This document shows positions 1-64,000 of a stretch of DNA of 64,000 bases, one piece after another. Origin of the DNA: Cytophagia bacterium (GTDB lineage: Bacteria > Bacteroidota > Bacteroidia > Cytophagales > Spirosomataceae); contig REAB01000049.1 of NCBI GenBank assembly GCA_004293645.1, positions 1-64,000 on the forward strand, written 5' to 3'. Each line of letters starts with the position of its first letter. The first letter of the stretch is position 1. The translations under genes were made by a program, and so were the position numbers. Below the pieces are notes generated by a model that was not told the DNA's origin, did not search any database, and was given only the letters and a program-made list of their open reading frames with translations.

Positions 1-76
1 AACAAATTGATAAACATCGGACCGCACGGGCGGCCCCGCGCCGATGCGGACAATTACAACAAATTACTGTAATTAC

Positions 77-99
77 AAACAATTACGAGTAAGTACTTA
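77..99. repeat. 23-bp exact repeat, copy 1
   Basis: A 23-bp string with the core AATTACGAGTAAGTACTTA occurs here and again at 56837-56859. The core contains the palindrome AAGTACTT, which recurs about 10 bp further on. In both places an AAATTGATAAA string and a short GC-rich block lie nearby. It lies just beyond the 3' end of the PorP/SprF-like gene, so the gene it might serve is outside the window. A regulator site or a mobile-element scar are both possible. Confidence 0.6.
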
Positions 100-131
100 G
101 CATCGAAGTACTTCTTTTGAGGATTACAATT

Positions 132-1124
132 CTACCAAAAATAACGGGGCGAAGCATAGTGGTCGCGGTTGCCGAGCGTGATGCCAAGTGTGAGTTCGTG
201 CGTGCCGCTGGTGCTGGGCCGCAGCACCGACAGCGCGTATTCGTAAGCGTAACTGACGGTCATTTTTTGGGCTACTCTGGCTCCCGCCCAAGCCACGAGC
301 GCGTCGCGGTGCCGATAAGATAGCCCCACCCACACGTTATTTAAGTGATTCATTTTGAGGTTTAAATCAACCGAAAGCGGCGTATTACCTGTTTTTTTAA
401 GCAAAAAAGACGGCACAAATTCCCAGTCTTCGGTCAAGGCCAAGCGGTAGCCCACCGTCAAAAAATAATGCGGAATGAGTTTGCCCTGCCAGTCGTAGTC
501 GGTTCTAAATCGCAACCGCGAAGGCCACAATTGCTGCACCGAAAGCCCCGCGTACAGTTGCGATGAATAAAGCCAAACACCCGCGTGCAAATTGGGGCGC
601 GTGCTGTTTAATTTGCCTTGCCCCACGGCGGGGTCTTGGCTTTGGGCCAGCACAATGCGGTCAAAATCAAGGCTATGCTGCGTAATGCCACCGCTCAAAC
701 CGCCGCTTAGTTGCCACTCGTCGTTGAGCGGATAATGGTAAGCCACGGCTACGTTGGCGGTGAGGCTCGTCCATGGCCCCGCTTGGTCGCGCACCATTGT
801 AACTCCCACGCCCGCGTGCGGGTCGGGTAGCGTGGGTTCGCGCCTGCGCCGCCCGTACGAGAAGCGCGTGGAGGCAGGTTCAATTACAAATTCGTCGTTG
901 CCCACTGGTACGTGCGCCGTTACGTAAAAAGTAGTGGGCGCACCCGTTACGCCCGCCCACTGCCGCCTAAAACCCGTGCGGGCATCGGCGTAGTTTTCGA
1001 GGCCAGCCAGGGCGGGGTTGATTAAGAAATGATTTTGGGCGTATTGGGCATACTGGGGCAACTGCTGGGCGCATATTTTTGGCCAACAAAAACCACTCAA
1101 AATAAGGAGTAAAGCAAAACGCAT
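132..1124 (-). CDS. PorP/SprF family type IX secretion membrane protein
   Basis: Protein of about 330 residues. An N-terminal signal peptide ends near CAQQLPQ, and the early motif QYAQNHFLINPALAGLENY is the hallmark of the PorP/SprF family. The rest is a predicted outer-membrane beta-barrel with alternating aromatic strands and a terminal aromatic residue. Family members anchor gliding or T9SS components or surface adhesins at the outer membrane; many copies per genome are usual and most have no assigned partner. The ATG at 1124 is chosen over an upstream TTG at 1130. The gene stands alone, followed upstream on the same strand by a decayed oxidoreductase remnant. Family call is firm; the specific role is unknown. 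Confidence 0.88.
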   Translation of the reverse strand: MRFALLLILSGFCWPKICAQQLPQYAQYAQNHFLINPALAGLENYADARTGFRRQWAGVTGAPTTFYVTAHVPVGNDEFVIEPASTRFSYGRRRREPTLPDPHAGVGVTMVRDQAGPWTSLTANVAVAYHYPLNDEWQLSGGLSGGITQHSLDFDRIVLAQSQDPAVGQGKLNSTRPNLHAGVWLYSSQLYAGLSVQQLWPSRLRFRTDYDWQGKLIPHYFLTVGYRLALTEDWEFVPSFLLKKTGNTPLSVDLNLKMNHLNNVWVGLSYRHRDALVAWAGARVAQKMTVSYAYEYALSVLRPSTSGTHELTLGITLGNRDHYASPRYFW

Positions 1125-1179
1125 ATACAAACAACGACAACGGGGCGGTTGCCTTGTAAATATAGAGCAAAAATCGCGC

Positions 1180-1460
1180 CTAATTTTTTATCAAGTCGTT
1201 GGCAATCTTGGCCGACAAAATAGCCAACGGCATGCCACCACCTATATAAACGCTCCTACCCACAAAGTATAAGTTGTTGAATTGGCTCGAAAAATTGGCC
1301 TTCGTTGTTGTGGACGTTTACCATCACAAACTCAGTTTTGTAATTATCAGAAAATAAAATATTGTGCAAACCCAACGCTGGAAAACGATGTTTGACACCC
1401 CAATAAAATCAGCGCGAAACTTGATTTGAGCTGACGCAAAATGCGCTCGGACAGCACGAA
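1180..1460 (-). pseudogene. Decayed phytoene-desaturase-type FAD oxidoreductase (C-terminal remnant)
   Basis: Read on the minus strand, this gap holds pieces of a CrtI/CrtD-like protein in several frames. A block starting at 1405 reads YWGVKHRFPALGLHNILFS, then FVMVNVHNNEGQF. A shift of frame near 1290 leads to FNNLYFVGRSVYIGGGMPLA and LSAKIANDLIKN followed by a stop at 1180. These are the conserved C-terminal blocks of carotenoid desaturases/oxygenases. The spacing is far too short, so at least two internal deletions are inferred in addition to frameshifts. No N-terminal FAD-binding GxGxxG part is present. Nothing intact can be made from it. Confidence 0.75.
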
Positions 1461-1522
1461 ACGGGGCAATAATTTCCATAATTGTTATGGCTAGGCCAAA
1501 GAAAATTTGGCCTAAATCTTGA

Positions 1523-3460
1523 CTAATTTGTTTCCACTTTCACCGTGGCACTGCCCGCACCGCTGCCCGTGCCGCAGGCGGTGGTGAGCCCCGTAATCTT
1601 AAAATCGGTGGTATTGCGCGGCGAAACCGTCATTTGATACGGATTAATAAAAGTGCCGTTCACAAGTGTACCGTCCGAAAGCGTAAACGAATAGGGCGGC
1701 AAGCCATTTTTGAAAGTAACTTTAAGACGCGATGCGCCGCCTGGTCTAATGAAGCCTCCACCCGTTACCAATGCCTCGGCTACGTTTGGTTTGTAAACTT
1801 TCAAGGTGGTGGGCGTACCCTGGGCGGCGGGTGCCGTCGAAATTACTCGAATTTGCTGAACCGAAATCGTATCGCGCAAAAAAGGCGGCGAGATTTTGGC
1901 ACGCAGCGAACCCGCTGCTCCCGTAGTGGGCAAATTGACCCATTTCCCAGCCGTATCGGCTATTTGAACCACAAACTGATTGGCCGCATAAAAACGCCCC
2001 GTACTGGTAAAAGGCACCACAATTTCAGTACCCGCACAAATAGTTTGCTTCGATAAGTTGCCCGTAGAGAGCGTGGTTGGTGGTATTTTTACATTCACAT
2101 AAGCACGCCCCGAAAAATCGCCCACACCGCAGTAGCCACCCGCCGATGTAATGCTATAAACAGCTGAATTATAGGGCATTACTTTGATTTTATAAATACT
2201 GCTACGAATATCGTTTTGGTACGTTCCGTCCGAAAGCAGCACAAACCACGGCTCACCTCCTTTGAATTCCACAGTCAAGTTGGCCGACTGCCCCTCCGCT
2301 ACCTCAAGCGAGTCTGTTCGTAACAAAGTAGTGGTGGTGGCCGACACAAACACGTCGGCAGTGTCGCTCGATTGCGTCGGAAAAGTAGAAACAAGCCGCA
2401 TTTTATAACGCCCTGGTGTCAAGTTATTCGGAATTTTAGCGACTACTGGGTTTTCTCCCAACTCCGAAATATTGACAAATTTTTCGGACAGCGAGTCGGC
2501 CAATTGCACCACAAAACCATTGCCTATTTGGTATTTGCCCGTGGCGTTAAAATTTACCTGCAACGCTGCTCCTGAGCAAACCCGATAGCCACCTTTGGGG
2601 ACGGCTTTGAGGGCAATAACGGGCAACGTATCTTGGCTCACCTGCACAATCACCTCACCCGAAACCGTACCGCTGCCGCAGACATTGCCAATGTCGGTTG
2701 CTTTATAGGCCGTAGTTTGGGTGGGCTGCACCGTAGCCGTGTAAGGATTTATGAATGTGTTGGTTACCGTCGTGCCGTCGGAAAGCGTGAACGACCAGGG
2801 CGCAGCTCCCGTCAAATTGACCCGATAAGTGGTGGCTTGGCCTGGACCAATTTTGGTCATAAAACCACCGTCAGTAAATTCTATACGCGCCGTTGGGAGC
2901 GGTAAAATATAAATTTGAGTAGGTTTACTTTCTAAATAAGGACTACTCGAAACCACCCGCACCGCAAACGTGCCCGCGCGATTGATGGGTATAAGTGTAC
3001 GCAGCGGCCCGCGTTTGGCTGGCTCAGAGCTCGCCGTAAATTTGCCCGTTGCGTCGGCTATTTGAACCGTAAATTCGTTTCCATCGTTGAACGGCCCATC
3101 GGCAATAAACGACACCGAAACAAACACGCCTGGGCAAACCGATAAGTGTGCCAACGAGGCAATTTTGAGTTCCGTTTGGAGGGCTGCTACTTTTGGAGCA
3201 GCGGTGGTGTCGGGTCGGTAGGTAGTATCGCGTTGAAGGCCCACTACTGGCTTGGGGAGCGTGTCTTTGCGGGCGGTATCTTGAGAAGGCAAAAAACTGG
3301 CAAGCCGCAGGGGGTCTTTCACAAAAGCAGTGCTATCTTTTAGCGTATCGCTTTGATAAACAGCACTATTGTTGTTTATTAAAATTGAATGACTGTTCCA
3401 TAAACCACCCCACAAGGCTACGGCAACGCTCACTAAAAAGGCTATTTTTTGCATTGACAT
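1523..3460 (-). CDS. Exported surface protein with three tandem ~170-residue repeats
   Basis: About 645 residues. A short N-terminal hydrophobic segment (residues ~4-22) suggests export or anchoring. A Thr/Asp-rich stretch (residues ~38-95) is followed by three repeats at roughly residues 103-275, 288-460 and 471-645. Each repeat opens with a Cys-containing strand such as CPGVFVSVSF, CSGAALQVNF or CAGTEIVVPF. Next come F-V-Q-I/L-A-D-(S/T) and a second half with (F/V)xLSDGT and a conserved second Cys before the repeat end. Beta-rich, Ig-like folds are likely. No T9SS C-terminal sorting domain is visible. Start choice between ATG at 3460 and 3454 is open. Function unknown; adhesin or matrix protein is a guess. 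Confidence 0.8.
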   Translation of the reverse strand: MSMQKIAFLVSVAVALWGGLWNSHSILINNNSAVYQSDTLKDSTAFVKDPLRLASFLPSQDTARKDTLPKPVVGLQRDTTYRPDTTAAPKVAALQTELKIASLAHLSVCPGVFVSVSFIADGPFNDGNEFTVQIADATGKFTASSEPAKRGPLRTLIPINRAGTFAVRVVSSSPYLESKPTQIYILPLPTARIEFTDGGFMTKIGPGQATTYRVNLTGAAPWSFTLSDGTTVTNTFINPYTATVQPTQTTAYKATDIGNVCGSGTVSGEVIVQVSQDTLPVIALKAVPKGGYRVCSGAALQVNFNATGKYQIGNGFVVQLADSLSEKFVNISELGENPVVAKIPNNLTPGRYKMRLVSTFPTQSSDTADVFVSATTTTLLRTDSLEVAEGQSANLTVEFKGGEPWFVLLSDGTYQNDIRSSIYKIKVMPYNSAVYSITSAGGYCGVGDFSGRAYVNVKIPPTTLSTGNLSKQTICAGTEIVVPFTSTGRFYAANQFVVQIADTAGKWVNLPTTGAAGSLRAKISPPFLRDTISVQQIRVISTAPAAQGTPTTLKVYKPNVAEALVTGGGFIRPGGASRLKVTFKNGLPPYSFTLSDGTLVNGTFINPYQMTVSPRNTTDFKITGLTTACGTGSGAGSATVKVETN

Positions 3461-3579
3461 CAAGTAATTATTTTACTACGAAAATAGCTGTTTTTGTTAA
3501 CTTAAAAAGGATAATAAATTTCGTATTATCAATGATTTAGTACACCAAGCTCAGGGCTTCCGCACCAAATCTTTTAACC

Positions 3580-3793
3580 TCAGCCTTTAGGCTGGGGCAG
3601 GTACAAACAAAGACATTTTGGGGCTTTAGCCCTGACTTCTTGCAGGGCTAAAGCCCACTTTGTCGTTTACCCTACGCTAAAGCGCAGGGTTATAAGATAT
3701 CGGATTGTCGTTTACCCTACGCTAAAGCGCAGGGTTACAGGATATCGGATTGTCGTTCACTCTACGCTAAAGCGCAGGGTTATAAGATATCGG
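3580..3793. repeat. Palindrome cluster with a 45-bp tandem repeat (3 copies)
   Basis: Between two minus-strand genes. Three direct copies of a 45-bp unit lie at 3661-3705, 3706-3750 and 3751-3793 with only a few substitutions. Each holds the hairpin CCCTACGCTAAAGCGCAGGG (stems of 9 with one mismatch). Just upstream are two further inverted repeats: GGCTTTAGCCCT with AGGGCTAAAGCC (about 3623-3654), and an imperfect CAGCCTTTAGGCTG (about 3585-3600). The whole 360-bp gap 3464-3824 holds no gene. The form resembles REP-type palindromic elements. Confidence 0.8.
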
Positions 3794-3824
3794 AAGCCCT
3801 ATATCGGCTTAAACAACGTTTTTT

Positions 3825-4766
3825 TTACTGAATTGTTTCTACTTTTTCTACAAAATCTTTGTATTGTAGCATGGGAATAAACTGCTGCTGCGTGCGGTAT
3901 TGCAACACCATAAATACCAAAAAGAGCGAAATCAAGAACGATTGAAGCACCACAATCAACAACGCCGAACTCAAAGTAGAAGCCCAACCAGGCGAAGCAT
4001 TGTTAATCCATTTTAGAAACAACACCAAAAAAATAACTAATAATGCCGCCACCGACATGCCAATTGAGAGTATCAAAATACGTACAGCGGCTACGTCTAT
4101 CAAAACCGAAATGGTGCTGAGGCCGTGCAATACCAGCGACACAAAGTTCATTTTACTCTGCCCCGCCAAGCGTTTGGCACGCTCAATAGGCACCGACTGA
4201 TAAGGCAAACGCGACTTGATGACACCGCCAGGAAAATTGTTCCAAATTTCTGACACCCGCACAATGCTTTGCAGTCGTCGTTGGGGAATAATCGAAAAAT
4301 TGCCAAAGGCTATTACTTTACCCGTCAATTGCCTAAACACCAATTTATAGATGCCGTAGAAAAATTGAAACAGCAGGCTCTCCTGTCGTTTGGTACGTTG
4401 CGCAAAAACAATATCGTTGGGGTTGTTTTGCGAAGCCAACACGAGCGCGTTGATGTCGTGCGGGGCATCTTCGCCGTCGGCATCCATCACAATTACCTTA
4501 TCGCAAGGGTATTGGTCTGCTACATACGACAGACCGATGGCGATGGCCCGTTGGTGGCCCATGTTGCGCCACAAACGGATAATTTGCACGCTTTTGCCAT
4601 TAAATTTTGTTAAACTTGGCGCGTCTTGCGAAGAGCAATCGTCCACAATTATCAACGACGTAGCCGCCAATGTACTGGCGGCTACGTCGAGATTGAGTTT
4701 CTCAATCAAAAGATTGAGGGCTTCCCAATCGTTGTATTGCGGTATTACAATAACGTGATGTGCCAT
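3825..4766 (-). CDS. Family 2 glycosyltransferase with C-terminal membrane anchor
   Basis: 313 residues. GT-A fold signatures: VIVIPQYNDW at the N terminus, IIVDDCSSQD (residues ~38-47), GHQRAIAIGLSYV and the DxD-like VIVMDADGED near residue 95. Two hydrophobic segments lie in the last 100 residues (ILILSIGMSVAALLVIFLVL and a second near the end), as in DPM1/GtrB-like enzymes that use polyprenyl-phosphate sugars. It starts 3 bp after the stop of the upstream epimerase, so the two are co-transcribed and probably act on one surface glycan or glycolipid. The transferred sugar cannot be read from sequence. Confidence 0.88.
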   Translation of the reverse strand: MAHHVIVIPQYNDWEALNLLIEKLNLDVAASTLAATSLIIVDDCSSQDAPSLTKFNGKSVQIIRLWRNMGHQRAIAIGLSYVADQYPCDKVIVMDADGEDAPHDINALVLASQNNPNDIVFAQRTKRQESLLFQFFYGIYKLVFRQLTGKVIAFGNFSIIPQRRLQSIVRVSEIWNNFPGGVIKSRLPYQSVPIERAKRLAGQSKMNFVSLVLHGLSTISVLIDVAAVRILILSIGMSVAALLVIFLVLFLKWINNASPGWASTLSSALLIVVLQSFLISLFLVFMVLQYRTQQQFIPMLQYKDFVEKVETIQ

Positions 4767-4769
4767 TTT

Positions 4770-5843
4770 TTAGACGGCCATAGCCAAGCGTTTTACCATG
4801 CTATCGTGGATTTCCACCAGTGTTTCTTCCAAGTTGTAAGTCCAGTTCCAATCAGGATAGTGGCTCTTAAATTTGCTCAAATCACTTACGTACCAAATGT
4901 GGTCGCCTATTCGGTTGGTTTCGGAGTATTGGAAGTTCATTTTTTTGCCCGAAATTTTTTCACAAACGGCCATGGCTTCGAGCATTGAGCAGTTGGCGTA
5001 GCGTCCACCGCCTGCGTTGTAGGCTTCGCCTGGGCGGGGATTTTGATAAAAATGCCAAAACATATTAACCAAATCGTAGCTGTGAATATTGTCGCGGACT
5101 TGCTTGCCTTTGTACCCAAAAATGGTGTATTCAGTGCCAGTGATGGCGCATTTCATTAAATAAGACAAAAAGCCGTGCAACTGCGCGCCCGAGTGGTTGG
5201 GCCCCGTGAGGCAGCCGCCACGAAAAACGCCCACTTTCAACCCAAAATAACGTCCGTACTCTTGGCACATAATGTCGGCGGCAACTTTTGAAGCCCCAAA
5301 AACCGAATGTTTGGTGTGGTCAATGCTGTGGTGTTCGTCAATGCCATTTTTGTAGTAAGCGTGGTCTTCTGAGATTTCCCAGCGGGTTTCGAGTTCTACC
5401 AGCGGCAAATAGTTCGGGTTGTCGCCATATACTTTGTTGGTAGAAGTAAAAATAAACACCGCTTCGGGGCAGTTTTGGCGCGTCATTTCGAGCATATTGA
5501 GCGTGCCAACGGCATTGACATTAAAGTCGGTAAATGGCTCGCGCGCGGCCCAATCGTGGCTTGGCTGCGCGGCTGCGTGCACAATGAGTTTGATGTCAGC
5601 TCCAAATTCTTTGAAAATGGGTTCTAAGTGGCTCACTTCTCTAATGTCCGCGCTGTAATGTTTGTAATTGGCAAACTGGTCTTGCAATCTATCGCGGTTC
5701 CACTCGGTGTTACCGTCTTTTCCAAAAAAATATTGGCGCAAATTGTTGTCAATTCCTACTACAAGATCAAATTTATCGGCAAAAAAAGCAACCGATTCGC
5801 TGCCAATTAGGCCAGCAGCACCAGTAACAAGGGCAATGTTCAT
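4770..5843 (-). CDS. NAD-dependent epimerase/dehydratase, CDP-paratose 2-epimerase-like
   Basis: 357 residues, an extended short-chain dehydrogenase. The Rossmann motif [10 protein letters not shown] is at residues 7-16, and [14 protein letters not shown] matches the insertion of CDP-tyvelose/paratose epimerases. [12 protein letters not shown] and [13 protein letters not shown] are typical of nucleotide-sugar epimerases. The catalytic Tyr-x3-Lys site reads FGASK, with Phe in place of Tyr; related sequences of this subfamily show the same pattern, so this may not mean loss of activity. First gene of a two-gene operon with the glycosyltransferase at 3825. The exact nucleotide sugar is an inference. 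Confidence 0.85.
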
Positions 5844-5938
5844 GTGATTTTAGTTAGACGTTCAATTGTGTTTATGGTCTGAAACAAAGCACAAAGTAAG
5901 TTAAAAAAGTTTAGTTGGCATAATTGACCGCCTGGCAT

Positions 5939-6988
5939 CTAAGCTGTGTTTTTGTCGTTTACTTTTTCTAAACTAAAAGTAAAGTTCGTTCCTTTTTCGA
6001 GCTTACTGCTTACGCCTATCTTACTGCCATGGGCGTTTAGTATGTGCTTCACAATGGCCAAACCCAAGCCTGTGCCGCCTTTTTCGCGCGAGCGACTCTT
6101 CTCTACCCGATAAAACCGTTCAAAGATTCGGGGTAAATCATCTTCGTGAATGCCTGGCCCATTGTCGCGCACCGAAACCGTAAAATGTTTTTTTTCTTCT
6201 TCAAAATGAACAATTACTTTTCCGTTTTGGTGGCCATATTTAATGGCATTGTCAATCAAATTGGTCATTACTTGGTTCATGCGTTGCGGGTCGGCCTTTA
6301 CCCAAACGTGGGCCAATTTATCGGGTTTTATTTTGAGCGTAACTTGCCGGGCCAAAGCCTTTTGTTCCAATTGCTCGCATATTTCGAGTGTCAGCAGGCG
6401 CAGGTCGGTGGGTTGTAGTTGCATTTTTATTTCGCCCGTTTCCAACTGCGACAGCGCCATTAGGTCTTTTACAAGCGCGTCGAGGCCGTCGAGGCTTTTG
6501 GCAGCTTTTTGCAAAAACTTATCGCGCACGTTGGGGTCGTCTATGGCGCCATCAATGAGCGTATGAATAAAACCCTGCGCCGCAAAAATGGGCGTTTTGA
6601 GTTCGTGCGACACATCGGCCAAAAACTCGCGTCGAAATATTTCCAGTTTTTTCAGCTCGTCAATCTCGCGTTGCTTTTTAGCCACGTACACAAATATGTC
6701 TTGGTTGAGCTTTTTGAACGGATTGTTGGCCTTCACAATAGATTTACGCGGCACATTAAAATCTTTTAGTTGCAGCCGTTGAATGGTTTCGTGCATTTTG
6801 GTTACTTCTCGATACACCAAGATTTCGATGGCGTACATAATTACAAAAAAGGCCACTCCAAAACTCGAAATACCCGCCACAAACAGCACGGTTTCGGTAG
6901 TATCTTCCACAAAAGACAGAAAGGTGGTGGTAACTGCCGAAATAAAAAAAGCCAATAAAAGGGCAATGAAGCGGGGATTGACAAGCAT
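5939..6988 (-). CDS. PhoR-like sensor histidine kinase
   Basis: About 349 residues from the ATG at 6988. Two N-terminal membrane helices (residues ~6-25 and ~33-58) with almost no periplasmic loop lead to a HAMP-like/coiled linker, HisKA (LADVSHELKTP, phospho-acceptor His ~128) and HATPase_c. The last shows NLIDNAIKYG (N box), RDNGPGI (G1), FERFYR (F) and GGTGLGLAIVKHI (G2). The reading frame extends upstream to 7027, but a TATCTTTG promoter element at 7014-7021 overlaps that extension, so 6988 is the better start. No response regulator lies next to it in the window. Signal unknown; the short sensor region suggests an intramembrane or envelope cue. Confidence 0.92.
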   Translation of the reverse strand: MLVNPRFIALLLAFFISAVTTTFLSFVEDTTETVLFVAGISSFGVAFFVIMYAIEILVYREVTKMHETIQRLQLKDFNVPRKSIVKANNPFKKLNQDIFVYVAKKQREIDELKKLEIFRREFLADVSHELKTPIFAAQGFIHTLIDGAIDDPNVRDKFLQKAAKSLDGLDALVKDLMALSQLETGEIKMQLQPTDLRLLTLEICEQLEQKALARQVTLKIKPDKLAHVWVKADPQRMNQVMTNLIDNAIKYGHQNGKVIVHFEEEKKHFTVSVRDNGPGIHEDDLPRIFERFYRVEKSRSREKGGTGLGLAIVKHILNAHGSKIGVSSKLEKGTNFTFSLEKVNDKNTA

Positions 6989-7013
6989 AAAACGGTGTTT
7001 TTGTGGCGTGGCA

Positions 7014-7021
7014 CAAAGATA
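7014..7021 (-). promoter_or_regulatory. Promoter -7 element of the histidine kinase
   Basis: TATCTTTG on the minus strand matches the Bacteroidota -7 consensus TAnnTTTG and lies 25 bp upstream of the kinase ATG at 6988. No good -33 TTTG is seen; TTTC 17 bp upstream is the nearest. Match by eye only. Confidence 0.4.
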
Positions 7022-7056
7022 TGTCAAATATTTTTATTGAAATTTTAAGAAAAAAA

Positions 7057-7087
7057 TTGGTCTTTTATTCAATTCTCACTACTTTTG
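7057..7087 (+). promoter_or_regulatory. Promoter of the rpmG operon
   Basis: TTG at 7057-7059, 20-bp spacer, TACTTTTG at 7080-7087: a full match to the Bacteroidota sigma-factor consensus (-33 TTG, -7 TAnnTTTG). The ATG of rpmG is 30 bp downstream. This supports starting the gene at 7118 rather than at the longer in-frame extension, which would begin inside the promoter. Confidence 0.7.
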
Positions 7088-7117
7088 CAGTCTTATTTTG
7101 AAAAAATACGTACTGCA

Positions 7118-7300
7118 ATGGCAAAGAAAGGAAATAGAATACAGGTAATTTTGGAATGTACGGAGCAAAAAACGTCAAACGTTCCAGGTATGTCGCGCTA
7201 CATCACTACCAAAAATCGCAAGAACACGCCAGCGCGCGTAGAGTTCAAAAAGTACAATCCGTACTTGAAGCGGGTTACGGTTCACAAAGAGATTAAGTAA
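7118..7300 (+). CDS. rpmG: 50S ribosomal protein L33
   Basis: 60 residues beginning [18 protein letters not shown], the usual start of bacterial L33, with the conserved [21 protein letters not shown] core. It is a small basic protein of the large subunit near the E site. It lacks the CxxC zinc pairs of the C+ form (only one Cys is present). First gene of a short operon with DUF4295 (27 bp downstream) and probably ftsY. The L28 gene rpmB, often placed just before it in Bacteroidota, is not here; a histidine kinase runs the other way instead. Confidence 0.95.
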
Positions 7301-7327
7301 TATTCACGATACTAATTACGCAAAAAA

Positions 7328-7480
7328 ATGGCAAAGAAAGTAGTTGCAACGCTCAAAAAAGCTGACCAAAAAGGTTACGCAAAAGTGATAAAGGCCGTGA
7401 AATCGCCCAGAACAGGTGCTTACACCTTCAAGGAAGAAATTATGCCCGTTGATGAGGTACAGGCTGCCCTAAAAAACTAA
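7328..7480 (+). CDS. DUF4295 family small basic protein
   Basis: 50 residues, starting MAKKVVATLKKADQKGYAKV and ending VDEVQAALKN. It matches the DUF4295 family, a Bacteroidota-specific small Lys-rich protein nearly always encoded between rpmG and ftsY. The function is not established; position and charge suggest a ribosome-associated protein. It is followed after 31 bp by an intrinsic terminator. Confidence 0.9.
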   Translation: MAKKVVATLKKADQKGYAKVIKAVKSPRTGAYTFKEEIMPVDEVQAALKN

Positions 7481-7511
7481 TTGGGTAACTACCGCACAAT
7501 CATTTCCCCGT

Positions 7512-7537
7512 AAAAGTCCCGTCAAGGGACTTTTTTT
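7512..7537 (+). terminator. Intrinsic terminator after rpmG-DUF4295
   Basis: AAAAGTCCC, loop GTCA, GGGACTTTTTTT: a 9-bp stem that runs straight into a T tract, 31 bp after the DUF4295 stop. It separates the ribosomal pair from ftsY. Confidence 0.85.
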
Positions 7538-7561
7538 GTGCCTATATTTGTTGTTTGTTAA

Positions 7562-7642
7562 ATAGTCCACGGTCAATAGTCAATAGTCCACGGTCAATGG
7601 CCAATAGTCCACGGTCAGTGGTGAATGGTCGTTAGTCCATAG
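7562..7642. repeat. Degenerate short tandem repeat (GTCCACGGTCAATA type)
   Basis: Imperfect repetition of AGTCCACGGTCAATAGTCA and shortened forms over about 80 bp in the gap before ftsY. One of several simple-repeat fillers in the gaps of this window; no coding potential. Confidence 0.7.
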
Positions 7643-7764
7643 TGTTGTAAAATGCCTTCTGCCAATCACTTACAAAATCTACGTCTGGCGATTATTCAAG
7701 TTGTATTACTTGGCAAATATACTTTTTGTAAATAAATAACACTCACTGTACAATCAATAAAAAA

Positions 7765-8721
7765 ATGGGGCTTTTTGACTTCTTCTCGAAAGAAAAAAAG
7801 GAAACACTTGACAAAGGACTCGAAAAATCGAAAGAAAGTATTTTCGGAAAATTGAGCCGCGCTATTGTGGGCAAGTCGGTGGTGGACGAAGAGGTGCTGG
7901 ACGAATTGGAAGAAATTTTGATTAGTTCGGACGTGGGCGTTGAAACCACCGTCAAGATTATCAGGCGCATCGAAGCCCGCGTAGCCCGCGATAAATACGC
8001 GGGTACGGGCGAGTTGGACAAGATTTTGCGCGAAGAAATTGCGCTCTTGCTCACCGAAAACAAATCTATTGACGTAAAAGATAATTTTGAAACCGAAAAC
8101 CTTCCTAAGCCTTACGTCATTATGGTGGTGGGCGTAAACGGCGCGGGCAAAACCACCACCATTGGCAAATTGGCGCATCAGTTTCAGCGGCGGGGTAAAA
8201 AAGTTGTGCTGGGTGCGGGCGATACTTTTAGGGCCGCTGCTGTGGACCAGCTCAAAGTGTGGGGCGCGCGCGTGGGAGTGCCAGTGATTGAACACGGCAT
8301 GAACACCGACCCATCGGCGGTGGCTTTCGATGCCATCAAAAAGGGTTTGGAAATGAACGCCGACGTGGTAATTATTGACACCGCAGGGCGTTTGCACACC
8401 AAAATAAACCTCATGAACGAGTTGATGAAAATAAAGCGGGTGATGCAAAAAATGATTCCCGACGCACCACACGACGTGATGCTGGTGTTGGACGGCAGCA
8501 CGGGGCAAAACGCTGTGATTCAAGCCCGTGAGTTTACTAAGGCCACCGAAGTAACTTCGTTGGCCATTACCAAACTCGACGGCACGGCCAAGGGTGGCGT
8601 GGTAATTGGCATCTCAGACGAGTTCAAAATTCCCGTTAAATACATCGGTGTAGGCGAAAAAATGGACGATTTACAGGTTTTCGACCGCGCTGAATTTGTA
8701 GATTCTTTGTTCAAAAAATAA
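7765..8721 (+). CDS. ftsY: Signal recognition particle receptor FtsY
   Basis: 318 residues, the short NG-domain form without the long acidic A domain of enterobacteria. G-domain motifs are complete: GVNGAGKTTTIGKLA (G1), DTFRAAAVDQL (insertion box), VIIDTAGRLHTK (G3), ITKLDGTAKGGV (G4) and GVGEKMDDL near the end. An N-terminal helical N domain precedes them. It binds SRP54 at the inner membrane and delivers ribosome-nascent-chain complexes to Sec. The NCS2 permease starts 7 bp downstream, so the two are probably co-transcribed. Confidence 0.97.
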   Translation: MGLFDFFSKEKKETLDKGLEKSKESIFGKLSRAIVGKSVVDEEVLDELEEILISSDVGVETTVKIIRRIEARVARDKYAGTGELDKILREEIALLLTENKSIDVKDNFETENLPKPYVIMVVGVNGAGKTTTIGKLAHQFQRRGKKVVLGAGDTFRAAAVDQLKVWGARVGVPVIEHGMNTDPSAVAFDAIKKGLEMNADVVIIDTAGRLHTKINLMNELMKIKRVMQKMIPDAPHDVMLVLDGSTGQNAVIQAREFTKATEVTSLAITKLDGTAKGGVVIGISDEFKIPVKYIGVGEKMDDLQVFDRAEFVDSLFKK

Positions 8722-8728
8722 CGCTTCA

Positions 8729-10051
8729 ATGCTCGAACGCTACTTTTCGCTCTCGGCAAACCACACCACCGTCCGCACCGAAATAGTGGCGGGCGTTTCT
8801 TCTTTTTTGGCCGCCATGTACATTATTGTGGTCAATCCCGCTATTTTGAGCCAAGCAGGTATGCCGTTTAGTGGCGTTTTGACGGCCACGGTGCTACTTT
8901 CATTTTTTTGTAGTTTAATGATGGGCCTCTACGCGGGCAACCCCATCTTGGTCGCGCCAGGCATGGGACTCAACGCATTTTTTACTTTTGCGGTCGTAAA
9001 AGGTATGAACGTGCCGTGGCCTACGGCATTGGGCGCGGTGTTTTGGGCGGGCATTTTGTTTTTAATTTTATCTATTTTCAACGTCCGCACCGCCATTGTG
9101 GCGGCTATTCCCAAACCGTTGCGTTACGCCATTTCTTCGGGCATTGGGCTATTTATTGCGCTCATTGGCTTGGTAAATGCCCAGTTTATTGTGAGCAATC
9201 CCGCCACACTGGTGGGCATGGGTAACCTCCACAGCCCTGCCCTACTCACGTTTTTGGCGGGTTTGGGCGTTACAGCGGTGCTGGTGGCGCGGCGCGTAAC
9301 GGGGGCCATCGTGATAGGCATTGTTTTGACAACTTTGGCGGCTTGGCCCATTGGTCGCTGGTGGGGCGATGCTGCCGCCGCGCAAACGACGCTCGTTAAT
9401 TGGAAAGGCTTGTGGGCTGCTCCCGACTTCGGTTTGTTGGGACAATTAGACTTGATAGGTTCGTTACAATGGGCGCTTTGGCCCGTTATTTTTGCTTTTA
9501 CGTTCACTGATTTGTTCGACAGCCTCTCTACTTTTGTGGGCGTAGCCGAAGCCGCCAATTTGCACGATGCCGACGGCAATCCGCGCAACGTGCGAGAGTC
9601 GCTGCTAACCGATGCCGTAGCTACGACGCTGGGCGGCGTGCTGGGGAGTAGCCCTGGCACGGCCTACATTGAGTCGGCGGTGGGAGTGGCGCAGGGCGGG
9701 CGCACGGGCTTGACGGCGGTGGTGGCGGCGGCACTGTTTCTACCATTTTTGTTTTTATCACCGCTTTTGTCCGTTGTTCCGAGCATTGCTACCGCGCCCG
9801 CGTTGGTATTGGTGGGGGTTTTTATGATGAAACCCGTGGCAAAAATAGACTGGCAACGCATGGACGAAGCCATTCCGTGTTTGCTGGCGTTGGTACTTAT
9901 TCCGTTCAGCTATTCTATTACGCAAGGTATTATTTTTGGCTTTTTGAGTTGGACCATTATTAAAACCTGCACTGGTCAAAGCCGCAGCATTTCGCCTACT
10001 TTGTGGGTTATTGATGCCTTTGCGGTGCTGGCATTGGTGGTAGGACATTGA
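8729..10051 (+). CDS. NCS2-family purine permease (AzgA-like)
   Basis: 440 residues with about 12-14 hydrophobic segments. The N-terminal pattern TEIVAGVSSFLAAMYIIVVN, then GMGLNAFFTF and later FTDLFDSLSTFVGVAE and GTAYIESAVGVAQGGRTGLT, are the signatures of the AzgA/GhxP group of hypoxanthine/guanine/adenine:proton symporters. Probable inner-membrane uptake of purine bases. It begins 7 bp after ftsY; no purine riboswitch is visible because there is no leader. The substrate within the purines is not determined. Confidence 0.92.
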   Translation: MLERYFSLSANHTTVRTEIVAGVSSFLAAMYIIVVNPAILSQAGMPFSGVLTATVLLSFFCSLMMGLYAGNPILVAPGMGLNAFFTFAVVKGMNVPWPTALGAVFWAGILFLILSIFNVRTAIVAAIPKPLRYAISSGIGLFIALIGLVNAQFIVSNPATLVGMGNLHSPALLTFLAGLGVTAVLVARRVTGAIVIGIVLTTLAAWPIGRWWGDAAAAQTTLVNWKGLWAAPDFGLLGQLDLIGSLQWALWPVIFAFTFTDLFDSLSTFVGVAEAANLHDADGNPRNVRESLLTDAVATTLGGVLGSSPGTAYIESAVGVAQGGRTGLTAVVAAALFLPFLFLSPLLSVVPSIATAPALVLVGVFMMKPVAKIDWQRMDEAIPCLLALVLIPFSYSITQGIIFGFLSWTIIKTCTGQSRSISPTLWVIDAFAVLALVVGH

Positions 10052-10065
10052 AATTGAATTGACGC

Positions 10066-10470
10066 ATGAAAAAAGACATTTCTTTTGAGCCTGTTCAAGG
10101 CGTAAACGTGGCCATAACGCGCCAAATAAATGAGTTGAACCAAGCTGAGTGGCACGTTTGTTTGATAAATAAAACGAATCAAACGCTGACCAACGTCTTT
10201 GTTACGTCGCATGGCTACAGCGAAAAAGGTGAAAATCAACAAAAAACTTCTACATTACGGCATTATTTTACCGAAATAGCCCCCAATAGTTCCGTGGTAG
10301 TTGAGCCAATTATGCCCCAATTGTTTCGACTTTACAACGAATATTTGGTGAGTTATTTTTTAGATACTGTCATTTTTGACAAAAAATTTATCTTTGTGCC
10401 AGACAGCATCGTAGAAGTAAATTTGGTACCGATAGCCGAACTCAATTTAGTTGGAATTTTGCACGAATAA
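10066..10470 (+). CDS. Conserved hypothetical protein, soluble, beta-rich
   Basis: 134 residues, no signal peptide and no membrane segment. The sequence reads like a single beta-sandwich: EWHVCLINKTNQTLTNVFVTSHGY, then VVEPIMPQLFRLYNEYLVSYFLDTVIFDKKFIFVPDSIVE. I do not recognise a named domain. It lies 14 bp after the purine permease and 15 bp before the DJ-1/PfpI gene on the same strand, so it is likely a passenger in a five-gene run from ftsY. Function unknown. Confidence 0.75.
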   Translation: MKKDISFEPVQGVNVAITRQINELNQAEWHVCLINKTNQTLTNVFVTSHGYSEKGENQQKTSTLRHYFTEIAPNSSVVVEPIMPQLFRLYNEYLVSYFLDTVIFDKKFIFVPDSIVEVNLVPIAELNLVGILHE

Positions 10471-10485
10471 ACTGCTTTTCAGACT

Positions 10486-11190
10486 TTGAAACTTGAATCT
10501 TCTGACACCGTTCGGGCGTTGCTGGTTTTTACAAACCACGCTCAATACCCCACCAAAACCCATAAAACAGGCTTATGGCTCAGCGAAGCCACGCATTTTA
10601 TGGAAGAAATGGACAAAAGAAAAATAGCCATGGATTTTGTGAGTCCGCTGGGCGGGGCTGTGCCAATTGACGAAAAAAGCCTGGACTTGAAAGATGCCAC
10701 CAATCGGCATTACTACGAAGATACCGCCTTTCGCGCAAAGTTGAACGCCACATTCAAACCGACCGAAATAAAAGCCAAAAACTACCAAATTATTTACTTT
10801 ACGGGCGGCCACGGTACGATGTGGGATTTTCCAGAAAATGCTCAAATTCAAGCCATTACGCGCCAAATTTACGAAAATGACGGCATGGTAGCGGCGGTAT
10901 GCCACGGCGTAGCGGGTTTGCTCAATACCAAACTTTCTGATGGCTCTTACCTGATTGACAAAAAACGGATAACGGGGTTTAGTAATTGGGAAGAAAAAAT
11001 AGTGGGCCTGGAAGACGAAGTACCGTTTTTGCTCCAAGACAAACTCATTGAACGCGGTGCCGAATACCACAAAGCCATTTTGCCATTTGTGCGCTATATC
11101 AAAGTAGATGAGCGACTGGTAACGGGGCAAAACCCACAGTCGGTCAGAAAAGTGGGCAAAAAAGTGATAGAGGAGATGTTTGACAAATAA
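10486..11190 (+). CDS. DJ-1/PfpI-type class I glutamine amidotransferase-like protein
   Basis: 234 residues. The nucleophile elbow reads AAVCHGVAGLL (Cys139-His140), and the acidic residue that pairs with it is in GLWLSEATHF (Glu34). FTGGHGTMWDFPE is the oxyanion-hole loop of the Hsp31/HchA-like branch. Members act as chaperone/glyoxalase-III-type or deglycase-type enzymes on methylglyoxal; which activity applies here cannot be told. The start is a TTG at 10486: the first ATG lies far inside the conserved fold. Tandem with the preceding hypothetical gene. Confidence 0.85.
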   Translation: MKLESSDTVRALLVFTNHAQYPTKTHKTGLWLSEATHFMEEMDKRKIAMDFVSPLGGAVPIDEKSLDLKDATNRHYYEDTAFRAKLNATFKPTEIKAKNYQIIYFTGGHGTMWDFPENAQIQAITRQIYENDGMVAAVCHGVAGLLNTKLSDGSYLIDKKRITGFSNWEEKIVGLEDEVPFLLQDKLIERGAEYHKAILPFVRYIKVDERLVTGQNPQSVRKVGKKVIEEMFDK

Positions 11191-11263
11191 CACTCAGCGG
11201 TTGAGTAACCTACGCCACGACACCCACTACACACTGCTTTGGGACTGAAATTGACCTAAAAAA

Positions 11264-12610
11264 TCAAAATTTATCAATTAAATCGCGGACTATTTCTTGA
11301 AAATAAGCACCGTTGTAAGGCCCAAACCAGTTCATGGTCAGGGTTTCGTAGTTGTCTTGGTTGTAATATTTATCGGGGGTAATGTAACCCGCGTAGCCGC
11401 CGTTGAAGCTCGTAATGACTAAATTCAACCCCTTTTTTTGGGCGTAAGTGCTGAGGTCGGCCATCAACTCGCCCGAAAAATCGCAGGGCAGCCCCACCAT
11501 CAGCACATTGCCTACGCGAAGCACTTTAATGTACGCATCAAATTTACCAAAAGCCCAATTGAACACCCACGGGCGCAGCCGCCAACCCAACAAAATACGG
11601 GCATTTGGCTCGCGCAAAGGCAAAGCTATTGTTTTGATTGACAGGTTTTTAACGTTTTTCAAAGCCACTTGGGGCAACATTGGCTGCACGCTATTTTCAA
11701 CGCCATCGGCTTCGTTGATAACTCCTTCCAAATCGGTGTTTCCTACTTCTTTTGGCCCCATGCTGCCCACTGCACCCGCCATAAAAAGTGCAAAATTGGC
11801 CTCGCCTTGCTCCAACGAATCCACCAAAACGCCCGGGTAGTCGCGCGAGAGTACCATGGTTTCGGAACTGAGAATGGTAGAATGGGCCGCGTACGAGCAA
11901 AGCAGTGCTTTTTGACCGTTATCTTGCACAAACTGCAACGTTCTGATGTACGGGTCTATGGTGCCGCCCTCAAAAGCACGGTTACGCACGTGGAGCGTGT
12001 CGGCTACTTGGCCGTAGCCTACGCGGGCGGGGCGGAGTTTAGTTTGGGCTTGGGCAATGGCCTGCACAATGGCTTCGGCAATGCGCTCTACGTTGTCGGG
12101 GTTGAAGTTGCCCGCAAACAATTTGCCCGTAAAAGTATCGCCCCAGCCGCCCACGCTGTTGTGCGTATGCGTAGCACCCAAGTAAACATTCTCGAACGGG
12201 ATGGCCGTTTTTGCCAATTTTTGTTTGAGTTTTTCAACCACCGTGGGCGGAATAATCAGCAAATCGGCCGATACGATGGCTGCTTTTGTTTTGCCATTTT
12301 GCAGCACCAAAGCCCGCACAAACACCGAGTCGTGCACTGAGGTGTAGGGTTTGCCTTGGCGCACGCCGTAGCCCGCTGTGGGCGTAGGTTGGAGTGGGGT
12401 AAAATTGACCTTACCCCAGCCCACTTGCAAAGACCGCGTGGTGTCAGAGGGCGAAGTGGGCCACTGCGCCATTTGTTGTTTCCAAGTTTTGTAATAGGGC
12501 ATCTCTTGGTAGGGTCGGTTGTCAACGGGGCTAATAGTAAAAACCAGCAAAGCCACCACCAACACCAAAAAGCCCAGTACTATTTTGAGCAGTATTTTTA
12601 GAAAGCGCAT
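11264..12610 (-). CDS. Neutral/alkaline ceramidase-like hydrolase, membrane-anchored
   Basis: About 448 residues from the ATG at 12610. One N-terminal membrane helix (residues ~4-25) anchors it, with the body outside the cytoplasm. The body matches the N-terminal catalytic domain of neutral ceramidases: QVGWGKVNFTPLQPTPTAGYG near the start, then ATHTHNSVGGWGD with zinc-binding histidines, and late FNGGYAGYITPDKYY. Such proteins cleave N-acyl bonds of ceramide-like lipids; here the substrate may be a surface sphingolipid, which Bacteroidota make, but that is inference. The longer in-frame extension to 12715 is rejected because a TAAGTTTG promoter element lies in it. Confidence 0.85.
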   Translation of the reverse strand: MRFLKILLKIVLGFLVLVVALLVFTISPVDNRPYQEMPYYKTWKQQMAQWPTSPSDTTRSLQVGWGKVNFTPLQPTPTAGYGVRQGKPYTSVHDSVFVRALVLQNGKTKAAIVSADLLIIPPTVVEKLKQKLAKTAIPFENVYLGATHTHNSVGGWGDTFTGKLFAGNFNPDNVERIAEAIVQAIAQAQTKLRPARVGYGQVADTLHVRNRAFEGGTIDPYIRTLQFVQDNGQKALLCSYAAHSTILSSETMVLSRDYPGVLVDSLEQGEANFALFMAGAVGSMGPKEVGNTDLEGVINEADGVENSVQPMLPQVALKNVKNLSIKTIALPLREPNARILLGWRLRPWVFNWAFGKFDAYIKVLRVGNVLMVGLPCDFSGELMADLSTYAQKKGLNLVITSFNGGYAGYITPDKYYNQDNYETLTMNWFGPYNGAYFQEIVRDLIDKF

Positions 12611-12630
12611 CTTAAAAAAGCTATTTTGGA

Positions 12631-12638
12631 CAAACTTA
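12631..12638 (-). promoter_or_regulatory. Promoter -7 element of the ceramidase-like gene
   Basis: TAAGTTTG on the minus strand fits TAnnTTTG, 20 bp upstream of the ATG at 12610. No clear -33 box. Confidence 0.4.
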
Positions 12639-12807
12639 TTACTTTTCGCAGAAAAAATGCCACTTCCGCTTTTCTGAATAGATTTAAAATGTTTCCATTC
12701 TAAAATAGAAAACAAATTCCTCAGTTTTTTGATGTGCCAGAGTTTAGTGGAAATGGCTATTCAGGAAAGAAAAAGCTATGCCAAATACCACGCCCCAAAA
12801 GGAGATT

Positions 12808-13494
12808 TTACGGGGTTTGGAAGTTTTTTTTGGGTTGAGTCAAATAAAATAACTGTACGTTTAAGCCAACAATAATGCCAAATTTTTCAATCAGAATTGG
12901 CGATAAACCCAGACCTGGTAAGTATCGCAAGTTAGGTTGGCCTGCGCTCAAAAACCCCAAACTACCATTTACTGACGAGCGCAACTGCCAACGTTGCGCT
13001 ATTTTGGTAATAAAACCTGCTTGTGCTTTGGCCATGATGCTCATGCCCGAAAAGCGCGGGATGGGTGCGCGGTAATCGTCAAAAAAATCGCCTTTTACGT
13101 TGATGTAGCCGTTGCCTCCTGCCACAGCCAAAAAGCCACCGTAACCCCAAAAAGCATTTTGTGCTTCGTTCTGCCGTTCGTGCATCACTTGCGCATACAC
13201 GTTGGTAACTTGACGCACGATGCGCCCATTGTCCACTCCGACGGGCGCACGCGCAAAGCCCAACGTAAGGTTTAAGTAGCGGTTGGGCTTGGGCGTAGTG
13301 AGCTGTAACATAGGCTCTACAATAAAAGCGGAACGACTGCCCGTAAGCCCGGCATAGGCTTGCGGAAAAACCAGAAAAGGGAGGTTTTTCAACACATCCA
13401 CCCCAAAACCATGAACCTTCCAAGCTTCCGTTTGGGCAAAAAGCGGAATTTGCCAAAGCAACAAGCCCGCTAAGAGTACGTTTTTCTTTTTCAT
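12808..13494 (-). CDS. Predicted outer-membrane protein, uncharacterised
   Basis: 228 residues with a clear Sec signal peptide (KKKNVLLAGLLLWQIPLFAQ). The mature part alternates hydrophobic and polar residues with many aromatics and Gly, ending in VGLNVQLFYLTQ, as in small beta-barrels. Segments such as YVGLT-like strands and RFSGMSIMAKAQAGFIT are consistent with a porin-like fold, but I recognise no named family. Its ATG overlaps the TGA of the upstream lipoprotein (ATGA), so translation is coupled and the two products probably work together at the outer membrane. Confidence 0.75.
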   Translation of the reverse strand: MKKKNVLLAGLLLWQIPLFAQTEAWKVHGFGVDVLKNLPFLVFPQAYAGLTGSRSAFIVEPMLQLTTPKPNRYLNLTLGFARAPVGVDNGRIVRQVTNVYAQVMHERQNEAQNAFWGYGGFLAVAGGNGYINVKGDFFDDYRAPIPRFSGMSIMAKAQAGFITKIAQRWQLRSSVNGSLGFLSAGQPNLRYLPGLGLSPILIEKFGIIVGLNVQLFYLTQPKKNFQTP

Positions 13495-13958
13495 AACAAA
13501 ACGTTTACAAATATACCGCCACTCCTGCCACTCAAAGAATAGTAGGGTTCATAAAAAATGGAAGAACTCTTGAAAGTGGTTTTGATGCTTGGGCCAACCG
13601 TGGGCTGCTTAATATCAAGTACATAGCCGCATTTAGTGCTTTTGTTTTCAACCACTTTATCGTAAAAAACAGTGAGGGTATCGGTGCGGAGGGCTTGTTC
13701 AAGAATATAAGTGGTACTGTTGGCGTTTAGATTGAGAGGAAGGCTAAGACTACTGCTTTCGCGCGTACTTTCGGTAAATTCTTGACTCGCTCCCACAATG
13801 CTAATTTTTCTAAAAAAAGGGAAACGATTCGTTGGATTGGTACTTGAATTTGAAAAACTGATTTGAACCCGAGGCTCACTGTTGATGCCGCACACCTCGC
13901 AGCTTGTTACCAACCAACCCAAACCAACGAACAAAACGGAAGCAAAAAAGAAACGCAT
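13491..13958 (-). CDS. Small predicted lipoprotein
   Basis: 155 residues from the ATG at 13958. The N terminus MRFFFASVLFVGLGWLVTSC is a type II signal peptide with the lipobox VTSC, giving a lipid-modified Cys near residue 20. The mature part is beta-rich with Cys in CEVCGINSEP. No known domain recognised. It overlaps the following outer-membrane protein by 4 bp (ATGA). An upstream in-frame extension to 14030 would bury the signal peptide and is rejected. Confidence 0.78.
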   Translation of the reverse strand: MRFFFASVLFVGLGWLVTSCEVCGINSEPRVQISFSNSSTNPTNRFPFFRKISIVGASQEFTESTRESSSLSLPLNLNANSTTYILEQALRTDTLTVFYDKVVENKSTKCGYVLDIKQPTVGPSIKTTFKSSSIFYEPYYSLSGRSGGIFVNVLL

Positions 13959-14164
13959 GGCCGTAAAAGTTAAATTTGAATATAAAAGTAACAATTTTTG
14001 GCATCCTTCACGGAAATAAAAAATAGGCATTTTAAATCATTGACATTCAATTGTTTACAAGCCAAAGTGTCAACTACTTTTTAATGGTTATGAAGGATGC
14101 CCAATTTTTTCGCTTTTTTATTCAAAATTGTTGTTGAAAAAAATAAACGGCAAATCAACCCTTC

Positions 14165-17100
14165 ATGAACGTCTCAATTCTTAAAACCTACCTCAAACGC
14201 CTCACCAACCTCAGCAGTCGCAATCGTTCGTTGCTATTGAGCAGTTTACCTTCCGAGCAGTTTTTGGACATTGACGAGCTTGATTTCTTGGACAATTTTG
14301 CCTCTTTTGAAATTGTGCGGCAACTGATAGCCCAAAAAAATGTAATCAAACTCTGCGATACCGCCGACCCGCGCATGGCCAAAATCAATGAGGTGAGCAA
14401 AAAACTGCGCAAAATAGCCCACACCGAGCAATTTATTGAAGCCGAACGCGGAGCCGAAGATCTGTACGTAGGCTGGCCTTTTGTGCGGGGCAAACTCATG
14501 GACGAAACGCTCATTCACGGGCCGCTCGCATTTTTCCCAGTTACGTTAGAGCAAACCGATAAACACTGGCAACTGCGCCGCCGCGACGAACCCGCCACCC
14601 TCAATCGTAGTTTTTTGTTGGCATACAGCCATTTCAACCAAGTGCCGCTACCCGACGAACTGCTCGAACTGAACCTCAGCGAACTGGACCGCGACGCGCT
14701 CAATTTTAGAACCCAACTCTACGAATTGCTGCGCGATAGCCCCCTCAAAATCAATTTTAACCAAGATATTTTTCAAGAAAAACTTCAACCTTTTGATGTA
14801 CTCAAACCTGCCGATTTGGCTTTATTGGAACAAAACGGGGAGCTAAAACTCTATTCTGAGGCCGTCTTGGGCATATTTCCGCAGGCAGGTAGCTATTTAG
14901 CCCCCGACTATGAAACGCTGATAGAAAGGGAAAAGGAGAAAGAGGAAGGGTTAAAGGGGGAAGGGTTAAAGGAAAAAGAAGAAGAGTTAAAGGAGAAAGG
15001 AGAAAGGTTAAAGGAGAAAGGGGAAGGGTTAAAGAAAAAAGGGGAGAATGAGGAAGAAACAGGGGAAAATCTGCTGGTCGGGATTTCAATGGCAACGGCC
15101 AACCGAGAGAACAGCGAATTTTTAATTCGCAATATCAACAGCGGTAACCCAGTTAAAGAAGAACATACTTTTACGGCTTTTGCGCAAGATGCGTCGCAAG
15201 AAGAAGCTTTGCGGCGCGTCAAAGCGGGCGAGTCGTTGGTGGTGCAAGGGCCACCTGGTACGGGCAAATCGCAGCTCATTGCCAATCTGCTGTCCGACTT
15301 TGCAGCCCGGGGCAAGCGCGTGCTGTTGGTGTGCCAAAAGCGCGTGGCGCTCGATGTGGTGCATCAACGCCTCCAAAGCGTAGGTATGATGCCGTTTTTG
15401 GCCTTGATTCACGATTTTAAGAACGACCGTGGCGCACTTTATCGGCAATTGGCCGCGCAAATTGAGGAAGTAGAAAGTTACCAAAAACAAAATTATAGCC
15501 TCGATGCCATTTTTTTAGAACGCAAATTTTTGCAGAGCAGTCGCAGTATTGAGCAAGCAATGGCCGAATTGGACGAGTTCAAAACGGCTCTTTTCGACAC
15601 TTCCAACTGCGGGCTTTCGGCCAAAGAACTCTATTTGACCAGCCAGCCAAGTGCGCCCCAAATAAACCTCGATGGCGCTTTTAGAATGTTTCGATTTGAC
15701 GATAAATTAGAAGATTTTTTACGACGTATTCGGCAATATGAGGCTTATCACAACAGCTTGAATGCGGGCCATTGGTGGCACGAGCGCGTTGATTTTGCAG
15801 ATTTTAGCCTCAAAAATCTATCCGAAATAACAGCCATACTACCCGAAATACCCCGTTGGCTCACCGAAACTGGTTGTGAGTTGTCCATTTTGTTGAAAGC
15901 CGCCCCGCAAACTGCCGCCGTTGAGTCATGGCTGGGTTTACTCCAAAACCCCACCACTTGGCACTTGTTTAAAATGCAAAACGAAGGCTTTTTTGATGCC
16001 CAAGCACGCTCCTTTTTCACTAAAACCACCGCGCAACTGCACAGTTTAAGCCAACGCGGATTGCTCTCAGACGAGTTTACTACCGCCGATTTGCCGCCTT
16101 TTTCGCAACGCCTCCAGCAATTAATTGAAGCGCGAAGTAGCTGGTCAAGGTGGCTTTTTTACGCCGATAAGCCTTATTTTAAGGCAGTTGCAGCCCGTTA
16201 TGGTTTAACATTAGAGCCGACCGACCTCCACACATTAAACGATTTGGTGGCCAACCGCTTGAGTTGGGAAAACGAGTTGGCGACGTTGCACGAACGACTC
16301 GGTTTAACAATAACAGGAACTTCGCTCGCGCAGTTACAGCAACAATTAGAAGCCCTGCTGGTGGCTCACGAAAATGCCCAAAAGGCGCACCAACAATTCA
16401 AAGATGAGTTCAGTTTTTTGGAACAATTCATGGAATCTGATTTTTTTCAGTTTCAAAATCGGGTGGCTGGTTTTTTGAAAACAAGCCAAGAAACCGCCAA
16501 AAAAAACCAAGATTGGCGGCTTTATCTTACCCCAACTCAAATTAGCCAGCTCATCGCAACGCCCGACACAGCACGCCATTATGCCGACGCACTGCGGGCA
16601 GATTTTGATTTGCTCGTCGAAGCCGATAAACTCAAAAATGGCTTTTTGGACGCAGAATGGGCCATTGTGGATCAGTTGTTTGCCATTCAAAATAATTTTG
16701 CCCAACCACTGGCCGTTTTTCAAAATTCACTTCGTTTGGCTTGGCTCACGCACCTCGAGACCAAGAACCCCATTTTGCGGGCAGTTTCTTCTTTTAAAAT
16801 CAGTCAGTTGGAAGAAACGTTGCAGCAAGAAATTGTAGAAAAACAAAACCTGAGCCGCGAAATTTTACTGCTTAAACTACGTGAGCAAACCTACCAAGAT
16901 TTAGCGTTTAATCGCCTCCAAAACCGCGTTACTTACCGCGAATTACAACACCAAGTGAACAAAAAACGCAGCGTTTGGCCAGTCAGAAAACTACTCGAAA
17001 ACTACGCTGACGACGTGTTCAAACTCGTACCTTGCTGGTTGGCCTCGCCCGAATCGGTATCGGCTATGTTTCCGTTGGTAGCGGGGCTATTCGATTTGGT

Positions 17101-18217
17101 GATATTCGACGAAGCCTCGCAATGCTACGCCGAATATGGCCTGCCCGCTTTGTTTAGGGGCAAGCAAACCGTGGTGGCGGGCGACAGCAAACAACTTACT
17201 CCAACCGACCTCTACCGCGTGCGCTACGAAGTCGAAACCGACGACGAAACACCTGCTCTGGAAGTAGAATCGCTGCTCGACTTGGCCACCCAATATCTGC
17301 CACAAACCCAATTGCAGGGGCATTATCGCAGTCATTCGTTGGATTTAATTGCTTTTTCTAATCACTATTTCTACAACAATAAACTCGAACTACTACCTCA
17401 TTTTGAGGCCATTAACCAAGTTCAGCCTGCCATTAAATACCTCAAAGTGGCAGGCATATGGCAGCACAATACCAACCAAGCGGAAGCCGAGCGCGTGGTG
17501 GCGTTGGTGCAAGAGTTGCAGCAGCAATATCCCGAAAAATCCATTGGAATAGTTACCTTCAACCACCCCCAACAACAACTCATTGAGCAACTTATGTATC
17601 ATACAAATTTGTACTCCCCCGTCGGGGGGTGGGGGGCGAAAAACATCGAAAACGTGCAAGGCGACGAGCGCGACATCATTATCTTTTCGGTGGGCTACGC
17701 GCCCGATGCACAGGGCAAAATGCGGGCGCAGTTTGGAAGTTTGAACGCCCAGGGCGGCGAAAACCGCCTCAACGTGGCCGTAACCCGCGCCCGCGAACAA
17801 GTGTGGGTAGTAACGAGCATTTGGCCGGAGCAACTATTGGTCGAAAATACGGCACATGAAGGGCCTAAGTTGCTCAAAAAATACTTAGAATATGCCTTAG
17901 ACGTGTCAGAAGGGCGTTTTAAGCCTGAGCCACGCCAAACCGAAGGCTACCGAAATGACTGGTTTTTGAAACAAAAGATTCGAGAATATGACACCGATAC
18001 CTACGCTCCCCATGCCATTGAAGCCGAGCTTCCCTTTGCCGATTTGACGGTAAAAAACCAAAATGGGCAGTATCAATCGTTAATTTTAACCGACGACGAC
18101 CGCTATTTTCAGGCTATTTCGGCCAAAGAAGCGCACGCTTACTGGCCGCTGCAACTGCGCGCCAAAGGCTGGCATTTCGACCAACGTTGGAGCCGCGAAT
18201 GGTGGCGCAAACAGTAA
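14165..18217 (+). CDS. DUF4011-type SF1 helicase with C-terminal Vsr/MTES_1575-like domain
   Basis: 1350 residues. The N terminus (LKRLTNLSSRNRSLLL, then GPLAFFPVTLE) resembles DUF4011. Next is a Lys/Glu-rich linker (residues ~255-300), then a split SF1 (Upf1/Dna2-type) helicase core. Walker A GPPGTGKS is near residue 362, VIFDEASQ near 979, and motifs GHYRSHS, VQGDERDIIIFS and NVAVTRAREQVWVV follow. The last ~90 residues (LILTDDDRYFQAI, then GWHFDQRWSREWW) have the shape of the Vsr-like nuclease tail of such helicases, with the catalytic set only partly recognisable. Cytoplasmic. The architecture is often linked with antiphage or DNA-surveillance roles; here that is inference. The Uma2 gene follows after 37 bp. 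Confidence 0.85.
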   Translation: MNVSILKTYLKRLTNLSSRNRSLLLSSLPSEQFLDIDELDFLDNFASFEIVRQLIAQKNVIKLCDTADPRMAKINEVSKKLRKIAHTEQFIEAERGAEDLYVGWPFVRGKLMDETLIHGPLAFFPVTLEQTDKHWQLRRRDEPATLNRSFLLAYSHFNQVPLPDELLELNLSELDRDALNFRTQLYELLRDSPLKINFNQDIFQEKLQPFDVLKPADLALLEQNGELKLYSEAVLGIFPQAGSYLAPDYETLIEREKEKEEGLKGEGLKEKEEELKEKGERLKEKGEGLKKKGENEEETGENLLVGISMATANRENSEFLIRNINSGNPVKEEHTFTAFAQDASQEEALRRVKAGESLVVQGPPGTGKSQLIANLLSDFAARGKRVLLVCQKRVALDVVHQRLQSVGMMPFLALIHDFKNDRGALYRQLAAQIEEVESYQKQNYSLDAIFLERKFLQSSRSIEQAMAELDEFKTALFDTSNCGLSAKELYLTSQPSAPQINLDGAFRMFRFDDKLEDFLRRIRQYEAYHNSLNAGHWWHERVDFADFSLKNLSEITAILPEIPRWLTETGCELSILLKAAPQTAAVESWLGLLQNPTTWHLFKMQNEGFFDAQARSFFTKTTAQLHSLSQRGLLSDEFTTADLPPFSQRLQQLIEARSSWSRWLFYADKPYFKAVAARYGLTLEPTDLHTLNDLVANRLSWENELATLHERLGLTITGTSLAQLQQQLEALLVAHENAQKAHQQFKDEFSFLEQFMESDFFQFQNRVAGFLKTSQETAKKNQDWRLYLTPTQISQLIATPDTARHYADALRADFDLLVEADKLKNGFLDAEWAIVDQLFAIQNNFAQPLAVFQNSLRLAWLTHLETKNPILRAVSSFKISQLEETLQQEIVEKQNLSREILLLKLREQTYQDLAFNRLQNRVTYRELQHQVNKKRSVWPVRKLLENYADDVFKLVPCWLASPESVSAMFPLVAGLFDLVIFDEASQCYAEYGLPALFRGKQTVVAGDSKQLTPTDLYRVRYEVETDDETPALEVESLLDLATQYLPQTQLQGHYRSHSLDLIAFSNHYFYNNKLELLPHFEAINQVQPAIKYLKVAGIWQHNTNQAEAERVVALVQELQQQYPEKSIGIVTFNHPQQQLIEQLMYHTNLYSPVGGWGAKNIENVQGDERDIIIFSVGYAPDAQGKMRAQFGSLNAQGGENRLNVAVTRAREQVWVVTSIWPEQLLVENTAHEGPKLLKKYLEYALDVSEGRFKPEPRQTEGYRNDWFLKQKIREYDTDTYAPHAIEAELPFADLTVKNQNGQYQSLILTDDDRYFQAISAKEAHAYWPLQLRAKGWHFDQRWSREWWRKQ
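14932..15060 (+). repeat. In-frame purine-rich minisatellite inside the helicase gene
   Basis: Repeats of GGTTAAAGGAGAAAGGGGAA and shortened forms, all purine-rich on the coding strand, encode runs like LKEKGERLKEKGEGLKKKGE. The repeat keeps the frame and joins the N-terminal domain to the ATPase core. Its composition resembles the gap filler at 59507-59560 (GGAGAAAGGTGAAAGG). Confidence 0.8.
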
Positions 18218-18224
18218 AAATTGT

Positions 18225-18232
18225 TATATTTG
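18225..18232 (+). promoter_or_regulatory. Possible promoter -7 element for the Uma2 gene
   Basis: TATATTTG fits TAnnTTTG and sits 22 bp before the ATG at 18255, in the 37-bp gap after the helicase. No -33 TTTG at the right distance, so read-through from the helicase may also serve. Confidence 0.35.
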
Positions 18233-18254
18233 GCAAACACAAACCGCAACAAAT

Positions 18255-18836
18255 ATGGTCATTCCCTTAAAAATACCGACTTGCGACCAATTTACCGACC
18301 AAGAATTGGTGGATTTCTGCCTCTCCAACCCCGATTTATACGTTGAACGCGACGAAAAAGGCCAACTTTATATCAATATGTCTCCTACCCATTTATTGAC
18401 CAGTGCCAACAACAGCGAACTGAACGGCGAACTTTTTTGGTGGAATCGCCGAACCAAAACTGGAAAAGTTTTTGACTCGAACGGTGGATTTTTCTTAAAA
18501 GACTCGTCCATGCGTGCGCCCGACTTGGCGTGGGTCAAAAAAGAACGCTGGGACGCATTGACCAAAGCCGAAAAAAAGTCGTTTGCTTATTTAGCTCCCG
18601 ACTTTGTACTCGAACTACAATCGGACACCGACAGTTTACCCGAATTGAAGCTGAAAATGGAAAAATGGATTCTGAATGGCGTACGGTTGGCGTGGCTTGT
18701 TTCGACCAATACCCAAAAAACCTACGTCTATCGCCCCGAACAGGTAACAATTGAAAAAGATTTCACCGAAAAACTGTCGGGCGAAGACGTGTTGGAAGGC
18801 TTCGAGGTAGTTTTGAGCGACATTTTGGAATATTAG
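18255..18836 (+). CDS. Uma2 family (DUF820) putative restriction endonuclease
   Basis: 193 residues, full length for the family. PD-(D/E)xK fold: SMRAPDLAWVKKERW supplies the Asp, and APDFVLELQS has Glu with Gln where many nucleases have Lys; LKLKMEKWILNGVRLAWLV is the usual following helix-strand. Uma2 proteins are abundant in cyanobacteria and Bacteroidota and their biological role is not settled. Lies 37 bp after the large helicase on the same strand and overlaps the end of the convergent ferredoxin gene by 4 bp. Confidence 0.88.
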   Translation: MVIPLKIPTCDQFTDQELVDFCLSNPDLYVERDEKGQLYINMSPTHLLTSANNSELNGELFWWNRRTKTGKVFDSNGGFFLKDSSMRAPDLAWVKKERWDALTKAEKKSFAYLAPDFVLELQSDTDSLPELKLKMEKWILNGVRLAWLVSTNTQKTYVYRPEQVTIEKDFTEKLSGEDVLEGFEVVLSDILEY

Positions 18837-19138
18837 AACTTCAACGTCAGTCGTTCTACGGGCTGATTGTTTACCAAATGGCTTTCTACAATCTCGGCTA
18901 CATCTTCGAGCTGCACGTTGCCATAAAATACACCTTCTGGATAGACCACCAACGCAGGGCCTTTGCCGCACACGTCTAAACAGCCAGTCCGCTGCGCCCG
19001 AATCTCCACTTGGAGGCCGCGCTCTTTCAAATCGGCCTTGAAAGCCTCTACCAACGCCGCGCCGTGCTCAGCACCGCAGCTTTTTTTGCCAGCATCTTTT
19101 TGGTTGGTACAAACAAAAACGTGTTTTTTGTATTTCAT
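18833..19138 (-). CDS. Thioredoxin-like [2Fe-2S] ferredoxin
   Basis: 101 residues. Cys10, Cys21, Cys53 and Cys57 (C-x10-C and CLDVC) form the cluster ligands of the Shethna-type, thioredoxin-fold ferredoxin. HVFVCTNQK at the start and ALVVYPEGVFYGNV near the end are typical. It is a soluble electron carrier; the partner is not in the window. Stop codon overlaps the Uma2 gene tail to tail. The next gene upstream on its strand is the AbiEii-like protein, which ends 15 bp away. Confidence 0.93.
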   Translation of the reverse strand: MKYKKHVFVCTNQKDAGKKSCGAEHGAALVEAFKADLKERGLQVEIRAQRTGCLDVCGKGPALVVYPEGVFYGNVQLEDVAEIVESHLVNNQPVERLTLKF

Positions 19139-19153
19139 AATTTTCTTTGGTTT

Positions 19154-19783
19154 TCAAATTTGCTTTTTTACAAAAGCAGCCACTACTTTTTTTATTTTGC
19201 TTTTCACCTGACCCCAAGTTATTCCTTTCAAATCTTGTGGGTTTTGTCTTTCTTTTTCAGCATCTACAAAATAAGTAAGTGCCAATATAACGTGCCCTAT
19301 ATCGCTTTTTGGGTATTTTGTTTGATAGAACTCGAACATTTGGGGCAATGAATAGTGGCTTAATAATGCTGCTATGTCCCAAAAATCTTTTTTTACCCCC
19401 CTCGTAGCCATCGCCTCCAATTTCATCGGAATGATGTCGGGCATAGCCAAAAAACGGATGCCGTCTATTGTTTCTATTGGCTCAAGATAATCGTATTGGT
19501 GCAAGATTATATCTACTTTTATTTCATCAATGTTGAACCAAAGACTTTGTTTTCGTTGGTCTAATTTTATGGCTTGGGGCATAGCTCTTGTAATACCTCT
19601 TTCTACTTCTTCTCTGTCAAATGGTTTATTTGTAAACAAATCCAAATCTACGGATATGCGATGTCCCAATTTTAAGGATAAATTTGTTCCTCCTACAATG
19701 GCAAAGTCAGACAACTCATCAATTTGCATCAGTTTTTGGAGCAAACGATAGGTTTCAGGAGCTACGGTGTTTGTATAAAGCAT
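19154..19783 (-). CDS. AbiEii/AbiGii-type nucleotidyltransferase (putative toxin)
   Basis: 209 residues. The DNA polymerase-beta-type nucleotidyltransferase site is clear: AIVGGTNLSLKLGHRISVDLDLF, i.e. GG(T) followed by Asp46-x-Asp48. A later PMKLEAMATRGVKKDFWDI matches the Lys/Arg-rich block of AbiEii proteins. In the studied members the enzyme transfers nucleotides to RNA and blocks growth unless neutralised. The upstream 102-residue gene starts it off with a 4-bp gap and is the likely cognate partner. Toxicity here is inferred, not shown. Confidence 0.88.
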   Translation of the reverse strand: MLYTNTVAPETYRLLQKLMQIDELSDFAIVGGTNLSLKLGHRISVDLDLFTNKPFDREEVERGITRAMPQAIKLDQRKQSLWFNIDEIKVDIILHQYDYLEPIETIDGIRFLAMPDIIPMKLEAMATRGVKKDFWDIAALLSHYSLPQMFEFYQTKYPKSDIGHVILALTYFVDAEKERQNPQDLKGITWGQVKSKIKKVVAAFVKKQI

Positions 19784-19787
19784 ACGT

Positions 19788-20096
19788 TCAATATTGCCAA
19801 ACCGACCCCCTTGCTTTTCTTTGTTGGTATGCTCGAAAATCTTGTTCTTTTAAGTGAAGCACCAGACAAAGAAAAGACAAGGCCGTATCTTTAAAATAAG
19901 CTATTTCCACTACTTCTTTTTTTATTCTCGCCAACCCATAATATTTTAAAATTGCCACAATGTCGTTCCACGTTCCGTAGTTGAACACTTTATCCATCAC
20001 AAAAATACTGTTTTTTTCAAAGTCTATGTTGTCAAAATTTACGTCCCAAAAAGCAATTTTTGAAACAGCAGGCTTGGTTTGAGCGGTTTTTTTCAT
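19788..20096 (-). CDS. DUF6922-like protein, putative antitoxin of the AbiEii-like toxin
   Basis: 102 residues. IAFWDVNFDNIDFEKNSIFV followed by the helical KVFNYGTWNDIVAILKYYG matches the DUF6922 pattern that commonly precedes AbiEii-like genes in Bacteroidota. The tail is a short basic stretch. No recognised DNA-binding motif, unlike AbiEi, which carries a winged helix. It is separated from the toxin gene by 4 bp and from argS by 6 bp, so the pair may be transcribed from the argS promoter. Antitoxin role is inferred from context. Confidence 0.7.
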   Translation of the reverse strand: MKKTAQTKPAVSKIAFWDVNFDNIDFEKNSIFVMDKVFNYGTWNDIVAILKYYGLARIKKEVVEIAYFKDTALSFLCLVLHLKEQDFRAYQQRKARGSVWQY

Positions 20097-20102
20097 GATT
20101 TT

Positions 20103-21881
20103 TTACATTCTCTCAGGCACTTCTATGCCCAGTAGGTTCATGGTTTTTTGAATAGTATCGGCGGCAGCTTGCGAAAGCAGCAGACGCGTTTTTTGGGCGG
20201 CGGCGTTGGGTTCTTGCAAAATAGAAACGTCGGCATAAAATGTATTATAAGCCTTGGCCAAATCGTAGGCGTACTGCGATAGTAGTGCGGGTGAGTAGTT
20301 GCGGGCGGCATCGGCAATGCGCTCTGGAAACTGCGTAAGGCAAAATATCACCTCCTGCTCAGACTTGGTAAGCACCACTTCGGCGGCGGGTTTTTGCCAA
20401 TCTATGCCCAACTGCGTAGCCTTGCGCAGCACCGACCGCGTGCGGGCGTGGGTATATTGAATAAACGGCCCCGTGTGGCCGTGCAACTCCACCGACTCGG
20501 CAGGATTGTACAAAATGCGCTTCTGCGGGTCCACTTTCAGCAAGTAGTATTTCAAAGCGCCCAAGCCCAGCATCGAAAACAGCCGTTGCTTTTCGGTTTC
20601 GGTCATGTCGTCAATTTTACCTTTGGCATTGCCTTCTTCGGCGGCGGCAGCGGTTACTTCACTTACCAATTCGTCGGCATCTACCACCGTGCCTTCGCGG
20701 CTTTTCATCTTGCCCGACGGCAAGTCCACCATGCCGTAGCTAAGGTGGTAGCAGCCGTCGGCGTAAGTGCGACCAAGCCGCTTCATAATAGCAAACAGCA
20801 CTTTAAAATGGTAATCTTGCTCATTGCCCACTACCCAAATGGAGCGGTCGTTTTGAAACTCGCTGAATTTCAAGTCGGTAGTACCCAAGTCTTGCGTAAT
20901 ATAGACCGACGTACCGTCGCCGCGTAGCACCAATTTTTGATCTAAACCTTCAGCGGTAAGGTCAATCCAAACCGAACCATCGTCTTTTTTAAAAAACACC
21001 TCCTGCGCCAGCCCTTCTTCCACCACGGTTTTGCCAAGTAAATACGTTTTGGATTCGTAGTAAGTTTTGTCAAAACTCACCCCAATTTTTTGGTACGTTT
21101 CGGCAAAACCCGCATAGACCCACTCGTTCATTTGCTGCCAAAGCTGCATGGTTTCGGGGTCATTTTGTTCCCATTTTAGCAAAATAGCCTGCGCTTCTTG
21201 CATCAAGGGAGCGGTTTTTTTTGCCTCGTCGGCGTTTGCACCTTGCGCCACGAGGGTTTCAATTTGGTCTTTGTACGCTTTGTCGAACAGCACATAATAT
21301 TTGCCAATTAAGTGGTCGCCTTTCATGCCTGCCGACTGCGGCGTTTCACCGTTCCCAAATTTCTGGTAGGCCAGCATAGACTTGCAAATGTGAATACCAC
21401 GGTCGTTTACCAAACACGTTTTGGTTACTTGGTAGCCGTTGGCTTTCAAAATTCGCGCCACTGAGTCGCCCAAAAAATTGGTACGCAAATGGCCCAAGTG
21501 CAGTGGTTTATTGGTATTGGGCGACGAAAACTCCACCATTACCGACTGTCCGTTAGGCGCTGAGAAGCCAAAGTTGGGTTGCGTGGCCAGTTCATTGAGG
21601 GCAGTTACCCAGGCATTGTCTTTGATGCCAATATTCAAAAAGCCTTGTGCTACGTTAAAATCGCTCACCAAGTCGCATTTTTCGGCCAGATACGCGCCGA
21701 GGGCATTGCCAATCTCAACGGGCGACTTACGGAGGAGTTTGCTGTACGAAAACGTAACAAATGTGTAAAAACCTTCAAAATCTTTTTTGGTAGGTTGCAA
21801 CAAAATGGTACTTTCGTCCATGCCGTATATTTCTTGCAGGGCAGTTTGAAGGTGGTTTTTGAGACTTTGTTCGATATACAT
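20103..21881 (-). CDS. argS: Arginyl-tRNA synthetase
   Basis: 592 residues, class I synthetase. N-terminal Arg-tRNA-synthetase domain, then FSSPNTNKPLHLGHLRTNFLG with the HIGH signature (HLGH), and KMKSREGTVVDADELV in place of KMSKS. The C-terminal DALR anticodon-binding helices contain YTHARTRSVLRKA. It charges tRNA-Arg in the cytoplasm. Followed at 6 bp by the DUF6922/AbiEii-like pair, which makes this essential gene the head of an unusual operon. A TAATTTTG element lies 29 bp upstream. Confidence 0.97.
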   Translation of the reverse strand: MYIEQSLKNHLQTALQEIYGMDESTILLQPTKKDFEGFYTFVTFSYSKLLRKSPVEIGNALGAYLAEKCDLVSDFNVAQGFLNIGIKDNAWVTALNELATQPNFGFSAPNGQSVMVEFSSPNTNKPLHLGHLRTNFLGDSVARILKANGYQVTKTCLVNDRGIHICKSMLAYQKFGNGETPQSAGMKGDHLIGKYYVLFDKAYKDQIETLVAQGANADEAKKTAPLMQEAQAILLKWEQNDPETMQLWQQMNEWVYAGFAETYQKIGVSFDKTYYESKTYLLGKTVVEEGLAQEVFFKKDDGSVWIDLTAEGLDQKLVLRGDGTSVYITQDLGTTDLKFSEFQNDRSIWVVGNEQDYHFKVLFAIMKRLGRTYADGCYHLSYGMVDLPSGKMKSREGTVVDADELVSEVTAAAAEEGNAKGKIDDMTETEKQRLFSMLGLGALKYYLLKVDPQKRILYNPAESVELHGHTGPFIQYTHARTRSVLRKATQLGIDWQKPAAEVVLTKSEQEVIFCLTQFPERIADAARNYSPALLSQYAYDLAKAYNTFYADVSILQEPNAAAQKTRLLLSQAAADTIQKTMNLLGIEVPERM

Positions 21882-21909
21882 TGATAGTTCTTATTTGCTA
21901 AAATAGCCT

Positions 21910-21917
21910 CAAAATTA
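21910..21917 (-). promoter_or_regulatory. Promoter -7 element of argS
   Basis: TAATTTTG on the minus strand fits TAnnTTTG, 28 bp upstream of the argS ATG. TTTC 21 bp further upstream may serve as a weak -33 box. Located in the divergent gap with the gene at 21994. Confidence 0.45.
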
Positions 21918-21993
21918 CTTCAATTTAATGACATTGATGAAACATTGATTCTATTTTCGTAGTTTTAAACCCACAATTAGAAGTTGTTTGGCT

Positions 21994-23529
21994 ATGAAAA
22001 AGCTGATTGAATGGTGCTTAATGGGTTGTTTGATTGGGGCAACGCCGCTGTGGGCGCAGTTGGCGCAGTCGCAGCGGTTGGAGTTCAAAACCAGTAGCTC
22101 AGGAAACGAATATTATGACCTCACGCCGCTGGGCGAGGCAGGTATTTTGGTTACGCAGCGACAAGAAGAATATTATATCAACGAAAAATGGACTTTTCAC
22201 CGCTACGATACGCTCCTTCGAGTCCGTTGGACCACCGAGTTTAAACTCGATTATGACCTAAAACCCCTGCTCACCTACCACAACGAAGATTTTGCATTTT
22301 GGCTTTTTGAAGAGGCCGACTCCGAAAAAATTCGCGTGCTGCGGTTGGATTTACAAACGGGCGAAACCGAGATATTTAAAGGAAATCTACTTACGAAGGC
22401 CAGCATCAGCCATTTTAAAGTATTGGGCAACACGGCGTTTATTGGCGGGTATTTTCACAGCCGCCCCGTGGTATTTGCGTTTTCGTTTTTCGACAAAACC
22501 ATCAAAGCCCTGCCCCATCTTTACGACGACAACACCGAAATTAGCAACATCGAAATAGACCCCAAACGCAATTTACTCAATGTGCTGCTCTACACTTTTA
22601 AGCGAAACAAGTGCCATTTTAACATCAAAACTTACAATTACGAAGGTCGCCTTTTGAAAGATGCCGTGGTCAATCCAGAAAACGGGAATGGCTTGATTTC
22701 GGGCAAAATTTTGCCTTTGGACGAAAATTTTTCGCTGCTCGTGGGCAATTACTCCCAGAGCTGCACGCAATACTCGCAAGGACTCTATTTTTCTCGCATT
22801 CAAGATACCGAACTCGACCAATTGCAATGGGTGGATTTTTCTAAACTCGAAAACTTTTTTAACTACCTCAAACCCAAGCGTAAGCAGCGTGTAATAGACA
22901 AAATATCGAAACAAAAAGAAGAAGGCAAAGAACCCAAATTTCGCTATCGGTTGCACGTGCACGACATCATTCAAACCCCCAACGAATTTGTGCTGGTGGC
23001 CGAGGTTTATTACCCCGTTTATCACAATGCGGGCGCATCTTACGGGGCTGGTGTGAGGGGCTTCAGCCACGATTTTGAAGGCTACCGCTACACCCACGCC
23101 ATTGTGTGTGGCTTTGACAAAACAGGTAACTTGCTCTGGGACAATTGTTTTGCCATTCAAAACGTAGAAAGTTATGACCTTTTGGACATGGTGCAAGTAA
23201 CGCAGCAAGGCGACTTGCTGGTGCTGGGCTACCCGCACGAGGGCAAAATTAACACCGAGGTAATAAAGCGGAGTAAGGTGGTGCAAGAACCCCAAGAATT
23301 TGAAATAAAAACCGCACAAGAAGGCGACAAAGTACTTAACAACGACAAAGGCTTGCTCACAGCTTGGTACGACCGCTATTTTTTGGCATTTGGCATTCAG
23401 CGCATCAGCAGCGAAAAACAAATCGGGCCCGCCCGTGAGGTTTTCTACATCAATAAGTTTGCCTACGACCCCACCGCCCCCAGCCCCCAGCCCGCTGCTA
23501 CCAAAGAAAACCCCAGAAAATCAGAATAG
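21994..23529 (+). CDS. Exported protein of unknown function, probable beta-propeller
   Basis: 511 residues from ATG 21994. Sec signal peptide MKKLIEWCLMGCLIGATPLWAQ. The mature part contains repeated units with F-W/Y-rich strands and Asp-rich turns (ILVTQRQEEYYINEKWTFHRYD, then VRWTTEFKLDYDLKPLL, FGEY-like loops and ALVVGYPHEG-like ends). This is what a propeller of beta blades looks like, but no named repeat is matched. The C terminus is Pro/Lys-rich (PTAPSPQPAATKENPRK). Likely periplasmic or surface. Alone between argS and the HNH module. Function unknown. Confidence 0.75.
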   Translation: MKKLIEWCLMGCLIGATPLWAQLAQSQRLEFKTSSSGNEYYDLTPLGEAGILVTQRQEEYYINEKWTFHRYDTLLRVRWTTEFKLDYDLKPLLTYHNEDFAFWLFEEADSEKIRVLRLDLQTGETEIFKGNLLTKASISHFKVLGNTAFIGGYFHSRPVVFAFSFFDKTIKALPHLYDDNTEISNIEIDPKRNLLNVLLYTFKRNKCHFNIKTYNYEGRLLKDAVVNPENGNGLISGKILPLDENFSLLVGNYSQSCTQYSQGLYFSRIQDTELDQLQWVDFSKLENFFNYLKPKRKQRVIDKISKQKEEGKEPKFRYRLHVHDIIQTPNEFVLVAEVYYPVYHNAGASYGAGVRGFSHDFEGYRYTHAIVCGFDKTGNLLWDNCFAIQNVESYDLLDMVQVTQQGDLLVLGYPHEGKINTEVIKRSKVVQEPQEFEIKTAQEGDKVLNNDKGLLTAWYDRYFLAFGIQRISSEKQIGPAREVFYINKFAYDPTAPSPQPAATKENPRKSE

Positions 23530-23534
23530 GCGCA

Positions 23535-23575
23535 TTTTGCAAAGCGAATGGTCAAGAAGTGCGTTTGCAACGCAC
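23535..23575 (+). repeat. 41-bp direct repeat, left copy (flanks the HNH module)
   Basis: Pairs with 24104-24144, with 38 of 41 bases identical. It ends in the hairpin GTGCGTTTGCAACGCAC (perfect 7-bp stems, 3-base loop). The TTTG inside the hairpin may be the -33 box of the gene at 23611. The two copies enclose exactly the small gene and the broken HNH gene. Confidence 0.85.
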
Positions 23576-23592
23576 GAAAAAATGTATATTTG
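23564..23592 (+). promoter_or_regulatory. Promoter of the small gene at 23611
   Basis: TTTG at 23564-23567, spacer of 17, TATATTTG at 23585-23592, then 18 bp to the ATG. Both boxes fit the Bacteroidota consensus. The -33 box lies within the left 41-bp repeat, so the repeat supplies part of the promoter; the right copy has no -7 box behind it. Confidence 0.55.
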
Positions 23593-23610
23593 TTGAAAAA
23601 ATTAGAAACT

Positions 23611-23847
23611 ATGACAGTAACAGAAGCGTTTGGCGATGTGGCGAGTATCATAGCCCAAATGGCCCCCGAAAAAATAGCAGCTCTCAAAGCTCCAAAAGTC
23701 ATGTCTGAACAAGTAGAGCAGTTGGTTTATCGTAAAAAGCAAGGTATCATTTCAACAGAAGAAACAGCAGAATTGGAGCGGTTTTTAGGGCTTGACTTAT
23801 TTATTGGACTCGCCAAAGCCCGCGCCCACCAACTCATGGCCAAATAA
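23611..23847 (+). CDS. Small helical protein, upstream partner of an HNH endonuclease
   Basis: 78 residues, no signal peptide. Mostly helical: TEAFGDVASIIAQMAPEKIA, then QVEQLVYRKKQGIISTEETAELERFL. The second half resembles small proteins that come just before HNH endonuclease genes in Bacteroidota and cyanobacteria; role unknown, perhaps antitoxin or accessory. Its TAA overlaps the ATG of the HNH pseudogene (TAATG), so the two were translationally coupled. The longer frame from 23548 runs through the repeat hairpin and the promoter and is rejected. Confidence 0.75.
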   Translation: MTVTEAFGDVASIIAQMAPEKIAALKAPKVMSEQVEQLVYRKKQGIISTEETAELERFLGLDLFIGLAKARAHQLMAK

Positions 23848-24067
23848 TGCGAAAAGCTATTCCAGAGCGGATAAGAACGATAGTCGCACAGCGAGCTAAG
23901 TTTTCAACCCACGAACTGACCAATGGGACGACCACTTCACAACCTTACACGGGGAAATCATAGCCAAAACTCGAATTGGTGAAGCAAGCATTAAGATTTT
24001 TAGATTTAATCAACCCGACTTGTTGATAATCAGACAAATACTGAGCGAATCAAGACGCTATCCGTGA
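23847..24067 (+). pseudogene. HNH endonuclease with internal deletion and frameshift
   Basis: The first 19 codons read MRKAIPERIRTIVAQRAKF, the standard N terminus of a short HNH endonuclease family. The frame then breaks. From 23921 another frame reads QWDDHFTTLHGEIIAKTRIG and continues FNQPDLLIIRQILSESRRYP before a stop at 24065-24067, the standard C terminus. The middle, which would carry the Cys-x2-Cys and H-N-H residues, is missing. So the catalytic core is lost and the gene is inactive, while both ends are well preserved, which suggests a recent deletion. Confidence 0.82.
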
Positions 24068-24103
24068 ACGAAAGAATAGTACTTTTGATTAGCGTTCGTT
24101 TGC

Positions 24104-24144
24104 TTTTGCAAAACGAATGGTTGAGAAGTGCGTTTGCAACGCAC
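24104..24144 (+). repeat. 41-bp direct repeat, right copy
   Basis: Second copy of the element at 23535-23575, same orientation, three substitutions, hairpin GTGCGTTTGCAACGCAC fully kept. The repeats are 569 bp apart start to start. Confidence 0.85.
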
Positions 24145-24195
24145 ATTCCCCTACAAAGCATACGGCGAGTTTATAGCACAAACGTCAATATCTCT

Positions 24196-24203
24196 TAAAT
24201 TTG
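24196..24203 (+). promoter_or_regulatory. Promoter -7 element of the giant exported protein gene
   Basis: TAAATTTG fits TAnnTTTG and lies 53 bp before the ATG at 24257. A TTTA about 22 bp upstream may be the -33 box. It argues against the longer frame that begins at 24128. Confidence 0.4.
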
Positions 24204-24256
24204 TACCAAAACCCCAAAAGCGTCGTTTCAAAAAAGAGACCAAGCCCCAAGTTCCC

Positions 24257-27200
24257 ATGAAATCCTTCCGTTTGTCCATATTATTGGTTTTTTGCGCATG
24301 GGCGGCCTGCGCCCAAAACACCAAAATCTCCGACGACCCCACGCAGTTTGTGGCCGACGTGCAAAAAATGATGGCCTTAGACCGCGTACCCAATTACCTC
24401 AAAGCGGCCAAAAACCTCGAAACGGTTTGGTTAGATACGCGGTTTACACCCGCCCATCAGCAAAAAACCGTGGCCATTACGCGCCGCCTGTTGGCAAAAG
24501 GCAACGTGCGCGGCAATGCCGTGTATGAGCAGTTTTTCAACGCCGTTTATGCCGCACTCAACGGTGCTTTTGCCGCCCCTGACCAACTCGAAGGCTTTTT
24601 GAACACCACCGCGCAGGTCATTGAAAACTACGACCCCAAAAATATGCTGAAATTTTTGGAAACAGGCCGTATTTTCTTCGAGTCGAGGCTCATTTATAAA
24701 GCCAATTTCAACCGCTTGTACGCCTTAGATGGCACGTTCAATTTTAGGTACAGTGAGGTCAATTCAGAGAAAACCATTGAAGCCGCCAAAGTCAATGCCG
24801 CCAACGACGGTTGGGGCAATGCCGTAGCCGATTCGAGCGGCGCGTCTGGCCCTATTTTTTACCAAAAAAAGGTAATTCCCAATGTGTCGGGGGCCATTAT
24901 TGAGTTCAAAGACGTAAGCCTCATTATGACTACCGCCAGCGACTCGGTGGTGGTGCGCGAAGCCAACGGCAAACTCGCCATACGCGAAGGTACGTGGGTG
25001 GGGGCGGGCGGAAAATTTAGCTGGGAAGTAGCAGGTGCGCCCGACATATTCGTGATTTTGACCAATTACAGCTTCAATGTAGCCAACCCCAAACTTCAAG
25101 CCGACGACGTGCGGCTGTCGTACGCAGCCAAGCTCAACAAATCGGTGGAGGGCGCGTTTGAGTATGAGAGCAAACGCCGCAACAAAGGGCAGCCTTCGCC
25201 TTATCCGCGGTTTATTTCATATCGCAACGATGCCAGTCTGCGCGGCCTCAGCAAAAACGTGCAGTACGCGGGCGGCTTGTCGTTGGTGGGCCTCAAAACA
25301 TCAAGCGCATCTCTGAGCGAAACCCCCAGTATTATTACGGTTTTGCAAAACGACAAAGTGGCTTTCAAGGCCAGTAGCCGCCGTTTTGAGTGGAGCGACT
25401 CGCTCATCACTGCGCCATTGGCCACTTTTTCGGCCCCCATTGGCCCCACCGACTCGCTCTACCACCCAGGCGTTCGGCTTTCTTACAACGACCGCGACGG
25501 CGTTTTGAAATGCGAACGCGCCGACCGAACGGGTTTTCAGGGGAAACCCTACGCCGACTCATACCACAAAATGTACATCGAAGCCCAAATGCTGCGCTGG
25601 GTTTTTAGCAAAAATCAACTCGAATTTTTGGTAGTAGCGGGCAAAACCGAAGTACCGATTGTGTTTGAGTCGTTCAATTATTTCAAAACCGAACGCTTCC
25701 GAGCCATCAGCGACGAGCTGTCGTTTCATCCGCTTTTGATGGTGGCCAACTACATTGCCAATCAAAAAACGCCGTTTTTTAGCCCCGAAGATTTGGCCGT
25801 GTTTTACAAAAAAGATGCCAACGTGATGCGCGGTGCGTGCAACCAAATGCTCTTGGAAGATTATTTTGAAGCAGAACCCAGCAACGGGTTGCTCAAACTG
25901 AGCCGCAAGGGAGCTTTGTATGTGTTGGCCAACAATAAACAAACCGATTTTGACAACCTGCGCATCATCTCGCTTTACCAAGCCAACGCCCAAATGGCCA
26001 ATGCCTCCATTGACTTCAACAGCAAAGAGCTCATTATCAGGGGCGTGAACCAGTTTGTGATTAGTGATTCGCTCAAAATCTTTGCGTATCCGTCTGATAA
26101 GCAGGTGCGGGTGTTGAAAAATCGTGATTTTTGGATGAATGGCCTGCTCAAATCGGCCAACTTCCGCTTCAATGGCCGCGATTTGCAGTTTAATTATGAA
26201 AAGTTTTTTGTTGATTTGAACAAAATTGACAACATCACCTACGTCCCAAAAAATATGTACGAAAAAGGTGGCTCGACCGAAGTAGGCGGCGACGTAGTTT
26301 ATGAAAAATCGGGTCGCATTTACCTCAACGACCCCAAAAATAAATCAGGAAAAAACAAAAACTCGGTCTTTCCTCGTTTGTCTGTTCCAGAAGGAATGAC
26401 CGTCTATTTTGACCAACCCGACCGTGGCAATTTGGCTTATAATCGAAAGGTATTCTTCAAGATTCCTACCATTGACTACGACAGCCTCGGTACGCAAGAT
26501 ATTATGTTTATTGGTACTTTTGAGTCGGGAGGAATTATGCCGCCTTTCCAAGCTCAACTGCGTTCCATGGAAGACAACTCGCTGGGTTTTAAGTATATAT
26601 CTCCTGCGGCGGGTTTTAAATTGTATGGCACAAATACCACTGTTAAGTTCAACAAAGAGCTGGTAATGGACAAGCAGGGGCTGCGGTCGCAGGGCGAAAT
26701 TAGCCATTTCAGCGCCCGTATTCCCACGCAATCTATGCTCTTTATGACCGACTCGCTGATGGCCAGCGGCGCAGAAGCCCAAATCAAGGAAGCAACCATC
26801 GGCAAAACGTATTTTCCGAACGTAGAACTTCGTAATTATACCATGTGTTGGGTGCCCAAAGCCGACAGTATGTCGCTCACTACCAAGGGAAACGATTTTA
26901 ATTTTTACATGGGAAGCACCAAATTAGAAGGCCGGCTTCTGCTGCGTTCGACAGGCTTGTACGGCAAAGGATTTTTAAAACGGGACGACTCCGAGCTGAC
27001 TTCGCAAGACATTAAATTTAACAAAGAAGGCTTTTTGGCGGGCGATGCCCAGTACAAAATTGTGTCGGCTCAAAACAACATTCGGCCCGTGTTGTTGGGC
27101 CGCAACGTGGACGTAGATTTCAACATTGTGAAGGGCTTGGTTAATATTGCAACCAACAACCAAACGTTGGAAGAAGCGTCGAGTTTTGAGTTTCCGTCGG

Positions 27201-29161
27201 CGGCTTATCGGACTTCCATCAACCGCGCCCAGTGGAACATCAACGCCAAGACCATTGCCATGAAAGGCAACGTTAATACCTCTACTTTTATGGCCACCGC
27301 CCCCGAACAAGAAGGGCTGGTGTTCAACGGGTCGGCGGCTTTGTACGAAATTGAAAAAGCATCGCTCAACATCAGTGGTGTGCCATTTATCAAAACCGCC
27401 GATGCCAAAGTGCTGCCCGACAAGGGTTTGGTAACCATTAAACGCAACGGCGAAATGCTGCCTTTCCAAAAAGCACGCTTGGTGCTCGACACCCTCAACG
27501 AGTACCACCGCCTCAAAAATGGCAACATTCAGATTGTGTCCAAAAACAAATTTACGGGCGATGCCACCTACCTCTACACCACCGTTTCTAACGACACAAT
27601 ACCCGTCAAAATGGGCAATTTTGAGTTAAGAGAAATGGCCGCTGCAACTACACTCCCCACCAGCAGCAGGAACAACAAAACGGCAAAACCAGTTCGGGGT
27701 TCAACTACCGTAGCCCGCGCCGAAATTGGCGAAAGCCAGAATTTTATGGTAGCTTCTCGACTGCAATACAAGGGTGCTATGACCATGCTCGCCGCCGAAC
27801 CAAACCTGCAATTCAACGGTTTTGTGAGAACGCTCCTCAAAAAACGCCCTAATTTGGAGGTTTCGTGGGTACTATTCAAAGAAAACCCGACCAAAGACAT
27901 TGCCATTAACATCACGCCCAGTCTCAAAAACGAAGTAGAACAGCCCATTTCGGTAGGTTTACACTACCGCACCGGAGCCGACGGGCTCTATCCAACGTTT
28001 TTGTCGGCCAAAGAATCTAAAAATGACCAAACCATTTTTACGGCACAAGGCCAAATGCGCTTTGACGATAAAACGAAGTCGTTTAAGATTATGCCCGAAG
28101 CCAAGACCGCCAACGAACTCACAGACGAAGAAAACGCCTACACCTTTAACGATGCCAAGGGAACGTTCAATTTTATGGGGCGGCTCAACCTACTCAACGA
28201 CCGCGCCAAAGAAGGCGAAGAGCTGTTTTTGTCGGCGGGTTCGGTGCAGGCCAACGTTGATAGCAGCACTTATAAATTTAATACGCTGCTTTCGCTCAAT
28301 TTTCCTGCCAACCGCGAACTGGTAGCCAAAGTGGCACAAAACATGGTACAGAGCAATTTGGACGAACAAAACAGCGACCCTGCCGAGCCAGAATGGGCCC
28401 GTCTGAGCAGTAAATTGAGCGCCTTGGTTGGCCGAAAAGCCGCCGAAAGCTACGTCAATCGGGCGGCGGCCAACTACCGTCCGCTGCACGAGGCATCACC
28501 AAAAATGAACACCACGCTGGTACTCTCGAACGTTAATCTGCGGTGGTCGGCAGCCCAAAATGCTTTTTATAGCGTTGGTAAAATTGGCGTATCAAACCTC
28601 AATACCACCGACATCAACGCCCAAATGGACGGTATGTTGGAAATAAGAAAAAGCCCGCGTGGCGACGAAATAAGCATTTATTTGGCCGCCTCCGACGACC
28701 TGTGGTATTATTTTGACTGGCAACAAGGCAAACTGGCGGTGGTGGTGTCGGTGCAAGAAATAAACGATTTATTGATGGTCAAATCGAAAGGTGAGAAATC
28801 GAAAGAATCAGGTATCATTCCGATTGGGTTCGAAGAACGCGATTTGTTTGTAGATAGATTTACGACGCTTTACCGGCCTAAACCACCCAAAAAAGCACCG
28901 CCCGTTGTAGCTGGCAAAAATGCCAAAACACCCGCCAACAAAAACGCTACCACCGCGCCAACGCCAGCGGGCAAAAAACCTGCCGTCGCGGCTGCACCTG
29001 AGCCAGAAGAGGAGGCCATCGAAGACACCAAAACCACCGACCCCAAGTCCAAAACTACCGACCCCAAGGCCAAAACCACGGGAAAAGTAGTCCAAACGCC
29101 CGCCGCCAAACCACCCGTAAAAAAACCAAGTAAAAAAGAGGAAGAGAAAGAAGGGTTCTAA
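24257..29161 (+). CDS. Giant exported protein of unknown function
   Basis: 1634 residues from the ATG at 24257. A Sec signal peptide (MKSFRLSILLVFCAWAACAQ; the Cys could also be a lipobox) precedes an N-terminal helical part (residues ~20-130). Then comes a very long beta-rich body with repeated short strands such as IPNVSGAIIEFKDVSLIM and ITYVPKNMYEKGGSTEVGGD. The last ~110 residues are a low-complexity tail of Lys, Pro, Ala and Thr with tandem TTDPKSKTTDPKAKTT. No named domain or T9SS sorting tail recognised. Periplasmic or outer-membrane-facing location likely. Of the beta-rich, LptD-like or solenoid type at most; function not assigned. Confidence 0.8.
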   Translation: MKSFRLSILLVFCAWAACAQNTKISDDPTQFVADVQKMMALDRVPNYLKAAKNLETVWLDTRFTPAHQQKTVAITRRLLAKGNVRGNAVYEQFFNAVYAALNGAFAAPDQLEGFLNTTAQVIENYDPKNMLKFLETGRIFFESRLIYKANFNRLYALDGTFNFRYSEVNSEKTIEAAKVNAANDGWGNAVADSSGASGPIFYQKKVIPNVSGAIIEFKDVSLIMTTASDSVVVREANGKLAIREGTWVGAGGKFSWEVAGAPDIFVILTNYSFNVANPKLQADDVRLSYAAKLNKSVEGAFEYESKRRNKGQPSPYPRFISYRNDASLRGLSKNVQYAGGLSLVGLKTSSASLSETPSIITVLQNDKVAFKASSRRFEWSDSLITAPLATFSAPIGPTDSLYHPGVRLSYNDRDGVLKCERADRTGFQGKPYADSYHKMYIEAQMLRWVFSKNQLEFLVVAGKTEVPIVFESFNYFKTERFRAISDELSFHPLLMVANYIANQKTPFFSPEDLAVFYKKDANVMRGACNQMLLEDYFEAEPSNGLLKLSRKGALYVLANNKQTDFDNLRIISLYQANAQMANASIDFNSKELIIRGVNQFVISDSLKIFAYPSDKQVRVLKNRDFWMNGLLKSANFRFNGRDLQFNYEKFFVDLNKIDNITYVPKNMYEKGGSTEVGGDVVYEKSGRIYLNDPKNKSGKNKNSVFPRLSVPEGMTVYFDQPDRGNLAYNRKVFFKIPTIDYDSLGTQDIMFIGTFESGGIMPPFQAQLRSMEDNSLGFKYISPAAGFKLYGTNTTVKFNKELVMDKQGLRSQGEISHFSARIPTQSMLFMTDSLMASGAEAQIKEATIGKTYFPNVELRNYTMCWVPKADSMSLTTKGNDFNFYMGSTKLEGRLLLRSTGLYGKGFLKRDDSELTSQDIKFNKEGFLAGDAQYKIVSAQNNIRPVLLGRNVDVDFNIVKGLVNIATNNQTLEEASSFEFPSAAYRTSINRAQWNINAKTIAMKGNVNTSTFMATAPEQEGLVFNGSAALYEIEKASLNISGVPFIKTADAKVLPDKGLVTIKRNGEMLPFQKARLVLDTLNEYHRLKNGNIQIVSKNKFTGDATYLYTTVSNDTIPVKMGNFELREMAAATTLPTSSRNNKTAKPVRGSTTVARAEIGESQNFMVASRLQYKGAMTMLAAEPNLQFNGFVRTLLKKRPNLEVSWVLFKENPTKDIAINITPSLKNEVEQPISVGLHYRTGADGLYPTFLSAKESKNDQTIFTAQGQMRFDDKTKSFKIMPEAKTANELTDEENAYTFNDAKGTFNFMGRLNLLNDRAKEGEELFLSAGSVQANVDSSTYKFNTLLSLNFPANRELVAKVAQNMVQSNLDEQNSDPAEPEWARLSSKLSALVGRKAAESYVNRAAANYRPLHEASPKMNTTLVLSNVNLRWSAAQNAFYSVGKIGVSNLNTTDINAQMDGMLEIRKSPRGDEISIYLAASDDLWYYFDWQQGKLAVVVSVQEINDLLMVKSKGEKSKESGIIPIGFEERDLFVDRFTTLYRPKPPKKAPPVVAGKNAKTPANKNATTAPTPAGKKPAVAAAPEPEEEAIEDTKTTDPKSKTTDPKAKTTGKVVQTPAAKPPVKKPSKKEEEKEGF

Positions 29162-29188
29162 GCAAACACGGGCGGCTCTGCTCAAACC

Positions 29189-31522
29189 TCAAACAATTCG
29201 CAATTTGGCAAAACTGAGTAGCAAGGTTTTCTCGCCAACGGTGTCAAACTTGATGGTGGCTTTGCGGTCGGTGCCGTTGATGTCGAGTTTTGTGGTTACG
29301 CCAAAACCAAACTTAGGGTGTTCTACGCGCATTCCTTCTACGAGATTTGAGGTATCGCTGGGTGCAAAATCGGACGAGGGAACGTGCGCCGCTGCCACAG
29401 TGGTGGTTTTGGATTTTAGGTTGAGTGCTGGGCTGCTGCTTGCCGCCGTTGTTGCACCACTTGCCGCTGCTTGGCTGCCGCGCTGCGCCACTTTCCTGAT
29501 AAATCCCATCGAAGTAGGTTCGCTTTCGCGCTCGCGGGTGGAGGTTTCGTCAAATCCGCCCGCCCGGCGGCCTTTGGCCATTTGCAAAAAACGTTGGTCT
29601 ATTTCAAACAAAAAACGGCTGGCTTCGCAGTTGTTCAAACGCCCCCAATTGTAGCGGGTTTCGGCGTAAGAAAGCGTCAGTTTTACCTCCGCACGGGTAA
29701 TGGCCACGTAAAACAACCGCCGTTCTTCTTCCAAATCTTCGCGTTTTTCGAGCATCATCTGGCTCGGAAACAAGCCTTCCTCCAAACCCACAATGTGTAC
29801 ATTTCTAAACTCCAAGCCCTTTGCCCCGTGAATGGTCATCATGGTTACGCGGTCGTTGTCGTCGTTCTCGTCGGGTTCGTCGGCGTTGGTAAGCAGTGAT
29901 ACGGTTTGCAAAAAAGTAGCCAAACTTTTGTCTTCGTTGTCGGCATTATCTACAAATTCTTTAACGGCGTTCAGCAATTCTTGCACGTTTTCGTAGCGCG
30001 AGAGTCCTTCCACGGTTTTGTCTTCGTACAATTCTTTGAGCAAACCCGAATTTTTGGCCACGTGCGCAGCTACGTCGTAGGCATTTTTGTTTTGTTCGAG
30101 TAGCAATTTAAAACTCTTGATGAGCGTAGCAAATTGTTCAATGGGCACAGCAGCCCGGCCCGAAATATAGTGCGTAATGTCGGCTACCACGTCCCAAACG
30201 GGCACGTTGTGTTCGGCGGCGGTTATGGCAATTTTGGCCACGGTGGTGTCGCCAATGCCACGTTTGGGCAGGTTTATAATGCGCTTAAAGGCTTCTTCGT
30301 CGGCCTGATTAACCACAAACCGCAAATAAGCCAGCAGGTCTTTGATTTCTTTGCGCTGATAAAACGACAACCCACCCACAATGCGGTATTTGATATTGAG
30401 TTTGCGCAGGGCTTCTTCAAACGCCCGCGATTGCGCGTTGGTACGGTACAAAATGGCAAAATCGGTATTGCGGAGGCCGTTGTTCATTTTTTCTTCAAAA
30501 ATGGCCGTGGCCACGAGTCGGCCTTCTTCGTTGTCAGAACTGGCTTTCATCACTTCGATGAGCGTGCCTTCGTCGTTTTCGGTAAACACATTTTTGCGCA
30601 ATTGGGCTTTATTGCGGGCTATCACCGAGTTGGCGGCGTTCACAATATTTTGGGTGGAACGATAATTTTGCTCCAACCGCACCACTTTTACTTCGGGAAA
30701 ATCTCTTTCAAAATTCAAAATATTCTCAATATTGGCTCCGCGAAAAGCGTAGATACTCTGGGCATCGTCGCCCACAATGCCAATATTACGATGCACGCCC
30801 GCCAACTTTCTGGTAATCAAGTACTGGGCTACGTTGGTATCTTGAAACTCATCTACCAGCACGTACTTAAATTTGTGCTGGTATTTGTTGAGTACTTCGG
30901 GAAAATCACGAAAAAGCACGTTGGTATTGAACAACAAATCGTCGAAATCCATGGCATTGGACTGAAAACAGCGCGTGGTGTAGGCTTTGTAAAGGCGGCC
31001 TATTTCGGGCATTCGGGCGGCCTCGTCGTCGGCGCGGTTGAGCGGATTGGCCAAGTAGTCGTCGGCCGAAACCAAGCGATTTTTGGCACTTGAAATGCGG
31101 TTAAACACCACGTTTACTTTATAGGCTTTGTCGTCGAGGTTTAGCTCTTTGATAATACTCCTGAGCAGCGATTTGGAGTCGTCGGTGTCATAAATGGAGA
31201 AATTGCTGGTATAGCCCAAAAAGCGCGCTTCGATGCGCAATATCTTGGCAAAAACGGCGTGAAACGTGCCCATCCAAATATTACGAGCTTCGGTACCAAT
31301 CACTTTTTCGATGCGGTCGCGCATTTCGCCAGCCGCTTTATTGGTAAAAGTGAGCGACAAAATTCGGAACGGGTCCACGCCGTTTTCAATGAGGTGCGCT
31401 ATTCTGAACGTCAGCACGCGGGTTTTGCCCGAGCCTGCGCCCGCAATAATCATCAGTGGCCCCTCGCCGTGGAGCACGGCTTGTTTTTGGGGTTCGTTTA
31501 GCCCGCTTAGGTAATCTATCAT
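29189..31522 (-). CDS. uvrD: ATP-dependent DNA helicase UvrD/PcrA
   Basis: 777 residues, usual length. SF1A motifs in order: GLNEPQKQAVLHGEGPLMIIA (Q motif), AGAGSGKTRVL (Walker A), FTNKAAGEMRDRI (Ia), VLVDEFQDTN (II), GDDAQSIYAFRGA (III), LEQNYRSTQNI (IV), TIHGAKGLEFRNV (V) and YVAITRAEVKL (VI). The C terminus carries the Tudor-like module (RVEHPKFGFGVTTKLDI) that contacts RNA polymerase in PcrA. Role: 3'-5' helicase in excision repair, and removal of stalled polymerase and RecA filaments. Single gene, convergent with the giant protein, divergent from the R-M gene at 31638. Confidence 0.97.
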   Translation of the reverse strand: MIDYLSGLNEPQKQAVLHGEGPLMIIAGAGSGKTRVLTFRIAHLIENGVDPFRILSLTFTNKAAGEMRDRIEKVIGTEARNIWMGTFHAVFAKILRIEARFLGYTSNFSIYDTDDSKSLLRSIIKELNLDDKAYKVNVVFNRISSAKNRLVSADDYLANPLNRADDEAARMPEIGRLYKAYTTRCFQSNAMDFDDLLFNTNVLFRDFPEVLNKYQHKFKYVLVDEFQDTNVAQYLITRKLAGVHRNIGIVGDDAQSIYAFRGANIENILNFERDFPEVKVVRLEQNYRSTQNIVNAANSVIARNKAQLRKNVFTENDEGTLIEVMKASSDNEEGRLVATAIFEEKMNNGLRNTDFAILYRTNAQSRAFEEALRKLNIKYRIVGGLSFYQRKEIKDLLAYLRFVVNQADEEAFKRIINLPKRGIGDTTVAKIAITAAEHNVPVWDVVADITHYISGRAAVPIEQFATLIKSFKLLLEQNKNAYDVAAHVAKNSGLLKELYEDKTVEGLSRYENVQELLNAVKEFVDNADNEDKSLATFLQTVSLLTNADEPDENDDNDRVTMMTIHGAKGLEFRNVHIVGLEEGLFPSQMMLEKREDLEEERRLFYVAITRAEVKLTLSYAETRYNWGRLNNCEASRFLFEIDQRFLQMAKGRRAGGFDETSTRERESEPTSMGFIRKVAQRGSQAAASGATTAASSSPALNLKSKTTTVAAAHVPSSDFAPSDTSNLVEGMRVEHPKFGFGVTTKLDINGTDRKATIKFDTVGEKTLLLSFAKLRIV

Positions 31523-31556
31523 TGGGTAGTTTCTGGATATTAAAAAAACTGGACAG

Positions 31557-31564
31557 CAAAGGTA
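31557..31564 (-). promoter_or_regulatory. Promoter -7 element of uvrD
   Basis: TACCTTTG on the minus strand fits TAnnTTTG, 34 bp before the uvrD ATG. A TTAG 17 bp upstream is a weak -33 candidate. Confidence 0.45.
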
Positions 31565-31637
31565 AGAAAACCGTTTTGGGTCTAATGTAACTTATAGCCT
31601 ACAAGATAATTTTAAAGAACCCTCTTATTATTGCAAA

Positions 31638-32465
31638 ATGCAAAACGAGATGGTTCTTCAAAAATTTGGTGCGCGTTTGAAAGCACTACGACAAGCTCAA
31701 AAAATATCACAAGAGCAACTCTCTGAGCGTGCGGGAATAGACCGTAGTTACATTAGCGACGTAGAAAGGGGCTTACGCAATATTGCTCTTCAAAACATTG
31801 ATAATTTGGCCAATGCGTTGGCTGTTCCTGTTTACTTTTTTTTTCTCGAAGAAAATAGCCTCTTACTCCGTTGGGAAGTTAATTTAGAAGAATTAGAAAC
31901 CTTGATTCAGCAAAATCCGAGTTTGCGCGGGTTTTTGATGGGTTATTTAGCCGAGGCCAAATTGAACGACTTCTTCCGAAAAGACAAGCGAGTTAGTTCA
32001 CTGAAAAAGTTTAATGACCACGACCGTACAAATAAAAGTGATTTGACAATTGGCTATAAGGGTCGAGAATATGCCATTGAAATAAAATCGCTCCAAACGA
32101 GTACTGTAAAAAAATCGTCGGGTAAGTTATTTACAAATGTTGATTTGGAGGCGCGTTTTCAGTGTGATGCCTCTGACAAACGAACCATACAATTGAGCAG
32201 TGGCGAATCAGTTACGACAACTTGCTTGCAATACGGCGACTTTGACATAGTGGCCGTCAATCTATACGCTTTTCAAGACCGCTGGCAGTTCGCGTTTGCT
32301 TTCAACAGAGATTTGCCGCACTCTAACTACCAGAAATACCCGCTCGAAATAAGAAATCGCTTGATTAAATCTATTATTCCGATTTCTTATCCAGTTCAGT
32401 TTCCGTTTGTAACCGACCCTTTTGAGCTTTTAGAGCGGCTGCACAAGGAACGCGCGAATTCTTGA
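31638..32465 (+). CDS. HTH-nuclease fusion: XRE controller domain joined to PD-(D/E)xK endonuclease
   Basis: 275 residues. Residues ~8-66 are an XRE/Cro helix-turn-helix of the type seen in R-M controller proteins ([35 protein letters not shown]). The rest looks like a restriction endonuclease: [19 protein letters not shown] supplies Asp135 and Glu148-Ile-Lys150, the PD-(D/E)xK triad. A methyltransferase gene points towards it and overlaps by 92 bp, which makes a Type II R-M pair likely. The reading frame starts right behind an AT-rich TATTATTG, so a leaderless transcript is possible, as known for other controller genes. Recognition site unknown. Confidence 0.82.
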
Positions 32466-33222
32466 TTCGGCTTTTTTGCTTCACAAATACTAAAAAGTAA
32501 GAGTGGTTTTTTCGGGCGTGCTTTTGTTCAATTAAACGACTCACGGCAGGGCGATTATTGCGCACTACCACAAACAAATCTTTGGTATAAAACCCAAATT
32601 CTTCGTAAGCCGTAATAATTTCGACGTGCGTGAGCCGCTGCAAATTGGCACTAATTTCGTCTTGACACTTCACAATCAATATTCCATTGTTTTTCAAAAC
32701 GCGGTAAGCTTCCAATCCTGCTTTTTCGTACATTTCTATCACAGCTTCGTGCCATTTGCCAGTTGCTTCTTCTGTTCCACTATTTGAAGAATACGCCTGC
32801 CGAAAAGCCCCATGCGTGCCTTGCCCTCCTATGTGTTCTTTATTTGGGCGATAAAAACTTTCCATGTAGGGCGGGTCTAATACCACACAATCCAAGGAAG
32901 CATCATCGTAGGGTAAAGAGCGGCAATCAATGCCCGTTTGTGGGTTCAGAAACTTAAATTTTTGCAGTATTTCTTTTTTTAAAAACAAATCAGACGGTAA
33001 AACTTGGTACGATTCAAAGTTTATCTTATTCCAAAATACCCCTTTCCCAAACGTAACATCGGCAACTTTACTACCTACTTTCAGGTGCAAATCAAAGATT
33101 TGTTTAAAAACATCTTCATTGCCTTGAACATGAGCCGAAACAGTTAGATTAGAGGAGGCAATGCCTCCTTGTTTACGTTTTGGGGTGTCTAATTGGTTGA
33201 TTGTTTCTAAAAAAAGCTGCAT
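32374..33222 (-). CDS. DNA adenine/cytosine-N4 methyltransferase of a Type II R-M system
   Basis: 282 residues. SAM-binding motif [12 protein letters not shown] near residue 53 (F-x-G-x-G) comes before the catalytic DPPY ([12 protein letters not shown], residue ~117), followed by [10 protein letters not shown] and a C-terminal [13 protein letters not shown] block. Motif order fits the alpha/gamma type of N6/N4 amino-methyltransferases. The TRD is probably in the 118-170 region. The last 31 codons lie antisense to the end of the HTH-nuclease gene; the basic tail [21 protein letters not shown] is encoded there and may have grown by loss of an earlier stop. Protects host DNA from its partner. 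Confidence 0.88.
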
Positions 33223-33285
33223 TTATTGTATCTTTTTAATGAACCAAGGTAAAGGCCGTCGCCAATGTCTCCCGTATAAATCAAG

Positions 33286-33903
33286 CTATTTTTTGGGCGT
33301 GGCGGGTACGGCGGCTTGTTTTTCTTTGTATTCTTTGTTGAGGCCATTCAGTATCTTTTGGGTTACGTCGAGGCTTTGGTCGGCAAACAAAATACCGCCG
33401 CCTTTGCTATATCCCAACACCAACTCGTAGGCATTTTCTTTGTTGTAACGCTTGATGTACTCAAAAATTCCCGTGTAAAACTCTTCGGTTTTTTTCAAGC
33501 GTTCGCCTTCCAGCTTCCGCAATTGGGTGTCGCGGTATTGGCCAATTTCTTGTTCTTTTTTGGCCAATTGCGCCTGCACCGACTGCCCTTGCTCTTGGGT
33601 TAAGCCTCCTTGTTGCGCTTTTTGCTGAAAAAATGCCACCTCGTTTTGAAATGAACGCGCACGGTTGCCCAAATCACTTTCCAACTGAAAACCTTTGCTT
33701 TCAAATTCTTTTTGAAAATCTTTGTAGTATTCGTAATTTTTCAGGAGCGAGTCGGCTTGCACATAGACAATTTTTTTACCTTTTCCTGCATTGATAGTAG
33801 TGGCTGTAGCACCTTCGGCGGTGTTGCCTTTGAAGTGTAAATACCCTAAAACCGCCACTGCGAGCGTTAAAATACCATTCCAAATAATAAGTCCGTTCTT
33901 CAC
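33286..33903 (-). CDS. OmpH/Skp family periplasmic chaperone
   Basis: 205 residues beginning with a GTG. An N-terminal hydrophobic segment (GLIIWNGILTLAVAVLGYL) works as signal or anchor. KIVYVQADSLLKNYEYYKDFQKEFESKG starts the OmpH domain. A long charged coiled coil (residues ~70-150) with FFQQKAQQGGLTQEQ and QLAKKEQEIGQYRDTQ forms the tentacles. A C-terminal YELVLGYSKGGGILFAD closes the body. The Skp-like trimer carries unfolded outer-membrane proteins across the periplasm. Preceded on the minus strand by a TACTTTTG element at 33947-33954. Confidence 0.92.
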   Translation of the reverse strand: MKNGLIIWNGILTLAVAVLGYLHFKGNTAEGATATTINAGKGKKIVYVQADSLLKNYEYYKDFQKEFESKGFQLESDLGNRARSFQNEVAFFQQKAQQGGLTQEQGQSVQAQLAKKEQEIGQYRDTQLRKLEGERLKKTEEFYTGIFEYIKRYNKENAYELVLGYSKGGGILFADQSLDVTQKILNGLNKEYKEKQAAVPATPKK

Positions 33904-33990
33904 TGTTTGTTTGTGTTTTTAAAATGAATAGGTTGTATTAGCTGGGCAAAAGTAAGGATTATTTCGTTGAAATCTTACACCCTACAAAAC

Positions 33991-34029
33991 CAAACGCGGC
34001 AACAGAATATATCTATTGCCGCGTTTGGG
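33991..34029 (-). terminator. Intrinsic terminator of the haloperoxidase-like gene
   Basis: CCAAACGCGGCAA with TTGCCGCGTTTGG: a perfect 13-bp stem with a 13-base loop. On the minus strand it is followed by TTTTGTAG and comes 18 bp after the stop of the gene at 34048. Confidence 0.8.
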
Positions 34030-34047
34030 AGTCAAATTTTAGATAAA

Positions 34048-35427
34048 CTATTTTTTCCAGCGCAGTGCGTTGATGTTTGCCCCTACTTTTTTGCCTTCTA
34101 AAAGCCCCGTGTCGTTGTCTTGCATGGTATGGATACCTCCCAAAAACCGCGACAATGCCGACTCTTCGGCAGCTTGCATCAGCGATTTATAACTCCGAGC
34201 CTTAAAATCTACCCCGCGCTTGGTGTCGCGGACGCGACCCACGTGCGAGTTGTCGGTGAAGGCGAAGTTTTCGCCAAAAATTGTCGACAAAACAACCCCC
34301 GTAGCCGCCGACTGCGTGGCGTGGCCCGACACGTAGCCTGGGAATGGTGGTGCAGGCCAAAACGGAACCCAAAAAGGATCGATAGCACGGCGTACAAAAG
34401 TGTAAGGTCGCTCGTTGTTGAACATATATTTGCATTTCCAGCAATTTACAAACGCATCAGACACGGCAATACCCGTTCGGGCAAAGGCTTCTACGGCTAC
34501 GTCAAGTTTAGAGTTGGTGCTTTCTACCGCAATTTTAGCAATATTATACGAGTGGCCAGGCGGGGTAAAAGTTTCGCTTGGGTCGTCGGCCCACCAAACA
34601 GCAATCTCTTTTTCGACTTGTGTCAATGCTTTGTTTTTAACGTAAACAGCTTGGTATTGCTTAAAATAAACCGAATTTGGGTTGGTCGAGATGGCCAATG
34701 GCACAGGTGGAGGCAAAATACTATTATTGACCAGAAAGGTACGATTCTTGCCCCAGTAAGGTTGCATGGGTATTTTTTTGCCATTTTCAGTGGGCTGCCA
34801 AGCACCAGGAAACACGGGTACGACGTAATTGGCGGGGAAATTACGGTTATAGCCTTCGTGGCCGCCATCGGTTTTAGACCATTCAAATATGGCCGCAGCA
34901 ATGGCTTTTCCAAACGCGACGGAGCGCTCAATTTCGGCTTTCGTAGCTTCTTTTTCGTAACTTATTCTAAAAACGGTTTCCAAAGAATCTATCAATCTTT
35001 TGGAGGTTTCGGGGGCGTTGGCCCAGATGTTTCGCGCAATGGCGGCTTGGGCAGCGTTTACGCTCGCAGCCCAGTGGTAACTGCTGTCGGCGTTGGCTTG
35101 CGGTAGCGTTTTCAAGTTGTTCAATTGCCCCGCCAACGAGCGGTGCTTGGGCATACCTGGCACGGCGGCTTCGTACATTACCAAGCCTGCATAGCCCAAT
35201 GACCGCGCCGCTACTGGCGGCGAAAAACCCGCGCTGGTTCTGATGAGTTTTAAGTCCATCTCTGCCCATTTGGTGGCTACTTCGGCACTCAGTGTACTGG
35301 CATCTTTGCTGTTGGTAGTATCTGGATTGACGGCATCTTGCGGTGCGCGGCAGCCATAAAAGCCTACCAATAAGACACCTATTGCCAGTTTTGGGCTAAA
35401 TCGGTATTTAAGTAATTGTTTTCGCAT
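34048..35427 (-). CDS. Vanadium-dependent haloperoxidase-like lipoprotein (PAP2 family), copy A
   Basis: 459 residues. N-terminal signal peptide with a lipobox (LLVGFYGC) and Cys near residue 26. The vanadate/phosphate pocket is complete: KYMFNNERP (K-x6-RP), FPGYVSGHATQ (SGH) and SRFLGGIHTMQD (SR-x5-H). The helical bundle in between matches class II haloperoxidase/acid-phosphatase folds. It could oxidise halides with peroxide or act as an acid phosphatase; sequence cannot decide. Divergent to a paralogue at 35797 across a 369-bp gap. Confidence 0.88.
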   Translation of the reverse strand: MRKQLLKYRFSPKLAIGVLLVGFYGCRAPQDAVNPDTTNSKDASTLSAEVATKWAEMDLKLIRTSAGFSPPVAARSLGYAGLVMYEAAVPGMPKHRSLAGQLNNLKTLPQANADSSYHWAASVNAAQAAIARNIWANAPETSKRLIDSLETVFRISYEKEATKAEIERSVAFGKAIAAAIFEWSKTDGGHEGYNRNFPANYVVPVFPGAWQPTENGKKIPMQPYWGKNRTFLVNNSILPPPVPLAISTNPNSVYFKQYQAVYVKNKALTQVEKEIAVWWADDPSETFTPPGHSYNIAKIAVESTNSKLDVAVEAFARTGIAVSDAFVNCWKCKYMFNNERPYTFVRRAIDPFWVPFWPAPPFPGYVSGHATQSAATGVVLSTIFGENFAFTDNSHVGRVRDTKRGVDFKARSYKSLMQAAEESALSRFLGGIHTMQDNDTGLLEGKKVGANINALRWKK

Positions 35428-35693
35428 GGTGATAGTGTGTGTTTTTGCACTGATACATGGATAAAAAAGGCGACTACAAGTTCATATACCCTCAAAAATT
35501 GTACCGAAATTTGTTTTAACAATTATTGCTAACCCTTGTTTAAACATTTATTACTCATAAAGTTATCCAATAACCCTTGATAAATAACAATTGAATATAT
35601 TTATTTTACACAGGCTTGCTTTCAACAAAAAATGGCATAATATTTGATGGTGCCTTGCTTACCGAAGTTAAAAACCAATACTGTGTTTAAGAG

Positions 35694-35723
35694 CCTCGCT
35701 GGTCGTACTGGCGGGGATTTTTT
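35694..35723 (+). terminator. Hairpin with T tract in the divergent haloperoxidase gap
   Basis: CCTCGCT...GGCGGGG followed by ATTTTTTG. No plus-strand gene precedes it, so it may end a short leader or a small RNA, or be an antisense end. The T tract overlaps the -33 box of the next promoter. Confidence 0.4.
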
Positions 35724-35754
35724 GTTTAAAATAGCCACAATTTTCGTACTTTTG
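35721..35754 (+). promoter_or_regulatory. Promoter of haloperoxidase-like copy B
   Basis: TTTG at 35721-35724, 22-bp spacer, TACTTTTG at 35747-35754, then 42 bp to the ATG at 35797. It fits the Bacteroidota consensus and fixes the start, since the longer frame from 35644 would include the promoter. Confidence 0.6.
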
Positions 35755-35796
35755 TTGCTTCAACACGGTTGTTACTTATCATTTTTGCTTCGTATT

Positions 35797-37161
35797 ATGT
35801 TTAAAAAATGTCTATTGTTGGGAATAATTGGGGCGGTCGTTGGATTGGTAAATGGCTGTAAACCAAAGGCCACTCCCCAAGAATATAACGCCAAAGCTGC
35901 CGACCCTGAACTGTACCACCAGTCGTTGGCTAAACTTACGGAAGTGGTGATTCACGATATTTTTACGCCGCCCGTAGCGAGTCGAATTTATGCTTACGCC
36001 AACTTGGCGGGCTACGAAGCCCTCGTACCTGCGCACCCCGAATACCAGTCGCTGAAAGGCCAGCTCAAAGGCTTCAATGGCGTGCCTGCACCCGAAAAAG
36101 GCTTGGAATACTGCTTCCCATTGGCCAGCACGCGGGCTTTTCTGAACGTAGCGCGGACGCTTACATTTTCTTCCAACTTTTATGACGACTACGAGAAAAC
36201 GTTTTTCCAGAAATACAAAGACATGGGAATGCCCAGCGAAGTATATGAGCGTTCATTGGCTTACGGCGACAGCGTGTCGGCGCACGTTATCAAATATTCG
36301 AGTAAAGACAACTACAAACAAACGCGCGGTTTTAGGCACACCGTTAGCAACAAAGCGGGGACTTGGGTGCCCACGCCGCCCGCCTATGCCGATGCCGTAG
36401 AACCACTCTGGCACACCATTCGCTCGTTTACAATGGATTCTGCGGCGCAGTTTCGGTGTCCCGCTCCCCCACCCTACGACCTCAACAAAAATAGTGCGTT
36501 TATGAAAGAAGTAAAAGAGGTATTTGATATCACCAACACCCTAACCGAAGAACAAAAACGAATTGCTTATTTTTGGGACGACAACGCTTTTGTGCTGAAT
36601 GTGGCGGGGCACGTGTCGTTTGCCAACAAAAAAATGACTCCTGGGGGGCATTGGCTGGCTATCAACGCCACTGTTTGCCGCCAAAAAAAGGCAACACTCA
36701 TGCAGAGTGTGGAGGCTTACGCGCTTACCTCATTGGCTCTTTTCGATGCTTTTGTGAGCTGCTGGGACACCAAATACAAATACGACAAAGTGCGCCCCGA
36801 AACCATCATCAATGCCAGCGTGGACCCTACTTGGAAACCATTTTTGCAAACCCCGCCGTTTCCAGAGTACAGCAGCGGGCACAGCACCATCACGGCAGCA
36901 GCGGCCATAGTGCTGCAAAATTTGCACGGCGAAGTAGCTTTTACTGACTCTACCGAACACCAGTATGGCCACGGTGTGATGGCCTTCAAATCGTTTGCCG
37001 AGGCCGCGTCTATGGCCAGCATCAGCCGCGTTTATGGCGGCATTCACTTTCGGTCGGCTTGCGATGAAGGTGGGAAAGCAGGCGTGAAAGTAGGTCAAAA
37101 TGTTCTATTAACTGCACAAACCAAACCCCGCTCCTCAGCAGCTGCCGTTAAAACGAACTAA
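35797..37161 (+). CDS. Vanadium-dependent haloperoxidase-like lipoprotein (PAP2 family), copy B
   Basis: 454 residues from ATG 35797. Signal peptide with lipobox VGLVNGC. Active-site blocks KYKYDKVRP, FPEYSSGHSTI and SRVYGGIHFRSACD are all present. It is clearly a distant paralogue of copy A on the other strand: the same length, the same lipoprotein start and the same motif spacing, but low overall identity. Both would face the periplasm or cell surface. In copy A and copy B the pocket residues are intact, so neither is a dead copy. Confidence 0.88.
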   Translation: MFKKCLLLGIIGAVVGLVNGCKPKATPQEYNAKAADPELYHQSLAKLTEVVIHDIFTPPVASRIYAYANLAGYEALVPAHPEYQSLKGQLKGFNGVPAPEKGLEYCFPLASTRAFLNVARTLTFSSNFYDDYEKTFFQKYKDMGMPSEVYERSLAYGDSVSAHVIKYSSKDNYKQTRGFRHTVSNKAGTWVPTPPAYADAVEPLWHTIRSFTMDSAAQFRCPAPPPYDLNKNSAFMKEVKEVFDITNTLTEEQKRIAYFWDDNAFVLNVAGHVSFANKKMTPGGHWLAINATVCRQKKATLMQSVEAYALTSLALFDAFVSCWDTKYKYDKVRPETIINASVDPTWKPFLQTPPFPEYSSGHSTITAAAAIVLQNLHGEVAFTDSTEHQYGHGVMAFKSFAEAASMASISRVYGGIHFRSACDEGGKAGVKVGQNVLLTAQTKPRSSAAAVKTN

Positions 37162-37220
37162 ACGCCGTCTTACCTGTCCTTTCAAGGGGGGAATAACTCG
37201 AGAAATATCCAAGCGTAAAT

Positions 37221-37237
37221 CCCCTCCTCGGAGGGGG
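37221..37237. repeat. Short GC hairpin in a Bacteroidota-type gap motif
   Basis: CCCCTCCTCGGAGGGGG before GGGGGTGGGT. Such CCCCTCCTCGGAGGGG strings are common gap motifs; here it lies between copy B and the ABC ATPase gene and could act as a weak terminator. Confidence 0.5.
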
Positions 37238-37298
37238 AAGGGGGGTGGGTAAAAGCCCATCAACAATGCAAAGAAATAAGAACTTTACCGACAGCCCC

Positions 37299-37925
37299 AT
37301 GCTCAGCATTCAAAACCTTAAAAAATCGTATGCGGGGCATTTGGTGTTGCAAGTCTCGTCGCTGAATTTATCGGCTGGTATTCATTGGTTTAAGGGCGCA
37401 AATGGCTCGGGTAAAACTACTTTTTTTCGGGTTTTGGCAGGAATGTTGCCCTTTGAAGGAAGCATTCAAATGGGACAATTGGATATTCGGCAGCAGCCTG
37501 TGGCTTATCGGCTGGGTATCAATTATGGCGAAGCAGAACCCGAATATCCCGATTTTTTGACTGCCCACGACCTGATTTCGTTTGTGGCCAAAACCAAACA
37601 AGCACCGCCTCAACAGGCCGAAATGCTCATTGAAACCTTGGGGATTGCCCCTTTTTTGTACCAAACAACGGGGACATATTCGAGCGGAATGTTGAAAAAA
37701 CTCTCAATAGCATTGGCATTCTTAGGAAAACCAAACGTCATTATTTTGGACGAACCGCTCATTACCATTGACGATGCCACCGTAACCAAAGTGTATGAAC
37801 TCATCGCCGCCCACCACGCGCAAGGCACTACGTTTTTGCTCTCATCTCATCAAGATTTTAGAATCGAAGCCTTGCCCATCACCTCAGTTTTTGAAGTAAA
37901 AGATGGAGGAATAGCAAAGGTGTAG
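37299..37925 (+). CDS. ABC transporter ATP-binding protein (orphan)
   Basis: 208 residues from the ATG at 37299, which starts the domain (MLSIQNLKKSYAGHLVLQVS). Walker A is GANGSGKTTFFRVLAG, the signature reads YSSGMLKKLSIALAFL (SGM instead of SGG), Walker B is VIILDEPLITID, and the switch His is in LLSSHQD. An ATG at 37266 is the alternative start. No membrane partner lies next to it, so it may pair with a permease elsewhere or work in CcmA-like fashion. The T-I-D after Walker B (DEPLITID) is a mild departure from the usual D-loop. Confidence 0.85.
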   Translation: MLSIQNLKKSYAGHLVLQVSSLNLSAGIHWFKGANGSGKTTFFRVLAGMLPFEGSIQMGQLDIRQQPVAYRLGINYGEAEPEYPDFLTAHDLISFVAKTKQAPPQQAEMLIETLGIAPFLYQTTGTYSSGMLKKLSIALAFLGKPNVIILDEPLITIDDATVTKVYELIAAHHAQGTTFLLSSHQDFRIEALPITSVFEVKDGGIAKV

Positions 37926-37929
37926 GGGA

Positions 37930-38035
37930 GGTGTATGGTATTGGTGTAAGGTGTATGTGGCTGTAAGGTGTATGTGGAATATGCTATTTGATATATGATA
38001 TATGATATATGATATTTGGAATATGATATTTGACA
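37930..38035. repeat. Simple-repeat gap (GTGTATG and GATATAT runs)
   Basis: GGTGTATGG/GTGTAAGG alternation followed by ATATGATATATGATATATG. No coding content. GTGTATGG-type strings also follow rpsG (48061-48085). Confidence 0.7.
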
Positions 38036-38059
38036 AATGGTAGTTTAAATTTCCCTAAA

Positions 38060-39181
38060 ATGACTTTTTGGACCAGAACAATAATGGTACTGATAATGGT
38101 TTTGGTCTTTGCGAATTGTGGCGCTATTCAAGACCAATCTAAGCAGTTGCCCACTACTATTTGGCAAACAGAACGTTGCGATACGACCCAGCGCATCACC
38201 CATTTTTCGGCTTTTGATTTAGCATTGCCGTTTACCCAAACCGACACCCTAACCCCGCAACTAACCGAAGTACCGCACCTTTTTATGGTTGTATTGGATA
38301 AGCAGCAGCTTACATCTTGGGCGGTGGTGTCGGCGGCTTCGTTTAAGGGACGGCCCAGTACTTGGCAACTTGCTAACCTACCAGACAGCTTGGCTACCTC
38401 AAAAGTAGCGCTGCAAACCCTCGACAGTGAATACCTTTGGTCGTTGGTAGGCCAGCCAGACTATCCTTACGACCGCTACCAAACGCTACTGCAAGCTACC
38501 CGCGACAGTTTTTTAACCAAACGCGCTGCAGTCATGGTAGATTATCAACGCGATTTTCCGAAGTATGCGCTGCGGGTGCAGTCAGATTTACGCGGGGCGG
38601 GTTTTCAGCGGCAGTATTTGGCCATGGGTAAGAGCGTATCGCCGTTGGGGCAGCATCAGTTTGGTTTGGCCTCCGACATTGGTATTCATTACAGAGGCAA
38701 GCAATTACAAAACATGGCGCATTACAAAACTTTTTTGAACGATATTGGCGGGCGTTACGGCCTCACTTGGGGAGGCAATTTTAAGGGATTTGTGGATTCC
38801 AACCACGTGCAGTATTTTTTAAATTCTTCCGAATTGTTGCGGCGTTTTCCCGAACTTCGTTTTGAGTTTGAACCTTTTGCGAGGTATTTCAAAAACCGCG
38901 TAAAACGCATGACTGCGGCAGGAAAAGAAGCCAAAGTAGAAGACACCAAAGCCCTTTTGGCTACGCTGCATTCGCTCCATTTCAATACGCCATGCACCTG
39001 CGACACGCTGGCTCAACGACCAACAAGCAAGCGGGTGTTGGCAATTCAAAAACAAATGAAAACGGCGGGCTACGTGGCCCGCCGCGACTTGATGGTAGTG
39101 GGAGATTTGGACGCACAAACCGCGACGCTGTTGCACCCAACGGGCTTGGTGCGTACGCTGAGAATGGGCGTTTGGAAGTAA
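38060..39181 (+). CDS. M15-family D,D-peptidase-like lipoprotein
   Basis: 373 residues from ATG 38060, which begins a lipoprotein signal peptide (IMVLIMVLVFANC, lipobox Cys near residue 22). The VanY/CwlK-type core has SPLGQHQFGLASDIGIHYRG, with the zinc His and Asp of the SxHxxGxAxD motif, and a later FVDSNHVQYF with the second His. The C-terminal part contains KRVLAIQKQMKTAGYVARRD, similar to a peptidoglycan-binding helix pair. Predicted to trim peptide stems of peptidoglycan in the periplasm. Single gene, convergent with glmM. Confidence 0.83.
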   Translation: MTFWTRTIMVLIMVLVFANCGAIQDQSKQLPTTIWQTERCDTTQRITHFSAFDLALPFTQTDTLTPQLTEVPHLFMVVLDKQQLTSWAVVSAASFKGRPSTWQLANLPDSLATSKVALQTLDSEYLWSLVGQPDYPYDRYQTLLQATRDSFLTKRAAVMVDYQRDFPKYALRVQSDLRGAGFQRQYLAMGKSVSPLGQHQFGLASDIGIHYRGKQLQNMAHYKTFLNDIGGRYGLTWGGNFKGFVDSNHVQYFLNSSELLRRFPELRFEFEPFARYFKNRVKRMTAAGKEAKVEDTKALLATLHSLHFNTPCTCDTLAQRPTSKRVLAIQKQMKTAGYVARRDLMVVGDLDAQTATLLHPTGLVRTLRMGVWK

Positions 39182-39193
39182 CTAAATGCCCAG

Positions 39194-40588
39194 TTAGTGG
39201 GCTATCAATTCTTTGATGTCAGCAATTATTTTCTTGGCCAAATGGTCGGCAGTGGTGGCTGTTTCCGACTCCGAATAGATACGAATAATGGGTTCAGTGT
39301 TCGATTTTCGGAGGTGCACCCACTCTTTGTCAAATTCGATTTTTACGCCGTCAATGTCGTTGATGGGATTGCGACTGTATTTCTTTTTGATTTGTTCCAG
39401 TACGTTGTCCACATTTATTTCGGGCGTGAGTTCAATCTTGTTTTTAGAAATATGGTAATTAGGATACGTACGTCGCAGCACCGATGCCGACTTGCCAAAT
39501 TTGGCTAAGTGGCTCAAAAACAGGGCAATACCTACAAGTGCGTCGCGGCCGTGGTGTAAGTCTGGGTAAATAACGCCGCCGTTTCCTTCGCCGCCAATCA
39601 CGGCCTGGTGCGCTTTCATCATTTCTACCACGTTTACTTCGCCCACTGCCGAGGCAAAATATTGGCCACCCGCTTTTTGGGTAATGTCGCGCAGCGCACC
39701 CGTGGAAGACAAGTTTGAAACGCTGTTGCCTTTCTTGTGTTTTAGCACGTAGTCGGCCACGGCCACGAGGGTGTATTCTTCACCGAAAGGCGATCCATCT
39801 TCGCAAATAAAAGCCAAACGGTCCACGTCGGGGTCGGTTACGATGCCCAAATCAAAGTCGCCACGCTCCATCTCTCTGATTATATCCAACAAGTTTTCGG
39901 GCAGCGGTTCGGGGTTGTGGGCAAAGTGGCCAGTGGGTTCGCAGTGTAGCAGGGTTATGTTTGCTGGTTTTACGCCCAGTGCTTCGAGCAGCATGGGTAT
40001 AGCCAAGCCGCCCGTCGAATTGACGGCATCTACCACCAGTTTAAAATTGCGGGCTTCGATGGCTTTTGTATCCACCAACGGCAACGCCAAAATCAACGCA
40101 ATGTGTTTTTGTAAGTAGGTATCGTTTCGGACATAGCTGCCCAACTTGCGCACTTCCACAAAATCAAAATCCTCGGCTTCGGCTAAGGCCAAGACCTCAG
40201 CTCCGTCGGTATTCGATATAAATTCGCCCGCTTCGTTGAGCAGTTTTAGGGCGTTCCACTGAATGGGGTTGTGGCTGGCGGTCAAAATAATACCCCCAGC
40301 GGCTTGTTCTTGCACAACGGCTATTTCGACGGTAGGCGTAGTAGATAAATCCAAGTCAATAACCTCAAAACCAATGCTTTGCAACGTTGCTGCTACTATT
40401 TTTGATACCATTTCGCCCGACAGGCGCGCGTCTCGGCCAATGATGATTCGTACGTTGTCAGGGTTTTTTCTCTTTAACCACGTTCCGAAAGCCGATGAAA
40501 ACTTAACGATGTCAATGGGAGTGAGCGCGTCGCCCGGTTTGCCTCCAATTGTACCTCTGATTCCTGAAATTGACTTAATTAATGCCAC
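39194..40588 (-). CDS. glmM: Phosphoglucosamine mutase / phosphohexomutase
   Basis: 464 residues from a GTG at 40588 that gives the usual start (V/M)ALIKSISGIRGTIGG. Active serine is in IILTASHNPIQWN (Ser105), the metal loop is TDPDVDRLAFI, the sugar loop reads GGEGNGGVI, and the C-terminal phosphate loop is RKSNTEPIIRIYSE. It converts glucosamine-6-P to glucosamine-1-P for UDP-GlcNAc, feeding peptidoglycan and LPS. Related phosphomannomutases have the same signatures, but the GEGNGG loop suits GlmM. The extension upstream of 40588 contains the TACTTTTG promoter element and is rejected. Confidence 0.88.
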   Translation of the reverse strand: MALIKSISGIRGTIGGKPGDALTPIDIVKFSSAFGTWLKRKNPDNVRIIIGRDARLSGEMVSKIVAATLQSIGFEVIDLDLSTTPTVEIAVVQEQAAGGIILTASHNPIQWNALKLLNEAGEFISNTDGAEVLALAEAEDFDFVEVRKLGSYVRNDTYLQKHIALILALPLVDTKAIEARNFKLVVDAVNSTGGLAIPMLLEALGVKPANITLLHCEPTGHFAHNPEPLPENLLDIIREMERGDFDLGIVTDPDVDRLAFICEDGSPFGEEYTLVAVADYVLKHKKGNSVSNLSSTGALRDITQKAGGQYFASAVGEVNVVEMMKAHQAVIGGEGNGGVIYPDLHHGRDALVGIALFLSHLAKFGKSASVLRRTYPNYHISKNKIELTPEINVDNVLEQIKKKYSRNPINDIDGVKIEFDKEWVHLRKSNTEPIIRIYSESETATTADHLAKKIIADIKELIAH

Positions 40589-40643
40589 TGGTGATGGGTT
40601 TGCTGAGTATGAAATGGGTGGTAAAATTTCTAATTGAGTTACA

Positions 40644-40651
40644 CAAAAGTA
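40644..40651 (-). promoter_or_regulatory. Promoter -7 element of glmM
   Basis: TACTTTTG on the minus strand, 55 bp before the GTG start. No good -33 box. Confidence 0.45.
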
Positions 40652-40824
40652 TGGCTTTTTTGGCAATAAAAATAACGATGGGTTGCTTCTTAGTTGGGGT
40701 CGGAACAGATATGGTTGATTGTCTTGCGGTTTGGTCTTAAAAAAATATTTTTTTGTTAAATCGGGGGACTTTTCCGAAGTTCGCCATTAATTGCGTTGTT
40801 TCTATTACTAAAACTACTACTAAA

Positions 40825-41277
40825 ATGAAAAAATGGATTTTCTTGTTGGTGCTTTTACTCTTGGTGGGTGGCGGTTTGTACTACGTTACGTTCGGGTATT
40901 TTAGCGACGGCACGCGGGTAGGGTCGCTGGTTAAACTGAGCCGCCGTGGCTATGTGTTCAAAACCTTTGAAGGCCAACTGCAAGTAGGTGGCATGACCGA
41001 GGGTACGGGTTCGTTTAGCTCTACCACTTGGGATTTTTCGGTTGATGACGACAACGAAAAGGTGGTCAATTTGCTCGAAGAAGCCATGAAAACGGGGCAG
41101 CGGGTGTCGCTTCACTACGAAGAAAAGTTTTTTCAGTTGCCTTGGAACGGCGACACCAAGTATTTTGTGGTGTCGGTAGAGTTGATACCCATGCCCGTTA
41201 TGGCCCAACCCATGCAGCAGGCGTTGCCCGCGCCAACTCCTGCCCCAGTAACAATTGATACCATAAACAAGCCTTAA
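40825..41277 (+). CDS. Small membrane-anchored protein of unknown function
   Basis: 150 residues from ATG 40825. One N-terminal helix (KKWIFLLVLLLLVGGGLYYV) then an exposed beta-rich part: SDGTRVGSLVKLSRRGYVFKTFEGQLQVGG, a pattern common to a conserved Bacteroidota family, and a Pro/Ala-rich tail (PMPVMAQPMQQALPAPTPAP). Topology suggests the body lies in the periplasm. Stop and the ATG of the next gene are adjacent (TAAATG), so the two are co-transcribed. No biochemical role is known to me. Confidence 0.8.
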   Translation: MKKWIFLLVLLLLVGGGLYYVTFGYFSDGTRVGSLVKLSRRGYVFKTFEGQLQVGGMTEGTGSFSSTTWDFSVDDDNEKVVNLLEEAMKTGQRVSLHYEEKFFQLPWNGDTKYFVVSVELIPMPVMAQPMQQALPAPTPAPVTIDTINKP

Positions 41278-42900
41278 ATGCCGCAGCAAAGCAATTGGTT
41301 GGTGCCGTCTAAGTACCAAAACTGGCTTGGCGTGGCCATTTTGTCGGTAGCAGGCTGGGTGTTGGTGCAGCGGCTATCGGCCTGGAAAGACCTGGCCTTT
41401 GGCGACGAAACCACCTACTTGGCTTCGGGTATTATGTTTTCTATTCCGTTTGTGGGGGGCGCGCAGTGGGGGCCACTTTATGCCGCTTGGTACGCTTTTT
41501 GGCACTTGTTTATTCCCGACCGCCTCGATTTGTACTACTTCAACTACGCCCTGTTGAGCGTTTTAGCGGGGGTGCTGGTTTTTGTGTATTTGCGCAGTAG
41601 CAAAGTACCCTTTTGGCCTGGTATCTGGATAGCCGTTTTGTTTTTATTTTCATCTCAAAATCTGCCGCTCGACCCTAAAATCTCAATTGCGCCTTTTTGT
41701 TTGATACTGGCGGGCTTGTCGGTTGTTCAATCTTTTGATTTGAAGAGTTGGCAAAAAATGCTCATTGTGGCTTTTACGGGACTTTTGTGTGCCTACTGCC
41801 GCCCTGAATTTTACCTTGCGTTTTTACTCGCCACAGTATTATCGGTTTGGTTTTTTTTGGCACAACGCACCGTTTTTTCTAAGGCTGTTTGGGGGCAAGT
41901 AGCCTTATTTGGAGTGGGCGTAATAGCCCTGCATTTGTTGTTCAAAAATCCGCTTTTTAGCGGCGATGGTAGCCGCAGTGCGGTGGCTTTTCAGCAGCAT
42001 TTTATTATTAATTATACCAACTGGAACGCCCTGCCTAATCTTAATACCATTGAGGCGCAATTGAAATTATACCACCAAGTATTTGGTAATGAGGTAGAAT
42101 CAATGACCGACGCGCTGCAATCAAAGCCCAGTTTGGTGTTGAAGCACATTTTGATCAATGTCAAAAATACCCTGCTCATCAACGCCCAGAATGCGCTGGA
42201 TATTTTTTATCAAACGCCGTTGCATGGCTGGTATTCGCGGTGGCGAATGGTCGCGTTTGGCCTGGCGTTGCTGGTGTTTTTGGGAAACATAGATTACCGA
42301 AAAACGCGCCAATTCAAATCCAAAAAGGCCTTCAATGGTGTTCATTTTTTGGCGTTATTGGTGCTTATTTTTCCCGCTTTGGTCGCGGCAGTTTTGGTTT
42401 ATCCGCGCACGCACTATTTGGTTTTTCACGCCTTGCTTTTGTTATGGCTGGCAGGTTTGTTTGCGCAATCCATCGTTTTCAAGCCATTGCGCTGGGCGGG
42501 TGCAGCATCTGCTTTGGGGTTGGTGCTTTTCTTGACTTGGCGTTATTCGCTTTCGGTCCAAGCCCCCACGCCCTCTGCCGATAACGTGCGGTTTATCAAT
42601 CAGTTGCGCTATCAAAAAGAAGTGGTGTCGTTGGAACGAGAATGGTACCGGGTGTTTTTGAAAGCGCCTTCCATTTGGATACACGTGGAACAATACACAG
42701 GCGGAGATTTTGCGCAATTTGTGCAGGCGCAACGGGTCAATTTTATTTTAATGACCCGCGATATGCAGCAATATTTTGCCAAAGACCCAGGCTTCAAAGT
42801 GTTTGAAACAAATGCTCAAAAATATGGCTTCGTTAGATTGACCACCAATCCAGAAGGCGAGTATTTGTTGGTAAAATCTGATTTGATAAAACCCATGTAG
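41278..42900 (+). CDS. Polytopic membrane protein, glycosyltransferase-like (GT-C type)
   Basis: 540 residues with about ten hydrophobic helices in the first 410 residues and a soluble C-terminal domain of ~110 residues. The early GDETTYLASG follows the first helix, as the Asp/Glu-bearing first loop does in GT-C enzymes (ArnT/PMT-like), and YFNYALLSVLAGVLVFVYLR is typical for the next. It could transfer a sugar from a lipid carrier at the outer face of the inner membrane. It directly follows the small anchored protein at 40825. Confidence 0.75.
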   Translation: MPQQSNWLVPSKYQNWLGVAILSVAGWVLVQRLSAWKDLAFGDETTYLASGIMFSIPFVGGAQWGPLYAAWYAFWHLFIPDRLDLYYFNYALLSVLAGVLVFVYLRSSKVPFWPGIWIAVLFLFSSQNLPLDPKISIAPFCLILAGLSVVQSFDLKSWQKMLIVAFTGLLCAYCRPEFYLAFLLATVLSVWFFLAQRTVFSKAVWGQVALFGVGVIALHLLFKNPLFSGDGSRSAVAFQQHFIINYTNWNALPNLNTIEAQLKLYHQVFGNEVESMTDALQSKPSLVLKHILINVKNTLLINAQNALDIFYQTPLHGWYSRWRMVAFGLALLVFLGNIDYRKTRQFKSKKAFNGVHFLALLVLIFPALVAAVLVYPRTHYLVFHALLLLWLAGLFAQSIVFKPLRWAGAASALGLVLFLTWRYSLSVQAPTPSADNVRFINQLRYQKEVVSLEREWYRVFLKAPSIWIHVEQYTGGDFAQFVQAQRVNFILMTRDMQQYFAKDPGFKVFETNAQKYGFVRLTTNPEGEYLLVKSDLIKPM

Positions 42901-42926
42901 ATAGTTTTTAATCACCTTTTTAGCGC

Positions 42927-44135
42927 ATGAATGTTTCGCTGTTTATAGCGCGTCGGTATTTTTTGGCGCGGCGCAAGAGGAGTTTTATTAGCCTTATTTC
43001 TATCATTTCTATGCTGGGAGTGGGCGTAGGTACCATGGCTTTGGTTATCATTTTGTCGGTTTTTAACGGCATGGAAGCGCTCAACCGCCAGTTGTTTAAG
43101 AGCTTTGATGCCGACTTGAAGGTGATGCCCACCACGGGCAAACGCTTTGAGAGCAGCGAAGCATTGCTGCAAAAAACACAACAAACGGTTGGTATAAAGC
43201 TGGTTACGTCTGTAATCGAAGACAACGCCCTGGCTCGCTACGGCGACCGCCGCACCGTGGTAAAGTTGAAAGGCGTGGATACCAACTATTTGCAACGACA
43301 TCAATTGGATAATGCCATGCTCGACGGCCAACTCATGCTCATGGACGGCGACGCGCCGCAGGCTTTGGTGGGCATTACGGCCCAAAACGCACTTTCGCTC
43401 AACGTGGCCGATTTTTTGACCCCGCTCGAACTTTGGTACCCGCGCAACAACACCGCTACGCTGCGCTTCGACTCGCCAGCGGCCTTCAATCAGCAGATTA
43501 TCCGTGCGGCGGGCGTGTTTGGTATTGAACAACATTTTGACAATTATGTCATTGTGCCGCTGCCCTTTGCGGCGCAGCTACTCGACTACCAAAACCAGCG
43601 CACCGCGTTAGAAATTACGCTATTGCCCAACATCGACCCTGACCAAGTGAAGGCCGATTTGCAACAAAAACTGGGAAACACGTTTAAAGTACAAACCCGC
43701 GACGAACTCAACGCCGATTTGCTACGGGCCATTCGCATCGAAAAACTGTTTGTAACCATTGCCCTCGGTTTGATTGTGCTGGTGGCGGCGGTCAATATAT
43801 TCTTTTCTCTCTCAATGCTTGTTATCGAAAAACGCGCCGACCTCCGCATGCTTTTTGCAATGGGGGCAACGACAACCCTGGTCCGAAATATATTTTTGTT
43901 TGAAGGGGCAATTGTGGCTTTTGTGGGAGCGGTGCTGGGGCTTATACTAGGTACGGTTATTTGCTGGTTACAGCAGCAATACGGCTTTGTGTCAATGGGC
44001 ACAGCCACCTCGCTGATAGAGGCGTATCCCGTCAAAATGGAACTAATGGATTTCGTTGTTACGGCCTGTTTGGTAGTGGTCATCACAATACTGGTGTCGG
44101 TAGTTCCTGCCAACCGCGCCGCTCATAAACAATGA
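42927..44135 (+). CDS. LolC/LolE-type ABC transporter permease
   Basis: 402 residues. The first helix after IARRYFLARRKRSFISLISIISMLGVG is the typical LolC/E start, followed by a periplasmic MacB-like domain (residues ~45-260) and three FtsX helices (from VTIALGLIVLVAAVNIFFSL to the end). Family members extract lipoproteins for the outer membrane with a LolD ATPase; no LolD is next to it. It comes 26 bp after the GT-C gene on the same strand. In Bacteroidota usually one gene replaces LolC and LolE. Confidence 0.88.
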   Translation: MNVSLFIARRYFLARRKRSFISLISIISMLGVGVGTMALVIILSVFNGMEALNRQLFKSFDADLKVMPTTGKRFESSEALLQKTQQTVGIKLVTSVIEDNALARYGDRRTVVKLKGVDTNYLQRHQLDNAMLDGQLMLMDGDAPQALVGITAQNALSLNVADFLTPLELWYPRNNTATLRFDSPAAFNQQIIRAAGVFGIEQHFDNYVIVPLPFAAQLLDYQNQRTALEITLLPNIDPDQVKADLQQKLGNTFKVQTRDELNADLLRAIRIEKLFVTIALGLIVLVAAVNIFFSLSMLVIEKRADLRMLFAMGATTTLVRNIFLFEGAIVAFVGAVLGLILGTVICWLQQQYGFVSMGTATSLIEAYPVKMELMDFVVTACLVVVITILVSVVPANRAAHKQ

Positions 44136-44180
44136 ATGTATCGAAACTATCAGAATAAAACGTAGCCACGCCATACGTTG

Positions 44181-44414
44181 CTACTTTATGTCTTCATAAT
44201 CAACGTATTCGCCGCCGTCAAAGCGGGGCTTATCGTTTGCTTTGGAGGTATCTACCCGAATTTCACCTTCACGGCGCTTGGTGGTTTGATTGGCCTTTTT
44301 CTGCTCTTTTACCAACTGTCGGCCTACCAAAAGCCAAAACAGAAACCGACGAAAAGCGGGTACAAACGCAATCAAAGCAATGAGAATGAGCAGTATATTG
44401 AAGATAATTTTCAT
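44181..44414 (-). CDS. DUF4834 family small membrane protein
   Basis: 77 residues. One N-terminal helix (IIFNILLILIALIAFVPAFRR) and a charged tail that ends GGEYVDYEDIK, the family hallmark. Bacteroidota-specific; function unknown. It starts 21 bp after the RND gene's stop on the same strand, so it is the second gene of that operon. Confidence 0.85.
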   Translation of the reverse strand: MKIIFNILLILIALIAFVPAFRRFLFWLLVGRQLVKEQKKANQTTKRREGEIRVDTSKANDKPRFDGGEYVDYEDIK

Positions 44415-44435
44415 GTCTTTTGTTTTTTTGAGCCG

Positions 44436-46802
44436 TTATTCTTTATTCTGAGCCACTGGCGGCGGTGTATCCATCATTTTTTGGTTCATCCAAATCAAAA
44501 ACGATGGCAATAAAATAAGATTCGACAACATTCCCATCAACAAAGTAATCGAAACCAAAATTCCGAGAGCCACCGTTCCTTTGAAAGTAGAAGCCGTAAA
44601 AATAGCAAAACCTGCAAAAAGCACCGCTGCCGTATAAAACATACTGATGCCCGTAAATTGAATGGTTTCGGCTATGGCCTGCGAAACCGTTTTGCGGCGA
44701 TTTCTAAGCTCGTCTTTGTATTTGGTTATAAAATAGATGGTGCCATCGGACGACAACCCAAAAGCAATGCTAAAAATAAGCGTAGTAGAAGGTTTGAGGT
44801 GAATGTCCATAAACCCCATGATTCCTGCCGTAATTAGCAATGGAATTAAACTCGGAACAACAGCTACCAATATCATGCGAATGTCGCCAAACAAAATAAC
44901 CATTACAATCGAAATCAGTACGAGCGCGTAAAGCGTACTTTCTACCAGATTTTGCAATAAATAACTGTTGCCTTTCGTAAAAACCACACTATTGCCCGTC
45001 AGTTGAGCTTCGTAGCGGTCTTCTTTTGCCACCCATTGATTGGTTTCGCGGTCAAAATTAAAAATACTATCTACTTTGGGCTGCAATTGTTCATAGAGCT
45101 CAGTTACACGCTTCGTCCCCACATCTGGAATCTGGAAACTCACGCGGGTATAGCGGCGAGTGCTGTCCACAAAACTCTTAAAGCGGTTTTCTTTACCCTT
45201 CACCGAGCCAGCATATTCGGCCAATTTATTGAGTTCGAGCGCACCCGGTAATACGTAATATTTGGGGTCGCCGCCTCGGTAGCCTTGATACACAAATTTG
45301 AGCGCTTCTACCAACGAAATAGGCTTCGTAAACTCAGCATAATTGGTAAATTCCTTTTGCAAGATTTTTATTTTGGTAAGCGTTTGCGGACTCATCACAC
45401 GCCCTGGCCGACCCGTATCAATGCTTACCTCAAATGGCATTACACCTTTAAAATGTTCCTCAAAAAAATGTAAATCGGTCAAAATCGGGTCGTTCTCGGG
45501 CAAATCGTCCACGATATACCCAATAGCCGTGATTTTACTCAAACCCACCAACGCCACCACCACCAGCGTACCCACCACGCCATACACCACGCGGCGATGG
45601 TGATGCACTGTTTTATTGGCAAATCTCAAAAACGCACCAATGCGCTTGCCATCGAGCCGCGCCAAGTGCTTGGGGTTAGGGGCAGGCAGGTAGCTGTACA
45701 AAATGGTAATAAGCACCAAACACAGCAGGTAAGTACTCATGACACCCAAAGCCGCCACCAAGCCAAACTCAATGAGCAAAATACTGCCCGTAAAATAAAA
45801 TACCCCAAACCCAATGGAAGTAGTAACGTTGGCCCAAAAGGTAGTTTCGCCAATTTTTTCGGCGGCGGTCGTTAGGGCTTTCATTTTATTGCCGTGGCGG
45901 GCAAACTCCTCGTGGTATTTGTTGGTCAAAAAAATGGAGTTTGGCACGCCAATCACCACAATAAGCGACGGTATGAGGCCCGTGAGGAGCGAGATTTTAT
46001 ATCCAAAAAGCACAATAAAACCAACGCTCCACACCACGCCCATCAGCACCACCACCAGCGAAATAAACATGACCCGACCCGACCGAAAAAACAAAAGCAA
46101 AATTAAACCTGTAACGGCCACGGCCAAAATAGTAAACAAAATAACCTCGCGGCTCACTTTAGACGAAAACTCAGTGCGAATGTAAGGCAAACCCGACAGG
46201 TGTACTTCCACGCCGTTGGCTTCGGCAAAAGCCAGTGCCTTGGCTTTGATTTCTTTGGAGAGCAAAATGCGTCCTTTGTTGTTCATCTTGCTTTGGTCGA
46301 ACGTAATGGCCATCAAATGCACCTGGCCATCTTCGCTGATGATGTAGCCCCGATAAAAAGGATAACGCGCTATCTTGGCCTGAACGGTATCAACGTCAGC
46401 TTGGGAAGCGGGTTTTTTACTTACAATGGGCTTAAAATCAAATACTTTCAGGCTATCATTGCGCTTTACTTCAACCAAATTGGCATTAGATACTACCTCT
46501 TTTACGCCCTCAGTACGTTTTATTTCTTGGTTCAACTCATACCATTTGTTGAAAACAGGCATTGAAAACATCTTATTCGTTTTCACACCAATCACCACCA
46601 CGTTGCCATCTTCGCCATAACGTGCCTTAAACGATTCATACAATTGAAAATTGGGGTCGCTGGTGGGCAAAATTTTAGGAAGCTCGTAAGATAACTCCAC
46701 CTTGATGGCAAAATAACCCATAACAACGGTCATAATTACCAAAATAGCCGACAGCAATGGCCTATTTTTGAGAATAAACACGGAAATCTTGTTCCAAATC
46801 AT
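44436..46802 (-). CDS. MMPL/RND-family exporter with sterol-sensing-like domains
   Basis: 788 residues from the ATG at 46802. Architecture: helix 1, a periplasmic loop, five helices, a second loop and five or six helices, the duplicated plan of hopanoid-exporter HpnN-like and MMPL proteins. The GDD-type motifs of the two halves are present as VVIGVPNSIFLTNKYHEE and FGLSSDGTIYFITKYKDELR, with the Asp in helix 4/10 that couples to protons. Probable export of lipids or hydrophobic compounds; substrate unknown. DUF4834 follows at 21 bp. Confidence 0.87.
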   Translation of the reverse strand: MIWNKISVFILKNRPLLSAILVIMTVVMGYFAIKVELSYELPKILPTSDPNFQLYESFKARYGEDGNVVVIGVKTNKMFSMPVFNKWYELNQEIKRTEGVKEVVSNANLVEVKRNDSLKVFDFKPIVSKKPASQADVDTVQAKIARYPFYRGYIISEDGQVHLMAITFDQSKMNNKGRILLSKEIKAKALAFAEANGVEVHLSGLPYIRTEFSSKVSREVILFTILAVAVTGLILLLFFRSGRVMFISLVVVLMGVVWSVGFIVLFGYKISLLTGLIPSLIVVIGVPNSIFLTNKYHEEFARHGNKMKALTTAAEKIGETTFWANVTTSIGFGVFYFTGSILLIEFGLVAALGVMSTYLLCLVLITILYSYLPAPNPKHLARLDGKRIGAFLRFANKTVHHHRRVVYGVVGTLVVVALVGLSKITAIGYIVDDLPENDPILTDLHFFEEHFKGVMPFEVSIDTGRPGRVMSPQTLTKIKILQKEFTNYAEFTKPISLVEALKFVYQGYRGGDPKYYVLPGALELNKLAEYAGSVKGKENRFKSFVDSTRRYTRVSFQIPDVGTKRVTELYEQLQPKVDSIFNFDRETNQWVAKEDRYEAQLTGNSVVFTKGNSYLLQNLVESTLYALVLISIVMVILFGDIRMILVAVVPSLIPLLITAGIMGFMDIHLKPSTTLIFSIAFGLSSDGTIYFITKYKDELRNRRKTVSQAIAETIQFTGISMFYTAAVLFAGFAIFTASTFKGTVALGILVSITLLMGMLSNLILLPSFLIWMNQKMMDTPPPVAQNKE

Positions 46803-46919
46803 GCAAAACAGCTTTGAAAATAAAATACTAAAATCAACAAGCAAAGTTACGGATTAAGTACCGCCGCTCAAATATTATTTCACGGTGCGCCATAATTCTG
46901 CCATAAAAATCACTAACTA

Positions 46920-46951
46920 TTTGGTAGTTAGGAACTGAATCCCTAATTTTG
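46920..46951 (+). promoter_or_regulatory. Promoter of rpsL-rpsG
   Basis: TTTG at 46920-46923, 20-bp spacer, TAATTTTG at 46944-46951. A close match to the Bacteroidota consensus. The rpsL ATG lies 53 bp downstream, leaving a 45-nt leader with a CCCCAAAAATGGG-like inverted repeat (CCCATTTTTGGGG), possibly regulatory. Confidence 0.7.
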
Positions 46952-47004
46952 CACTCCCATTTTTGGGGTAGTATGTTTTTTCATTATTCAAAAAGGTCTA
47001 ATAA

Positions 47005-47433
47005 ATGCCTACGATTCAACAATTAGTACGAAAAGGACGCGAGAAAATGACGTGGAAATCAAAGTCGCCGGCTTTGGATTCATGTCCGCAGCGTCGTGGC
47101 GTTTGTACCCGCGTGTACACCACGACCCCCAAGAAGCCAAACTCGGCTTTGCGCAAAGTAGCCCGTGTGCGTTTGACGCACGGCAAAGAAGTAAACGCCT
47201 ACATTCCAGGCGAAGGCCACAACTTGCAAGAACACTCTATTGTGTTGGTGCGCGGTGGTCGGGTTAAAGATCTTCCAGGTGTTCGTTACCACATTATTCG
47301 TGGTGCATTGGACACCGCCGGTGTAGGTGGTCGCAAGCAGTCGCGCTCAGTTTATGGCACGAAGCGGCCGAAGCCAGGTCAGGTAGTAGCCCCAACCAAG
47401 GGCGGCAAGCCAGGCGGTGGCAAGAAAAAGTAA
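47005..47433 (+). CDS. rpsL: 30S ribosomal protein S12
   Basis: 142 residues with the conserved [14 protein letters not shown] start, the [17 protein letters not shown] loop that carries the streptomycin-resistance Lys, and the [13 protein letters not shown] loop. The C-terminal tail is longer and richer in Lys/Gly than in E. coli, common in this phylum. Decoding-centre protein of the small subunit. Leads the operon with rpsG (153-bp gap). Confidence 0.98.
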
Positions 47434-47586
47434 GTAGAGTAAAAGAGTCCTTTTTGTTTTCGTATTAAACCGGCAACTATAAAGGGAAGTAATCTCGGAC
47501 TTTTGGTTCGAGGTGAATAAGTTGAGAGTGAGCCGATTGGCCACCCTATCAAACGAAACCTCATTAAAAAAAACAGTTAAGTAGCA

Positions 47587-48054
47587 ATGAGAAAAGCAAA
47601 ACCAAAAAAGAGATACATTCTTCCCGACCCCAAGTTTCGGGATATAATGGTAACTAAGTTTGTAAATAACTTGATGTACGAAGGAAAGAAAACCGTAGCC
47701 TACGAAATTTTTTACGGCGCGTTAGAAATTGTTGAAAAACGATTGAACGAAAACGGTTTGGAAGCGTTCAAGCGTGCCCTTGCCAACGTTACTCCCGCAG
47801 TAGAAGTAAAAAGCCGCCGCGTAGGTGGTTCAAACTTCCAAGTACCCACCGAAGTTCGTCCCGACCGCAAGCTGTCGTTGGGCATGAAATGGATGATTAA
47901 GTACTCACGTTTGCGCGGAGAAAAAACAATGGTAGATCGTTTGGCCGCCGAAATCGTAGCTGCCTCAAAAGGCGAAGGTGCATCGGTGAAGAAAAAAGAC
48001 GATACACACCGCATGGCAGAAGCCAACAAAGCGTTCTCGCACTTCCGTTTCTAA
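47587..48054 (+). CDS. rpsG: 30S ribosomal protein S7
   Basis: 155 residues, full length: [19 protein letters not shown] at the start, [17 protein letters not shown] in the middle and [16 protein letters not shown] at the end. Primary 16S rRNA binder in the head of the small subunit. An intrinsic terminator lies 62 bp downstream and fusA does not follow, so the usual str cluster is split here. Confidence 0.98.
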
Positions 48055-48116
48055 GTTATAAGGTGTATGGTTTTAGGGTGTATGGTTCATATACTTTCTA
48101 CATAACCCCATTTTTT

Positions 48117-48152
48117 AAAACCCGCAAGACATTAAAATCTTGCGGGTTTTAA
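48117..48152 (+). terminator. Intrinsic terminator after rpsG
   Basis: AAAACCCGCAAGA, loop, TCTTGCGGGTTTT: 13-bp stem whose end is the T tract. It closes the rpsL-rpsG transcript. Confidence 0.88.
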
Positions 48153-48187
48153 CTTTTAGAAGTACCTTGCTTACCAAATTTTTAATT

Positions 48188-48262
48188 CAACAACCCAACA
48201 ACCCAACGACTCAACGACTCAACAACTCAACACCCAACAACTCAACAACTCAACAACTCAAA
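48188..48262. repeat. CAACAACTCA-type simple repeat
   Basis: About 75 bp of near-tandem CAACAACCCA, CAACGACTCA and CAACAACTCA decamers reach up to the ATG of the MoxR gene. Low complexity with no structure; it must be the 5' leader of moxR if transcription starts upstream. Confidence 0.8.
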
Positions 48263-48263
48263 A

Positions 48264-49220
48264 ATGGCCCAAGCCAAAATTGCAGAAATTATTGAAGAAA
48301 TGAGCCGCGTAGTGGTAGGCCAAGAGAAGCTCATCAATCGGCTTTTGATTGGCTTATTTACGGGCGGCCATATTTTGTTGGAAGGCGTACCAGGCTTAGC
48401 CAAGACGCTTACTATCAATAGTTTATCTAAAATTCTACACTTAGATTTTCAACGCATACAGTTTACGCCCGACTTGCTGCCCGCCGACCTCATCGGCACC
48501 ATGATTTATAAGCCCCAACTCGGCGATTATGAGGTACGAAAAGGGCCTATTTTTGCCAATATCATTTTGGCCGACGAAGTAAACCGCTCGCCTGCCAAAG
48601 TACAGTCGGCGTTGTTGGAAGCCATGCAAGAAAAACAGGTAACGATTGGCGAAGACACATTTATTCTCGACCGCCCTTTTTTGGTGCTGGCCACCCAAAA
48701 CCCTGTGGAGCAAGAAGGTACATATCCACTTCCCGAAGCGCAATTAGACCGCTTTATGATGAAAGTTTACGTGGACTACCCCACCAAAACCGAAGAATTA
48801 GAAGTGATGCGGCGCATGTCAAATTTAGATTACAATTACAAACCCAAGCAGCTTCTTACCAAGCAAGAGATTTTTGACATTCGGGAGGAAATCAATCAAA
48901 TAAATATCTCCGAAACCCTCGAAAAATACATTGTTGAACTGGTTTTTGCCACCCGCCGCCCGCTCGAATACAACCTGCGCGATGAAGCGCGGTACATTCA
49001 GTATGGTGTGTCGCCGCGCGGTACTATTCAGCTCAATTTGGCTGCCAAAGCCCTCGCTTATTTCAACAACCGCGACTACGTGCTGCCCGAAGACATCAAG
49101 GAAGTTGCGCCCGATGTGTTCAACCACCGCATTTTACTCAACTACGAAGCCGAAGCCGACGGCACCACCACTCGCGCCATCATTGGCTCTATTTTGAGTA
49201 AAGTGGCCATTGGTCGCTAA
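48264..49220 (+). CDS. MoxR-family AAA ATPase
   Basis: 318 residues. Walker A is GVPGLAKTLTINSL, Walker B is ILADEVNRSPAKVQSALLEAM, and sensor 1 is VLATQNPVEQEGTYPLPEAQ, with the C-terminal AAA_lid (ARYIQYGVSPRG, DYVLPEDIKEVAPDV). It is a chaperone-like ATPase that usually works with a DUF58 and VWA-domain gene set; those partners are not downstream here, where mdh runs the other way. Stands alone. Confidence 0.92.
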   Translation: MAQAKIAEIIEEMSRVVVGQEKLINRLLIGLFTGGHILLEGVPGLAKTLTINSLSKILHLDFQRIQFTPDLLPADLIGTMIYKPQLGDYEVRKGPIFANIILADEVNRSPAKVQSALLEAMQEKQVTIGEDTFILDRPFLVLATQNPVEQEGTYPLPEAQLDRFMMKVYVDYPTKTEELEVMRRMSNLDYNYKPKQLLTKQEIFDIREEINQINISETLEKYIVELVFATRRPLEYNLRDEARYIQYGVSPRGTIQLNLAAKALAYFNNRDYVLPEDIKEVAPDVFNHRILLNYEAEADGTTTRAIIGSILSKVAIGR

Positions 49221-49223
49221 AAA

Positions 49224-49287
49224 AAGATGCGTCGTTGTCCGTGTCTTCACGGACAACGACGCATCTTGCCTGTGAAGACACAGGCAA
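49224..49287. repeat. Two palindromes with TCTT/AAGA tetraloops
   Basis: First palindrome, 49224-49267: 20-bp perfect stem around TCTT (GTCCGTGTCTTCACGGAC core). Second, 49266-49287: TTGCCTGTG, AAGA, CACAGGCAA. The second recurs in opposite orientation at 56633-56655. Located after the MoxR stop, where the first could end that transcript although it lacks a T tract. Confidence 0.85.
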
Positions 49288-49292
49288 CGGCG

Positions 49293-49332
49293 TAAAAAAA
49301 CCTTCCGAAAGGTTTTTAACTTTCGGAAGGTT
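49293..49332 (-). terminator. Intrinsic terminator of mdh
   Basis: On the minus strand AACCTTCCGAAAG, loop, CTTTCGGAAGGTT then TTTTTAC. A 13-bp stem with a T tract, 19 bp after the mdh stop. Confidence 0.85.
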
Positions 49333-49351
49333 AAGGAAAAAGCCAAATTTA

Positions 49352-50287
49352 TTACAAACTCAGGGTTTTCAACACGTCATTCATATTGCGCACCGCGTCT
49401 GCCGATTTAGCAAAAGATGCTTTTTCAGCATCGCTGAGGCGTAAGTTAATAATTTTTTCCCAACCGTTGCGACCTATTACCACAGGCACGCCGAGGCAAA
49501 TGTCTTTTTGACCATACTCCCCATTGAGGGCTACGCTACACGGGAAAATGCGCTTTTGGTCGCGTACAATGCTCTCTACCAACGTGGCTACTGCTGCGCC
49601 AGGCGCGTACCAAGCCGACGTACCAATCAACTTGGTAAGCGTAGCACCACCCACCATGGTATCGGCGGCTACTTGTTGCAGTTTTTCTGCCGACAGAAAA
49701 CGGCTCACTGGAATACCGTTGTAGGTAGCCAAGCGCGTCAGCGGAATCATGGTGGTGTCGCCGTGGCCGCCAATTACCATACCGTGCAAATCGTTGGGTG
49801 AACAGTTCATGGCCATTGACAAATACGTTTTGAAACGTGCGCTGTCCAAAATACCGCCCATGCCAATAATGCGCTTCTTGGGTATTCCAAGCGACGTCAG
49901 GGCCAAATAAGTCATGGTATCCATGGGGTTGGAAACAATGATGAAAATGGTTTTTGGCGAATATTTCAAAATATTCTCGGCTACGCCTTTCACAATACCC
50001 GCATTGATGCCAATGAGTTCTTCGCGCGTCATGCCTGGCTTGCGTGGAATACCCGACGTAATAACGACTACGTCCGAGCCTTTGGTTTTTTCGTAATCGC
50101 TGGTCGAGCCAGTGATTTTGGTGTCAAAACCCAGCAAAGTGGCCGTTTGAAACATGTCAAGGGCTTTTCCTTCCGACAAACCTTCTTTGATGTCGAGCAA
50201 TACTACTTCTTCGGCCAAAGCGCGGCGGGCAATGTTATCGGCACAGGTAGCACCTACGGCACCTGCTCCTACTACGGTAATTTTCAT
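49352..50287 (-). CDS. mdh: Malate dehydrogenase
   Basis: 311 residues from ATG 50287. NAD motif VVGAGAVGATCADNIA, Asp in VVLLDIKEG for NAD preference, VVITSGIPRKPGMTRE (substrate loop with three Arg positions), VSNPMDTMTYLA and the catalytic His in VIGGHGDTTMIPL. LDH-like malate dehydrogenase of the TCA cycle. The extension to 50356 has no homology-like start and is rejected. Downstream of porV, with a terminator between them. Confidence 0.96.
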   Translation of the reverse strand: MKITVVGAGAVGATCADNIARRALAEEVVLLDIKEGLSEGKALDMFQTATLLGFDTKITGSTSDYEKTKGSDVVVITSGIPRKPGMTREELIGINAGIVKGVAENILKYSPKTIFIIVSNPMDTMTYLALTSLGIPKKRIIGMGGILDSARFKTYLSMAMNCSPNDLHGMVIGGHGDTTMIPLTRLATYNGIPVSRFLSAEKLQQVAADTMVGGATLTKLIGTSAWYAPGAAVATLVESIVRDQKRIFPCSVALNGEYGQKDICLGVPVVIGRNGWEKIINLRLSDAEKASFAKSADAVRNMNDVLKTLSL

Positions 50288-50366
50288 ACAGTTTTTTGGT
50301 TTAATAAAATCGTTAAAAACAGTCGTAAAGATAGTTTTAAATGCCGTTTGAAGCAAAAGCTAAATA

Positions 50367-50407
50367 CAAAAAGCGGCACGTCAAAAATTTTGGCGCACCG
50401 CTTTTTG
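50367..50407 (-). terminator. Terminator of porV
   Basis: CAAAAAGCGG with CCGCTTTTTG and an inner GC pairing. On the minus strand the T-rich arm is followed by TATTTAGC, 17 bp after the porV stop. Confidence 0.6.
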
Positions 50408-50423
50408 TGTTTTCTAAAAACAT

Positions 50424-51638
50424 TTATTGTGCTTCGTCGGTAGCTTCTGGCTGCTCTTCTACTTGTTTTTTGAACATATCTACCACCAGCGAAATCCGAA
50501 AAGTATTGGCCAATGGGCTGCCTTGACGTTGAGGCATCAAATACGCAAAATCAATACCGTAGCGGTTTTGAACCCTCGCACCAAAACCAATGGTAAAATA
50601 CTTGCGCCCGCCTTTGGCATTGGCTTCATTGAAATAACCCGCCCGCGCTGCAAACGACTCATTGTACCAATATTCAACACCCGTTGAGATTGCGAACTCG
50701 CTCAACTCTTCCCTAAAGCCATCGGGCGCGTCGCTAAAAGAACCAAACATGGCCGCAAATGTGCCTCGATTGGGGTCTTTGCCGCGTGTAACGTTACGAC
50801 TGGCATCGCGCACGGGCGGTGTTGGCACCATCAATTTGTTGAAATCTAAGATGAAAGTAACCTTGTTGTGAAAATCAATGTGGCGCGTGGCAGCACCGCT
50901 CAATTTTAAGTTGGTTGGAATAAAACCTGTTTCTGTACCACCGTAGTTTATTTTGCCGCCAATGTTTTGAATCAACAGTGCGCCCGCCATTTTCCAGCCT
51001 TTGCCCGTACTCTCATCAATGTTGCCATCGCCTTGATAAAACGCGCTGATGTCGCCCGCTACGGTTGAGCCTGGTTTCATACCAGCACCTGGGTAGCTAC
51101 CCGCCAAGTTGGAGTTGATGTATTTCATGTTCAAACCCACCGAAAGCTTATCCGATAATTTGCGTGAATAAGCCAACGAAAACAAAAACTCATTGGAAAG
51201 ATACTCACCTTCAAAACCACCCATGTTGTTCCGAGCTTCAAATTTGCCGTGGTCAAAATACATCAAACTAGCTCCAAAGGCTTGGTTTTTACCTACTTTG
51301 GCAAACCCAGAAATATAGGTAAAATACATATCGTCCACCATGCCACGCAGCCAGGGTGTGTAAGACAGCGCTACGCCATAATTTTTGGTGGATTGCGCCA
51401 ATTTAGCCGCGCCCCAATAAACGGAGTTGGCATCTGGCCCCAACGCGCCACCTGCGTCGCCCAAAGCTGCGCTGCGGGCATCGGGCGTAAAAACCGCAAA
51501 AGGCACTGCCGTGGTTACGGGGCGCAAACTGAGGGTGTCTTCACCCATAATTCCCAGTTGCTGACTGTGTCCTTTAAGGGAGAAACCGATGGCGCAAAAA
51601 ATGAAAAGCGCAAAAACGAGGATATTTTTTTTGGTCAT
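50424..51638 (-). CDS. porV: Type IX secretion outer-membrane shuttle protein PorV
   Basis: 404 residues. Signal peptide ending LKGHSQQ, then the family's DTLSLRPVTTAVPFAVFTPDARSAALGDAG, with ALGPDANSVYWGAAKLA and YTPWLRG: FadL-like barrel features that define PorV/LptO. It carries cargo from the translocon to the PorU sortase. Last strand FRISLVVDMF. It follows porU by 119 bp on the same strand, with its own TATTTTTG element, so it can be expressed apart from porU. Confidence 0.95.
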   Translation of the reverse strand: MTKKNILVFALFIFCAIGFSLKGHSQQLGIMGEDTLSLRPVTTAVPFAVFTPDARSAALGDAGGALGPDANSVYWGAAKLAQSTKNYGVALSYTPWLRGMVDDMYFTYISGFAKVGKNQAFGASLMYFDHGKFEARNNMGGFEGEYLSNEFLFSLAYSRKLSDKLSVGLNMKYINSNLAGSYPGAGMKPGSTVAGDISAFYQGDGNIDESTGKGWKMAGALLIQNIGGKINYGGTETGFIPTNLKLSGAATRHIDFHNKVTFILDFNKLMVPTPPVRDASRNVTRGKDPNRGTFAAMFGSFSDAPDGFREELSEFAISTGVEYWYNESFAARAGYFNEANAKGGRKYFTIGFGARVQNRYGIDFAYLMPQRQGSPLANTFRISLVVDMFKKQVEEQPEATDEAQ

Positions 51639-51702
51639 AAAAAATTAATTTTCAACTGATTACAGCGTTCACCTGTTTAATGTTGAACAACGTTACGAAG
51701 GT

Positions 51703-51710
51703 CAAAAATA
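51703..51710 (-). promoter_or_regulatory. Promoter -7 element of porV
   Basis: TATTTTTG on the minus strand fits TAnnTTTG and lies 64 bp before the porV ATG, in the porU-porV gap. -33 box not clear. Confidence 0.4.
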
Positions 51711-51757
51711 AGGTATCTGTTTAAGAAAACGTAAGAATTGAGCGAAAATTTGAAAAA

Positions 51758-54700
51758 CTATCGGGCGTACAGTACTTTTTTGTGCAACGTTTGGGTTTTT
51801 TGACTCACCAACGAACGGGCGGTAAGCCGCACCAAGTACATTCCAGCGGCCACATTTTGGTTGTATCGGTTCGTCCCGTTCCAAGTTGCCACTTGCCATT
51901 TGGCATCGGTATTGTAAGAAACATACGACTCCGAAGAAATGACTTTACCGCTTAAATCCATAATTTGTACCAATACTTCGAGGTCGTCGCCTTCGGTTAG
52001 CGGGCTAATTTGAATGGTCGTTTGTTCAGAAAAAGGATTCGGGAAAACGACTACTTCTTTCAAGATGGCTTCGCGTTGCGTTACTATAAATTTTAACGTT
52101 GCCTCCGTTGAGTTATTGTAGGTGTCCCATACTTTTAGGCGCAGTTGGTGTGGCCCAGCAGGGAGCTGGCTAAACGGAAAGCGAATAGTACCTGCTCGAA
52201 AATCGTCTTGATTGGCCACAAAATAATCGTTCACGGCCAAGCGGAGGGTATCGTTGAGGGTCAAAATCATATCTTGGCCAATGCCTACCCGCGATAGATT
52301 CAAGCCATTTTCGTCGGTCAGTTTGGCTATCAACAACGGTGTATCATCTACGTTGTCGCCGTCCGTAAAATTTTCATTGTTCAAAAATAGTTGCAGCGCG
52401 GGCGGTTTGTTGTCGGTAGCAAGCAGGTCGGTGCCACCCACCAAAATTCGATTGTTGCCACCTGCCGCGTCGGTGAGGCTGTCGTTGCTAACGGCATAAA
52501 CCGATACGCGCCCATTGCCGAGTCGATAATCAATGTTTTTGGGAACCACAAACTGCACCACAAAACGCCCGTTGCGTACGGTTACTTTGCCTTCAAAGAG
52601 CTTGCTGTCAAACTGACCGTATCGCATGGGCGGGCTTTCGGTACCGCGCGTTAGGAGCTGGGTTTCTTTGTCAAATACCGATACCGTAGCCGTACCGTTG
52701 AAGGCCGTTAATAGTTGGTTTTGTTGGCGAATTTCGCCCGTTAATTGAACTAATTTGCCCGCCTTCAAGGTGTCGTTGGTGGTTACAACTATTTGATTTT
52801 CGGGATAATCCAGCCGCGCGGAAGGGTCGCCGAGGAGCGTAAAATTGCGATTTAGTACACCACTGAGGCTGTTGTTTTTGGTAATGCGCATCACGTCGCC
52901 GAGGCGTGGCATTTGGCCATCAATGGGCTGAAAAACAGTGCCATAAAACGCTTGATTAAGCAAAAAATTAGTATTGGCAAACACGGGTCGCGCGGTGGTA
53001 AGCATGGCAATGGCTCCGCCGCGCGGACTCAAAACGGCCAGTTCTGCCCCCGAAACCACGTTTGGGTTGTCAAAACGGCCAAACTCGCAGGTGGCCGTAA
53101 CCATGAGCGGCAGCTTGTTGAGATTGCGCCAACCAAACAAATCTTGCAACGTCAAAATCTGCTCTTCGGCCCAAATAGACTCGCCGCCGTGGCCAGTGTA
53201 GTTTAAAATAAGCGTGCCGTTGTTTACGGTTTGGTCAATGCGGCGGTTTATTTCGGGGGCGCGTTGGGTAGCCGTAGAAACCACCTGCTGAAAAGCATCC
53301 ACGTAAATTTTGGTGAGGTCGTAAGTGCTGGTATTGCGTTCAATAATTCGTGCCAAATCGTCGGCATCTTGTTGGTGAATGTTGGAGTCGCCGTCGTCGG
53401 CTACAAAAGCTACCCGCTGTTGCCAACGGCCACGGCTATTTTTTTGGGTATAATTGATGAGTTTATCCACCAGTACGCGGGCTTCTTCGCGGCTTTTGGC
53501 GGGCAAACGCCCCACTCCCACATCAAGCAAATGGTTGCCGCCGTAGTCTTCAGTCCATTGGCCATCGTTGGGTTTTAGGAAGCCAAAAAAATCGTCGGAC
53601 GAGTAACTAAAAACGGGCTGCGCTGATTCTCGGCTTTCGTAAGTTGGCACAAAATTGGCCATTTGTACGGCTTCTTGGTTGCGGGTATTGTTTTTAAAAT
53701 CGAAAGACGCATCGCCAAATAGCAACAAGTATTTGAGCTTATTGGGCTGGCGGTCGTTGAGGTATTTGGCAAAATCTCGAATGGCTACGGGGTCGAGTCT
53801 TCCCGACGAAAACTCGTTGAATACTTGTGGTATTGTAACCACCAACACATCTAATTTGTCGTGCGTTTTACGAAAATTGGCCAGTCTTTGAGCTTGGGCC
53901 AGCCATGCCGCACCCGTAACGATGAGCAAATCGGGCGTGGCGGCGGCGCGTAGTTTTTGGTTGGCCACCGCTACCGCCGAAACGGGCGTTTGCAATTGAG
54001 TTTCAGTAAATAAGAGAAAGCGTCGCAATGCGCGACCCGCCGCGCCAAAAACTGCTTCTTGACCATTGAGCCGTAGTAGTTGGTTGCGCGGGCGTAAGCC
54101 GTCGGTTACGTCCCACACTTGCAATGCTGCCGTGGCTTGGCCAATGGTATATTGCACCGAGTCTTGCTGCAAACTGGCCAAACTTTGTACCACCGTTGGT
54201 TCGTCGTAAAAGCGCAGCGTTCGTCTAAATTGTACGCCCAAAAAATCGAGATAGCCCTCGGCAGTGCTTTGCCCCGCTTTGTCAAAAACCACGCCCACGC
54301 GCAAACGGCTGGCCTCGGGCGGGAGCGTACCCGCGTGGGCTTGCAGCGTACGTTGGCCTTTGAGGTCGTAGCGGTAGGTAGAAACGGTGGCTATATTTTG
54401 CGAACCAACGGCCTGCCCGTTGAGCAGCAAATTAAATTTTGTAACTACTTGTGCCGCCGCCACTGTGGCCGCGTGGAGCAAAAAAGGCGTGTTTGGTTGT
54501 GCGCCAAGCGTTTCAAAAACAAACTCTTGTTGGGCTTGACTACCAAAATACTCGCCCCACCATTCGCGTCCCGACTGAATGCGATTGACTGACTCGGTTT
54601 CTCGAAAAACGTATTCGTCGTAAAAATTGATAAGTGGGCCGCTGGTACCTGCTCGCTGGTCGGCAAGTCGAAGTCCAGGGGCATTGCCCAATTGTAAAAA

Positions 54701-55198
54701 GTAAAAAGTAGTGTCTGAGTACAAATTGAGCTGGTGTTCGAGTCTGTTCTGGGCCGCATTCAACCGAATTTCGTGCGGGCTTTGTCCAAAAAACCAGAGT
54801 GCGTCGCTTTCGTCAAAACGGCCATCAGCTTCGCCTTTCACCAATACGGCGTTTTCTACCAAATCGGTGGCGCGGGGTTGGGCGTTGGGTTGGGGCAGCA
54901 TGGCCCCGCCGTTGCCAAAAAGTCGCAAGTTTTTGGGATTTATGTCGGAGATATTAACGCCCAATTGCCGAAAAAACGCGGCATCTAAGCGGTAAATGCT
55001 CGTTTTGGTTACGCCAATCTTAAAAGTTTTTCCTTCCGCAAGAACGGAGTTTTGAGCAAGTGAAAAGTGGAAAGTGAAAAAAGTGAAGAGTGAAAAGTGG
55101 AAAGTGAAAAGTGAGAAACGGCGAGTCCAACGTCGAACGTCCGCATACGCGCAGTCCAATGTCGAACGTCCGCAGACGCGCAGTCCAATGTCGAGCAT
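51758..55198 (-). CDS. porU: Type IX secretion sortase PorU
   Basis: 1146 residues from the ATG at 55198. Gingipain-like C25 peptidase: catalytic His in LNYTGHGGESIWAEEQ and Cys in LMVTATCEFGRFDNP. GGAIAMLTTARPVFAN follows, as in PorU. The C terminus (VVVFPNPFSEQTTI, GMYLVRLTARS) is a T9SS-type C-terminal domain that itself marks it for export. PorU cuts the sorting domain of cargo and joins it to A-LPS. Its signal peptide (FSLFTFHFSLFTFFTFHFSL) is encoded by a run of AGTGAAAAGTGG-type repeat. An ATG at 55234 would overlap the SprT-like gene. Confidence 0.94.
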   Translation of the reverse strand: MLDIGLRVCGRSTLDCAYADVRRWTRRFSLFTFHFSLFTFFTFHFSLAQNSVLAEGKTFKIGVTKTSIYRLDAAFFRQLGVNISDINPKNLRLFGNGGAMLPQPNAQPRATDLVENAVLVKGEADGRFDESDALWFFGQSPHEIRLNAAQNRLEHQLNLYSDTTFYFLQLGNAPGLRLADQRAGTSGPLINFYDEYVFRETESVNRIQSGREWWGEYFGSQAQQEFVFETLGAQPNTPFLLHAATVAAAQVVTKFNLLLNGQAVGSQNIATVSTYRYDLKGQRTLQAHAGTLPPEASRLRVGVVFDKAGQSTAEGYLDFLGVQFRRTLRFYDEPTVVQSLASLQQDSVQYTIGQATAALQVWDVTDGLRPRNQLLRLNGQEAVFGAAGRALRRFLLFTETQLQTPVSAVAVANQKLRAAATPDLLIVTGAAWLAQAQRLANFRKTHDKLDVLVVTIPQVFNEFSSGRLDPVAIRDFAKYLNDRQPNKLKYLLLFGDASFDFKNNTRNQEAVQMANFVPTYESRESAQPVFSYSSDDFFGFLKPNDGQWTEDYGGNHLLDVGVGRLPAKSREEARVLVDKLINYTQKNSRGRWQQRVAFVADDGDSNIHQQDADDLARIIERNTSTYDLTKIYVDAFQQVVSTATQRAPEINRRIDQTVNNGTLILNYTGHGGESIWAEEQILTLQDLFGWRNLNKLPLMVTATCEFGRFDNPNVVSGAELAVLSPRGGAIAMLTTARPVFANTNFLLNQAFYGTVFQPIDGQMPRLGDVMRITKNNSLSGVLNRNFTLLGDPSARLDYPENQIVVTTNDTLKAGKLVQLTGEIRQQNQLLTAFNGTATVSVFDKETQLLTRGTESPPMRYGQFDSKLFEGKVTVRNGRFVVQFVVPKNIDYRLGNGRVSVYAVSNDSLTDAAGGNNRILVGGTDLLATDNKPPALQLFLNNENFTDGDNVDDTPLLIAKLTDENGLNLSRVGIGQDMILTLNDTLRLAVNDYFVANQDDFRAGTIRFPFSQLPAGPHQLRLKVWDTYNNSTEATLKFIVTQREAILKEVVVFPNPFSEQTTIQISPLTEGDDLEVLVQIMDLSGKVISSESYVSYNTDAKWQVATWNGTNRYNQNVAAGMYLVRLTARSLVSQKTQTLHKKVLYAR
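55059..55198 (-). repeat. Repeat block that encodes the PorU signal peptide
   Basis: Two repeat types side by side. 55059-55114 is about five copies of AGTGAAAAGTGGAA-like units, read on the minus strand as FSLFTF/FTFHFSL. 55120-55198 is nearly three copies of a 29-bp unit (core CAGTCCAATGTCGAACGTCC), which supplies MLDIGLRVCGRSTLDCAYAD. Both look like gap filler rather than evolved coding sequence. Confidence 0.8.
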
Positions 55199-55208
55199 CG
55201 AAAGTTCA

Positions 55209-55805
55209 TTAAGCGCACTTTTGAACCAAAACATGGGCGGGGACGGTGTAGCGTTTTTGCGATTGTTGTTCAATACAAACGATGCGGGTACGGCGCATGG
55301 TACTGCGAATAAATATTTTTTTGTCCAATTCAAAGAGTGTTCCTTCGGCCAATTGGCTCACCATCACCAAATTGGTGTCGGGTTGGTCAATGGCTTTGAG
55401 GGCTTGCATGAGCGGCAAATGCGAACCCGTGGAGGCTTTTGGGGCGCGGGCGTAGTGGAGCAATGGTACAAGCACGGCATCAGGAAAAACGTCTGGGTTC
55501 ATTACGGGTACGAGCAACGCCCGAAAATGATTTTGCCAAGCCGTGCCGTGGGGCGGTTGGCGGCGTTTGTAAGTTCTAAACACTTCCAAATGTGCCACTT
55601 CGTGCAAATAAGTGATTAAAAAACTATACACATTCAAATTTTGATTGACCGTAATTTGGTCACGCTTGCCTGTTTCGGCCCGAAAATCGCCGAGGCGCGT
55701 GCGGCGGGGGCGCGTGGCAATGAAGTCGAACTGGTAGCGCAGCCACAAATCGTGGCAGTAGTTTAAGGCCGCTACTGGCACGTGCTGCTGCAAAATTTCT
55801 TTCAT
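55209..55805 (-). CDS. SprT-like metalloprotease-type protein
   Basis: 198 residues from the ATG at 55805 (a GTG at 55820 is an alternative). The zinc signature lies in YLHEVAHLEVF (HExxH variant), with a third site further on (PPHGTAWQNHFR), as in SprT/Spartan. The C-terminal part includes FIRSTMRRTRIVCIE and is shared by Bacteroidota SprT-like proteins. Possibly involved in protein or DNA-protein crosslink turnover; untested. Upstream of porU on the same strand with an 10-bp gap, so porU may be transcribed with it. Confidence 0.83.
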   Translation of the reverse strand: MKEILQQHVPVAALNYCHDLWLRYQFDFIATRPRRTRLGDFRAETGKRDQITVNQNLNVYSFLITYLHEVAHLEVFRTYKRRQPPHGTAWQNHFRALLVPVMNPDVFPDAVLVPLLHYARAPKASTGSHLPLMQALKAIDQPDTNLVMVSQLAEGTLFELDKKIFIRSTMRRTRIVCIEQQSQKRYTVPAHVLVQKCA

Positions 55806-55940
55806 CAAATCTTTGCTCACGATAATTTCTCTTTAAAACCGACTACAAACTAACGTTAAAATCTGCACTTTTGCTCAACGAACCAAGTCGAAAACATTTT
55901 GGTTTTCTAAATTAACAACTTAACAACTAAATTTTAACTA

Positions 55941-56615
55941 ATGGATTACGGTAAAGAATTTCGTAAATACGCCGTGCACCACTTGGGCATCAACGGCCTC
56001 ACGGTGGACAAAGTAACCAATCACAGCGTTGAAAACATGACGCGCTCTATTATTGAAGAACGCCCCATGAACTTCCGCGAAGTAGATGTATTCTCGCGCC
56101 TCATGGCCGACCGCATCATCTTTTTTGGCTTGCCCGTGGACGACCAAATTGCCAACATCGTGATTGCCCAGATGCTTTTTTTGGAGTCGGCAGACCCCAA
56201 AAAAGACATTTTAATGTACATCAATAGCCCTGGCGGTTCGGTATATGCGGGTTTGGGTATTTATGATACCATGCAGTATGTACGCCCCGACGTAGCGACG
56301 GTTTGCACCAGTTTGGCGGCTTCGATGGGCGCGGTGTTGTTGGCAGGTGGCGCAGCAGGTAAGCGTTCGGCGTTGCCCCACGCCCGGGTTATGATTCACC
56401 AACCTTCGGGTGGCTCGCAAGGCACTTCAAAAGATATGCAGGTAACAATGAAAGAAATGTTGGAATTGGAGAAAGACCTCTACACCATCTTGGCGGGACA
56501 TTGCGGCAAAACGCCCGAGCAAATTGGCATGGACTCTGACCGTGATAAGTGGTTTCGGGCCAATGAAGCCAAAGAATATGGCTTAATTGACGAGGTGCTG
56601 ACACGCGATAAGTAA
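55941..56615 (+). CDS. clpP: ATP-dependent Clp protease proteolytic subunit
   Basis: 224 residues. Triad: Ser128 in TSLAASMGAVL, His153 in RVMIHQPSGG, Asp198 in GMDSDRDKW. Handle and axial regions are standard (NSPGGSVYAGLGIYDT). The N-terminal ~25 residues are longer than in E. coli and may be processed. It forms the chamber that ClpX or ClpC feeds; the partner gene clpX is not in the window. Ends in a strong terminator at 56665. Confidence 0.97.
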   Translation: MDYGKEFRKYAVHHLGINGLTVDKVTNHSVENMTRSIIEERPMNFREVDVFSRLMADRIIFFGLPVDDQIANIVIAQMLFLESADPKKDILMYINSPGGSVYAGLGIYDTMQYVRPDVATVCTSLAASMGAVLLAGGAAGKRSALPHARVMIHQPSGGSQGTSKDMQVTMKEMLELEKDLYTILAGHCGKTPEQIGMDSDRDKWFRANEAKEYGLIDEVLTRDK

Positions 56616-56626
56616 CCGTACAACGG

Positions 56627-56656
56627 CCATTGTTGCCTGTGTCTTCACAGGCAATG
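56627..56656. repeat. TCTT-loop palindrome, third copy
   Basis: CATTGTTGCCTGTG, TCTT, CACAGGCAATGG. The 22-base core TTGCCTGTGTCTTCACAGGC with two more A's is the exact reverse complement of 49266-49287. Located between clpP and its terminator. Confidence 0.8.
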
Positions 56657-56664
56657 GCTTATTG

Positions 56665-56712
56665 GGCGCGGCTTTTTGGCAAATTAGTTTGCCGAAAGCC
56701 GCGCCTTTTTTG
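56665..56712 (+). terminator. Intrinsic terminator of clpP
   Basis: GGCGCGGCTTT then GGCAAATTAGTTTGCC then AAAGCCGCGCC and six T residues: a long stem with small bulges, 50 bp after the clpP stop. Confidence 0.85.
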
Positions 56713-56836
56713 TAGCCAATAAAAAGAAATAAGTAGGTGGGCAGAAATAGGCGGTTCGCCGCTGCGACGGTTGGCCGCCGCCATTATATTATTTTTGATT
56801 TGTAATAAAGGGTAATTTGGTAGTAATAAATTGATA

Positions 56837-56859
56837 AAACAATTACGAGTAAGTACTTA
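56837..56859 (+). repeat. 23-bp exact repeat, copy 2 (upstream of the zinc metalloprotease)
   Basis: Same 23 bases as 77-99. It lies 91 bp before the ATG at 56951 and is followed by GTAAGTAC strings. If a regulator binds AAGTACTT-like palindromes here, this metalloprotease would be a target; that is a guess. Confidence 0.6.
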
Positions 56860-56950
56860 TATTGCGTAAGTTTTAAACACAGAGAAAAGTAAGTACGTCA
56901 TTTTAGACATTTCAGACCTATTTTGTTAACCCCCTAAAAAGTTTTCGGAC

Positions 56951-59506
56951 ATGAAATCTACTTTTTTTACTTGTTGCTTGGTTTATCTGCTTGGCTTTGG
57001 CGCAATTGCCCAGAAAAAAGACGACAAAAAACCATTCACACCACCCACTATACCCGCCGTTGCTGTTACTCCACCGACAATGCCCACCATGCCGTCCAAA
57101 CCTGGCCCCAAGCCTTACAAAGAGGTGATTACGGCCAAAGCAAAGACGCAAAAAGGACTACTGACCACCCACCAAATTGACGACAAGTATTATTTTGAAA
57201 TTGCCGATTCGCTGTTGGGTAAAGAAATCATGGCCGTTACGCGCATCTCGCAAGCACCCACGGGTGGGGGCTACGGCGGCGAACTGGCCAACCGCCAAGT
57301 GATTCGGTTTGAGAAAGGCCCCGACAACAAAATTTTCGTGCGCATACCGCTCTACATTAACATGAGCCCCGATAGCACCAAACCCATGGCGCAGGCCGTC
57401 AGAAATTCTAACATCGAACCCATCGCCTTTGCTTTTGACATTAAAGCTGCTCGCAAAGACACGGGCGTGGTCATCGAAGTAACCGACTTTTTTAAGGGCG
57501 ACAACCAGATTGTTTCGTTGCCACCCGCCGCCAAAACGGCCTATCGGCTGTCAATGCCAGCCACCGACCGCACTTATATTCAGGGGATTAAAACGTTTCC
57601 CATCAACACCGAAGTAACTGTTATCAAAACGTTTTCGGCCTCGCCCGCGCTTCCTTCTTTTGGTCCAAGTCCTTTTCCAAATACCAGCTTGCCCGCCGCC
57701 GGTGTAGCGGGAGTAGTAACGATGGAAATCAATACCTCCATGATTTTACTGCCCGCTGTCCCCATGCGCAAGCGTTTGTTCGACTCGCGGGTCGGTTATT
57801 TTACCAATGGTTACACCGTTTATGATGAAAGTTCGCAACGTGCTGAAAATCAGACTTTCGCAGTGCGTTGGCGGTTGGAGCCCAAAAACGCCGAAGATGC
57901 CGAAAAACAAAAACGGGGCGAACTTATTGAACCCAAAAAACCCATTGTGTTTCATATTGACCCCGCCACGCCGCAACAATGGCGTAAATATTTGGTATTG
58001 GGCGTAAACGATTGGCAAAAAGCGTTTGAAAAAGCGGGCTGGAAAAATGCCATTATGGGCAAAGAACTCACCCCCGCCGACAGCAACATTAGTCCCAACG
58101 ATGCCCGTTACTCGTTTATTCGGTATTTTGCTTCGAGTGTTGAGAACGCTTACGGCCCCAACATTCACGACCCGCGTACGGGCGAAATTTTGGAAAGCCA
58201 CATTGGTTGGTACCACAACGTGATGTTGCTACTTTACAAATGGTACTTGATTCAGGCGGGGGCGGTAGATGCACGCGCCCAAAAACCCAAATTTGACCCC
58301 GAACTGATGGGGCAGTTGGTGCGCTTTGTGTCGTCGCACGAGGTAGGGCATACGCTGGGCTTGCTGCACAACTTTGGGTCGAGTAGCCTCACGCCCGTTG
58401 AGATGTTGCGCAATAAGCTGTTTACCGAAAAAAATGGCCACACGGCTTCTATCATGGACTACGCCCGCTTCAATTACGTGGCCCAGCCCGAAGATGGTGT
58501 TACTGATTTCTTTCCGCGCATTGGCGACTATGACGTGTGGGCCATTGAGTGGGGCTACAAAAATTTGCAAACCGCAAGTGCCGAAGAAGACAAAAAAGTG
58601 TTGAACAAATGGTACCAAGAGCGTTTGAAAGAAAATCCGCGCATTTGGTTTGGCACTGAAAATAACTTCTATGACCCGCGCTCACAAAGTGAAGATATTG
58701 GCGACAATGCCATGATTGCCAGCAGTTACGGCATTAAAAACTTGCAGCGAATTATTCCAAATTTGGCTAAATGGACTTCGGAAGAAGGTGAAGATTACGA
58801 CAAATTGGCCGAGGCTTACGGCGAAGCCGTGTCGCAGTTTAGACGCTACGTAGGCCACGTAACCAAATACGTGGGCGGCATCAAAGAAACTCCTAAAACC
58901 TCGGACGAAGCAGGAACGGTGTATGAGCCAACGCCTCGTAATTTGCAAAAAGACGCGGTAACGTTTTTGAACAAGCAACTTTTTGAAACACCAAATTGGT
59001 TGGTTGACCCCACCGTTTTGAATAAAATACGGCCTGATGCGGGCGTGGAGTCTATCCGAAATATCCAAGAGTCGGCCATGAATAACCTGCTCGACCTCAG
59101 CCGCATGGCGCGACTCATCGAAACCAGCAGCCGCGACCCCAAGGCTTACTCAGTAGATGAGCTATTTACCGACTTGCGCAAGGGCATTTGGAGCGAACTC
59201 GCTACCAAAAAACCCATTGACCAATACCGCCGCAACTTACAAAAAGGATTTGTCGAAAAAATGGCTTCTTTGTTTGGACCTTCGCTGTCCTCATTTGGCT
59301 TTTCTTTCTCTGCGCCAGGGTTTCGTTTTGGTACAGGTCCCACCACCGATTTGAAAAAGTCAGATATTTTATCACTTGCGCGGGGTCATTTGGTGGAGCT
59401 TCGGTCGCAGCTTTCGGCGGCTATTCCCCAAACCTCCGACCGCATCAGCAAACTGCACTTGCAAGACTGCTTAGAGCGCGTCAAAAATATATTAGAACCG
59501 AAATGA
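56951..59506 (+). CDS. Exported zinc-dependent metalloprotease (DUF5117-type gluzincin)
   Basis: 851 residues with signal peptide MKSTFFTCCLVYLLGFGAIA. A Pro/Thr-rich spacer follows. The catalytic zinc motif is SSHEVGHTLGLLHNF (HExxHxxGxxH) near residue 460, with MDYARFNYV (Met-turn) ahead of the C-terminal half. IHDPRTGEILESHIGWYHN is the block before the motif in this Bacteroidota family. No T9SS tail; probably periplasmic or outer-membrane-associated. Natural substrate unknown. The 23-bp repeat lies in its upstream gap. Confidence 0.9.
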   Translation: MKSTFFTCCLVYLLGFGAIAQKKDDKKPFTPPTIPAVAVTPPTMPTMPSKPGPKPYKEVITAKAKTQKGLLTTHQIDDKYYFEIADSLLGKEIMAVTRISQAPTGGGYGGELANRQVIRFEKGPDNKIFVRIPLYINMSPDSTKPMAQAVRNSNIEPIAFAFDIKAARKDTGVVIEVTDFFKGDNQIVSLPPAAKTAYRLSMPATDRTYIQGIKTFPINTEVTVIKTFSASPALPSFGPSPFPNTSLPAAGVAGVVTMEINTSMILLPAVPMRKRLFDSRVGYFTNGYTVYDESSQRAENQTFAVRWRLEPKNAEDAEKQKRGELIEPKKPIVFHIDPATPQQWRKYLVLGVNDWQKAFEKAGWKNAIMGKELTPADSNISPNDARYSFIRYFASSVENAYGPNIHDPRTGEILESHIGWYHNVMLLLYKWYLIQAGAVDARAQKPKFDPELMGQLVRFVSSHEVGHTLGLLHNFGSSSLTPVEMLRNKLFTEKNGHTASIMDYARFNYVAQPEDGVTDFFPRIGDYDVWAIEWGYKNLQTASAEEDKKVLNKWYQERLKENPRIWFGTENNFYDPRSQSEDIGDNAMIASSYGIKNLQRIIPNLAKWTSEEGEDYDKLAEAYGEAVSQFRRYVGHVTKYVGGIKETPKTSDEAGTVYEPTPRNLQKDAVTFLNKQLFETPNWLVDPTVLNKIRPDAGVESIRNIQESAMNNLLDLSRMARLIETSSRDPKAYSVDELFTDLRKGIWSELATKKPIDQYRRNLQKGFVEKMASLFGPSLSSFGFSFSAPGFRFGTGPTTDLKKSDILSLARGHLVELRSQLSAAIPQTSDRISKLHLQDCLERVKNILEPK

Positions 59507-59705
59507 GGAGAAAGGTGAAAGGGTGAAAGTAGGAAGGAAAAGGTGTAAAGGTGGGCGAATGGCTACTTGCTAAGATACAAGGCAGTCATTCACCCACATC
59601 TCTTACACCTTACACCATAAAACCTCCCTCTCTACACTTTCACCTTTTGCCTCTAAAGTTACATCCTACACCATAAAACCTTTCCCCTATACACTTTCCC
59701 CTATA
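59507..59705. repeat. Complementary simple-repeat gap
   Basis: GGAGAAAGGTGAAAGGGTG on the left and TACACTTTCACC/ACACCTTACACC on the right can base-pair as an imperfect long inverted repeat, so the gap could fold. Purine-rich left half recalls the minisatellite in the helicase gene. It separates the metalloprotease from the convergent SUI1 gene. Confidence 0.65.
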
Positions 59706-59712
59706 CACTTTA

Positions 59713-60048
59713 CTACCCACCTGCTTTCTTGGCTTTGTATTTTTGCGCCAATAGCCAGTTCAGTACGCGGTCGCGGAAATCGCCTTGAATTAACACTTCG
59801 CCGTCTTTGGCGGCACCACCCGTTCCACAAGCTGATTTAAGCTGTTTGGCCAAGTTTTCTAAGTCTGGATTGCTGCCCACAAAGCCGCGTACGGTGGTTA
59901 CTACCTTGCCCCCGCCTTTGCGTTCGAGCCAAATTTTCAAGTCCTGTTCGGCAGGAGGTAGCGACCGCGCCGAGAGTGGCTCGTCGGTTTGGTAGTCAAA
60001 ATCGGGATTGGTAGAATAGACAATGCCCGTGCGGTTTTTCTTGCTCAT
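59713..60048 (-). CDS. SUI1/eIF1-like translation factor (YciH)
   Basis: 111 residues from ATG 60048. KIWLERKGGGKVVTTVRGFVG (β-α turn) and DGEVLIQGDFRDRVLNWLL (C-terminal) are the SUI1 signature; about 25 residues precede it. YciH-type proteins act in start-site discrimination or stress in bacteria, with weak effect. Promoter element at 60085 supports this start. Divergent from mscS-like gene. Confidence 0.93.
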   Translation of the reverse strand: MSKKNRTGIVYSTNPDFDYQTDEPLSARSLPPAEQDLKIWLERKGGGKVVTTVRGFVGSNPDLENLAKQLKSACGTGGAAKDGEVLIQGDFRDRVLNWLLAQKYKAKKAGG

Positions 60049-60084
60049 TTTACAGCTTTTTTGCCCAAATGGTTTTCTGATTTG

Positions 60085-60092
60085 CAAATATA
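60085..60092 (-). promoter_or_regulatory. Promoter -7 element of the SUI1 gene
   Basis: TATATTTG on the minus strand fits TAnnTTTG, 36 bp before the ATG at 60048. No -33 TTTG at a usual distance. Confidence 0.4.
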
Positions 60093-60147
60093 ACGCCTTT
60101 GTACCAGTTTTTTTGGTTCAAAATAGCCTTATGCGTAACTTGCCGGC

Positions 60148-60969
60148 ATGCTCGACCAATTTCTTACTACTCCTTTTTTTAAGTACCAAAACTACGAATT
60201 TACCCCACTGCGGTTGTTGCTGCTGTTGGCGGTAGTAGTGGGTGCGCGGGTGCTTATTGCCTCTATTGGGCGGTTGTTGCAACGGGGTATTTTCAGAAAA
60301 CAACAAATTGACGAGGGACGGCAGCAGGCGGTTATTCAATTGGTCAAGTACGCCATTTATGTTTTGGCGGCGTTGGCAGCGTTACAAACGTTGGGTGTGC
60401 AGATTGGCTTGTTGTTGGCAGGTTCGGCGGCTTTGTTGGTAGGGGTTGGTTTAGGTCTTCAAAAAACCATCAACGATTTTGTGGCAGGGCTTATTTTGCT
60501 TTTTGAAGGCAGCCTCGACGTGGGCGATATTGTGGAGGTGGACAAAATTGTGGGGCGCATTACGCGCATTCGGCTGCGGGCTTCCGAGATGATAACCCGC
60601 GAAGGTGTGGAGCTTATTATTCCCAACTCCAATTTTATCAATGCCAATATCGTCAATTGGTCGCATACCAATCCGCAAATTGAATTTAACGTGCGCGTTT
60701 CTGTTTCATACCAAGCCGAGCCGCAGCAAGTGGTTCGGCTACTCAAACAATGCGCCCAAAACCATCGGTACGTGGCAAAACTCCCGCACCCTGAAGTAGA
60801 AATGGCCGATTTTGGTGATTCGGGCGTGGTATATGAACTGGCTTTTTGGACGCAAAACACTTGGGACATAGACCGCACCAAAAGCGATTTACGATTTGCT
60901 ATTATGGCTTCTTTTCGAGAGCATCAAATCGAAATTCCGTACCCGCATCGGGTTATTATCAACAAATAA
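60148..60969 (+). CDS. MscS-family mechanosensitive channel
   Basis: 273 residues with three hydrophobic segments. The first two span residues ~14-34 and ~60-85. The pore helix TM3 has the G/A pattern LLAGSAALLVGVGLGLQKTIND, followed by FVAGLILLFEGSLDVGDIVEV (beta domain) and LIIPNSNFINANIVNWSH. Opens under membrane tension and protects against osmotic downshock. Single gene; followed by a repeat-rich gap. Confidence 0.93.
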   Translation: MLDQFLTTPFFKYQNYEFTPLRLLLLLAVVVGARVLIASIGRLLQRGIFRKQQIDEGRQQAVIQLVKYAIYVLAALAALQTLGVQIGLLLAGSAALLVGVGLGLQKTINDFVAGLILLFEGSLDVGDIVEVDKIVGRITRIRLRASEMITREGVELIIPNSNFINANIVNWSHTNPQIEFNVRVSVSYQAEPQQVVRLLKQCAQNHRYVAKLPHPEVEMADFGDSGVVYELAFWTQNTWDIDRTKSDLRFAIMASFREHQIEIPYPHRVIINK

Positions 60970-61020
60970 CGCACTTTAAACAACGCTCAAAGACAGACAG
61001 ATAGTCTAAAAACTCCGATA

Positions 61021-61067
61021 GCGCGAGCGTCTTCGCTCGTGCTGATTATTTTGCGACTTCCAGTCGC
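61021..61067. repeat. REP-like palindromes, TCTT loop again
   Basis: GCGCGAGCG, TCTT, CGCTCGTGC (61021-61042, with one G-T pair) and GCGACT, TCC, AGTCGC (61053-61067). The TCTT loop is shared with the palindromes at 49224 and 56627, although the stems differ. Confidence 0.75.
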
Positions 61068-61221
61068 AGTTTTGACAGCGGCTGGAAGCCTTTTAATAAG
61101 TGGTACGCGCCAGAGACTCGCGCCATCAGGGTTAACAACAAAAGCCGTATAGCCGAGTGTGGCGCTGTCGAAGTATCCTACCAAACCGTAGAGGTGGAAA
61201 GTTGCGGGCCGAGCTGTATTA

Positions 61222-61779
61222 GTGGTAACGGTTACGCTACACAGAAGTTTTGAAATTGTTTGCACTGGTGGCACCGGCGGTGGTGGTGGATACAATTGGT
61301 TCGACGGCTACGAGTGGAGCTATACGCCCATAAGTTTACCTCCTTTCGATACTTCTGTAACGACCTATAGGCCAAGAACCGCTATTTGCCATTCTCACAC
61401 TGCTGACAGAGCTACATTCAACAAAAATGTTGAGAATGCACTTTTTGCTACTGGGCTTGCAACCAACGCAACAGGCTGGTCGCTTGACAAAGCAGAGGCC
61501 TTGGCCAGAAGTGTTGGAGGCAATATGACACAATTCAAAGGACTAATAAATGGCGTTGGTTTTGCTGGCCTTGTAATTGACGGAGCGCAACTCTATATGG
61601 GTATTAAAGATAAAAATTTGGGGGATTGGACAGAAAGTGATTATTTGAATCTGGCACAGGTGGTGCTTGGTGGTGCGGCCATAGTGGCTGGAGGCTGGAT
61701 AGCCGTGAGTTTAGGAGCTGTTAGTATTGGTATTGCCGTCTATTCGCAAACAATTGATGGGCAACCTACTTGCCAATAA
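61222..61779 (+). pseudogene. Toxin-tail-like fragment, likely the C-terminal end of a polymorphic (RHS-like) protein
   Basis: The frame opens only with a GTG right after an in-frame TAG at 61219 and has no other good start. Residues run to ~185: Gly-rich GTGGGGGYNWFDGYEW, a polar middle, then FKGLINGVGFAGLVIDGAQLY and a double hydrophobic end (VVLGGAAIVAGGWIAVSLGA, then VSIGIAVYSQT). The membrane-like tail with a Gly-rich lead recalls the variable ends of RHS toxins. The N-terminal body is missing. It could be a small gene of its own. A two-helix membrane protein follows at 66 bp, in the place of an immunity gene. Confidence 0.45.
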
Positions 61780-61845
61780 TTTAGATTAAATCAGTAGCCA
61801 GCAGAAATTTTACTATAATTGTGAAAGAAACCTTACCCCTACGGC

Positions 61846-62277
61846 ATGAAGAAATGGTGGTTAAAAATCATACTTAAAATACGGGACAGGCTATGGTTTT
61901 ACGTGCGCCAGCAATATCCCGACGACACGCCCGAAAGTTATGAATCCGATTTTAGAATGAGGTTCTGTGCAATTACTATTTCGCCCCTGTTGATGATAAT
62001 TCATACTCTTTATGTCATATGCAGTCTAATTTTTAATTTAAAAGAAGGGGATGGTAACGGCAACGATATGGGCGAAGTTATACTAGGAGCAATAATATTG
62101 GGTATTATTGAGTGGTATTTTAATAAGTATGTTTTGTCCTTATTGTCAATTTACCCTATTGATGCCAAGCATGATTTAGGGCGATTAAAAAACTCGTTAT
62201 ATGGAGCGAGTGTTGCATTATCTTTTCTCTTACTTTCAATTGGATATATAATTTTATTAAACGCCATTCGGCTATAG
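61846..62277 (+). CDS. Small polytopic membrane protein, possible immunity protein
   Basis: 143 residues with four hydrophobic segments (CAITISPLLMIIHTLYVICSL, VILGAIILGIIEWYF, then two near the C terminus ending GYIILLNAIRL). N-terminal 35 residues are basic and aromatic. No recognised domain. It lies 66 bp after the toxin-tail-like fragment in the same orientation. Membrane-spanning immunity proteins are common for pore-type toxin tails, so a link is conceivable but only contextual. The base composition is AT-rich compared with neighbours. Confidence 0.6.
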   Translation: MKKWWLKIILKIRDRLWFYVRQQYPDDTPESYESDFRMRFCAITISPLLMIIHTLYVICSLIFNLKEGDGNGNDMGEVILGAIILGIIEWYFNKYVLSLLSIYPIDAKHDLGRLKNSLYGASVALSFLLLSIGYIILLNAIRL

Positions 62278-62594
62278 GCTTTCTAAAAGAGCGCTGCAAT
62301 GCGGCGTTCGCAAAACGTCTAAAGAACCTATCAGCCTGAGAAATGAGGATTAAAGTGTAAAGTAGTCTCATAACCACTCGCACGGGCAGTCACTAAACCA
62401 TGGCCGCCCATGCGGGTGAACGAGATGAACCAGAATTGCCCCATCTCCAAATTTACACATTTTCAAATTATACTAATGTGAAAATGGTTTTCGGTTTTCT
62501 TTTGACCAAAATGCCTCATTACAAGCATTTCACGAACGTTTTATGATTTTAGAACCCGAAAACCAAATTCACTTGTGTATAGCACATTTACTCC
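62278..62594. other. Gap without a recognisable gene
   Basis: 317 bp, AT-rich on the right. A minus-strand frame of 37 codons (MGQFWFISFTRMGGHGLVTA...) is present but no homologue or promoter is recognised. No repeat, tRNA or strong hairpin seen. Confidence 0.6.
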
Positions 62595-63287
62595 TCAACA
62601 TCTTAGCCTAAAACCCACGCCATGAATCCCTTCGATTTTGAGGGTGGGGTCTTGACTCAAATACTTGCGCAGACGCGAGATAAATACGTCCAAACTACGG
62701 CCCATAAAATAGTCGTCGTCTCCCCAAATGGCTTTCAAAAGTTCTTCGCGGCGAACAATCTGGTCGGGACGTTCGGCCAAGTAGCGCAGCACTTCGGCCT
62801 CCCGAAAGGTGAGGTTTTGAACACTGCCTTTGTATAAAAGTTGAAGTTTATAAAAATTAAAAGTGTAAGTGCCAATCGCCAAAGTGCTGGCCGTTTGGCT
62901 ACTGCTTACGCTTTGTTCGGTTCGGCTTCGGCGCAAAAAAACCTCAATTCGGAGTATCAATTCTTCCATACTAAATGGCTTGGTGAGGTAATCGTCGCCG
63001 CCCAGCCGCAAGCCCTGTATTTTGTCTTCTTGCAGCGAGCGAGCCGTCAAAAACAAGATAGGCACGTCGGGGTTAATGGCCCTAATCTGCTTGGCAAGCG
63101 TAAAACCATCTACCAGCGGCAACATGACATCGAGCACACAAGCGTCGAAATGCTGCGCTTGAAAAGCCCCCCAAGCCAACTGGCCGTCTGGACAATGCAC
63201 AATTTCGTAGTGGTTGAGTTCGAGGTTGTCTTTGGTAACAAAACTCAAATTGGGGTCGTCTTCAACGTACAGAATGCGGGGTTGCAT
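62595..63287 (-). CDS. OmpR/PhoB-family response regulator
   Basis: 230 residues. Receiver domain with Asp10-Asp11, phospho-acceptor Asp53 (DACVLDVMLP), Thr81 and Lys103 (LTKPFS). The winged helix (residues ~130-230) has REAEVLRYLAERPDQIV and RSLDVFISRLRKYL, the DNA-recognition helix. The start overlaps the last 26 bp of the upstream kinase gene, so the pair is translationally coupled. Target genes unknown. Confidence 0.95.
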   Translation of the reverse strand: MQPRILYVEDDPNLSFVTKDNLELNHYEIVHCPDGQLAWGAFQAQHFDACVLDVMLPLVDGFTLAKQIRAINPDVPILFLTARSLQEDKIQGLRLGGDDYLTKPFSMEELILRIEVFLRRSRTEQSVSSSQTASTLAIGTYTFNFYKLQLLYKGSVQNLTFREAEVLRYLAERPDQIVRREELLKAIWGDDDYFMGRSLDVFISRLRKYLSQDPTLKIEGIHGVGFRLRC

Positions 63288-64000
63288 GGGCTTGGTTTAT
63301 GGTGATTTTAAACGCGCTTCCTTTTCCTACTTCACTTTCCAATTCGAGTTTCCAGCCGTGGGCTTTGGCAATTTGTCGCACGTAACTCAGTCCAATGCCA
63401 AAGCCTTTGACGTTGTGCAGGTTGCCCGTTGGCACGCGATAAAAATTTTTGAATACGTTCTGCTGGTGTTCGGGGGCTATGCCAATGCCGTTGTCGCGCA
63501 CAGTTAAGGTGAGTTTTTGGGCTTGGGCGACAGTAGTGAGGTGTACAGCGGGGCTTTGGGGCGAATACTTAAAGGCATTGTCCAACAGATTGGTAATGGC
63601 GTTGGTAAGGTGAGCGCGGTCGGCGTGTAGGTAGGGTTCTGGGGCGTTGAGGTGGAGCGTCAAATTAGAACCATACCGCTCAGCTATACTATCCACAACT
63701 TGATGAACATCAAGCCATTCAATGTTGAGTTCCAACTTATTTTTTTCGGCTTTGGCCATATTTAGTACCGTTTCCACTTGGTTTTGTAGCCGCGTGGTTT
63801 CTTCCTGCACAATTTTGACGTACTTTTTGAGGCGTTCGGGCTGGGTGGTTATGGCATTGGTACTGAGCACATCGGCAGCAATTCTGATGGTCGAAATGGG
63901 CGTTTGCAGCTCGTGGGTCATGTTATTGATAAAATCGCGCTGTATTTCGGTGAGTTGTTTTTGGCGCAGAATTACAAAAAGTGCGTACGCAAAAAAACCA
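63262..64000 (-). CDS. Sensor histidine kinase, N terminus cut by the window edge
   Basis: The 3' part is complete and the frame stays open to base 64000. The visible part starts in a membrane helix (GFFAYALFVILRQKQL), followed by the dimerisation His in FINNMTHELQTPISTIRIAA and the ATPase domain: NAITNLLDNAFKYSP (N box), VRDNGIGIAPEHQ (G1), FKNFYRVP (F) and GFGIGLSYVRQIAKAHG (G2). Partner of the response regulator at 62595, overlapping by 26 bp. The sensing region lies outside the window. Confidence 0.93.
   Translation of the reverse strand, partial: GFFAYALFVILRQKQLTEIQRDFINNMTHELQTPISTIRIAADVLSTNAITTQPERLKKYVKIVQEETTRLQNQVETVLNMAKAEKNKLELNIEWLDVHQVVDSIAERYGSNLTLHLNAPEPYLHADRAHLTNAITNLLDNAFKYSPQSPAVHLTTVAQAQKLTLTVRDNGIGIAPEHQQNVFKNFYRVPTGNLHNVKGFGIGLSYVRQIAKAHGWKLELESEVGKGSAFKITINQAHATPHSVR

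Follow-up and report, generated by a model that had tools for sequence, protein, structure and literature searches.

The window, a stretch of 64,000 nucleotides from a Cytophagia bacterium (Spirosomataceae), lies on contig C134 of a 4.63-Mb genome (241 contigs, 91% complete), the sole member of its genus among the genomes searched. Between two genes without a Pfam family it carries a module of ∼0.53 kb, composed of an intact 78-codon gene (the partner) and an HNH nuclease pseudogene, and flanked by two direct repeats (Table 1). The stop codon of the partner overlaps the start codon of the HNH gene as TAATG, which bears out the gene arrangement of the original prediction. Upstream, a TTTG is followed after 17 bp by TATATTTG, an arrangement which we take to be the Bacteroidota −33/−7 promoter consensus; the TTTG sits inside the hairpin of the left repeat. 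The −7 motif considered on its own (TAnnTTTG) was found no more than 110 bp upstream in 35 of 87 modules of the family, compared with 15 of 329 shifted controls. For the window partner, no convincing match was obtained to any Pfam, NCBIfam, or PADLOC family, antitoxin families included, these family searches detected no antitoxin DNA-binding domain, and PDB profile searches gave nothing convincing. The fold predicted from its single sequence was all-helical but poor (mean pLDDT 66).

Table 1. Features of the module in the window and nature of the flanking repeats at other modules.
Feature	Positions	Strand	Remarks
Upstream neighbour gene	21988–23529	+	513 aa; no Pfam family; left repeat starts 6 bp past its stop
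Left direct repeat (41 bp)	23535–23575	+	interpreted as one of the two target copies; hairpin 23559–23575 within
Putative Bacteroidota-type promoter	23564–23592	+	TTTG 23564–23567, 17 bp, TATATTTG 23585–23592
Partner gene, putative antidote	23611–23847	+	78 codons; intact
HNH nuclease pseudogene	23847–24067	+	190 bp deleted internally near 23902/23903; the two ends no longer share a frame
Second hairpin	24091–24119 (approximate limits)	+	partly within the right repeat
Right direct repeat (41 bp)	24104–24144	+	38/41 identical; hairpin 24128–24144 within
Downstream neighbour gene	24257–29161	+	1634 aa; conserved across the order; no Pfam family
Repeat at L129			final 99 bp of a 584-codon ORF
Repeat at L010			permease-like 3′ end (named by eye)
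Repeat at L128			histidine-kinase-like gene end (named by eye)
Repeat at L051			32 bp; takes in the final 9 nt of the upstream gene
Repeat at L058			codons 7–16 of the downstream gene
Repeat at L224			5′ end of the downstream DUF1156 gene, Geminocystis plasmid
Repeat at L187			exact 26-mer, non-coding DNA
Repeat at L191			exact 16-mer
Repeats at L074 and L188			hairpin sequences

Compared with an intact relative (L127), the window HNH gene lacks a single block of 190 bp, and the alignment requires no other indel. The missing block comprises the whole CxxC…H…CxxC core; both conserved ends are present and the catalytic middle is gone, as had been predicted. The 5′ end still encodes 19 conserved residues before running into 19 unrelated residues and a stop codon; the 3′ end is read in another frame. 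Because the two ends are in different frames, this is a frameshifted pseudogene and not a shortened gene, and the HNH protein can no longer be produced from the locus. The relict 3′ frame has stayed open over about 54 codons, which is consistent with a fairly recent loss. The claim that the nuclease was switched off recently while the partner remained open is supported, with the loss looking recent on account of that open frame.

The two repeats, at a spacing of 569, are real: each copy contains a perfect 7-bp-stem hairpin, no further copy is present in the window, and no such pair arose in 100 shuffles of it. They do bracket the two genes, but not exactly, as had been stated, since 35 bp separate the left repeat from the ATG and 36 bp the HNH stop from the right repeat. 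The right repeat, together with the sequence just left of it, forms a double hairpin that surpassed all 200 shuffles (z −4.2); folding of the left repeat was unremarkable by the same comparison (z −0.8). Genome-wide, the repeat core occurs just twice, plus one place with three mismatches in a 20-mer, and the sequence was not found in the 60 other family genomes searched. Since other modules are flanked by other repeats, too (see below), the 41-bp repeat is not the unit's own end, as the original prediction had implied; a shared end of a mobile element was rejected on the same absence from the 60 genomes. A third TTTGCAA-centred double hairpin (L019; G000:C191, about 53470–53509) lies in an intergenic region without an adjoining HNH module and has little in common with the window copies outside the hairpin. 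With two copies and a weak one, and no further such hairpin in 589 kb of sampled genome sequence that included the window, a large family of hairpin repeats in this genome was likewise rejected. An empty counterpart of the window locus was sought in two family genomes and in ten named relatives identified through the 1634-aa downstream gene (nine Runella records and one Spirosomataceae MAG; 63–69% identity over the best segment), and none was found. Near the conserved downstream gene, none of these genomes has a convincing counterpart of the 513-aa upstream gene (best E 0.09), which makes the empty site unreadable.

Profiles built from 11 partners and from 14 HNH proteins were used to follow the module through the family. 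The partner profile gave 91 matches in 51 of 222 family genomes, the HNH profile 99 places in 58 of the same genomes; when 291 genomes of the order were searched, no more than three outside the family contained the module. Wherever the HNH match was strong (136 bits or more; 64 of 64 places), a partner lies directly upstream. The 21 HNH places without a family partner comprise 14 that form a subgroup B (L183–L196; 105–124 bits) and seven weak ones (below 73 bits). The intact HNH relatives have zinc-finger-like CxxC pairs, all 14 match PF01844, and they conform to the HNH endonuclease superfamily. On cyanobacterial plasmids, HNH genes were present in 34 records; among the 18 that were viewed, 17 have a small gene directly upstream, and 15 of these genes match the partner profile at 6e−19 or better. 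For the plasmid HNH gene L369, no partner is annotated.

The plasmid partners (upstream genes L220–L227 and L360–L368) carry an N-terminal extension, ribbon-helix-helix-like by eye, which is absent from the window protein; it gave one weak RelB-type match (E 0.011), in L364, which is itself weakly related. Integrase genes adjoin many of the plasmid copies. Two plasmids of Synechocystis PCC 6714 (L225 and L366) have a 1346-bp block in common (96%), in which the module is accompanied by part of an integrase gene; in L366, the second copy, the HNH gene is unannotated. Carriage of the module by viruses was rejected, as no relative of the 78-aa protein was present in viral contigs, where the HNH matches covered the core domain only.

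The state of the two genes was compared across 87 modules, that is, the 91 partner matches minus four partial ones (G121:C94, G202:C131, G118:C50, and G121:C267). Both genes are intact in 57; the HNH gene is broken and the partner intact in 24, both are broken in four, and in one the HNH gene is cut by a contig end. The reverse, a broken partner with an intact HNH gene, was found once (L053, stop near the partner start). If losses were governed by gene length alone (136 vs 78 codons), about nine of the 25 single losses would be expected to fall in the partner. Since the initial survey of the family started from the partner, these counts favour intact partners, which the HNH-anchored search corrects in part. 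Mapped onto a tree of 85 partners, which has few columns, the broken state (28 of the 87 HNH genes) requires 21 or more changes and is not clustered; the window locus is therefore one of many parallel defusings. Internal deletions that leave parts of both ends of the HNH gene are present in L066, L105, and L118 as well, and the profile match of L129 covers just the 3′ part. Loss (24 vs 1) thus ran in the one direction to be expected if the partner resembles an antidote and, as far as sequences can tell, fits a toxic nuclease with its antidote.

Close-fitting flanking direct repeats were present at 11 of 119 modules (87 of the family, 14 of subgroup B, and 18 on plasmids), compared with an expectation of 0.07 from mismatched pairs or 0.58 from shifted placements, and their sequence is different at each of the 11 sites. 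At L129, L010, L051, L058, and L224, the repeats are duplicated pieces of neighbouring genes. Four of the 11 cases have plausible other causes: similar hairpin repeats occur elsewhere in the genome of L074, which also scored high in the shifted control; the repeats of L188 and L191 are hairpin elements; and those of L128 are the ends of homologous kinase genes. Empty sites were found for L058 in two sister genomes, in which the flanks lie 173 and 141 bp apart with no module between them and the repeat is present as a single copy inside the gene. For L187, the comparison was partial only. The flanks of L051 are present in four sister genomes without the module; each of the two gaps read holds another small gene, and the gaps in G118 and G123 are outside these two. 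The repeats and the empty sites of L058 support the notion of a mobile two-gene unit. Relatives that have both genes but no repeats, which had been named in advance as evidence against it, are in fact the majority, as 108 of the 119 modules lack a repeat above threshold; however, this is the wrong test if the repeat is a site-specific duplicated target that decays with age.

Taken together, we consider it somewhat better than an even bet (probability just under 0.6) that the module is a selfish nuclease–antidote unit which inserted with a long, variable target duplication and was defused in this genome. The downstream HNH protein would be a DNA-cutting enzyme that harms the host unless restrained, and the small, translationally coupled upstream partner would be its antidote; we infer both the toxicity and the antidote action. 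The module would have inserted into intergenic DNA downstream of the 513-aa gene, duplicating about 41 bp of target together with its hairpin. Later, the nuclease would have lost its catalytic core to the 190-bp deletion, with the antidote gene left open. The nuclease is presumably lost first and the antidote kept because cells tolerate this order but not the opposite one. As a general explanation of the repeats, duplication at insertion fares best, and recombination through short homology is a serious competitor; the duplication would arise in the act of insertion, through staggered breaks and repair, and not by crossover through short homology. A bolder version, in which nuclease and antidote alone make up an autonomous mobile element of ∼0.5 kb, widely staggered nicks by the nuclease itself create the duplications, so that the enzyme that kills would also carry out the insertion, and hairpins or gene ends are the favoured targets, appears quite improbable.

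The repeats could also have come about without any duplication at insertion. It is conceivable, if somewhat unlikely, that the module rides on longer DNA and enters at gene ends by homologous or site-specific exchange, carrying a foreign gene end with it, the repeats being att-like or homology footprints. Gene ends are indeed the sites in several cases, and most codon differences between the L129 copies, counted by hand, are synonymous, so this repeat is better read as a foreign gene end than as a decaying duplicate; the 1346-bp block on the two Synechocystis plasmids and the integrases beside many plasmid copies point in the same direction. However, exchange of this kind is difficult to reconcile with a sequence that differs at every site, with the lack of an integrase between repeats that closely fit the module, and with the exact 26-bp repeat of L187 in non-coding DNA. 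The window repeats might, alternatively, be two copies of a hairpin element resembling a REP or a terminator, rare but dispersed, that stand behind two neighbouring genes, with the module just lying between them or having entered by recombination between such elements. This is made unlikely by the 38/41 identity of the window copies, which the third, weaker place on C191 resembles in little but the hairpin, by the 589-kb sample without another such hairpin, and by the five modules where the repeats are pieces of neighbouring genes and not hairpin elements, even though C191 has its double hairpin in an intergenic region without a module and hairpin repeats also surround L074, L188, and L191.

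A different objection concerns the pair itself, which need not be addictive: the HNH nuclease might serve in phage defence or housekeeping, with the partner as an accessory that is lost at leisure. The 14 HNH proteins scanned match, besides the Pfam HNH family, the PtuB models of PADLOC (weakly), and defence-annotated genes are located near some plasmid copies. However, no PtuA-like ATPase is annotated beside any of the 18 plasmid copies viewed, no relative was found in 50,697 phage records, the viral contigs yielded core-domain matches only, and losses at leisure do not predict the one-way order, all of which renders this explanation distinctly unlikely.

Several known systems resemble the selfish nuclease–antidote unit favoured here. 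According to the work of Kobayashi and colleagues, restriction-modification systems insert with long, variable target duplications on the order of 100 bp (PMC3031569, PMC3874152). The module has in common with these genes both the long, variable direct repeats of the target around it and the combination of a nuclease with a protecting partner that outlasts it (PMC3031569, PMC3874152). In contrast to them, it totals ∼0.5 kb, its partner is small and helical (in a low-confidence model), and no methyltransferase lies between the window repeats, the 78-aa partner being without a family match; the module thus works like the restriction-modification class but is not a member of it. Like type II toxin–antitoxin systems, it has a small upstream gene that overlaps or touches one resembling a toxic enzyme (paired in 64/64 strong HNH matches), is carried by plasmids and chromosomes, and loses the putative toxin gene before the other; unlike in these systems, the second gene is HNH DNase-like and the partner belongs to no Pfam, NCBIfam, or PADLOC antitoxin family. 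Literature searches for the HNH–partner pair as a toxin–antitoxin system found nothing on the pair among the results listed, and those on orphan antitoxins and on cassettes with target duplications contributed nothing to the comparison. The perfect hairpin of the window repeat, and the double hairpin formed by the right copy with its flank, are reminiscent of REP and MITE sequences, but only two copies and one weak relative exist in the genome, and there are other modules whose repeats lack such hairpins. Free-standing HNH homing endonucleases share the HNH domain and the apparent mobility; in contrast to these, the main group is always paired, its site is different in each case, and no phage relatives were found.

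To our knowledge, the mechanism of insertion with long target duplication, proposed for restriction-modification genes, is still open. If our reading is true, the same footprint is left by a much smaller nuclease–antidote unit in Bacteroidota and, in one plasmid case, in cyanobacteria, which would suggest that mobility with long duplication belongs to addictive nucleases generally. The module is small enough to be rebuilt and tested, and its partner would add a candidate antidote family, so far uncatalogued, for which many naturally defused copies exist.

In nine of its 14 places, subgroup B pairs the HNH gene with a longer upstream ORF as a partner of its own; in the other five, no upstream ORF of at least 90 aa was found, and these five, like the plasmid gene L369, count against the nuclease–antidote reading. 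Three of the 14 places have flanking direct repeats of 16 to 131 bp. In L196, a conserved cysteine of the second CxxC pair is replaced by arginine (CIGR), and this copy may therefore be inactive. The window also contains a second toxin–antitoxin-like pair on the minus strand (19154–20096), about 3.4 kb from the module, which consists of a 209-aa AbiEii-type nucleotidyltransferase (PF08843, E 4.9e−13) and an adjoining 102-aa DUF6922 gene.

Follow-up and report, generated by a model that had tools for sequence, protein, structure and literature searches.

The gene for PorU, the sortase of the type IX secretion system, opens in an uncultured Runella relative with a leader written largely in tandem-repeat DNA, and this raises the question of whether the signal peptide of a conserved secretion enzyme has here been rebuilt from repeats, and by what route. 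The locus lies in the window analysed here, the whole 64,000-nucleotide stretch at the start of contig REAB01000049.1, which derives from a draft genome of 241 contigs that is 91% complete.

The porU locus and its leader

The translated porU product matches the PorU profile NF033707 with 1294.4 bits (cut-off: 420) and contains a Peptidase_C25 domain (1.5e-107), so that both the curated model and the C25 domain by which this sortase is recognised were found, as was the neighbour expected of such a locus, PorV (NF033710; 414.8 bits), encoded directly downstream at 50424-51638. The SprT-like product on the other side scores 25.3 bits, slightly below the gathering score of 25.6, and the end of the gene preceding porU is similar in Runella and in Spirosoma-type relatives. 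A plasmid collection gave no match and Rfam no RNA family, and a promoter and terminator scan returned nothing above chance level. The features of the locus are listed in Table 1.

Table 1. Position of genes, repeat arrays and candidate start codons at the porU locus (window coordinates).
Feature	Position	Strand	Remark
porU, type IX secretion system sortase	51758..55234	minus	taken from the upstream in-frame ATG
Codons Ala-Gln, probable signal peptidase end	55052..55057	minus	predicted cleavage, read from the sequence and relatives
Imperfect heptamer array, TTCACTT on the coding strand	55058..55115	minus	codes the hydrophobic core FSLFTFHFSLFTFFTFHFS
29-bp tandem array, 2.4 copies	55124..55194	minus	codes the lengthened, arginine-bearing n-region
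Third in-frame start codon, TTG	55157..55159	minus	within the 29-bp array
Second in-frame ATG	55196..55198	minus	start assumed in the sequence-only reading
ATG in the +1 frame	55207..55209	minus	overlaps the sprT-like stop as TAATG; out of porU frame in the assembly
Probable ancestral start ATG	55232..55234	minus	in frame with porU; overlaps the sprT-like stop by 26 nt
SprT-like gene	55209..55820	minus	directly upstream of porU

The N-terminus of PorU, translated from the minus strand, reads MLDIGLRVCGRSTLDCAYADVRRWTRRFSLFTFHFSLFTFFTFHFSLAQNSVLAEGKTFK... and its coding DNA was resolved by Tandem Repeats Finder into an array of period 7 (55058-55114; 7.9 copies; 80% matches) and an array of period 29 (95% matches). 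Matches to AAAAGTGGAAAGTGAAA with at most three mismatches number five in the window, against 0.5 expected, and all fall within the heptamer array, while the 29-bp unit is matched twice against an expectation of zero. The sequence-only reading had derived the ATG, the n-region and the core from two tandem-repeat types; both arrays are confirmed, but the second unit is 7 bp rather than 12 bp in length. The 12-bp unit was a misreading, since AGTGAAAAGTGG consists of the heptamer AAGTGAA / TTCACTT with substitutions. The inverted ends that would mark a MITE or palindromic element are absent at porU, where only a single arm (55058-55115) is found.

The peptide coded by the heptamer array is followed by LAQ, and the 29-bp array codes most of the stretch preceding it. 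The leader has the pattern RR..RR before the core and ends in SLAQ, an (A/S/G)Q end being found in nearly all relatives, and its core has a hydrophobicity, by two simple scales, within the limits set by 98 relatives. That a repeat-coded leader ending in SLAQ stands ahead of the conserved part, as had been proposed, is borne out by the NF033707 match, which starts at residue 52 (counted from ATG 55198), directly after the leader.

The start codon from which this leader is read admits more than one candidate. ATG 55198 borders on an incomplete copy of the 29-bp unit, while ATG 55234 lies outside the repeats. In Spirosoma-type relatives (e.g. L020-L023) porU begins with the same 26-nt sprT overlap, ATGTTTGGGTGGAAAAAGCGGAATAA, and the N-terminus read from ATG 55234, MFWFKSALN..., has the counterpart MFGWKKRNK... 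in relatives. This overlap is good evidence for ATG 55234, though short of proof because the C-terminal codons of SprT partly force that ATG, and it suggests that the ancestral porU start probably overlapped sprT. The in-frame ATG at 55198 is thus present as previously read, but as sole start it is uncertain, and ATG 55234, which fits the overlap geometry of the relatives, appears at least as likely. No start codons were found between the heptamer array and the conserved mature domain, and every candidate start therefore yields an identical hydrophobic core.

Heptamer arrays in this genome and its relatives

The whole genome was searched with three heptamers at up to three mismatches, and the 64 matches merged to 25 places. 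Fourteen of these 25 arrays sit in gene signal peptides in the sense orientation, the classes having been set by eye, which corresponds to a p of about 5e-21 if signal-peptide DNA is assumed to occupy 1.2% of the genome and to 1.5e-8 at an assumed share of 10%. A broader heptamer pattern adds five genes, giving 19 in total with PorU included, and most of their products carry Pfam domains typical of exported or envelope proteins. Fourteen contain, respectively, PIG-L, OstA_2, RraA-like, beta-lactamase, bMG3 (lipoprotein), DUF2911, GHL10, Peptidase_M1 (weak), TonB receptor, gamma-glutamyltranspeptidase (GGT), Lnb_N, TPR (lipoprotein), NamZ and cytochrome c (lipoprotein) domains, while four lack a Pfam match, one of them being a paralogue of the M1 protein. 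Examples of the repeat-coded leaders are MKKLLLLLFTLHFSLFTLKAQ, MKKITFLLFYFSLFTFHFALSQ and MRFVTPLLFIFYFSLFTLSAQ. It had been anticipated that the unit would also occur in gaps elsewhere; the 7-bp unit does recur, but mostly within further signal peptides of this genome, and for the 29-bp unit the expectation failed, as the genome search (up to three mismatches) found one further relative, inside a protein gene.

Further observations concern these and other repeats. DNA related to the 29-bp unit (L008, about 593-700; G000:C194) lies in frame in an FAD-linked oxidase with 4Fe-4S domains, as the apparent linker DVRRSTSNIGHSTLDVGHSILDYASADAGHLTLD. The purest TTCACTT array of the genome, with about 10 units (L002; G000:C228:10707-10783), is located outside any reading frame of at least 90 codons on both strands and would be the best candidate for copy-number variation. 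Within the window, an 8-bp array (TCAACAAC) at 48187-48261 is open into the 5′ end of an ORF starting MAQAKIAEIIEEMSRVVVGQEKL (MoxR-like by eye), and a 45-bp unit, TTGTCGTTTACCCTACGCTAAAGCGCAGGGTTATAAGATATCGGA, which contains an inverted repeat (CCCTACGCTAAAGCGCAGGG), occurs three times at 3660-3794, the copies being 93% alike. Further likely repeat DNA in hydrophobic segments was seen in L262 (Runella G102), L266 (Runella G118), L151 (G029) and L007 (G000:C162); these four comprise a TonB receptor leader with a hairpin-like filler n-region, a lipoprotein leader and two membrane proteins.

Orthologues of the repeat-led genes carry other leaders. The RraA-like protein shares 88-91% amino acid identity with four Runella orthologues over the mature part searched, while the leaders, which in Runella include MKKLIILFSLLASQVSLIA and MKKLFLFSLLLSSLLLSPAFA, are unrelated, and the orthologue leaders of the GGT, GHL10, OstA, M1 and NamZ proteins differ too, although unrelated leaders alone prove little, as signal peptides diverge fast anyway. 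The porU genes of Runella relatives, whose products are 57-61% identical, likewise have different leaders, and the alignment of the porU 5′ ends that the sequence-only reading had called for places unrelated signal peptides ahead of the same mature start. In R. limosa DSM 17973 the porU leader contains 93 nt of in-frame filler that is missing in R. defluvii and in genome G074, while Runella HJF.20 contains 36 nt of in-frame filler; these Runella inserts all precede the same conserved core and SWGQNQ end, and a CCAAACY heptamer array forms part of the Runella insert. A third heptamer, CATTATT, is found in four Spirosoma porU leaders and is translated as IIHYSLF in each of the three frames. On these alignments, heptamer DNA appears to have entered the porU leader at least three times. 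The porU n-regions of a Cytophagaceae MAG (L080) and of Emticicia agri (L083), SERSRREEE and LPERSRGARSAN, look like yet another kind of filler, which suggests that insertions are generally received at the junction of sprT and porU.

Copies in the opposite orientation occupy different places. Purine-strand copies were found in frame in RsmA (RrnaAD), a class III aminotransferase, a histidine kinase, a PSD1 protein, a PspC protein and the bMG3 lipoprotein, where they read as charged linkers, e.g. KVKGERGKVEDES. The sense orientation accounts for 19 signal peptides and one membrane protein, against none and six for the opposite orientation (Fisher p: 3e-5), a test that rests on small counts and on signal-peptide and linker classes set by eye. 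In RsmA, the rRNA adenine dimethylase (L204, 1204-2064; G000:C86), the filler lies just ahead of the NFPYNISS motif. The window also harbors an in-frame purine-strand heptamer array at 14923-15045, within a 1350-aa helicase-like ORF (14165-18214, plus strand; VVQGPPGTGKSQ motif), where it is translated as a charged linker of 41 aa (REKEKEEGLKGEGLKEKEEELKEKG...), so that the arrangement at PorU is seen here in mirror image.

Across the family, perfect 21-bp arrays have a patchy distribution, with 7/222 genomes containing them, and an order-wide exact search found them in 4/390 genomes, all within this family. Heptamer matches are abundant in genomes G032 (134) and G205 (263). Most of those inspected fall between genes, where they often form inverted arms immediately ahead of start codons, and among roughly 37 inspected G032 arrays two are clear signal peptides; the repeat as such is therefore not bound to signal peptides. 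To judge from these placements its usual home is the gap before genes, while among the copies in the genome of the window those in signal peptides dominate, perhaps as the ones that selection keeps. The inverted arms (AAAAGTGAAAAGTG...CACTTTTCACTT) before start codons, seen at L152, L156 and L162 in G205 and at L298-L317 in G032, resemble hairpin elements of 5′ leaders.

Reading frames and competing explanations

An array of TTCACTT reads FTFHFSL without a stop in all three sense frames, since 7 is coprime to 3 and three units contain every reading register, while the antisense frames of the pure unit all read K*KVKSE, with one stop per seven codons. A sense-oriented array behind a start codon therefore forms an open hydrophobic stretch in any frame. 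At porU the 29-bp array is likewise open in all three sense frames, and each of the three frames has a start codon ahead of the heptamer array. The proposal that slippage might tune PorU export found no support, as units of 7 and 29 bp, neither divisible by three, shift the frame rather than trim the peptide.

The repetition could in principle have arisen at the level of the protein, through selection for F, L, S and T, with the DNA pattern a by-product of few codons and composition. Signal peptides are rich in these residues, and some Runella leaders are similar in style (MPLKNLLFLFLVSFSLFAQ). However, when codons were redrawn 300 times per leader with the amino acids kept and the codon usage of these genes applied, lag-7 DNA identity lay above nearly all redraws in 18 of the 19 leaders (fraction at or above the observed value: <0.05), while lags 6 and 8 were unremarkable, a result that is not free of selection in that the sites had been picked by DNA motif. 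The exception, C198, fails both measures, as on the 21-mer match neither it nor C225 rises above the redraws. The larger Runella genomes, which must likewise hold hundreds of signal peptides, are matched by the same heptamer pattern 0-14 times, compared with 64 times in the present genome; a mirror control of this search is meaningless, as the heptamer pattern is the same when read backwards. Furthermore, these same arrays are present in gaps as well as, in reversed orientation, within genes, and the R. limosa insert is plainly filler. We consider convergence at the protein level improbable on this evidence. Unbiased period spectra covered 212 kb from this genome and 400 kb from Runella; the former sample is nearly array-free and was unused for enrichment, while in the latter periods 7, 14, 21 and 28 are prominent.

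A unit that is not divisible by three and is placed in a leader also recalls the opa genes, and gain or loss of a unit might shift the frame and turn porU, and with it type IX secretion, on or off; ATG 55209 is one frame off, and gain or loss of a single unit would align it with porU. Known phase-variable switches carry long pure tracts, whereas the longest pure period-7 tract in the porU array is 14 bp, or two units, which makes frequent slippage unlikely. A leader repeat with a period not divisible by three (here 7) is thus shared with opa-type leaders, but the long slippable tract is lacking, and with upstream starts in all three frames a frame change need not turn porU off. A phase-variable switch is accordingly very improbable. 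Slightly less credence still is due to an artefact, be it a misassembly of the arrays or a wrong gene model in which the true PorU start lies elsewhere and the array belongs to untranslated leader DNA. The draft state of the genome would allow for this, but the same pattern recurs in nineteen genes spread over many contigs, porU leaders with filler or heptamers are also present in the genomes of isolates (R. limosa DSM 17973, Spirosoma type strains), and a start later than the array would leave PorU without a signal peptide.

We consider it probable that the signal peptide of PorU was remade from repeats, which best explains the observations and agrees with the sequence-only reading: DNA more 7-periodic than the amino acids require, the frame property, the recurrence across the genome, the unrelated leaders of orthologues, and the filled and empty porU sites of Runella. 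The ancestral leader, with its ATG overlapping the sprT stop, would have retained a few initial codons along with the AQ end, while a heptamer array replaced the hydrophobic core and the 29-bp array lengthened the n-region, this being the presumed direction of change. A sense array behind a start codon would tend to provide a usable Sec core, and signal peptides may tolerate such a swap in that hydrophobicity, and not a given sequence, is required. The same event would have been repeated in the 19 genes of this genome, presumably through spread of the repeat, and related genera would have undergone it at porU with different heptamers, while the only in-frame filler found in the opposite orientation forms charged linkers within proteins. 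More tentatively, and with slightly less than an even chance of being correct, we suggest that heptamer filler serves throughout the Spirosomaceae as a frame-proof source of export signals, with one orientation providing cores and the other linkers, the leaders acting as a selective refuge, and the porU leader being robust to the gain or loss of units.

Comparison with known systems

The origin of new signal peptides has been argued mostly from random-sequence experiments. The porU genes of sister species, with 0, 36 and 93 nt of in-frame filler, provide a natural series with intermediates, while in the genome of the window a single heptamer family encodes some 19 leaders, those of conserved envelope proteins among them, pointing to a concrete route from repeat DNA to a predicted Sec export signal. 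The underlying rule, namely a period not divisible by three and a pyrimidine strand that is stop-free and hydrophobic in every frame, can be counted in any genome, and it carries a warning for annotation, in that repeat-coded N-termini can be true leaders. We found no description of heptamer-coded signal peptides in this family in the open literature, and neither the supply of many conserved-gene leaders per genome by one heptamer family, nor the parallel porU events, nor the orientation split was found described.

Related phenomena have been reported in other organisms. Signal peptides derived from MITEs and palindromic inserts in frame have been described for the Yersinia YPAL/RU-2 locus YPO1552 and for the Rickettsia RPE (PMC2229807). 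There, as here, repeat DNA of gaps is fused in frame to coding sequence, in one case forming part of a signal peptide; those elements, however, are about 100-170 bp in size, have defined ends and are mainly fused to new or hypothetical genes or inserted in proteins, whereas at porU a 7-bp microsatellite-like array replaces leaders of conserved genes. TAACTGA heptamers in Beggiatoaceae, Cyanobacteria and some Bacteroidetes are located mostly upstream of starts and have been proposed to act in translational regulation, the authors pointing out that stop codons in one orientation shape the possible placement (PMC4679880). Heptamer arrays and a strand-dependent tolerance are common to both systems, but the heptamer is a different one and no signal-peptide role is reported in the available text of that source (PMC4679880). 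In yeast, de novo membrane proteins arise from thymine-rich DNA, which shares with the present case the tendency of pyrimidine-rich non-coding DNA to encode hydrophobic segments, but which concerns the birth of new small genes rather than leader replacement in old bacterial genes (PMC7005711).

In Neisseria opa, a CTCTT coding repeat is located in the leader peptide, and its slippage switches surface antigens on and off (PMC3960869, PMC3899988). The porU array differs in being imperfect, with a period of 7, in belonging to a conserved secretion enzyme, and in a unit that is common to many unrelated genes. Both are nevertheless short, pyrimidine-rich tandem repeats of a leader with a period coprime to three, stop-free and hydrophobic in every frame (LFSSL in opa), and by this analogy the opa repeat is the closest known system in working principle.
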